This document shows, in pieces, positions 1-64,000 of a DNA stretch of 64,000 bases (the stretch's first letter is position 1; the number at the start of each line of letters is the position of its first letter). This DNA is from Agelas oroides (lineage: Eukaryota; Porifera; Demospongiae; Agelasida; Agelasidae), in assembly GCA_949130485.1 (NCBI GenBank), contig OX422205.1, positions 6,370,235 to 6,434,234 on the forward strand, in the 5' to 3' direction. Both the position numbers and the translations under genes were made by a program. The notes beneath the pieces were generated by a model. The model was not told the origin of the DNA, ran no database searches, and was given only the letters and a program-made list of their open reading frames with translations.

Positions 1-205
1 TGTGATACTGATCAGAGAGGACACCATATAAGGACTCATCTGTGATCTGACCAATCATGTGTGACCCAATCAAGATAAAGAGACGCCCTCTGACCCCAAA
101 CTCACCACATAACTCAAGCAATTAACTGAGTGTTAGCTTAAACAAATATGCCATACATATCAACAGTCTCCCTGACGCATGTGTGAACTGGGCAAAACGG
201 CTCAC

Positions 206-2269
206 CTTCAGCAACTGGTCCACCTTCTGGTTGAGCCCACTTTGGATGGTGGTGGGAAGGCCATCGGGGTGGTTGTACATCATACACTGGACATCATTAC
301 GCGACATGCTACCAAACGACCGGAGGTTCTGGTTCACCTGTGCGTATGTTTTGGGGATGGGAAGGGGGGAGGGAAGAGGAAAAAATTTCTGCCCTTAAAA
401 CCCGTCGAACAAGATACTTTCCTCCTTCTTAAGAAATGGAACATTTGTGGCTTCACCCACCATTAGCTACCTAATAGTCCGTTTTGCATTCCAGTCGCAC
501 CCCTGCCTGTCCGCTTGGCAGGCTGGGGGCAGTCGACTCAGAGTGCAGTGTCACACGTACTTTATAAAACAGATTAGTCTCATTGCCAGAAGGAGGAGGA
601 AAAGAGAGACTGAAGAATGATTGGCTCACCTGGGCTGCGGCAAGCCAGCCCACTGTAGCTTCCTTCACTGCTAAGCTGGAGGGAGAGTCGGCCAGTCCCT
701 TGCCCACTTCTTTGTAAGCCCCCAGCGGAGCCATGATGTCTGCCGCTGCACTGAGCAGCTTTGCTTGCCCCTCTAAGATACCTAGGAAGGATGATCCCAT
801 TACCTGTGGGGGAGGGGAAGGGATGGGAGGAGAGGAGGTGGGGGTGAGAGAAGGAGGGAGGGCAAGGAAAAGAAAGGAGGAGAAAGAGAAAGAAGGGGGA
901 AGAGAAGAGAGGGAGGGGGACGAGAGGGGAAAAGAAGGGAAATACTGTTTAACTAAATACTAACCACACCTGTATACATTCTCAGACAACCAACCACAAA
1001 AGTATACCCACTGGGACTTTTCCCAAACATATGCTCCAGCCCAGCACAAACAACCTGTGATGAGTTGCAGTCGGGGTGTCAGGTAGTCTCATCCCAGACC
1101 AGAACAGTGGCAGAGATCTTTCTCACATCCCCCTCTCCCTCCCTCCCCTCCCTCGCACAGCGGCCTGCAAACAATCTCTATGAGACAACATGAGCCTCAT
1201 TCCCAAGCCTCCACCACAGCCAGACAACCTCTGTGGGACAATATGAGTCTCATTCCCAAGCCTCCACCACAGCCAGACAACCTCTGTGGGACAATATGAG
1301 TCTCATTCCCAAGCCTCCACCACAGCCAGACAACCTCTGTGGGACAATATGAGCCTCATTCCCAAGCCTCCACCACAGCCAGACAACCCTCTGTGGGACA
1401 ACATGAGCCTCATTCCTAAGCCTCCACCACAGCCAGACAACCCTCTGTGGGACAACACTGTACTGGTGTATGCAGCTACTTGGCTGGATGTAGGACTAAG
1501 TGAGTAGCCGACACTAACACTTTCATCTCCTGTTCAACAATTAAGGTGTAGGTACAATGTAGTGTAGATGTAGTGCAGTAAGGAATTCCATGTAGCCACA
1601 ACCAAACACCTCATAGCTGTGTACATGTTACTCTAGTAACCTTTGAGAGCCTATCCCGGTTCTAACTGTCCTGGCTACACCCAGCTACCAGCTGTGAGGC
1701 ACAGAAAAACTCACCTCCACTCGCATCTTGTGTAGGTCGTTGAGCGCCTCTGCCAACTGCGAGTCTTCCTTTGCAAAGTCCTCCGCAGAGGCATGAAACT
1801 TGTGCTCCACTTGATCCACCTTCTGCCTGTTGGGGTTCAACGACAGCTTCAACGACTCCAGCTGTTTCAAATATGACTCATGCTTTGAGGCTGCCTTGGC
1901 ATGGCTGTCAACTCGACTCCGGAGTTTACTCAGAGAAGTGGCTAGTCTCTTTACTGGACTGACAATGTCTTGCTTCAGAACAACCCCTGATTTATTACAC
2001 TTGTCGCCCAGCAGTTCACAGGCCTCTCTAAACCTCAGGGCAACCAGCAGGATAGGGGTTTCTTGAAAGAGTGTTTCCAGTAGAGACGCTAGTTTGACTC
2101 CGCTGAGACAGAATAAGTTGAAGGCGTCCAGGTACTCGCTAAGAGTCGGGGGGACGGCAGACAAGGTGCTTTCTAGACGCTCTAACATATTCCGCATGTT
2201 CTTGTGGGAGCTGTTTGGGTCGCGCTTGCTGGAGGACTGCGTTGGGCTCTTTATACGAAGATGTTCCAT
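206..2269 (-). CDS. BAR-like coiled-coil protein, N-terminal part (runs off left edge)
   Basis: Three in-frame exons are visible: 1715-2269 (start ATG at 2269), 630-803 and 206-337. All junctions are phase 0 with gtgag donors, and together they encode 287 residues. The protein continues beyond base 1. Residues 1-25 are polar and low in complexity. The remainder of exon 1 is long amphipathic helix rich in Lys, Leu and Glu (for example KRLATSLSKLRSRVD), like the helices of a BAR membrane-curvature domain. The next exons carry LGAYKEVGKGLADSP and a short polar stretch. No family could be named with certainty; a BAR-domain protein is the best guess and another coiled-coil adaptor is possible. It is head to head with LPCAT, 484 bases away. 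Confidence 0.6.
1190..1450. repeat. About 51-bp minisatellite, five copies, in intron 1 of the BAR-like gene
   Basis: The unit reads roughly ctgtgggacaatatgagtc, then tcattcccaagcctccacc, then acagccagacaac, with single-base differences between copies. It contains the CTCATTCCCA core also found at the ends of the dispersed foldback elements in this window. Confidence 0.85.
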
Positions 2270-2753
2270 ACTCGTCGAATTTCAACAAATTTCTCAAAAC
2301 GATATGACAGTTCTTCGGCGCCAGAGGCCCTTGTTCTCATCTTGAAGGGAGGTCTAGCATAACTCGTGTTGGTCGTGAAGACTTGAAGTGCTTGACGCAA
2401 AGCGTGGACAGAGAAGCCGTGGGTGGACTTTACTACCGTTGTAAGTTAATTAATTGTTAATTTACAACAATTTCCTGTTTGCATTTTGCGCCAGAGGCAA
2501 GTTCGCCTTTGGCACACACACAGAGTTAGATCGATGCATTGCATACAGCTGATGAGATAAAAATTAAAAAAAACTACCAGCATATCAGTTTGGTGTTAAA
2601 ATTCTGACATCTAGAAGTGCAGTGGACTAAAATTTATCTAGCGATCACGCTGCAAGGCAAGACACGATTTGTTATGTAACCCTGCACAAGACCTACTGCA
2701 CCCACTCTTACTCCTGAGCCTGAGACCAGGGCGACTGGGATAATTTATAAACC
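2270..2753. other. Intergenic, head-to-head gap between BAR-like gene and LPCAT
   Basis: No coding exon, RNA gene or clear repeat was seen. It must hold the promoters of both divergent genes. No TATA box or named transcription-factor site was recognised. Confidence 0.6.
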
Positions 2754-7094
<4,341 letters not shown>

Positions 7095-7496
7095 AATTTC
7101 AGTACCTACAATCTTTTATGTGTGCATACTACAAGTTTATCACTGGTACACTGGCTTTTATGTAGCGTTCATGACTCATCAACCAATTTCTCAGCATTGT
7201 TGGATTTTATGAAGTTTTAATGTTTTTCTGAACATAAAAAGAGAATTGTGTAATATTGCATCATGTGATTGGTCAGTGCACATGTGGTTTTGTTCTGTGA
7301 GCTGCTGTACTAGCCTTCCAGACCAAGTCAAGCTGGTTTTCAACACTCCTTTGACAAGCAAGAAAAAACAACAAAAATGATGTACATCCAGCTAAGGCTC
7401 CCTTTTCATATACACTATGTATACATACTGTATATAGGCTCAGAAAACTGTATGGCTATGCATGTTGACTGTATAATTATGTATATATACTCCAAC
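7095..7496. other. Convergent intergenic region LPCAT/CEP89
   Basis: AT-rich 3' flank of both genes. No further gene or repeat was seen. Confidence 0.6.
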
Positions 7497-10400
7497 TCAC
7501 TTCTTGTCTCTAGCCAGTTTGTCTAGGTTGCTCTGTTTCTCTCCCAGCTGGGACCGGAGCTGCTGAATCTCCTCCCGGTAGCACCTCTGTTGGCTCCTCG
7601 AGTGATGCTCACTCTCGCGCAACCTTAGAGAGGAGATGGCATAGCAAAGCCTGTCAGAGTACTAACAGCAGAACCAAGTCTATCCTGGAGCCTTGATCAC
7701 TTAATTATGTGTGAACCATGGAGTACGAGCAAAGGTTGTGAATAGCTGTACTAGCTCATTTGACAGTATTATGTATCACAGATGTAGCCTCCGTCCCAGG
7801 CTCTCTATACCCTTTTTGGGAGAAAGGAGCCACACAGAGACTGAGGCTGACTGAGGCTAAACTGGTCTTTCCTCAACTGTTGGCTTGTACTTACAGTAAT
7901 GAAGCTTTGCCACGGTCTTGGGAGGCCTGCTGCTTGTACATCTGGTGACAAAGGACGGTGTGGTGACACCATGGCAATATTAGATGGTCTAAAATAAAGC
8001 CTCTTGCTTACCTCCACTTTTTTCTGTAGTTTACCGATAGCATATTCATCTCGAGCTCTGTGCATGTTTGTCCTGTCCTGAGCACTCTGCTGGCTTTTGG
8101 CCTGCGACAAACAGTTCAACAATAATTACACATTTCACTACCATCAGAGAGAGGTGAGACCAAAGGAGAGTGACTTACAATTCTTGCAAAAGCGTCACGT
8201 TCTGCCTGTGCTTTCTTAACCTGTGAGAGAAGGGAGCATGTCAGTGACAACACTTACACCCCACACTCCCCCCCCCCGCCCCAACACACACCTGCACTGT
8301 GAGTCGGCTGAGCTGATCATGTGCAACCACCTCTCTGTCTCTGGACACCTCCAGCTCATACTGCAGCTCAGCTATCCTCTCCTGAGCCCTCCTAGCAGAG
8401 GAAGAGAAGAGAAAGAGCCAATCACACACACACTGTGCAGCACTGTGGTAACTAGCCAAACTTCTTGCATGAAAAGGCTCACAAACGAGCCTCACCTGCT
8501 GGACTTGTGCAGTGCAGTGCATTCCTCCTCCAACTGCAGAATAACAGCCTTAGCATCTATGAGAAGGAAGACGAGCTCATCACCACTACCGACAAAACGA
8601 TGAACAAAGTAACAGACACTGTGGCATGCACACCTGTGAGTTTAGTGACAAGGCCGTTCTTCTCCTTCTGAGTGACCCTCAAATGAGCCTCCTGCTTCTT
8701 TGAGTTGGCCTCAGTCCGATCAGCTAGCTCCTCTACAAGACTACAAGACACAAAAGAGGGAGGAGTGTAGGCAAGTCCCTGATGAAAGACTTGGATGCAC
8801 TCACCCCTCCACCTCCTGCAGTGCATGTTGATACTCCTCAACTGTTAGCTGCTTGGAGGACCTGTTGGAGAGCACCTGAACATGCTCCTGCAGTTGGGAG
8901 TGGCTCTCTCCCAGGCACCGCAAGTCTTTCTCCAGGGACTCACGTTCCTTTCTCAGCTGGGCTACCTCGCCACTCAGCTGAGATACTGTGTGTATTGGGA
9001 GGGAGAGAGAATGTGTTAGTTACTTGTTCCTTCCCCTTCCCATCTGCAGCAGACCTATTGCCTGATGTTCCCTCCTCATCTCCTTCGCCTGTTCCCTCTG
9101 CAGTTCCTGTTGTCTCAGCAGGGTCGAGTTCTCCTCCAGCACCAACCGTGCATGGGCAGCCACCTCCCCCCACCCCTCTTGCTCCACCTCACCCTCCTGG
9201 ATCCGCAACTACACAGAAGGAGAGCATCAAACTGACCTACTGTGCTCGCAAATTTTCCTCCAAACTTACCAACAGAATCTGATTCTCTAGAGATAGTTTA
9301 GCAATCTCTTCCTTTAACTGGCCAACTTCATCCTATGGAACAAACCATTGCTATCGTGTCAATGATAATTTTAACCAAGTATGGTAGACGCACATCTTCC
9401 TAGAGTTGTCTCACCTTATGCACCTTCATTAGTTTGTTTCTCTCGTCCCTACTGCTATCACAGAGCTGTTTAAGCGCTGCATTCTCAGCCTGCAATGTGA
9501 CGCTAGCACCCTCCAGAGTAGTGACTTGAACTTTTAAACTCACTTCTCTCTGTTCAGCTGCAGCCAGCATCTCCTGGTACACTTTCATTTGTTCCTGGGA
9601 CACCCCAATGTCTGTGGCCTGTCTTCCACTGCTGGGATGAGCGGAGCCGACTGAAACTCTCAAAGCTGCTTTCTGGTCCATTTCTTTACCATCATCTCCC
9701 AACCCATCCACCATATCAAGATGTCTCCTGATGTTACGTGGGGATCCTCTTCTGGCTTTAGTCGGGGGTGACTTGGAAGTTGCTGCATGCTGATGTTCAA
9801 GGGGTGCATTGTCAGAGGGGCTCAGTTTTGCCAATCGAAGTCCGAGGTTCCTAGCTGCGGTACTTGTGTTGGGTTGGGGAGCAGACAAAAAAGATGGCTG
9901 GAGCTCAGAAGTAGCTGACGGTGGCGTCTGGCCACTGGACAAAGGCCAGGGTGGTGAGCTTGTGTTGCCGTGCTTTCCCCCACTTTGTGTCTCCTGCGTC
10001 TGTTGATCTTGTACAGTATAGGACTGCAGTGGGGGGATGTTCTGAAGTTGACCCTGGTTTACAGCTGACATCATCTGTCCAGGATGGGGTATCTGGGCAG
10101 ACATGTGCAAAGGACTTTGCCAATTCAGTACTGGTTGCTGGGGGAGAGTGGAGAAGTAGCCAGACTCTGGGGGAGCAGGCTGGAGGGGAGATCTGACTGC
10201 AGTCGCAGTGTAGTACTGTAGACTACCGTCAGGCTGTCTCTTTGAGAGTAGATAGACTGGTTGACTGTCATGAGAGAAAGGTTGCAGATAGGGAGGCTGG
10301 GAGAGGGAAGCATGAGGTGATGAAGACTGATGTCTTCCCGAGTGTCTGCCACTGCTCCTAGCTCTCTTGCCAGGGCTATTGATGGGGGGACGGTGAGTAG

Positions 10401-11715
10401 GATGACCAGCAGATTGGTGGCGGTAGCGTTGAGGGACCTCTGGTGAATCAAACACGCCTTCTGTACAGCTCTCAGAAGCTTCATCAGAAGGCAAATAGTC
10501 GTCATCCGAGTAGTCCAGTACTTGTGCATGAAAATCCTCTTCTTGCTCTTTAGCTTTCTTTCTGTGTTCCAATCTCCTTGAATGGGGGCTGTGTGACTCA
10601 TTCAGTGGCTCCTCTCTGCTTTCCTTCCTTGAGTGGTGCTTGCTTGCAGCCCGCTGTCTTGAAAATCCATCCTCCGTGGTTAATGTATTATGCTTCAGTG
10701 GCGAGGTTTGTTTGGTCAGACTGTGCTTCACCTTCTCTTTCCTGGTGCTGGGGGATTCGCTGCCCCTGGCCTTGGAGTGTGGGGATCTTGGTGGCAACTC
10801 TGCAGTCTTGCTATCCTTCTTGCTCTTGATAACTGTAGAGTAGAGCTGTGCTTTCTCTTCCTCAGTCATACGCTGGCTCCTGTGAGTCTCCCTACCTGGC
10901 AGTGGAGGTGGTGAGAACTGATCACTAGAGTGACCATCAAGACTGGTCACACTTGGTAGTTCACTTGTGCTGGGCACCCTCTCCTGCAGGGGGGAGGCTG
11001 AAGTGTCGTGTTTGGTGGGAGAGGGAGAGGAGCGTTGGTGAGGTGGGGATGGTTGCACAACGTCAGCAGACTGGGGTGATGCCATCCTGGGACGACTAGA
11101 AAGAGTTTCTTGTTCATCTCCAGGCCTGTGGGTGGTGAGTGGAACGATTGATACTTTAGTAATCCAGGCATTTTATTCTCACAAGGTGTACACTCTATGT
11201 ATACCAAAGAACATTGCATCATGTGTGTGCATTAGTTTAGCAAACCATCTCTTACCGCCTCCTCCAGAAAACCTCCAGAGAAAGTGAGAGACAGTTTGCC
11301 TCAATAGACTAGCGTGTGCCCTACCTTGTATGGTTCTCTTGAAATCGAGGGCCTCTCTTCACAGTAGAGTACCCAGGTTCGCTGCCATCGCTCTCCTCGT
11401 TGCTCAACTGATCTGGCTGCTCCAGGAGGAAATACCCAGCCTGTGGCGTCTCACTTGGTGTGGCTGGGGCGGAGGCAGGACGTGATGTTGTGTGGCTCTG
11501 TGGTGCTGTCCTCTGAGGGGGTGGGGTGAGGGGGACGGCTGCAAAGGCTGGCCTTGGAGCAAGAGAATCTTTGATATGGGGCTGTAGATTTTAAGAGAGA
11601 GTGAGTGGGAGTGAGTGAGAGCATTTAGACATGGAGACCCAAGATACAGCATTTAAGTGGTCACCTTCTCTTCCACCTGCTTCTTATTCTTCTTCCTGAA
11701 AAACAGTTTTGGCAT
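7497..11715 (-). CDS. CEP89: Centrosomal protein CEP89 (CCDC123) homologue
   Basis: A distal-appendage protein of the mother centriole, needed early in ciliogenesis in vertebrates. Thirteen exons, high to low: 11665-11715, 11325-11581, 9415-11125, 9270-9332, 9055-9208, 8805-8985, 8634-8740, 8496-8556, 8292-8391, 8179-8220, 8012-8101, 7895-7941, 7497-7623. They sum to 2991 nt, 996 aa (human about 783). Hallmarks: a short basic N-terminus (MPKLFFRKKNKKQVEEK), a Pro-rich AAVPLTPPPQRTAP stretch, a 570-codon disordered exon rich in Ser, His and Pro, then continuous coiled coil. The coiled coil includes ARLVLEENSTLL, close to the vertebrate AKLVLEENKLLL. The C-terminus has YREEIQQLRSQLGEKQ. The extra length is in the disordered exon. 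It is head to head with CIMIP1, with an X-box between them. Confidence 0.8.
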
Positions 11716-12024
11716 CCTGCATCATCTAGCTCAGCTGGTAGATGTTCAAGCAATATTCATACACAACGAACAGTGTTTACGACACCCACGGCGTTCAAAG
11801 GTGGTACGAAGTTGTTGCTAAGCAACCCTCCATCCCAGCCACACCCACGCCCACAAGGTAGTAGAAGCAGCCACACGAGTGCTCCGGGCAGAGCCGAGCC
11901 TGCTTTGCAGGCGGAAAGTGTAACTTGAGGTGCGCAGGGTTAGTTCATGTCAATAGTCTAAAAGAAAGATTTAGTTCCAATTTTCAGCTATTCAGATACG
12001 TAAGTCGTGTGACAACTGGCGAAG
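11716..12024. promoter_or_regulatory. Shared bidirectional promoter CEP89/CIMIP1
   Basis: 309 bases separate the two start codons, which face away from each other. The interval contains a perfect X-box palindrome (11814-11826). It would drive two ciliary genes. Confidence 0.75.
11814..11826. promoter_or_regulatory. RFX-type X-box, perfect palindrome
   Basis: gttgctaagcaac is a full inverted repeat of the GTTGCT half-site with one central base, the canonical binding site of RFX factors that control ciliary genes. It lies 99 bases upstream of the CEP89 start codon and about 200 upstream of CIMIP1, the usual X-box distance. Confidence 0.85.
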
Positions 12025-12814
12025 ATGGTGGTCGGAGGGAAGTTGACAGCTGCGCAATGCAACATGGCCCACATGGACCAGTCGTGGTGAGTTGATCAAC
12101 GACGGATATTAGAGTGGTAGGACAGCCCTACTATTCTGCTATTTAGGACGACAGCTGCACAAACAGTGATTTTTTTTTTAATATTGGCGGTAATGTGGTC
12201 TGTATCCTGTTTTGTGGCTTGGTGTGTGACCCTTCTCAACACAACTGCAGGAAAGACTATGTGCGCCGGGAGGGTGCTATTGCAAACAGGTGGGAAAACA
12301 ACTGGGGATTCTTGACTGGCCAATACAGAATTGTAAGGGGAACTCTCTCGGCATTTATTGATATGACATTGGAGAAAAGAAGTAAAAAAAATAAAAATAA
12401 AAAATCCAGCCAGGACTTGAACCTGGGTTGGAACTTCCTGAGATACTAATACCAACTGGAGCTCTGGATGGTGTTTGAGTCCTGACCGGATCTCAATTTA
12501 TTTATTTCTTTTTCCAAGAAACAAACAAAAGTTTTCATTGTGCATCTCATCAACCTCGCTGTCCTCTCTGCCTACAGCTCAGAACAGACATTGCACAGAT
12601 CAGGGAGAGGAGGAGCCCAAAAGACTCAGAGCCTCCTCTCAAGCTGCCTCCCTTGAAGGCCCCAAAGCAGGATACCAGAAATCTCTTTCCCATGGTCACT
12701 TCAAGAGAGATTGGCTGGCGGTCAGAGCACAAACTAGAGGTCTATGGGAGGTGGGGACGACCCAAATACTCCATCGAGAAACAGCTAAAGTGGCCTTTTG
12801 ACTCCATACCATAA
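12025..12814 (+). CDS. CIMIP1: Ciliary microtubule inner protein 1 homologue (C20orf85 family)
   Basis: Small protein of the axonemal doublet-microtubule lumen. Three exons, 12025-12086, 12251-12332 and 12578-12814, give 126 aa. Family features are DQSWKDYVRREG, then the NNWGFLTGQY core, and toward the C-terminus PMVTSREIGWRS and GRPKYSIEKQLKWP. These match the layout and conserved Trp/Gly positions of vertebrate C20orf85 (137 aa). The ATG chosen follows CEP89's divergent promoter; no upstream in-frame ATG was needed. A possible AATAAA lies near 12939. Confidence 0.75.
12406..12472 (-). repeat. tRNA-derived element (SINE or tRNA pseudogene) in CIMIP1 intron 2
   Basis: On the minus strand an A-box-like segment (gagctccagttggtattag) is followed by a B-box-like ggttcaagtcctgg, with an A/T-rich tail beyond. 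It is degenerate and not a complete cloverleaf. Two similar elements lie in SOWAH introns. Confidence 0.55.
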
Positions 12815-12969
12815 ACAACTTCAGTAGTTTTTATATAGTTACGTCTGTAGATCAGGTTTGTGTACAAGGAACTATTAACAGTGTTTAAAAAATTGTGACT
12901 GACATGAAAATGTTGATTTGTTCTAAACAGGGTATAAAAATAAATTATGTGAACATGGTTCATATAATG

Positions 12970-14111
12970 TCAGATGATGGCGTGTGTGGAGGAAGGAGGG
13001 GCAGCAGGAGAGTGATTACTGGTGCTGAGGGTGGCCTGGGAGGAGGAGGCAAACCGCTGGGTCACAGTTGACAATCCTGTTCCAGATGTGTTACCTAACC
13101 CTAGAGCTGAGGATCCAAATGAGAACTGCCGGGAGACTGAGGAGGCAGCAGGAGTCACCTGAGAGGGTTTCAAATGCAAAACAACAGTCAAAGTAACTAC
13201 TGGCCTCATTCGCAGGCCTTCCTGTCATCACTTACAGTATGCAAATGCAATGGACAGTGAGAAGGCCTGGTACCAAGGCTACCAACTATCCCCCGGATGA
13301 TTAGCTTTGTCATAATAACCAACCAGGTAAATTCCTGACTTTCCAGCAGAATAGAGCTTCTTGCCTGCAGTAGCCGTCAGTACCAAGGAGACCCCGGCTC
13401 CAGTGCAGTAGAGAGCAAGCAGGACACTGTGTACGCTAACCACCCCTCTCCCTAGCCAGCTACAGTCAGACACTCCACTGAATCTATACACTGTTCTCAG
13501 GAGGGACGGTGGATCGATAAACCCGGCGCTGCACTCGCAAGTGAAGGGGGGTTGGGAGAAGAAGCTTTGTTGGTCGCAGTTCTGGAGGGCTATGAAGACA
13601 GACGTCACATACCACACAGACAGTGCCACTGCTAGCAGTGCCTCACCCACGGCCACTAGAGACAGAACCAAGGTAAATACCATCTGCAAGAAACAACCCA
13701 ACTAAATTCATGTGGAATTAGTACACTACAAACACAACTGAATTGCTGGAACCAAAACAATTCTTCTTACTTCAACTAGAGAGTGTTACTTACTTGAACC
13801 TTGGTTGGCATTGCCAGGGGCTGTGCACCCATACGAAATGCCACCAACACAAAGATCCCAAGAATAATGAACTGGGAAAAAGAGCAAAAAGGTGATTCAT
13901 GGGCCTCGGGTTCTACAAACACAAGACACCCAAACTATACCAAACATCCAGTCCAGAGGGGTGTCCCAGAGGGGAACACAGCAAAATAGCTGGTGGTGAA
14001 GGCCAGACTGCACAGAGCCGCCACTAGTACCATCGCCCCCAAGACGATCAGTCCCGCACCGAGCTGGCAGGGGAGAGAACAGCAAGACCGCTCCTCGGAC
14101 TCTTCACCCAT
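12970..14111 (-). CDS. Four-transmembrane (tetraspan) protein, family not identified
   Basis: Exons, high to low: 13941-14111, 13794-13871, 13324-13683, 12970-13158, all phase 0, 265 aa. Four hydrophobic helices are clear: GLIVLGAMVLVAALCSLAF, FIILGIFVLVAF, VFTLVLSLVAVGEALLAVAL and VVSVHSVLLALYCTGAGVSL. A Cys-containing loop (PPFTCECSAGF ... SDCSW) lies between helices 3 and 4. The N-terminus has a CC pair near residue 10, a possible palmitoylation site. The last exon is a Ser/Thr/Ala-rich tail. The junction of exons 3 and 4 uses a weak donor (gttggt), and a 31-nt alternative exon at 13236-13266 with a gtaagt donor would change the tail. MARVEL or MS4A-like families are possible. It is head to head with peflin, 134 bases apart. 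Confidence 0.65.
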
Positions 14112-14245
14112 AATTTGCGCTAGTGACGAACACTAGAGGGGGAAGTCCCTGAAATATTTGCGAAAGGCTTCTCATTTCATGAACGTAATAGTACGGCTAC
14201 AGGCAAGGCACTCGAATCTCGTCCCTACGTGGCATCCTTGTTCGG

Positions 14246-16558
14246 ATGGCCTGGAATCAACAGCCTTATGTAAGTAGATGTTACACAGTGGATGCGTTGG
14301 TGGCACTTGATACGTGGCGTATAAGTTATTAGCAGGACTGTACAAGGGTGTGGCTCAGCCTACCCTGGGATGTTCTCCATTATGCCCTATATATTATCTA
14401 TGCCGCAATGTAGACATCCCACACTCAGTATAAACTTTAATGACTTTATGTGTTTCTGTTCTTCTTTCTGGCCTAGAACCCTTCCTGGTCTCAGCCACCA
14501 CCTGCTAGGCCAGGCTATAGCCAGCCATCCTGGCCCCAGGGCAGTGGCCCACCGGCTGGTCCCGGATACAGGCAACCTTACAACCCCAGCTACTATCAAC
14601 CCCCACCCACACAGTCCCTGCCTGCCGCAGGAGGGTATTCACACCATCCCCCGCCTCCTCCCACACACTCCATTCCTGCACAGTCTAGTAGAGGAGGAGG
14701 GTACCCACCAGGACATGTTGACCCTGAACTATGGAGCTGGTTTCAGGTAATATCCAGAAATTCTCAAAACCTTTCAGAGATGAATCACCGTTGGGTCACT
14801 TCTCCTCTTCCTTGCACTGCAGTCTGTAGATGCGGACCAGTCAGGAAAGATCACAGCAATTGAGCTGCAGCAAGCTCTACACAACTCCAATTGGAGCCAC
14901 TTCAATGCTGAGACCTGCCGGCTGCTCATTGGCATGTTTGACGCCAACCAGTGCGTAGTTCATAATATTGTCTAGTTCTTGGGCTCACCTGCATTTCCGT
15001 ACTGCAAGTGGTGGAAAGCTGGGTGGGGCCAGGAACATGGCTAATTGCTTAGTGTACTCTATACTGTACAGTGAGCTGTATCGCGGGGGTACAATTAGTC
15101 TCATTCCCATACCGAGGGTCTGGGAACAAGACTAGGGTACATTACACTTTACAGTGAGATAGCACAATAGCTGTATCAAAAGTACTGACGTGGGAGGTAG
15201 AGAATCACAGAAAGACGATGTTCCTGGGTACTGACGTGGGAGGTAGAGAATCACAGAAAGACGATGTTCCTGGGTTTCATATACACAACCCCCCACATCA
15301 CCCCGAGGCTACCCCTTCCCTCTTCCTCCCACCACCTCAACAGAGATGGTACCATTGATGTGCATGAGTTTGCTGCCCTCTGGAAGTACATTCAAGAGTG
15401 GAAAGGTTGCTTTGACAGGTGAGAGCAGATTGGGTAGGAATAATCTTTTTAACTGCCAGAGGAAGTTTACACTGTACCCCAAGACAAAATATTTCCTCCT
15501 GACATTCCTTAGTTCCAACTTTGCAGGGTGGGGGAAGATTAGTTTGTTTAAGAGTGGTAATATTAGTATCTAACTCTGCTACACTCATGCTAGGTTTGAC
15601 AAAGACAGATCAGGCAACATCGATGGACAGGAACTGCAACAAGCACTGAAGTCGTTTGGATATAACCTGTAAGCTAGCCTCGTTCCCAGGCCTGCCCGGT
15701 TTTGTTCTTTGGTTTGCGTTCAGTATAATACATAATATAATAGTGTTTTTCATTGCTCTTCCGCTTCTGTGTATTATACTGAACGCAAACCAAAGAACAA
15801 AAACGGGGGAGGCCTGGGAACGAGGCTACCTGTAAGCTGTGTGTGTGAGTGTAAGGTAGCCCTGTCTAGTTGAAACTGAGTGACCATGCAGTACAACAAC
15901 AGTACAGCGTTCCCAGCCTTTGGAGGACAGAGATGTCTTTCTCCTCCATACTGACTCTCTTAGCCTTGACACAGCCATAACAGCTGCAGGTGTCCCATTG
16001 TCGTCTGGAAAACACTTATTTGTACCACTTACAGGTCGATGGAGTTTTGTGACCTTTGTACCCGTGTGTTTGACCGGAGTGACAAAAAGACAATGAAGTT
16101 TGACGACTTCATCCAGTGCTGTGTCATGCTGCGGTCCCTCACAGAAGGTTTCAAGAGAGTGGACACAAACAGAAGTGGCGTCGTCACCATCAGCTATGAA
16201 CAGGTGTGTGGGTAGCCTTATTCTTGCTTCTTAGTTCTCAAGAAGCTTTTTTCGTGGAGCTCTCTAAATATTCCCAGCCACAAAACAGTATTTTGCAGTG
16301 TGTGTGTGTGTGTGTGTGTGTGTTGGGAGGTGGGAGGGGGGGGAACAGGGCATATATATTTGACTTGCCATATTTCCAGACTCCCTCAAGTGCTATTAGG
16401 CTTTTTTTTGGACTGTGTAGTCTACACTATGGACACTCATCTCTTGTAGCACCGGTAAAGACCTACCCCTGCAACAGTACATCAGAAAATGTGAAAATGA
16501 GACTGTTTTTTTTTTTTCCCAGTTTCTGGAGATGGCGATTGAGAACTCAGCGGTGTGA
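14246..16558 (+). CDS. PEF1: Peflin, penta-EF-hand protein
   Basis: Ca2+-binding partner of ALG-2 (PDCD6) at ER exit sites. Seven exons: 14246-14269, 14477-14746, 14823-14950, 15344-15418, 15594-15668, 16035-16203, 16523-16558, giving 777 nt and 258 aa (human 284). Residues 1 to about 93 are rich in Pro, Gln, Gly, Tyr and Ser, the peflin signature that distinguishes it from ALG-2. Then come the core sequences [34 protein letters not shown] and [14 protein letters not shown]. Two degenerate EF-hands follow ([28 protein letters not shown]). Two events mark its introns: a 46-bp tandem duplication in intron 3 and a foldback element inserted at the donor of intron 5. Confidence 0.93.
15183..15274. 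repeat. 46-bp perfect tandem duplication in PEF1 intron 3
   Basis: Two identical 46-base copies start tactgacgtgggaggtagag, at 15183 and 15229. No mismatch was seen, so the duplication is recent. Confidence 0.95.
15675..15828. mobile_element. Foldback MITE with 10-bp target-site duplication, PEF1 intron 5
   Basis: Terminal inverted repeats of about 58 bp begin tagcctcgttcccaggcct and end aggcctgggaacgaggcta. They enclose a short AT-rich loop with no ORF. The element is flanked by direct repeats acctgtaagc at 15665-15674 and 15828-15837. The left repeat contains the exon 5 donor (CT|gtaagc), so insertion duplicated the splice site. Confidence 0.9.
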
Positions 16559-16740
16559 CACTAGCTGTGACTGCTCACTCACTAGCTTCTTTGTCATTGT
16601 CAGTGTTGTATAGTTTGTTTTTGTCATACTGTAGCTAGCTAGTGCTACTGTGCGCTGGACTCATCAAAAAATTTTTACCAATCTTGTGCTCAAATTGTTA
16701 CTGATCTTATTAGCATCATTTGTGGTGCACTCATAATATT

Positions 16741-18433
16741 TCATACATTCAATTTGCGACTTTGGTGGGCACGGTTTTTACTCCCGGCCCCTCCCCCCTC
16801 CTTGATGTGGCCATCTGACATCAGGATGGGACAGTCTATCCCAGGTGGATTATAGTCATAAAACACCTCCACATGGACTGGCTCCATCTTGGGTCCGCCG
16901 ACCATTCCACAGTGCTGCAGACACCAGGAGGGCACCAAGTAACTTTGCTTACTACAGCTGGCCTCTTTGAAAAGTGCAATGGAGTCAGCCACACACCCCA
17001 GATGGTCATTGATGAGTCCCTTCAGTGCCTGTATGCTTGTGGAGTCAGTTACCTCCAGTTCAAAGTGTCCCGGGTGTGAACGAAAGTCTTTGAAAGGTGC
17101 CAGAGTGATTTTGAGCAGGATAAATCTATATGGGAGAGGAGGAAGAAGAGGACGAGGTGTTAATGTGTCAGTGTTAGCACACAACAAATGGGCAGTGTAA
17201 CTTTAGCACCTATTATACAAGCGAGCTGCACATTTCTCACACCAAACCCAATGGTGTAAATTTAGCCCAGCCAACAGCAACAATACAAGCAGATCCATTA
17301 TACAGATTGCGTCTTATTGAAAGTTGGTCTGGCATGTGAGACTACAGAATTTATTAGCCTTGCTCCTCCCCAGCTTTTCGATGTACCTCTCCAGTTTTTC
17401 AGTCACATAATGTACACTGAACAGCTGGGGAAAGGAACACGGCTACAATTTACTAAAGTGGTATGAAAATTTCACCAACTCAAGTACCTGGGGTTTCTCT
17501 CTGAAGGAGGCTCTGCTCTTCCAATCTCGCAGTTGGGACACTTGGTGCTAACCCGACTTGGAGAGAACATGAGGCTGGGGGTGGAGCCTTGCTCATTCTC
17601 CGAGTTCAGTGACGAGACAGACTTTGCCACAAGTCGGCGGTGCTCCTTCCGAATCATCCTGTCAAACTCCAGGATATCCAACTGCCCGTCATTGTTTATG
17701 TCAAGGATTTTGATCAGCTCAGTCGTCTCTGACCTGGTCACTGGGGCCTAAGTGTATGCATACAATCATGGCCTATTTCTCACTGCATGACTCCATCTAA
17801 CCCCAAATATATATATATATATACAAATCAAGCTGCTGGGGCCTGAGTGCAGTTAACTCTATGACCTTTGTTAGTAAAAACAATACAATGTGTGAGCAAG
17901 TGTATTAAGAGGTTTTTGCTGCATCTGTAAGACAATACCCACCTCCAGCATCCTCATGCCAGTGACAAACTCATCACAGGAGAGATGGTTGTCTTGATTG
18001 CTGTCCAGCATGTGGAAGAGGTCAACGGTGCGAGCATAGTTGTCGCGCAGCCACTGCAGAATGCGGTGGAGGACCATACGGAGCACCTCCTCTGGGTCAC
18101 GAGGCTGCTGTGTGTGTGTGCATGGGGAGTTGACGATGATTCGAGGTACTTCACGTGTGCACAGCTCTTTCAGCTCACATGCTGTGGTGATGCCGCATCG
18201 CTCTTCTGGGCTTTCCTGAGGAAACAAATTCGGCCCATAAATGTGATGGTTCTTCCAGCCTTTAGTCTCGCTTAGCCAGACCTCAAGGAGCGAGTCCGGC
18301 TACGCGTGACTAAGACTATGCGGCCTCATGAAATAACAATTAGCTAAACAATTTCTTGCTCATCAAGTTTTGGCGCTGTTCTTACACGTTACTAAAGCAA
18401 ACTTTACCTCTTTGCCTTCTTCTTGGGGGGCAT
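16741..18433 (-). CDS. EF-hand protein with a C-terminal beta-grasp-like region, unnamed
   Basis: Exons, high to low: 18408-18433 (MPPKKKAK), 17943-18210, 17488-17747 (probably split), 17387-17424, 16741-17125. EF-hand loops are DSNQDNHLSCDE and DINNDGQLDILE. The C-terminal part runs FILLKITLAPFKDFRSHPG ... VEVFYDYNP. The 17488-17747 block starts in one frame and ends in another (WKSRASFREKPQ), and only the latter joins to LFSVHYVTEKLER. A 71- or 83-base intron ending ggttag at about 17557 would fix this, with donor gtggca after HRRL or gtctcg a few codons on. The exon 2 acceptor is also uncertain by 5 bases. No family name could be assigned. It is tandem with ACP5. Confidence 0.6.
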
Positions 18434-18667
18434 GATCCACACTAGGTGGTTCGCAGCAAAATGTTTGTTTGCGTATGTGTGCAAATAATCAGCCACGCCC
18501 ATATTATCTACCAGCGCAGCGCAAAAGGCCAAAGGTTATCCTACGCCAGACAGCGCGCTGGGATGGTCAATATAAATTTATCTCGTACTAATACTACAGC
18601 ACTAATACATGAACACATACACGGCGTAAAAGTGCTATACAGAGCACCTATAAAGCAAGTGTCAACA

Positions 18668-21600
18668 TTATCGAATCTTTGGTCTTGTAGTAGAATATTG
18701 CACATTTCCTGCAGAGGAAAAACAAGTAAGCCACTGCATGCAGTGAAAAAAGTCCAACTGTCTACTGACTATTAAAGTGAGGGGCTAGACCTACCCTTGT
18801 GGCTGTAGAAGGTGACATTCATGAGAGTGGGTGTGATACTGACGACAGTGTAGCCACCTTTCTTCATTGTCGGGTCACTGTGGCCATGGAAGAATTCCAG
18901 AGAGTCCTTTGGTACAGAATCCTGTGGTGTATGTGTGTGTGTGTGTGTATGTGTGATAGTGCAGCATAATTTGATAGTCATTGCCATAGCAACAGTATTA
19001 CCATCGGCTAACAAGGAACAATGTTGTAACTTGTAGCTTGTAGCATCATAGTATAAATTACATAGCTACCACTTCTGAACCAGTAAAAAGAAGCAACAAA
19101 AATACACACCGGATGTCTTTCATTGCTGTGCTGCTGTGGTGTGCTAACCTTGTGTTTTTCAGAAGAGTCAGTGAGCCGTCCTGCCCCCGTCACAAAGTAA
19201 CTCACGGGACTATTGGACTCCTGGATGTACTGCATATTGTGGTCGTGCCCACTGAAATACCTGGAGGGTGGGAACAACTGGATGACTAACACACACAATA
19301 CCTGAATCATATCATTAAGCAGCCAGGCCATTCCAGTGCAGTTTTTGAGTATGTTTCCATAAAAACTGCGAGCAGTATGTTTTGCTTGAAGGCAGGACCC
19401 TTTGGTGGGAGGGACCTGTCCACATCATCTGCAGTATGCTTGCTTGCATTACGTTTTGCATAGCTACTGCATGCAGGCAATCGAAAACTGGAGGCAGGAA
19501 TGGCTTTGGATTAGGATATAGTTCTTGCATCACATACGCTGAGACATTGTATTCCATTAACAGTGGTCTCAGTCGGTCAACCAGGATTTGAGTTGGGCCA
19601 TGATGGCCAATAGACCATACTGTATGCAGAAGAAAGAAAATAACAACATTAATTTTAGGACTGACACAAAATGGAAAATGGAAAACTCACCAGAGTAGTG
19701 TCCTGCAACAATGATCCAGTCTGCCTTGGAGTTTTGCAGAGTTTCACTGATCCAGGCCCACTGCTGGTCCGCCATGGTCCTGGAGGCAGGACCTTTTGGA
19801 GGGAGGGACCTGTCCACACGATCTGTGATCCCGGCCAGAAGTATGGTGTCAATGAACACAAACTGCACTGTGGAGTCTGTACCAGGGATGGTCATTGTCT
19901 GAGGAGGGAAGTATTAAACCACACAGTCAACTTGCTGCTATGTAACAGACACAGGCAGACACTTACCTCAGTGTAGTAGAAGTCAGGCATGTACCATCTC
20001 TTGGAGCGTGCTGTGTAGGCCACCTCTGCTGAGGCATTCCCATAGTGATCATGGTTGCCACATACCACATACCAGCGGGACTGCAGTGAGTCTGCAGTAA
20101 ACACATTCTGCATGTGAAAGAATCAATTGTGACAAACAAAAACTGAGTGTCAGTGGGGTGCACCCCAGTTTGACTCTGGCAGCTTTTTTTTTTGTTTCAA
20201 TACAATGAGTGTACAAAAGCGGCCATTCTAACTTTTCTGAAAAATTGTGCTAGAAATCCCAGACACTGCAAGTAAATCATTAATTTTGTGTTTTGTCATA
20301 AAATTCCTGAATTCACAGAAGTGAAAGCTTCTAGATTGTTTGTGGAATCTTTGAAGCTGTAGAATTGGACATGAAACAAGCAGTTTTTAGCAATGTGCTT
20401 GTCCACAAGAACAGCAACTCCAGAGATGCCATGTGTTAAAGTTTTTGTAGAAATGGCAACTCCAGAGATGCCATGTGGTAAAGTTCCAGTTCTGTTTACC
20501 ACATGGCATCTGGTTTTCAGTTCAGTGAAGTCAGAAATTCAACAAAACACAAATGCATGGTTTTATACTTACAGTGCCCAGGATTTCTAGCACAATTTTT
20601 CGAAAGGTTATAGAATGGCCGCTTTTGTACACTCATTCTATACCCATTTTTCATGAAATCTAGGATATAGACCCTTTCCGTCCTTTGAGCGCCGATACTG
20701 AGGGCGACTGGCGCTGAGAAACGGAAAGGATCTAGCTAGCGAGACTAGAGGTACCGTTTTTAGCAGTATGCGCGACGCTGCGCGCGCATGCGTGTCGAAA
20801 ATAGAGCTGATCTGAGTCACAACTAGCATAGCCATAGTGTCATGATGTACGCGCATACAAGAGAGGCAACATCCTCAAGCGAAGGACAACTACCATAGTG
20901 AACAACAATGGAGGACCAATATAACAACGACTGACCGTGCGAGGACGAAGGGCGATTCGACTGATGGCCAGACTGGCACGCGAGACTAGTGAACTTGAGT
21001 CAGGGGTGGCTGAGCGACTAGACGCAATAAAGAAATTTCCTGAGTGTCACTGCTATGTTAACTTGTTTTGTAACCTGCGAGGCGCTCTAGCTCTTGTACA
21101 CAGCCTGTCAGCCATACGAGGTCCCTGACACACATATATCTGGCCGTGGGGGCCTGGCGCACGGCGCGTTGGCGCGCGTTGGCGCATGCATGGCACATGT
21201 CAAGCGCATGTGCAGATCGGGCCAGCTAGGATCAGGTGAGGCACTTTTATCAACTAATGTGATCTGTGCTGAAATAATATAGGACTAGCTATTACTCCAC
21301 TTGCTCAATAAGGCTTCTGGACTTGACTTGGTCAGAACATCTCTGCTGACCGCATGACTAAGTTATATTCCATGCAATCCTGATTTTTGATCCCTGCTGG
21401 ACTGATACAGCAGTTTTTCAGCGATGGTATTAGCCAGTGGTTTTCTATCTTGAAACCATTCCTTGTAAGGCTTCTGAAGTTAAACATGCAGTGTCTGCCC
21501 TCTCCCAACCTATAATCATTAGACATTGCTCTCATGGCTGAAGCATGGCAGTGGAGAAGAACTCCTGGTGTATTCTTGATACACTGTACAACTGGTGTGA

Positions 21601-22390
21601 ATCTTGGCTGCTCCACATCCGAATGTAAGCAAACAAACAAAAAAAAAGGTTCACTTCCAATATACACCAGAGCCAAGAACCCCTTTCTAATGAATCGGTT
21701 GCATGTCCTTCAGAATTAGTACCTTCATATTACGTCATTATAACCTCCTAACTCTGCTTCTGTCTTGCCATGCATGCATGCACCATGAATGAAATATAGC
21801 TGGTTATAAAGAGAAGATTTATAAGAAATAATACTGCTAGCTAATCTTTCATGCAGTAATCCCGCACCCTCTTTTGATCAGTTAAACTTCTGCATGTAGT
21901 GCATGGTGCATGGTTTTACGTGAATCATTCTTTTACGCACTCAGTCTGCATGAACTCTAAGCAAAGAAAAAACGACTGTGATACGAGATCGATGCATGTG
22001 TAAAACAGCCGTCGATATTTTAGTGCGAAGAGCGTGGCACAAACTTGGCGGAACGCCGTACTGGGTGACGCATTTTACTCATGCATGCACACTACTGACC
22101 TCGAAGGTTTCCTTGAACCTGGGATCGTCCACATCTGTGACACCATTCTCATAGAAGTTATCTCCCAGCGACAGGGTGAACTGTGACCCCACCTCTGCTG
22201 CTGTTTTCCCCATCTGCTCTGCAACAGTTTCCTCTCCCACGGTCGTGTAGGGAGAGTCATCCTGCCCACCCCAGTCACCCAAGACGATAAAGTTTAGTGC
22301 CCCACTTGCGCGTTCATAGAGAGAACGGGCAGCCCCTCCCTCAAACAGTAGCAAAGTAGTACCGAAGCACAGCAATAGCCGTAACAGCAT
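18668..22390 (-). CDS. ACP5: Tartrate-resistant (purple) acid phosphatase type 5
   Basis: Secreted or lysosomal binuclear-metal phosphatase. Seven exons, high to low: 22100-22390, 19967-20107, 19691-19898, 19538-19619, 19149-19260, 18795-18921, 18668-18708, giving 1002 nt and 333 aa (human 325). A signal peptide is clear (MLLRLLLCFGTTLLLF). Metal-binding motifs are in order: VLGDWGG, LGDNFYENG, CGNHDHYG, VAGHYS and SGHDHNMQY. The VWSIGHHGPT segment matches the VWSIAEHGPT-type segment of vertebrate TRAP. An in-frame ATG 51 bases upstream (22441) would bury the signal peptide, so 22390 is preferred. The short last exon (NVQYSTTRPKIR) needs splicing at gtaggt; read-through would instead end at RSSPSL. 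Intron 1 is about 2 kb and carries a foldback element. Confidence 0.95.
20204..20637. mobile_element. 434-bp foldback element in ACP5 intron 1
   Basis: The ends aatgagtgtacaaaagcggc and gccgcttttgtacactcatt are inverted copies. Complementarity continues inward (gaaaaattgtgctagaaatc against gatttctagcacaatttttc, and ttgtgttttgtc against its complement), so nearly the whole element is one hairpin. Short direct repeats (agatgccatgtg) lie near the loop. It has no coding capacity. Confidence 0.85.
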
Positions 22391-22975
22391 TTTGTAGCGC
22401 GAGACTATTCCAAAAATAGCAGCGAGTTTCAAGTGGCACAAACTAACGATTGCCTAGCGGCCAAGTGGCTATAGATTGCGTGCGCGCGCATGCGGTATGA
22501 ATTTATACATGTAATTATGGGATGGGTAAAAAGAAAGAATGCCTACCCGTAGAGAAGGCGTCCTGATACCATAAAAACGACACACGCACTGCAAAAGTTG
22601 TTGGCCGCACTATCTGCATTGTAAAACATGTACAGAAATGCTCGACAAACTACATACTCCGGCGACTAGAGTGAATGGACGCATGCGCAATTAAAACGTC
22701 CCGGCTAGGCGTATTCGCAGCTATTCATCGTCGCATACACAATCATCCATGATCGGTTGTTTACTCTGGCAATGCACTTGAAGATATGAATTTTGAAAGT
22801 GCAATCGCGAGGTGTGGCTTCAATCCCAAGGTACTCTGGTCATCAGCCCTGCCCACTCCATGGTGGTACTGTATTATCTATGGTAGCGTAGACACGCTCA
22901 CATATCGAGGGGTACGGAGGAGTTTCAGTGTATCTTCAATTGTGTAGGCTAGAACCGTCCATGCAGTGAGCAAGG
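22391..22975. other. Head-to-head gap ACP5 / uncharacterised gene
   Basis: Rich in CG and gcgcatgc-type motifs (22484-22496; 22676-22688, an imperfect NRF-1-like acgcatgcgca). A short candidate first exon for the downstream gene (ATG at 22788, MNFESAIARCGFNPK, gtactc donor) lies here but does not join in frame to the next exon. Confidence 0.5.
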
Positions 22976-24152
22976 ATGCAGCTGGAGAGCCGTACAAAGC
23001 AGATTGTCCTCCCCTTCTTCGCCCAGCCTCATCATCGTCCCACCCCCACCTCCACCCCCCACCACTTTTCCTCTGGACGCAGCTCCGCCCTCTGTACTTC
23101 CCTGGACACGCCCTTGAGTTCTTATGTTGCAAACAGAAGCAAACTGAGGACGGTCACTGTGGAAAATTCTCACACAGTGCAGGTGGGGAAATGTACTTGT
23201 ACAGATGCTTCATTCTATTATCCATTCCTGTTTATATAGCTGCAACAATTTAGACCCATGGCTCATGTGTATTTACAGACCACTGAATCCTACAGATGAA
23301 CCACATGGCTAAATTAAGTTTCGTCTGTAAACTGGGAACATGATGGGTTAAATTGCCTACCACTTGTATGACTACTTGTGGCAATTAGCAGCCAGATACC
23401 GTCAATAAAGGTATATAGAGACTATGTTCTTTGCTCTGCAGGTTCCCCTCTCTGCCCTTTCTCCTGCCAAGGCACAGCTTGGTGCAGTGGGTGGCTCCTT
23501 CAACTCCACTTCCAGGATCAAGAGCGTCCCCCTCCCCACCCTCTACAACCAGCACCAGGCCACAAGGAGGGGTGTCCGCAATGTCAGCCTTCACTCACAC
23601 CGGTACACCCCGTCCAGCCGACACACAAGAACAGTATCGGACTCCCTCCTTGTCCTCCCACAGTTAGTCAGTAGGCAGAAGGGCCACTTGGTGGAACACA
23701 GAAAAAACCTGCAGAGAACTCAGTCTCTGAAAACAGAAAGTGAAGTGGTGCCGCACAGAGTTGAGAAGGCATTCTACATGAGTGGACACATAGCACAATT
23801 GTTTGACAGGGAAGAGATTCCGCAGGAGGAGGCGAGGACACTTGAGACGGTGACACTGTCACAGAACCCAAGCCTGTACTATGGTAAAGGCATCAAGTCA
23901 TGCAGGATCCAGTCAAAAGCTGTGCAAAGGTTTGAGAATAAGCTGAAAGAAGTCAGCCAAATAAGCCAATCCTATGGTCTGGAGGCAGTGAACTTTGATG
24001 CAGGCCGCTACAGTCGGGCAAGCCGGGGCATTACCCCTAGTTCTCCCATCCCTGAAGAGGATATGACTGGGGAGGGGGAGAAGGAGGAAGAGGAGGAGGA
24101 GAGAAGGAAGACTTTTATGACCGAGTCTCAGAGAAACCCAAAAAACAGATAA
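22976..24152 (+). CDS. Uncharacterised protein with acidic C-terminal tail
   Basis: Two exons, 22976-23182 and 23442-24152, joined in phase 0 (HTVQ|VPLSAL), give about 305 aa. An in-frame stop lies 9 bases before the ATG at 22976, so this is the first usable start unless an upstream exon splices into the middle of exon 2. The N-terminal 70 residues are rich in Ser, Pro and His. The centre is basic and Ser/Thr-rich. A predicted helical stretch (RIQSKAVQRFENKLKEVSQI) follows. The C-terminus has a Glu run (EGEKEEEEEERR). There is no signal peptide or membrane segment. I do not recognise the family. Confidence 0.6.
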
Positions 24153-24365
24153 CAGGGACCTGTAGTTATTACATCATTCAGTATAATGAACTCTTGACAA
24201 AACTTATGTACCCTGCTCAGTGTCTATAATTCATATCTCATGCAGTGTCATTCTTAGTTGGTGAATTGAGATGAAATATACCAGATTGCACAATCTGGTC
24301 ACATTAAAGAGGACTATCTCTTTGCAGATGTATTTGTGTGGTGACCTCCAACACAATCCACTTTT

Positions 24366-24905
24366 TTACGGCACCACCACCATGCCCTGGTACCCATTGT
24401 GTTGCACATGCAGTCGTCTCTGCACATAGTCCTCTGGGAGACCGTTCTCTTTGGCTCCAGCCAAAACGGTCTCAAGGTACTGAGGAGAGGGAGGACCATC
24501 CTGTGGGTCTGGGTGCCGCAATCGGTATGAACGACACTTCATCACTTCTCCTTGTGGCGTAGTGACCTCTACTTCCAGGCGGTTATAGCGTGCCTCCTGC
24601 CTGCAAAATCAAACCACAAAATGTCTGGGGGATCAGCAAAGAATCTTCGGATCCGCTTACCTATCCAAAGCATCGGAGTGCTGGTTGGAAATACGCCACA
24701 CAACTCCCCACGCCTCCTCCCCCTCCTGCTCCCAGATGGTGGCTGCCGCTCCCTTCCAGGAGTCCGAATACTCGCAGTACCGCAGCACATATCCAGGCAG
24801 CCTGGCAGTGCAAACGAAAACCGCCGATGGGAGGTTTTTGTTTATCCTCTTGCTGCTCAAGTTTGAGCCATATGCAAAGTAAAGAAAGCTCTCGGCCTCC
24901 GCCAT
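24366..24905 (-). CDS. GGCT: Gamma-glutamylcyclotransferase
   Basis: Releases 5-oxoproline from gamma-glutamyl dipeptides in glutathione turnover; cytosolic. Two exons, 24661-24905 and 24366-24600, give 480 nt and 159 aa (human 188, with a longer tail). The family signature FLYFAYGSNL is at the N-terminus. WGVVWRI and the LDRQEARY segment follow; its Glu matches the catalytic Glu of human GGCT (DEQEG). Further on are SPQYLETVLAGAKENGLP and a Y-G-M-V end, matching the PPSPQY ... GAKENGLP block of the family. It is head to head with SOWAH, 213 bases apart. Confidence 0.95.
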
Positions 24906-25118
24906 TGTAGAAACGCGAGAGACAGCCCAGCGACACACATGGTACATTTTGTGGCCACGCCCCCCACGCATGCTAAATAACTTGCGTCATTTCTGTTTTG
25001 ATGGTCAGTGTTCGCACCCACCACATAATTTCACACCCTCTTGACTCGGCACGCCAGCGCTGATCAAGGCTACTGAAAAAAAGTGTGCTCGCTTGTCGTA
25101 TACGCAGAGCCGACAGCG
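24906..25118. promoter_or_regulatory. Bidirectional promoter GGCT/SOWAH
   Basis: 213 bases between two divergent start codons. No TATA box or named site was recognised. Confidence 0.6.
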
Positions 25119-28100
25119 ATGGCGGAAGTATCCCAAGAGATGATCCTCGACTACATGATCGGGAAGGGAGGAGTCGTGAAGAACGTGGATCTAGTGCGAC
25201 ACTTTAGAAAGTTTCTCCAGCTGGATGATCCACTTCTGAAAGGTATGTGCGCTGATGAGTATCAAACGACAGCAATAATGGTCAAAGGAATGTGGTTGTG
25301 TCATAATGGTCAGTGCGTTTTTGAAGTTTCTGTGGTCAAGGGGACAAATTGCTCGTTATCACCTCGCTCAAGTCAAAGCAGACAACAAGCCTGGTAGGAG
25401 CCCAAGGAGGAGGCTCTATAAGTAGACAAAGTTTCACTCTGGTAAGGCACAAAGTTGGAGATAGGATAGAGGTGTCCCAAGACTCAAATAGCTAGCTAAG
25501 AAACTATGATTTTATGGAGGTATGGCAAGAATTACGTTGGTTGTCCCAGTCCACCCTCACTTGTGAATTCCCGTGTTACTTGTTTACATTAGGGGGCCAC
25601 AAACAGTGTATTAGACCTAGCCAAGTGTTCACAATGGAAACAATACTTCTTGTTGCCCCTTCTATTCAGAGCGAGCTCGAGAGATCTTCAAAGAGAGGGT
25701 GAATGCTGTGGCCTACATCAAGGCTGAAAAGGTAAGGAAACAGGATAAGTAACTGCTGCCAGTGTTCTGTGAGATAAAGCTGTAGCCACATTAACCCTCC
25801 CTTCCTTCTTCCTCTTCCTTCTTCCTCTCCCAACTGTCACCTTACCACCTCTTCCTTCTCCCCCTCCCTACCTTTGTCTTACCACCACCACCCCTCTTCC
25901 TTCTCCCCCTCCCTACCTTCGTCTTACCACCACCACCCCTCTTCCTTCTCCCTCTCCCTACCTTTGTCTTACCACCACCCCTCTTCCTTCTCCCCCTCCC
26001 TATCTTACCACCACCCCCTCTTCCCTACCGCACAGGGTGAAAAGTACCTCTACCTAAAACAAGAGCTACACCCAGCTGGAGGCCTCCATCGCCCTCCCTC
26101 TGGTAGACCATCCATCGCCTCCATTGAAGACAGTAACAAAGCTCCATACCCTGGTCAGCGAGACTCCTTAAGCTCCTTGCTGAGTTCATCCTCCATTGCC
26201 TCCAACAGAACCTCTTCAGCCAGTGAGTTCTAATGCTATGATTGACCTGAACTAGGTAGTTGGAATTCGGCTGAGGCATCTAGGCAATACTACATACATA
26301 GCTTGTCTTCTGTTCCTCTGCCTAGGGGTTAAAGTGGCTTAGAGGTAAGAGGGTCTGACTATGTTTAGAAGGCCTTGGGTTTGAATCGCAGTTGGATCAT
26401 GGGGTTTTTTCTTTGTTGATATACACCCACTCGACTGTTAACCCTTTAAACCCTATAGTACACTTTTGATAACGTCATACTGCGCACTGCGCAGAAAAGA
26501 TAGTCTCTGCGCGCTGGCGCGCAGGTTCTGCGTCAGCAGAAAGGGTGGGACAGGGGGAGGTGGGTGGGGTCACCCGCAGGGTGCTGTGCACATGGCAGCT
26601 GCTAGGCTTGGCTGCAAAAGGACCGTGGTTGGCACCGGGTGGGCCAACTCTTGGCCTGGCTGCATGAGCAGGCTTAGAAAATGCTACTCTCACCTTTCAG
26701 GGGGTTCATTTCTGGCAGGGAAGGCTTCTTGGGCTCTAAGCGGGTGTTTGCCAATCGAGAGTGCTGACCATTGCATGCTCGTTAATGAGGGGGCGTGGTT
26801 AAGGTCACGTGTCTGCTTGCTAAGGCTGGAAGTGGAGTTGGGCTCAGTTTTGGAGTCAGAGCTTTGACACAAATGGAGATACGGTGCGTTAAAGGCATGT
26901 TTAGGCTAAAACTAATCTCCAGTGAAAAAAATTCAGTGTTTAAAGGGTTAAAGCCACATGTCGTGGGACAAGCATAATAGCTGACCATCTTCCCTGCAAA
27001 ACTGCTGGTGTGGTGAGCATACCTCTCTTTCCTCCTCCCCACTCTCCCCTCCTCTCCACTCTCCCCTCCTTCTCCTCCCCCAACCTCTCAGGTCTACAGC
27101 TGGGTGACCGTGCTGGCGCCCATGTGGCTGGCCACTCCCACCAAAACACCGTTCTCCAGTCATATCGTCCCATTTCCAACACCTCCCCGTATACCACTAC
27201 CACTAACAGCCCATCTCCCCGCTCTTCCTCCTTCACTCCCCCTCCCACTACCTCCTCCTCCTCCCTCAACTATCCACCAGCCTCCTCCTCCTCCAACCCT
27301 CGACCTCCCACCTCCCCCTCAAACTCGTTCTTCAACACCCCACCTGCCTTTTCCTCCTCTCTCTTCAGTCCTCCTCCATCAGAGATGAACAGGTCACTGT
27401 TTAGTTCCCCTCCTGCCCAGACCACTGGACCAGCAGAGGATGATGGAGAGTCCCTCCTCGCACAGATGACAGCAGAACTGAGCTCATTCGGCAGTTTCTT
27501 CAGCTCCTATGGCACAAGCTCGCTTACGACCTCTCTGGAGCCAGCAAAGCCCACTCCTCTCACCAGCAAAGCCCACTCTGCATCCTCTCGTCCATCTCCC
27601 TCACAAGGTGAAGAGTTAGTTACATACTAATAAAGAAATTTGAAGGCAAAAAATATAGCTGGAAAGTGAAAAACTGGCAGTCGCTGGGAATTAAATTCAG
27701 GACACCTGTGCCGTACATAGAGGATTGTGAGAGTTGGTGGTTGTCCAGTTGTCGTAGCTCAGTAACAGAGTGCTGGCAGCTCAAGCCAGGTGTCCTGGGG
27801 TTGACTCCCGGCATTTTGCCTGTTTTTTAATCTCATAATAGCTCGTTATTTCTAGCATGAGGCAACAAATTCTCAATAGTTAAAATCATGTTGTTTGTTG
27901 TCGATAGTAGCAACGGTTCTGGCATGCTGAGATGTGTATCAAAGAACCACTGCCAAGTTTTCCAGACTTTGTTTGAGCTGTAGAGATTGTGCCAAAGAGA
28001 AACTTTGTACAGATGCCGAATAAGTTTGTGAGTTACTAAGACGATTGGCATTCCTGGAGTATTGGAAGGTGTCAGTATCTGTCCCTCACAACATGGATTC

Positions 28101-31100
28101 TGTCACTTTCTAAATGTGTGTAGCTAGTTGCCAAGATGGCGATTCGATCAGGCGTGAAGAACACGGGGAGTCCTGATTAAAGAAGATTAGCATTACCTTC
28201 ATATCAGTTGTCTTGCAGCTGTCACACACTCCATGACCCACTTTGTACCAAGTCTCTTACGGCAGACATACAGGATGTGTGTGGCTGACAGCTCCGTGCA
28301 CGTCGCTTACCCTCATACCAGTATACCAACAAATTTGTTATATCAGCTACTTCTGATAACCTGATATAACAAATTTGTTCAATAAATGCACCAAACGTGT
28401 TCTTTCTCTAGCAATGAGAGGAAAGGAGCCTCGTTACAAAGCTACAATCCCGTTTGTCTCCTGGGGACAACACTGTGCTTCTGTTTGTGTCAGTTTTAGT
28501 GGGTTTCTGCAAGACATTGTGGAGCAGACACTGTACATACCAAATCTTAGTGTAAGAAACTTCCCCTCATAGTAATGGCTGAGTGAAATCTGCTATGGTA
28601 TCACATTTCAACATTCTCCCTTTGTTATCAGACATGTCCCCCTCCTTCGCATGTCTAATAGATCATTACCACCCCTCCTCCTTCTCTCCTCACTCTGTTA
28701 ACCTTAGCTGTGATAACATCACAATACCTGTAGTAATGTAACATGACTCCCCTCTCCAGGCGGTATTACCCAAGTGTTGTTGAAATTGTGGTCGATGTAC
28801 AGTGTACATGCTGATAACCCTGAGAATACTAATGCTCCGATACAGTAGCTGACTGACTTTCCTGTGCCCTTGAAACTTCTTCCCCCACACCCACTTCCCC
28901 CCCTTCACAGCCCCCACACCCACTTCCCCCCTTCACAGCCTCCACACCCACTTCCCCCCCTTCACAGCCCCCACACCCACTTCCCCCCTTCACAGCCCCC
29001 ACACCCACTTCCCCCCTTCACAGCCCCCACACCCACTTCCCCCCTTCACAGCCCCCACACCCACTTCCCTCCTTCACAGCCTTCACAACCCCCACACCCA
29101 CTTCCCTCCCCTTCACAGCCTCCACACACACCTGTAACACAGTGGCTGCACTGTTCATGTCGGCTAACTCTCTCATACCCTTCCTCCCTCCACACACACC
29201 TCCTCCCCCTCCACAGCCTCCACACACACCTCCTCCATCTCCACAGCTCCAACAGTAGCCAGTTCCAAGCATAGCCCAGCAAGCAGCAGCTCACTTGCAG
29301 TGCGCAACTCCTTACAAGACGCCCCCACCACCTCCACCTTTGAGTCACGAAGCTCCTCCTTTAGACCAAGTGACACTCCCACCACCACCACTTTTGAACC
29401 ACAGAGAAAACAGGGGAATTCCCCCAATACCTCACCATGGAGACAACAGGGGAATTCCCCCAATACCTCACCACGGAGACAACAGGGGAATTCCCCCACC
29501 ACCTCACCGCGGAGACTACAGGGGAATTCTCCCACCACCTCACCACGGAGACAACAGGGGAGTTCCCCCACTACGTCTATCATTGAACCACGGAGACCGA
29601 GTGAACCTTCCACTACCTCAACCTTTGGCCTACGAAGACCAAGTGATCCTCCTGGTACTTCTACCGTTGAACCACAGAGAGTGAATGGTGCTCCCACTGT
29701 CTCTGAGTGGCGGGGATCAGGCCCACCCGTGGAGCCACCTTCTGAACAGAAGCGATCGGGTTCTGCAGCTAAGCCACCACTAGACAACAAACGTCTAGGA
29801 CCTCAAGCTGAATCACCACCTGTGGGTCGACGGCCACTGGGCCACCCGCCACCAGAGCCAAGACGGCTTGGCCCTCCTGTAGAACTCCCTCCCTCCAGCC
29901 CCTCCAGGAAACCAGTTCCAATGGCTGCAAATGGCAGGAGACAGGGATCAAATGACAGCACCCGTAGACAAGGGTCTATGGAGAGGACTCATTCTCCCAT
30001 GTTTTCCCCAATGATCATGGTGGAGTCCCCAACACACTCCATTGGTAAGCTCCCCCTCGATACAACCAGGACTGACGCTAGTTCCTCACTTAACTTCCTT
30101 CTCTATCAGTGTTCTCACCAGGATTTACGGGCACAAATAATATCTCATGACCACGCCCCTCATCTTGAATGTAGTGATTGTCAGTACCAAACAGTTGTTA
30201 CATGTGTACCACTGTCAACAAAGCATTTTAGTTAAGTTTTAAGTTCAAATAGTGGCTGTTAAAAACATGTTGGTCTTGGGGTGGAGCCAAAGGGCACATT
30301 GTTGGTTTTGGGGCAGACCCAAAGGGCACAGTGTATTTTGGAAAAGGCCTAGCAAGAACCCTGTTCTCTATGTCTCTCTATCATCATCACTGACCTTCCT
30401 GTCCTTTAGATGCATGCTGCATCACACACCTCCAGCACCCCCCCCCCCCCCCCCCCCCCCCCCCCACTATGTCATATCACTTTCATTCTCAACTCTGTCC
30501 CTCCACACCTCTCCCCCCCCCCCCCAGACTCCTACAGCAACAGCGTGTTTTCACCTGGCGCCGCCTCGTCTTTCAGAGACAAATCCAATTCTGGAGGAGG
30601 CCCCAACGGTAGCATCTTATCCAACACAGTTGTGCAGCTTCGAAGCAGAGAGAAAAGCCCCCAAGATGGGAGGGTCGGACGGTCATACAGTATTACTTCG
30701 TCCGTACGGAAATCAAGAAACTTGGACAAAAATTGTACGTGTTGTGTATGTGTGTGTGTGTGTGTGTGTATGTGTGTGTATGTGTGTGTGTGTGCAGCTT
30801 GCTCTTGCTGGCTCTGAACTGTGATTCTGTTTTGTGTATGTAATAGCACAAACAAGTAGTTTACATGCCAGCTGCTTCCTCCCAGTAACCAACAATTTCA
30901 GGGCTGCAGTTTTAGTGTTTATATGCAGCTCTATAAACATACATGTATACTCGGTCGCACACACACACACAGTGGATAGCATCACACGTGCTTCCATCAC
31001 AATGACCCCACCGAGTGCTCGAAGAAAGTTGCCTCCGACAGTGGCCCCCAAGCCCCGCAGGGAGTCAGGTGCTGCCAGGTCTACACAAGATGTAAGCCAC

Positions 31101-33963
31101 TGAAAGTACATGTAGCCTCTTGGTCTCATTCCCAGACCCAATGTGCAGTTTGGGTATGGGACACAGTAGCCTAGACCCAATGTGCAGTTTGGGTATGGGA
31201 CCCAGTACCCTCTGATCTCATTCCCAGACCCAACGTGCAGTTTGGGTATGGGACCCAGTAGCCTCTTGAGGAGGGTGTGGCTGTACATCTTTATGTATGT
31301 GAGCCTTTCTCCTCTCCTGCCCCTCCTAGATTGCCCACGAGGGGGACGATGAAGGTTCGCTGACAGCAATCTCGGACCAGGCGGAGGGAGAGTACTATGA
31401 GATTGGCCCACTGGAGAAGGAGTGGATGCTGGCCACAGCCCAGACTGACATGGATACCCTCCACCAACTTCTCATCGCTGATCCTACCCTTGTTAACAGG
31501 AAGGACTTCATCCAGGTGAGTGTGTGAGGATGTTGTAGTGAGCTACCTGCTCATCTGGTGTGTATATGCTTAATGTGTAGCGCTTCACTCCCTTCCCTTC
31601 CTCCCCCCCCCCCCCCTTCCTCCCCCACCCTCCCTCTCCTCCTTTTCCACTACCTCCCATTCTTACTCTTCCTCCCTCTCTGCCTCTACCCTTTCTTCCC
31701 AAACTGGACACAACTTCAGGGAGTAAGTCACATACATCAGTTAAACAATATATCATTGCATACTTTGTGTATGTGTACTTAAAGTTCAAAGTTTTATTGC
31801 TATTTCCCTACATGCATCCCCTCATACCTCGTATCCATGGAAACTGCAAACAGTATGTAAGTTCAAAGTGTGTATATCCTGTTGATGACTCAGGGAACAT
31901 TGTGGTGTGCATTAATTTGGATACTATATCTTCTCCCTACCACAAACTCTCTTCTCCCTACCACAAACTCTTCTTGACACAAACACGCACACACCCAACA
32001 GACTGCATTGCACTGGGCAGCAAAACATGGCCGCTGTGATATCATCTCTGCACTGATCCTGAATGGGGCCCACGTGGAAATCAAATCGGTGAGCCAGCTG
32101 TTACCAATCTGGTCTGGTGATATGCACATGTGTATGTGATGATCCAATCCTCCCTCTCTTCGCATGATTGGTTCCTCGTCACATGATTGATTCAGAATGT
32201 AAGTACTCCATACCTGCATGTACAGCTGCTTGTTTTAACATGTTACAATTTAATTTACTTCTCTTCTTTCATCCCGTCCTTGCCTTCTCGACCCCAGGGG
32301 GTAAGTTTCTTAACCATATCATCCAGGCGTCCAGCCTCTAATGATTCTGGTATTGAAATTCTTTATTACAGGGTTTTACTCCTCTGCACTTGGCAGCACA
32401 GAGTGGCCATGACAACGCAATACTGCAGCTCATTAGGGAATACGGTACAGTTCTCGTCACCATAGCAACACAATAGTGCATGTCCCTGCTGGAATACTTG
32501 TGCTCACGAAATAGTACAACTTTTTGGCATGCTAGAATGTGATTGGTCAGTTCAACTTTCCCAGATGCCAATATTGATGCGCGGGATCATGGTGGGAAAA
32601 AACCGATCCACATGCTCAGCCACAAAGCATCAGAGAAAACTAGAAGTAAGTGGTGGGGGAGGCCTTGTACCCAGCCGTAGGCACAAGTAAGTGGTGGGGG
32701 AGGCCTTGTACCCAGCCGTAGGCACAAGTAAGTGGTGCGGGAGGCCTTGTACCCAGCCATAGGCACAAGACGGCCAGGAGGTCTATTGGTTCCTACTGGC
32801 CATAGGACAAAGAACCTGTGCATGGTGAAAATGCAGTTGAAGTTCTTTTGTATGTTCTTCTCCCCCGCAGTTTTACTGGCAAGACTCAACACCTATGGTC
32901 TGCCCTTGAGAGGTAGAACAATCACCTAGCCTCTCTCCCCAGCTCTTCCCGCTTCAAAAGACTGGGGAGCAAGGCTCGTAGTCACTTTTGTAACTTTTCC
33001 GATTCCTTATGTTTTGTTTTCTTTGTTCACGACAGCTGAAATACCTGAACACCTACCGACATTCAGTCAGCCTTCTAAAAAGAGGTCCTCCCTTGAGAGA
33101 CCTTGGTCGTCTGTTGGTCAGCTCTACGACCGAAGAATAAACTTTGAGAAGGTCAGAACAGCAGTAGACTGATTCACCCAGGCTCACGAGTGTTTGCACA
33201 TGGGTCAGAACAGCAGTAGACTGATTCACCCAGGCTCACGAGTGTTTACACATGTACAACGCGACGTGTAAACACATGAATATCTGATGCGTCTATGAAG
33301 CGCGTATGAGCCCCGCCCTTAGCGGAAGCTCAGCGCTATAGCGCGCCAAACTTGGTGATGCACTCGAAATACGCAACGGAATAATATTCAATTTCTATTC
33401 GGAACTGCCACATATGCATTTAAATTACAAAGCTTTTAAGGCCTTCCTTCACTGAATGGCTGCTTAGATCAGGACATGTACTGAGTATAAGAAGCAAAAC
33501 ACTGTGTGTTACCTGGGTATGTGTTTACAGTATATACACGTATGATGGTTGTATGATGAAGGCATGGGTCACAGCACTTGACGAAGACCTCAGAAGTGAC
33601 GTGGGCTAATAGTTACCAGAGAATGACATGGTTTCCTCTAATATGAGAAACCATCTCACACAAACCTCTAAGCTACTTTCACAAAATAGATTTACAGCGA
33701 ATTGTAGCAGTCAAAGATTATCCTTACTATTAGGTTGTGATACCTAGTCTCATTCCCAGGCCTCCTTTTCAGCCTGGGAATGAGACTAGGATGACAGCGT
33801 GATTGTGTTTGCAGCCTGGGTTTTAAGGTTGATCAATTCCTTCTGTTTGTAGGTTGCAAAGAGGCATCTCTCTCCAAGATTGAGTATCCGCAAGAGCTTC
33901 AGTTTCAAATCAAGAGTAAGGAAAGAACACTCACCAGCAAAGAAGGAGAAGGCGAAAAGGTGA
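25119..33963 (+). CDS. SOWAH: SOWAH (sosondowah) family winged-helix and ankyrin-repeat protein
   Basis: Eighteen exons: 25119-25242, 25670-25731, 26036-26222, 27092-27607, 29247-30044, 30528-30734, 30973-31091, 31330-31515, 31720-31722, 31854-31856, 32002-32088, 32196-32198, 32298-32300, 32372-32444, 32565-32645, 32871-32912, 33036-33151, 33853-33963. They sum to 2721 nt, 906 aa. The N-terminal 85 residues form the SOWAH winged-helix-like domain (ILDYMIGKGGVVKNVDLVRH ... ERVNAVAYIK). A long disordered Ser/Pro/Thr region follows. The C-terminal ankyrin block has LEKEWMLATAQTD, TALHWAAKHGRCDIISAL and GFTPLHLAAQSGHDNA. These closely resemble vertebrate SOWAHA-C (FTALHWAAKHG). Four exons are only 3 nt long. 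The tail is basic. The stop taken at 33961 requires ignoring a possible gtgagg donor there. Confidence 0.9.
26327..26405 (+). repeat. tRNA-derived element in SOWAH intron 3
   Basis: A-box-like tggcttagaggtaagag at 26335 and B-box-like gggtttgaatcgcag at about 26378, followed by a T run. No convincing cloverleaf, so it is probably a SINE head or tRNA pseudogene. Confidence 0.55.
27750..27822 (+). repeat. tRNA-derived element in SOWAH intron 4
   Basis: A-box-like cgtagctcagtaacagagtg and B-box-like ggggttgactcccggc, about tRNA length, then T-rich sequence. An inverted related stretch lies just upstream (27690-27745, aattcaggacacctgtgcc), suggesting two elements back to back. Confidence 0.55.
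28884..29130 (+). repeat. About 27-bp minisatellite of acceptor-like units, SOWAH intron 4
   Basis: Eight or so units of ccccacacccacttcccccc plus ttcacag. Each ends in a pyrimidine run and CAG, so each resembles a 3' splice site. The array stops about 115 bases before the exon 5 acceptor. Confidence 0.9.
29408..29575 (+). repeat. 36-nt coding repeat, five copies, SOWAH exon 5
   Basis: Encodes repeats of the type RQQGNSPTTSPR. The first three units contain the palindrome ggggaattcccc (29413, 29449, 29485); the last two carry single changes. Reading frame is kept. Confidence 0.92.
30438..30465. repeat. Poly(C) tract in SOWAH intron 5
   Basis: About 28 consecutive C, with a second shorter C run at 30512-30525 next to the exon 6 acceptor. 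Length may be unreliable in assembly. Confidence 0.9.
31124..31260. repeat. Three-copy repeat with foldback-end motif, SOWAH intron 7
   Basis: Units contain tctcattcccagacccaatg followed by tgcagtttgggtatgggac, each able to fold as a small hairpin (cattcccagaccc against gggtatgggac). The middle copy has lost its left part. Confidence 0.8.
31720..32300 (+). other. Four 3-nt microexons of SOWAH (31720-31722, 31854-31856, 32196-32198, 32298-32300)
   Basis: Contexts are ttcag|GGA|gtaagt, aacag|TAT|gtaagt, ttcag|AAT|gtaagt and cccag|GGG|gtaagt. The first pair adds Gly-Tyr between KDFIQ and TALHWAAKHG. The second pair adds Asn-Gly between VEIKS and GFTPLHLAAQ. All neighbouring exons end in phase 0, so each microexon adds exactly one codon. 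Flanking introns are 71-204 nt. With them the spacing equals that of vertebrate SOWAH ankyrin repeats. Confidence 0.85.
32646..32768 (+). repeat. 41-bp tandem repeat, three copies, starting at the donor of SOWAH exon 15
   Basis: Copies begin gtaagtggtgggggaggcct at 32646, 32687 and 32728. The first gtaagt is the splice donor itself, so the repeat multiplied the 5' splice site. Confidence 0.95.
33150..33256 (+). repeat. 53-bp tandem duplication at the donor of SOWAH exon 17
   Basis: Two near-identical copies begin ggtcagaacagcagtagact. The first begins at the exon/intron boundary (AAG|gtcaga). The second ends in a small palindrome (gtgtttacac ... gtgtaaacac). Confidence 0.93.
33749..33791. 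mobile_element. Mini foldback element, SOWAH intron 17
   Basis: tagtctcattcccaggcct and agcctgggaatgagactag are inverted copies separated by a few bases. A member of the dispersed family with TAGYCTCRTWCCCAGG ends. Confidence 0.85.
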
Positions 33964-34071
33964 GGACAAGGGGAAGCCCCTGACATATTTTGGGTTTGCA
34001 TTTCTTACATGTATATCAGCCTGTATACCTGAGGGTCTATGCCATTTTTTTGCAACTATACCAGGCCTCAT

Positions 34072-34755
34072 TCTCAGACTCCATGTCATGCCTCATTCTC
34101 AGACTCCATGCTGGGCCTCATTCTCAGACTCCATGTTGGGCCTCATTCTCAGACTCCATGCTGGGCCTCGTTCTCAGACTCCATACTGGGCCTCGTTCTC
34201 AGACTCCATGTCATGCCTCATTCTCAGACTCCATACTGGGCCTCGTTCTCAGACTCCATGTCATGCCTCATTCTCAGACTCCATACTGGGCCTCGTTCTC
34301 AGACTCCATGTCATGCCTCATTCTCAGACTCCATGCTGGGCCTCATTCTCAGACTCCATGTTGGGCCTCATTCTCAGACTCCATGCTGGGCCTCGTTCTC
34401 AGACTCCATACTGGGCCTCATTCTCAGACTCCATGCTGGGCCTCGTTCTCAATCTCCATGTTAGGCCTCATTCTCAGACTCCATGTTAGGCCTCATTCTC
34501 AGACTCCATGCTGGGCCTCATTCTCAGACTCCATGTTGGGCCTCGTTCTCAGACTCCATACTGGGCCTCGTTCTCAGACTCCATACTGGGCCTCGTTCTC
34601 AGACTCCATGTCATGCCTCATTCTCAGACTCCATGCTGGGCCTCGTTCTCATACCCCATGTCGGGCCTCGTTCTCAATCTCCATGTTGGGCCTCATTCTC
34701 ATACTCCATGCTGGGCCTCATTCTCAGACTCCATGCTGGGCCTCATTCTCATACT
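34072..34755. repeat. 25-bp minisatellite, about 27 copies
   Basis: Unit gcctcattctcagactccat plus gctgg, with variants at a few positions (cattctc/cgttctc, gctgg/gttgg/tcat). Period 25 keeps long open frames in all three forward frames, but these are repeat artefacts. Confidence 0.97.
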
Positions 34756-35736
34756 CCCATGTCAAAGCCAAGCCGTAGCTTTTAGCTGCATGTGTGAAAG
34801 GATCTTGTTGCGTTGCTGCATGCATGTATTTCATCTCACCCTCAGACCTCATAGTAGCTTGAGACCTCCTGACTGGGACATGTGACGTGTGTGCAGTAGG
34901 CAAGGACTTGATATTTTCTGTTGTGTACGAGTGGTAATAATTAGAGTGTTGTATTGTGACACATGCAACAATGAAATGTATATTGTGATATTGAATTGAC
35001 ACAAGGGCACATCCGCCCTTGATTTATACTATAAGCGTTTTCTGGCTATATGTCTTGTATGAAAACATGTACCAATGCCTCTTTTGTATAATCTACAATA
35101 GTTGTATGCACAGCAATCTCCGGTAGTCCACAGCATGGGAGTAGATGTTGGGCAGATAGTTAATGAGGCAATTTTGTCAACTATATAAGGTGCACTGCCA
35201 TCCAGTTCACTAGGGCAGCTCCAGAAGTCAAAATGCATGTGAGACACCCTGATACCTATTTTGAATCCATTTGATGGGAACAATAACCACTTGAGCATTA
35301 ATTTCGCTAGCTTAATCCTATACTAAGCCAATTTAAGATACTGTAAGCATAAGCCTGTACTAGGCCCTTCAACCCTATACTAAGTCACATAAGCATATGG
35401 CCTATACAAATCATACATATATACTGAAGCATAATGTGCCTACATCAACACTACACTAACTAAGCATATATCCCACCTACTATACTTCACGCATAGGCCA
35501 GAGTGGACTTTAACTGTCATAATTTGTCCCCTCAAGGCTACAAGGGAAATTATGGCTCATAATTCCCTCTCCATGTATTTTTAGTTTACAGTCTACTACA
35601 GTGTCACACTATAGTACAGATTTTACATCATTTTTCTGTGACAGTAAATAATATCGAAGTTACTGTAAACACTTGCACATGTACAGATGTGTTTACAATA
35701 ATAACAACAAAGGACCAATCAGGTGGGATATATAAT

Positions 35737-35857
35737 AATTATAGCACAGGTGGCCAGGGATTTATGGCTGTAGTAAACAAACCTCGTCCTCGGGCTACAC
35801 CCTCAGACTCAGTCTGTTTACTGCCATAAATCCCTGGCACCTGTGCTATAACTATTA
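35737..35857. mobile_element. About 120-bp foldback MITE
   Basis: Ends atagcacaggtggccaggga and tccctggcacctgtgctat are inverted copies, and pairing extends through tttatggc and gtaaaca. The central loop is rich in CT. No ORF. Confidence 0.88.
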
Positions 35858-36195
35858 CATATTATATTAATAAGTCTATAAGTAAGCCGCACAAGCATAT
35901 TGTTAAGCCTATACTAAGAATATTGTTTTATAATTGTAGTAAGCCTCACTTACTGTTAATCGATACTAGGCCTTTAGTAGGCTTATACTGTGATACAACA
36001 CCAAGCAGAATGAGGGATTGGGCAAGCTCACAAACACAATTTAAAGATGAACTTTCATTAAAAATTGTTCCAGCAACAAATTGTGAATATCATGAGAATG
36101 AGGCAATATCTGTGCATAAGACCATGCATAGTGTGTGCGTGTGTGTAGTGTGGAGTGTGGAGTGATGGAGAGTGTCCCAGAGAGGGGAGGTGTGG

Positions 36196-54870: not shown

Positions 54871-57707
54871 ATGAAACAATCTCTACATTTGCTGTTTGCA
54901 GTGACTCTGCTGACTCTGCTGCATGCCCAAGTTCATGCCAACCCTGGTAAGCTCGCCCATTCAGTTTGCTGTCTGTGAGTGTTAACACATCACAGCAGTT
55001 ACTGCAATTTGTTAGCTACAAAGTTCTGCAGATGTTCATAATATCTACTCCTCACAGCACTGCCAACTGACACCCCCATCTGTCCTGCACGGCCCTGCAT
55101 CTTGCCTGCAAACTGCAAACTCATCATCCAGCCTGACCCAACTAGTGATCCCTGTGGCTGCCCAATTTGTGGGGATCGTCCTGTTGAATGCAGCACTGTC
55201 CTCTGCATTCAACCACCCTGCACCAACCCTCTTCCTCCTCCCCCTGGACAGTGCTGCCCTGCCTGCCCTCCTGGTGTGCAAAAATCAATCTTGCATGATT
55301 GTCCATGCAAAAAAAAATCACTTGTAGAAAGTATTCCTAATTCTTGTCACAGTTGTACTAGCTTGGCTGACTTGTCTTGTAGAACTGTTGGACTCTTTCC
55401 CTGCAGATCCTTGTCCTATTGAGGGTCAGGTGTTCCAGTCATGTGGAAGTGCATGTCCCCCAACCTGTGCTACCCCCCATCCCATCTGCACCAAGCAGTG
55501 TGTGCCAGGGTGCCAGTGTCCCTCGGATACAGTCCTGGATGAGGTGGCCAACAAGTGTGTACCCCTCACAAAATGCAGTGAGTTCCTCTGTACTGCTACC
55601 ATAACGTTACAGTGTGTGCTGGTGGTGAGTTCCCTCTGTGAGGTACTGCTACCATAACGTTACAGTGTGTGCTGGTGGTGAGTTCCCTCTGTGAGGTACT
55701 GCTACCATAACATTACAGTGTGTGCTGGTGGTGAGTTCCTCTGTGAGGTACTTGAGTTCCCTCTGTGAGGTACTGCTACCATAACATTACAGTGTGTGCT
55801 GGTGGTGAGTTCCTCTGTGAGGTACTTGAGTTCCCTCTGTGAGGTACTGCTACCATAACGTTACAGTGTGTGCTGGTGGTGAGTTCCTCTGTGAGGTACT
55901 TGAGTTCCCTCTGTGAGGTACTGCTACCATAACATTACAGTGTGTGCTGGTGGTGAGTTCCTCTGTGAGGTACTTGAGTTCCCTCTGTGAGGTACTGCTA
56001 CCATAACATTACAGTGTGTGCTGGTGGTGAGTTCCTCTGTGAGGTACTTGAGTTCCTCTGTGAGGTACTGCTACCATAATGTTACAGTGTGTGCTGGTGG
56101 TGAGTTCCTCTGTGAGGTACTTGAGTTCCTCTGTGAGGTACTGCTACCATAATGTTACAGTGTGTGCTGGTGGTGAGTTCCTCTGTGAGGTACTTGAGTT
56201 CCCTCTGTGAGGTACTGCTACCATAACATTACAGTGTGTGCTGGTGGTGAGTTCCTCTGTGAGGTACTTGAGTTCCTCTGTGAGGTACTGCTACCATAAT
56301 GTTACAGTGTGTGCTGGTGGTGAGTTCCTCTGTGAGGTACTTGAGTTCCTCTGTGAGGTACTGCTACCATAATGTTACAGTGTGTGCTGGTGGTGAGTTC
56401 CTCTGTGAGGTACTTGAGTTCCTCTGTGAGGTACTGCTACCATAACATTACAGTGTGTGCTGGTGGTGAGTTCCTCTGTGAGGTACTTGAGTTCCCTCTG
56501 TGAGGTACTGCTACCATAACATTACAGTGTGTGCTGGTGGTGAGTTCCTCTGTGAGGTACTTGAGTTCCCTCTGTGAGGTACTGCTACCATAATGTTACA
56601 GTGTGTGCTGATGTTGCAAGGTTATCACACAATGGAAAAGATTGCATGCTTTGTGAGAACTGAGGAAGGCTTTGGATTCTCACAAAGAAATTAGCTTTGT
56701 CCAACAAGGATCTGCTAGTGTGGTGAAACACTGCAATGCTGCAATATTTCCGTGAGCTACCAATGCAGTACCTCAGGTGCCATAACCTCAGCAGTGTTCA
56801 AGCCCCTCCCCCCAAAAATGCACATTTCCCATGGCTAGCAGATGAACCAATGCTTTCTCTTTGTGTAGCTTGTCCTCCAGACTGCAGCTTGGAGTTTTGT
56901 GGAGCAATGGGAAAGAAGGCCCTGTGCAATATGTGAGTTCAACAAGATGGACAATCACATGACCAGCCATATTGTGACTAACACCACCATCATGTGTTTG
57001 AACTGAAGCCACCAAAGTGGGGCGTGCCTCAAGCAACAGCAGCACATTAGCACTCCCCTCCCTGTGACAATCCACCTGTGATCCTCTCTGCTCCCCAGTC
57101 CTGGGCCTCGTGAGATCCCTGGCTGCACTGGACAGTGCCAGCTGACCTTCTGCCATGCATGCTACTTCTCCAAGGAAGTAAGGGACCTTCCCGGACAGTG
57201 CAGAGCCTGCGGTAGCCCTGTCTCCAGCCTAAAGTGCCTTCAGAGGTGGGCCACCTGTATTCACTGGGCTGACATCAAGGAGAATGGAAAGGTAGTGCTG
57301 CTTATTGACTGAACTGGGTTACAACCTCACCTCACCTCACCTCACCTCACCTCACCTCACCTCACCTCACCTCACCTCACCTCACCTCACCTCACCTCAC
57401 CTCACCTCACCTCACCTCACCTCACCTCACCTCACCTCACCTCACCTCACCTCCCCTCCCCTCCCCTCCCCTCCCCTCCCCTCCCCTCCCCTCCCCTCCC
57501 CTCCCCTCCCCTCCCCTCCCCTCCCCTCCCCTCCCCTCCCCTCCCCCCCCCCTCTCTTCCCATGAGAATGTATTTTAACTTTATACCAAGTAGCCTCACT
57601 CTCAGGCAGTTTGCTCATCTCGGTCTCCATCTCAACAGCCTGACCCTTCGTGCATCACCCAGGAGAAGTTCAAGTGTTACCGATACCCCTGTGAACTCAG
57701 AGGCTGA
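54871..57707 (+). CDS. Secreted VWC/TIL-domain protein B, paralogue of A
   Basis: Six exons: 54871-54946, 55058-55273, 55407-55577, 56869-56932, 57099-57291, 57639-57707, giving 789 nt and 262 aa. The signal peptide is LHLLFAVTLLTLLHAQVHA. A VWC-like region has CGCPICG, PGQCCPACPP and conserved spacing. One TIL module follows (GCQCPSDTVLDEVANKCVPL). The C-terminal module is shared with protein A: CPPDCSLEFC, PGPREIPGCTGQCQLTFC, RWATC and an LRG end. The last three exons have the same phases as those of A (1, 2, 0), so the pair arose by duplication. It lacks A's repeats and two of its TIL modules. Intron 3 is about 1.3 kb because of a minisatellite. Confidence 0.85.
55578..56610 (+). repeat. 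Minisatellite starting at the exon 3 donor, secreted gene B
   Basis: About 13 units of roughly 57-75 bp containing gtgagttcctctgtgaggta and ctgctaccataacattacag. The first unit begins at the true donor (TGCA|gtgagttcc), and every unit carries a further gtgagt. Two unit lengths alternate, made by adding a second cttgagttcc segment. Confidence 0.95.
57327..57550. repeat. Pentanucleotide satellite (CCTCA)n turning into (CCCCT)n
   Basis: About 25 copies of acctc are followed without a break by about 18 copies of ccctc, ending in a poly(C) run. A single A-to-C change in the unit has been homogenised over half the array. It lies in intron 5 of secreted gene B. Confidence 0.97.
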
Positions 57708-57882
57708 TGTCACCATGCTACCCACATACCTTTTGTTCACAGTACAACCATTACTAAAATGTTTTCTCTCTTTTCAGAGAAGGAACCCTTTGTGTTTGTT
57801 TTGCAAACTTTCTGGGATAGCAACGTAGATGAGGTTATGGTGTCTGTTTAGACTGATCAGAGCAGCACAAATTCAGTTATGA

Positions 57883-57888
57883 AATAAA
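57883..57888 (+). promoter_or_regulatory. Polyadenylation signal AATAAA of secreted gene B
   Basis: AATAAA lies 176 bases after the stop codon and about 20 bases before the end of the convergent GPAA1 coding sequence, so the 3' ends of the two genes nearly touch. Confidence 0.6.
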
Positions 57889-57908
57889 CATTTTGTACAC
57901 AATCCTAA

Positions 57909-60900
57909 TCACTCAGAATGAGGGTGAGGTGGGTTTGGCTGCACTCTCTGGCAGGAGAGTGTCCATGGCAGGAGCCACATGGGCCACACCAGCATGCACA
58001 CAACCACATACAGCCATGATCCCACAAACTGCCAGGCATTGTAGGCAGACACAGCTCCTTGTATCACCAGAGTTAGACTGGCAGAGGAGAGATCCAGTAG
58101 AGAGTCGTGGGGGGAGGAGAGGAGATAGTTGTATGCAAGGCAAAAGTAGAACAAGCAGAGTGGCGGGGAGAGGAGGAGAGTGAAGGCCAGCCGCAGCGTC
58201 TGGGGTAGCTTGCCACTGAAAAGGAGATGTAACAATGGCATCTGAGGAGACCAGTCTGTAGCTCTACTGTCACCGCAAACTGAACTGAAATGGGAGAAAT
58301 ATGCTCGTAGTTGGGACAGATTACCTGATGCCACAAGGCTGGGCCATCACAGCTGGTACGGGTAGCACGAGTGAGAGGAAGACAGCGAGCGAGAAGTTCA
58401 TTAGAGCCACTGCAATCAGTACCAACAGTAGCAGAATCAGACCAAAAGCTTTGGCCATCCTCCATCCTTCCTGGTCAACTAGGGGCCTGGGGCATGTATA
58501 GGTGATGCATGTGACAGTAGGAAAAGCGTACTTAAGATAGAGTGATAGGCTTGTTGGGCCATGTGTAAAGTCATGTGATCAGCTTGTGAGGTCATGTGAT
58601 CGGCTTGTGAGATCATGTGATCGGCTTGTGAGGTCATGTGAGGTCATGCTTGTGTGTGTGTGTGTCTAACCAACCTGAACACGAGGGGTGTGAACATAGA
58701 GAGTCCACAGGCTCCAGCGAGGCTGGCCATGAGGCCACTTGCTCGCAGAGGGTATTGGATAAAAGTGGCTGCAGGGGGTGTGGCATACAGCAGGAGCCCA
58801 CTGGTGAGGGAGACAAGAAGCAGCCCCATCACTGCCTGGAACGGGAATGGGACCCCAACTGGTATGCCCTGGAATGGAACCAAGGAAGGTCAGCCAGCTG
58901 CTGTTGTGTCAAGCCACTTGTGTGAGAGACAGAATGAGAGCGGCAATAAAACATGACTATAGAATGAACGTACGCTGTGGCTGTGGCTGGTGTTGCTGAG
59001 GAGGTGTGGCATTCTGGCAAGCAGCCACTGAGACAAAGCTTTTGAACAGTTAAGGAACTTATAAATATACAACTAAATAAACAATTGACTTTGGCAAATT
59101 TTGTGGTGTAACTTTGATCTTCCAACCCCCTGTTAACCATGCCTAGCCTCGTACCCAGGCCGCGTGGTCTGGGTACAAGGCTAAACCATGCCAGTCATGA
59201 AAACATTATACACATGCAGACAATGTGGACAGAAAAATAAAGCAGCCCGACCCTTCCTTCCTTCCTGGCCTCGAGTTGGGACTGCAAGCAGAGGTGAGGA
59301 TATCTCTAAGATGACTGGAGCCAGCAGGAGCCCGAATGGTGGCATGTAGAGTCCAATGGAGATGAAGTGCATCCGTGATGCAGTGTAGTAGAAGAACTCA
59401 GAGTGGTGCAGCCTCTCTAATAGGTTGTTCACACTGCGGAACACACCCTCCAGAGCCCTGCACAACAGACACCATGAAATGAAACTGAAACCAAGGGTAC
59501 ATGTAATACCTTGCTTCCTATTGAAAGACTTCCAGGCCACCCATGGCCACCCAGCTTTCTGTGACTGAAAGTGGCCTCATACCAAGGTTCTTGTGTTAAG
59601 AGGAAACGAGCCTCCTGTGAGGCTGCCACTTTGCAGATGGGAGAATAAAGCTAAGAAATGGTAGAGTACAGTTTCAGTACGTCTTACCTTGCAAGCCTGT
59701 AGAGACTCCTGTGGTCTTGTGTGGCGATGGGTTTTGCTACACCATGAACTGTCAGGGAGTCGATGCGGTGTCTCAGGAAGAGGGCGTGGCTTGTGAGGGG
59801 GAGGCCGGGGGCTTGGTGGGCAGCCAGTGCCAGGACTGTCCGCAACGAGTACAAGTGTCTGTCGTTAGCAGTCAGCCCTCGTAGTGTCTCCCACTGGGGA
59901 GGGAGAGAGATGGTAAGTAAGGCACACAATGTTGTTCAAATGACGTTAGCGCTTATACCTGTAAATGAAATGCTGTTGGAATATCTTCCAGTCTGCAAAG
60001 ATAGACCATGACGTTCACAAGATCAAGGTTTGGAAGGATGCCATTTACACCTTCTGCAGTAGAAACAAATTTGGAGGCCGTAGCTAACAGTAATATTGCA
60101 TGCCAATTATGGTACATGCATGACATTGTCTTTACCTGCAATGATATTGGCATACTGTAGTGAGGGAGAAGGTACGTCTACATTAATAACAGCTTGAATG
60201 GCGCCTGATCTTCCAGGAAGGGGAGAAGCAGTGATAGCTGTGTGGATGAACGGCACATATAATGATATATCATGAGTCCTGGAATATAATAACATTATAA
60301 CGCACCACTCCACCAAGTAGTCGTGGCCGAGTGGTTAAGGCGATGGACTAGAAATCCATTGGGGTCTCCCCGCGCAGGTTCGAATCCTGCCGACTACGAA
60401 TTTTTTTTCTACCTGGTTCTTTTTTTTTTACTTGAATCAATTGATTCTTTCCTAGTTCACTTATCTGGACTTTGCTATTAATTTTTTTTCGTGTACAAAT
60501 TTTTTTTTGGTGACAGTTCTTACTTGCTGTGTGTAGTCCCATGTAGGCATCAATCCAAGCCTGCATCCCCACTTCATCATGGGAGGTCACAAGAAAAATG
60601 ATATCCTTTGCCCAGTAGTTCTTAGCTAAAGACAAACAAAACACACACACACAAAAGGAAAATGATCGTAGGTTTTAGCACAAAATTGTAAGTATTTGAC
60701 TTACTTCTGAAGTAGTTTGCCAACGCCATCATGACTGCAATACCGTAGCTATTATTACTGCCGTATGACTGATGTGGTGCTGACAGTATAATTGACTCGG
60801 TACCCAGTGCTCTGCCAGCCCTCAGAATAGCGTAGACATTTGTACCTGACAGCAGTGGACCCTAAAGTAGGAGATTCCACACAGTAAAACATTCCAGAAG

Positions 60901-61529
60901 TATGTACATATAGTACCTAGCCTGACTCCCAGTTATCTGCAGTATTACAAGCAACAAAAAGCCGTTTGGGAGCTTCGGAATGAGGTTACATGATACCTAC
61001 TTCGGAGCTGAAGCTAACTGGTTTCTCTGCAGTAAAACTTTGTTGGTACACTTCCAGTCCCATCTCTGCAAGCTTGTTTTCCAGCCATGGAAGGACACCA
61101 CCTCTATGAAACAAAGAGGACCTAGGATTATCAAGAATACTAAGTAGATGTGGAAGAATGGTACTATGAGTAGTGTGCTGCTATAAACACAGGCAAGTTG
61201 CTCACGGCTCATTTTCAGCGATTTGGATCTCTTCGGCAATTTTTTTTATGGTGTTGTGATCTTCAAATTCCCTGTTAACCAAGCCAGCCATGAGAGCGTT
61301 TTCATCAAAAAACATCTTTCGACTGTAGTCCTCATTTGGAAGAAAACACAGGAAGACCAGCCCAACCATATAAAGTAGAAAGCTGAAGAAAAGAAAACCA
61401 TTGTAAACTTATCCAGTATAGAGTCAACCAGCTTGTTATGCATAATTACCCAAAAGGTCTTCCACGTTTTACAATGATTACAGCAATCTTCTTGGACTGC
61501 TGGGATTCAATATATGAGCCCAGCCTCAT
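57909..61529 (-). CDS. GPAA1: GPI transamidase component GPAA1
   Basis: ER multi-pass subunit that brings GPI to the transamidase. Thirteen exons, high to low: 61450-61529, 61206-61382, 61001-61103, 60705-60861, 60524-60625, 60136-60237, 59959-60053, 59688-59893, 59252-59457, 58974-59038, 58675-58868, 58325-58486, 57909-58215. They sum to 1956 nt, 651 aa (human 621). An N-terminal TM helix (FLLYMVGLVFLCFLP) precedes an M28-peptidase-like luminal domain (SIILSAPHQSYGSNNSYGIA, DIIFLVTSHDEVGMQAWIDA). A C-terminal block of TM helices follows (LLLLVLIAVALMNFSLAVFL). The exon 9 donor (gtcggg) and exon 10 acceptor are weak. A tRNA gene lies in the intron at 60238-60523. Confidence 0.94.
59143..59186. 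mobile_element. Mini foldback element in GPAA1 intron 9
   Basis: tagcctcgtacccaggccg and ggtctgggtacaaggcta are inverted copies around a short loop. Same dispersed family. Confidence 0.88.
60317..60398 (+). tRNA. tRNA-Ser (anticodon AGA) nested in a GPAA1 intron
   Basis: 82 nt. The acceptor stem GTAGTCG pairs with CGACTAC. The anticodon loop CTAGAAA gives AGA. The D-arm and the ggggtctccccgcgcaggtt region are identical to the tRNA-Ser at 49139. A T run follows. It is transcribed opposite to GPAA1. Confidence 0.95.
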
Positions 61530-61623
61530 CTTCTCCCCCTCAGTGTTCCCTCAGAAAAGAGTAACTCCCTCTTTATATGAAAGCCTTACGGCGCATGCGC
61601 AGTTTGCCCAAGTAACACGAAAA
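61530..61623. promoter_or_regulatory. Bidirectional promoter GPAA1/CYC1
   Basis: 94 bases between divergent start codons, containing the NRF-1-like palindrome at 61590-61601. Confidence 0.75.
61590..61601. promoter_or_regulatory. NRF-1-type site
   Basis: ggcgcatgcgca contains the full palindrome GCGCATGCGC and matches the animal NRF-1 consensus. It is 23 bases upstream of the cytochrome c1 start codon. NRF-1 is a known activator of respiratory-chain genes in vertebrates. Confidence 0.75.
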
Positions 61624-63919
61624 ATGGCCTCTGCCTGGAAGAGACTTGCTGGCGGGCTGAGGACTGGGTTTAGATTTACTGGCAGCTATGGAACCAGGGT
61701 GAGTGTGGGAGACGAAAGATCCAGTTAAATTTCTGCGTTTCAGCGGGACATGTGGCATTAGTTGCTAACGAAAGCGAAAATTTTGCATGAACAAACATGC
61801 GTTCTAAATGGAGCACATCCGCTGGTCGTCGCAGCTGTCACCAGTGTTACGATATATTAACAACTCAAGTGTACAGAGTCTGATGCTTATGTGTAAGGCA
61901 AAGCAGGGCTATTTCAGTGGTGGGGTATTAAATTGAGTTAATATTTCTTCCGTACTGTAGAGTAGCCAGTGAAAAACATTGTTTTGCAGGCTGGCTTGCT
62001 ACATGCACAGCAGTTTTCAGCTTTGTATCTTCTGTTACTATCCTCCAGCGTCAGAAATTCCCCAGCATTTAAAGTGCTGTTGGCATAGCCTTGCGTTACT
62101 TTATGTCTGTGTGTACATGCTGATGTAGTCCATCCCATGCCTGCAGGGTCAAAGTTCTGCTAGCAGGAAGAGAACATTTGGCATGGTAAGTCAATCTGTG
62201 GAACACCCTCCCATCATGTATATATGATACATTATGTAATACCTTTTCACGCACACACACGCACATAGTCTCCAGGCTACTATGGCATGATGGCAGCAGG
62301 TGGTCTTGGTATGGGGTACCTCTTTGTCTCCCTCTCTGCTGCAGAGCTGGAGCTTCACCCTCCTCAGTATCCCTGGAGCCATGGCGGACCCTTCAGCGCC
62401 CTGGACCACATGAGGTAGCAGCACTTATGACTGCACATCTGCATGGTATAGTAACTTCATTACAATGCTCCTCCGAATCTGTTAGTAATAGTCCTCCTCA
62501 CTTCTCCCTTCTCTCTCTCCTTCACCTCTTTCTCTCCCTTCCCTTCTCCCTCCCCCTCCTCTCCTCTCCTCCTCCCTTTCTCCCCTGCAGTATCCGTCGT
62601 GGCTACCAGGTATACAAACAGGTATGCTCTGCCTGCCATGGGATGGAACAGCTTTGCTTCAGAAACTTGATAGGTGTGGCCTACACTGAGGCAGAGGCAA
62701 AGGAGCTTGCAGAAGAGGTATGGTGATGAGGAGGGGGTGGGGTGTGGGATGTGTTCTGAGATTCCATGGTTTGCTGCTGTATTCTGCAGTATGAGTATGC
62801 CGGTGAGCCAGATGAAGAGGGCAACCCAACCACAAGGCCTGGAAAGGTAGTTCACATAGAGTGCAATAACTAATGTGATGTTAACGATGGCTCTCTGTTC
62901 TCTTATCAGTTGAGTGATCGCTTTCCTGAACCCTATCCTAATGAAGAGGCCGCAAGGTTTGCTAACAATGGTAAGCTAACCAGCACCATGTATGACCCTC
63001 ATCTTGCAAGTCCCTAGCTTTGAACTATAGTTGAGTGAATGTGAGGTGTGTGTGATGACCATGTTCTTGTGTATGTGTGCAGGTGCTCTGCCTCCAGACC
63101 TCAGCCTCATTGTACTTGCTCGTGAGGGAAGCGAAGTGAGTGCCCCCCCCAACACACACACACACACACACAGACTGCACTCCTACCCCTCCTCTCTCTC
63201 TCTCTCTCAATTCCTTGTAGGACTTTATCTTCTCACTGCTGACGGGCTACTGGGACCCTCCAGCTGGTGTTGAGCTGAGGGAGGGCATGGAGTATAATCC
63301 TTACTTCCCAGGCCAGGCCATCGCAATGCCCCAACAGCTGTTCCCTGACTCAGTGGAATACGAAGATGGTACTAGTTCTTACTTGCTGTGCCGCAACAGT
63401 TCCTTGAGAAATTGTGGTAGTTGTTATGGTACAAACAGTGGTGAATTACTTATGTGAGAGGAGCGTAGGCTGTATTGTGATGTCGCCTTGTCCCCAGGCC
63501 CCTACTTGTTTCTTGTGTTATGATTCCAGGCACTCCAGCGACTGTGAGTCAGATGGCAAAGGATGTGTGTGTCTTCTTGAGATGGGCTAGCGGTAGGTCA
63601 AATGGCACTGTGGTCTGTTAAGCTGTGAACACATGGTTTGCTTGGTTGTGATCAGCTTCACACATGCCACTCCCCCCCCCCCACACACACGTTCTTTGGA
63701 ACACAGAGCCAGAACATGATGATCGCAAGAGAATGGGCATGAAGGTAGCATTTATACTTGCTGTTCCATTTGCCATTTGCTTCTTTTACCCTGTTGTCTC
63801 CATCTTTGCAGGCCATCATGGTCCTGTCAATATTACTGTTTGCAGTGTACTACTGGAAGCGAAGCAAATGGACAGTGCTGAAGACCCGAAAAATAGTGTA
63901 CTATGACAAAGGATTATAG
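61624..63919 (+). CDS. CYC1: Cytochrome c1, complex III haem protein
   Basis: Inner-membrane haem c subunit of the bc1 complex; passes electrons to cytochrome c. Eleven exons: 61624-61698, 62147-62185, 62269-62414, 62591-62717, 62790-62846, 62910-62970, 63083-63135, 63221-63368, 63530-63592, 63707-63744, 63812-63919, giving 915 nt and 304 aa (human 325). A basic amphipathic presequence lies at the N-terminus. The haem-attachment motif CSACH is at about residues 99-103. [20 protein letters not shown] and a candidate Met ligand in GQAIAMPQ follow. Near the C-terminus are [30 protein letters not shown], and a TM anchor ([17 protein letters not shown]). All conserved parts are intact. Confidence 0.97.
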
Positions 63920-64000
63920 GTCCCGACAGAACTATAGCTTGGTTGCTGTATAGACATATTTGTAGTACATGGTACATCACGATTTATCATCTGTATTCAG

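Follow-up and report, generated by a model that had tools for sequence, protein, structure and literature searches.

Gene model and probable single-codon exons

A SOWAH-family ankyrin gene of the sponge Agelas oroides carries four units of the form CAG/NNN/GTAAGT, each in phase 0 (slashes mark exon borders). Judged from the sequence of a 64-kb window (the whole stretch of DNA analysed, 64,000 nucleotides), they are very probably genuine, constitutively included 3-nt exons, most likely spliced stepwise.

The gene model was built from splice sites in phase and spans 25119..33963 on the + strand, with 18 exons and 906 aa, from the ATG at 25119 to the TGA at 33961-33963. Exons 3-7, in the low-complexity middle, are its least certain part. 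Compared with the homologue P0025, which carries PF25877, the N-terminus showed 62% identity over 97 aa and the C-terminal part 56% over 224 aa. A SOWAH-type ankyrin block is present, judged by its similarity to homologues that bear PF25877; in a Pfam scan, the model matched Ank families alone and gave no hit to PF25877 (the SOWAH N-terminal domain), which is listed for the homologues.

The region of interest, all on the + strand, begins with a coding exon at 31330..31515 that ends in ...NRKDFIQ in phase 0. The exons GGA (Gly; cttCAG/GGA/GTAAGT) at 31720..31722 and TAT (Tyr; aaaCAG/TAT/GTAAGT) at 31854..31856 set apart three introns of 204, 131, and 145 nt within 31516..32001. An 87-nt exon, TALHWAAKHGRCDIISALILNGAHVEIKS, follows at 32002..32088, in phase 0 at both ends. 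The exons AAT (Asn; attCAG/AAT/GTAAGT) at 32196..32198 and GGG (Gly; cccCAG/GGG/GTAAGT) at 32298..32300 set apart three introns of 107, 99, and 71 nt within 32089..32371, and a 73-nt exon, GFTPLHLAAQSGHDNAILQLIREY plus 1 nt, occupies 32372..32444. The larger exons come from the splice-site model; for the four 3-nt exons, the residue also agrees with homologues. The four units lie where the initial annotation had placed them, and its large exons and frame hold as well, with phase 0 at every junction from 31515 to 32372. By size they are microexons (exons of 30 nt or less, very short between AG and GT). They are not the zero-nt exons of recursive splicing ratchet points, since three bases separate AG and GT in all four.

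Residues supplied by the four codons

Reading the units in order inserts G-Y and N-G, as had been proposed, and both pairs are letter for letter those of the SOWAH homologues P0025 and P0037. Two homologues read KDFVYGYTALHWAA...IKSNGGFTPLHLAAQ and KDFFMGYTATHWGA...IKSNGGFTPLHLAAQ. With the four codons, the alignment to P0025 and P0037 was gap-free across both sites; without them, it contained two 2-residue gaps. The coding sequence of P0025 (747 aa) takes up 2,244 nt of a 2,307-nt contig, too much for an intron to fit, and P0037 (602 aa; 1,809 of 2,473 nt) leaves space for an intron of at most 664 nt. The vertebrate motif given in the initial annotation, HGGYTPLH, was inexact: shark SOWAHB (P0107) has SGGYTPLH instead.

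The solution is also unique. When both introns were searched for AG...GT-bordered exons of 6 nt in total, either one exon or a pair, nothing but the reported pairs coded for G-Y or G-F, or for N-G or S-G. The 54-residue stretches aligned without gaps to solved ankyrin chains, and four of five Pfam Ank models scored higher with the four residues, the one exception being Ank_4 (40.3 bits with them vs. 43.8 without).

A highly unlikely alternative is that the four exons are real yet alternatively spliced, so that single residues at the tip of the hairpin would be optional, the switches that the initial annotation had suggested. With 3 nt and phase 0 each, the exons can be included in any combination without a frameshift, and 3-nt exons are alternative in two cases, hth (PMC7392893) and RPS24 (PMC11162997), in the sections cited. 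However, the three homologues compared all have two residues at both sites (G-Y or G-F; N-G or S-G), and the Pfam Ank score of 51.6 bits drops to 45.5 when the four residues are skipped. The donors point the same way, with a perfect consensus in all four: GTAAGT follows 4/4 microexons, whereas 1 of the remaining 13 donors in the gene model has it (Fisher p = 0.002). Moreover, the first pair contains what we take to be the Gly of the ankyrin G-x-T-x-L-H turn. Thus, these results speak against optional switches and for constitutive use of the four exons.

Rarity of the units and proposed order of splicing

That a chance origin is very unlikely was claimed beforehand, and the counts bear this out. 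AGNNNGTAAGT occurred five times on both strands of the window (mean 2.11 in 100 shuffles, four of which reached five), and four of these occurrences fall on the + strand inside 589 bases. For CAGNNNGTAAGT, a first-order Markov model of the window predicted 0.0042 units across the two introns (769 bases), vs. four seen. The relaxed form YAGNNNGTRAGD was expected 0.05 times in the two introns and its sole matches were the same four units, while the genome-wide density, after subtracting 677 array-type units, gave 0.005 units expected per 579 bases. Chance matches or decoys, with the residues coming from other bases or truly absent, are therefore scarcely credible: four units stand against 0.004 expected, their order, phase, and residues are right, and one or two AG...GT exons totaling 6 nt allow no other solution. 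Duplication was considered as a source of the four units and ruled against, because no reported repeat links them.

Constitutive inclusion in the mRNA of Agelas oroides would mean that each ankyrin hairpin loop holds a two-residue stretch (G-Y; N-G) split by three introns into two single codons. In the stepwise order that we infer, the upstream exon would join the acceptor of a unit, and the perfect GTAAGT right after the codon would become the next donor. Each unit would then act as a recursive-splicing-like ratchet point that leaves one codon behind rather than none. Mechanistically, four 3-nt exons are hard to include with high efficiency, which counts against the four-exon reading.

Isolated 3-nt microexons have been described in mouse Ncam (cited in PMC8042270), Drosophila hth (PMC7392893), and human RPS24 (PMC11162997), the latter beside microexons of 18 and 22 nt. 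The likeness, compared in length alone, is the 3 nt; in the parts of these sources cited, each gene has one such exon, alternatively spliced in hth and RPS24, whereas the SOWAH-like gene has two consecutive ones, twice, flanking one 87-nt exon and apparently constitutive. Plants also include exons of near-zero length: APC11 has a constitutive 1-nt exon (PMC4674806), and the 1-nt exon of VPS55 has strong GTRAGT donors, with adjacent microexons of 5 and 12 nt mentioned (PMC4674806, PMC8831610). The cited portions of these two papers describe no single-codon exon pairs or arrays. With recursive splicing ratchet points (PMC8605326), the SOWAH units have in common an acceptor and a donor almost juxtaposed and, probably, stepwise splicing; in the text cited, nothing of a ratchet point stays in the mRNA, whereas a SOWAH unit would leave one codon.

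One-codon exons are close to the lower limit of what the spliceosome can use, and the presence of two such pairs, each of consecutive exons, within one conserved domain suggests that a genome can rely on them. Gene predictors would silently lose the residues that such exons code.

Single-codon arrays beside Roc-COR genes

Two pairs of such exons in one gene had been called exceptional in the initial annotation. This stands outside arrays, where the genome-wide count of YAGNNNGTAAGT is not above the reversed control, but not for the genome as a whole, which holds hundreds of single-codon units in arrays. A search for YACTCAG/NNN/GTAAGTTNAC retrieved 677 units genome-wide and none in the reversed control. 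Many are in tandem arrays, with 25 to 65 units in each array read whole, and in the fully read arrays these dozens of units have a start exon on one side and a 25-nt exon on the other. Of 17 Roc-COR exons, 15 have such units upstream on their own strand. An isolated array-type unit, C1:5869753, is on the + strand, whereas the Roc exon near it is on the minus strand, contrary to the general orientation.

The one downstream exon scanned, that of array R1, showed PF08477 (Roc) and PF16095 (COR) above cut-off, the ROCO combination, and the R2 locus has a Death domain in a separate exon. The genome apparently tolerates single-codon exons at large scale, because in its Roc-COR genes single-codon units with a hypervariable codon and conserved splice sites are repeated in tandem. 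The arrays look like genes in which each codon of a protein segment has an exon to itself. With moderate confidence, we propose that no fewer than 15 of the 17 Roc-COR genes, which are innate-immunity-like and have hypervariable units upstream with splice sites kept, encode a protein stretch in this way, and that the four SOWAH microexons reflect the same capacity in an isolated instance.

Since every unit has 3 nt and phase 0, any subset would splice in frame, so that single residues could be gained, lost, or exchanged at the N-terminus of a receptor. Over evolutionary time, unequal crossing-over could produce such changes, and in an individual animal stochastic splicing possibly could as well.

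It is possible, though doubtful, that one or a few codons are chosen per transcript, as with Dscam-type mutually exclusive exons, rather than joined serially. The hypervariable codon inside otherwise near-identical tandem units fits such a choice. So does the codon order, whose hydrophobic and charge periodicity was compared with shuffles: no helical periodicity exceeded them in any of the six arrays fetched (p 0.14-0.49) or in the combined tests on three scales (p 0.19-0.41), so that no order-dependent protein feature was detected. The charge periodicity of A6 reached p = 0.010, as one of 18 single-array tests, and is not counted as evidence. R1 (contig C1, 1096235-1125836), with 65 intact units and only 10 different amino acids, would be a poor repertoire for picking one, and the consecutive single-codon exons of the SOWAH-like gene are apparently used in series. 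Homologues also argue against codon choice. Two Roc protein searches matched mostly frames starting in or shortly before the Roc exon (N-termini of 120 proteins viewed among the matches listed in the first; 87 proteins in the second, 6 fetched, the longest and some others). Among these six, P0242, P0243, and P0245 have a longer, unbroken N-terminus with 95-133 residues in that region, nearer to the 83, 45, and 42 predicted for R1-R3 under serial inclusion than to the roughly 19 predicted for one codon.

That the arrays are splice-site-bearing satellites of no coding use, with the codon varying as the sole part free of splicing constraint, is unlikely. The absence of stop codons among the 677 units was weakened as proof of translation and partly fits such satellites, because TAA and TGA would create overlapping donors, and CAG (19.5 expected, 1/213 seen) and AGG (6.9 expected, none seen) are depleted among array codons as well. 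Against satellites, the six arrays kept both splice sites intact in 238/240 units, a length of 3 was seen in 207/207, and the codon is hypervariable vs. its conserved flanks. Its variability is unmatched by any other three-column window in four of the six arrays, and two windows match it in each of the other two. The start exons of R1-R3 and A5 and the 25-nt exons of R1-R3 and A6 are in phase 0 toward the array; in A5, a 25-nt exon was looked for and not found.

If the arrays are spliced, the copying of one unit of 300-500 bp could edit this region of the protein by a single residue, and our literature search found no precedent for such a route to receptor diversity. They also make the handling of dozens of successive 3-nt exons by the spliceosome testable.

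In Dscam, a variable exon codes for part of an Ig domain, and the variants exclude one another. Like Dscam-type arrays (PMC6851185, in the part cited), the Roc-COR arrays are variant exon arrays in an immune-type gene, but their variant is a single codon. Schistosome micro-exon genes (PMC4350168) likewise place much of their coding region in very small symmetric exons, which can be varied by splicing; compared with what the cited part of that source describes, the array exons are all one codon, in near-identical tandem units whose most variable part is the codon itself.

Candidate single-codon exons in the SOWAH-like gene

In the SOWAH-like ankyrin gene (plus strand, ATG at 25119 to TGA at 33961-33963; 18 exons, 906-aa model), the initial annotation had proposed four AG-NNN-GTAAGT units, and all of them were found: GGA (31720-31722), TAT (31854-31856), AAT (32196-32198), and GGG (32298-32300). 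They lie in the two introns (31516-32001 and 32089-32371) between the large exons 31330-31515, 32002-32088, and 32372-32444. Joined in order, these exons encode ...NRKDFIQ-G-Y-TALHWAAKHGRCDIISALILNGAHVEIKS-N-G-GFTPLHLAAQSGHDN..., with all junctions in phase 0.

We compared these residues with SOWAH homologues. Used as a query, the ankyrin block retrieved 788 proteins and, among the 120 listed, three presented the SOWAH domain PF25877: P0025 (58% identity to the block, 747 aa, contig of 2,307 nt), P0037 (57%, 602 aa, contig of 2,473 nt), and the shark SOWAHB P0107. Since P0025 nearly fills its contig and leaves no room for an intron, it derives either from a spliced transcript or from a copy that has no introns; the same probably holds for P0037, though 664 nt of its contig are left over. 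The two sites read KDFVYGYTALHWAA...IKSNGGFTPLHLAAQ in P0025, KDFFMGYTATHWGA...IKSNGGFTPLHLAAQ in P0037, and G-F and S-G in P0107. Without the four codons, our model leaves two 2-residue gaps against P0025 and P0037; with them there is no gap at either site, and the residues are identical at 4/4 positions. Thus, the Gly-Tyr and Asn-Gly insertions that had been proposed occur at the same places in both proteins.

The four residues raised the score of four of five Pfam ankyrin models (Ank from 45.5 to 51.6 bits, Ank_2 from 51.4 to 55.5 bits) and lowered the fifth (Ank_4, from 43.8 to 40.3 bits), and the completed block could be aligned gap-free with solved ankyrin chains over stretches of 54 residues. 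In the gene model, identity to P0025 was 62% over the first 97 residues and 56% over 224 residues of the C-terminal part. Pfam reported ankyrin families alone, PF25877 not among them.

The units are also rare. AGNNNGTAAGT matched five times on both strands of the 64-kb window, four of these being the SOWAH units. For the 769 bases that separate the three large exons, a Markov model built on the window predicts 0.0042 CAGNNNGTAAGT and four were observed, in agreement with the earlier judgement that chance was very unlikely, and the relaxed pattern YAGNNNGTRAGD added no further unit (0.05 expected). Genome-wide, YAGNNNGTAAGT gave 5,189 matches against 4,582 in a reversed control, which is a crude one. 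The 677 array-type units described below suffice to explain this excess, so isolated perfect-site single-codon exons are not detectably over-represented. From the genome-wide density after these 677 are set aside, about 0.005 units are expected in 579 bases, and the SOWAH cluster of four stands out against this background.

For each intron, we enumerated all single 6-nt stretches and all ordered pairs totalling 6 nt with AG...GT borders. For the first intron, GGA + TAT was the only combination to code G-Y or G-F; for the second, AAT + GGG was the only one to code N-G or S-G. These are the two pairs already proposed, each with GTAAGT donors.

The six introns around the microexons would measure 204, 131, 145, 107, 99, and 71 nt. 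All four microexons carry the donor GTAAGT, vs. 1/13 of the other donors in the gene model (p = 0.002). Exon definition across three bases between acceptor and donor seems sterically implausible, and the simplest route would be stepwise removal of the introns as in recursive splicing, with one codon retained per stop. Ratchet points described in Drosophila have juxtaposed acceptor and donor (PMC8605326), whereas three bases separate them in the SOWAH units. The homologues' residues point to constitutive use of the four microexons; the optional one-residue switches of the initial annotation are unsupported here.

Arrays of single-codon units upstream of Roc-COR exons

On contig C1 of the same assembly, runs of CAGNNNGTAAGT are spaced ~332 bp apart. 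YACTCAGNNNGTAAGTTNAC, with one codon between a YACTCAG acceptor and a GTAAGT-type donor, matched 677 times in the 259-Mb assembly and never in the reversed control. We fetched six arrays: R1 (C1 1096601-1118854, 65 units, codons in order RIEEWIEKVKRIKRDRRANEEKLERRANEEKLELLLEDERRLLLDDLDRRLDRDDEEKKWLREEN), R2 (C1 1677071-1691183, 28 units, EEEEIEEMEEAAMRVVGWEEDWVWWRRL), R3 (C1 1775814-1788414, 25 units, EGFRIIRRRNIFLRRVNYIIEWPPR), A4 in part, A5 (C9, 41 units, PPPWMREFWAEGPGGWAWETGRALGGAFGALWRAFGLRAQV), and A6 in part (C9, at least 56 units, EEDELSEDELSLEKRLLEGLSLEEELLLRRSWERKLELRELRRELRRLRRERWREL). Tandem arrays of such hypervariable, exon-like units upstream of Roc-COR exons were noted in six stretches in all, the R1-R3 intervals just given together with C1 5908001-5928000 and C9 8430902-8451967 and 9286159-9304148.

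In the six arrays, wherever GTAAGT followed TACTCAG within 30 nt (207 cases), the interval was exactly 3 nt. Genome-wide, there were two cases of TACTCAG and GTAAGTTGAC 4-24 bases apart, each on a contig lacking a Roc match. Units of one array hardly differed from each other (per-site diversity averaged 0.05-0.09 across the whole unit and 0.009-0.05 near the splice sites), while array means at the codon were about 0.4-0.7 (single codon sites 0.0-0.74). Three-column windows as variable as the codon were absent in four of the six arrays and numbered two each in R2 and A6. Among unit pairs with flanks at least 98% identical, codons differed in 93/189. With units located by anchors off the splice sites, YAG-NNN-GTRAG(T/G/A) was intact in 238/240; a broken donor was also noted in one more unit of R1.

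None of the 677 units carried a stop codon, and TRR yielded 16 matches, all TGG. This is suggestive of translation but confounded, because CAG and AGG were also depleted (among 213 array codons) and TAA or TGA would make overlapping donors. On the minus strand at C1 5550530-5557495, at least six TTG units follow one another with a period of 1,393 bp, and the matches listed place one or two GAG units between them, which looks like amplification of a short codon pattern.

R1, R2, and R3 are each followed by a large paralogous exon, which at R1 carries Roc and COR-A; a Death-domain exon follows at R2. The genome search found 17 Roc exons of this type, at least 15 with array-type units upstream on the same strand (at some loci noted as at least one to at least three units): those of R1-R3, eight on the minus strand of C1 (5.38, 5.51, 5.64, 5.72, 5.87, 6.07, 6.13, and 6.20 Mb), two on its plus strand (8.45 and 8.63 Mb), where the link is weaker since the nearest listed unit is 36 and 52 kb away, and those of A5 and A6. 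At C17:4013475 and C9:8741160 there was no array-type unit among the matches listed.

When R1, R2, and R3 were aligned, each array proved to be flanked by two small exons, both in phase 0 towards it: a start exon upstream (MSDRKPSHNQ, MGNGESSEK, MSRIELPEE) and one of 25 nt downstream (EQEEKKLK, EQREKKMK, ELQEKKMK), from which the frame runs on to D-YQEALKLG in the Roc exon. This places the arrays at the protein's N-terminal stretch. At A5, the start exon (MSDRVPRRQ) is likewise in phase 0, and a 25-nt exon was looked for there and not found; A6 has the 25-nt exon (QQREKQLK), its start exon lying outside the fetched sequence.

Three homologues with an unbroken N-terminus (P0242, P0243, and P0245) have 95-133 residues in this stretch. 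With the codons joined in series, it would be 83, 45, and 42 residues long in R1, R2, and R3, and these lengths favour serial use. Codon order displayed no helical periodicity beyond shuffles and so does not decide the mode as serial. On balance, we lean towards array codons being joined serially, completely or stochastically. A choice among the codons is an unlikely alternative, as a single codon would predict about 19 residues vs. the 95-133 of the homologues. That the units are not spliced at all appears less probable still.

Relation to known microexons

Single 3-nt exons are already known, and the SOWAH four are a new variation on them. Published accounts describe one in mouse Ncam (cited in PMC8042270) and one in hth (PMC7392893), microexons of 3, 18, and 22 nt in RPS24 (PMC11162997), a 1-nt exon that plants include constitutively (PMC4674806; PMC8831610), and many small symmetric exons in schistosome micro-exon genes (PMC4350168). 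Among the papers listed by our searches of the open-licence literature, none offered a precedent for arrays of single-codon exons, and the main text of a sponge immune-receptor genome paper lacks the terms exon and microexon (PMC12909245). If spliced, the arrays would depart further from known microexons than the SOWAH case.

Other ankyrin frames and local repeats

Against its own genome, the ankyrin block gave 164 matches; the best two were on the SOWAH-like gene itself, and the others included many ankyrin frames, at 26-46% identity among the matches listed. At C3 17578065-17688886 (minus strand), ankyrin-repeat open frames of 3,714, 5,246, and 5,971 codons were each matched repeatedly by this query. 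Two copies of GGTCAGAACAGCAGTAGACTGATTCACCCAGGCTCACGAGTGTTT, 52 bp apart, lie at 33151-33247, and the first runs across the donor site of the exon whose last base is 33151. A minisatellite of ~25-bp units (CCTCATTCTCAGACTCCATGCTGGG-like) at 34080-34775 starts ~100 bp past the SOWAH stop codon, and all three of its forward frames are open over most of its length.
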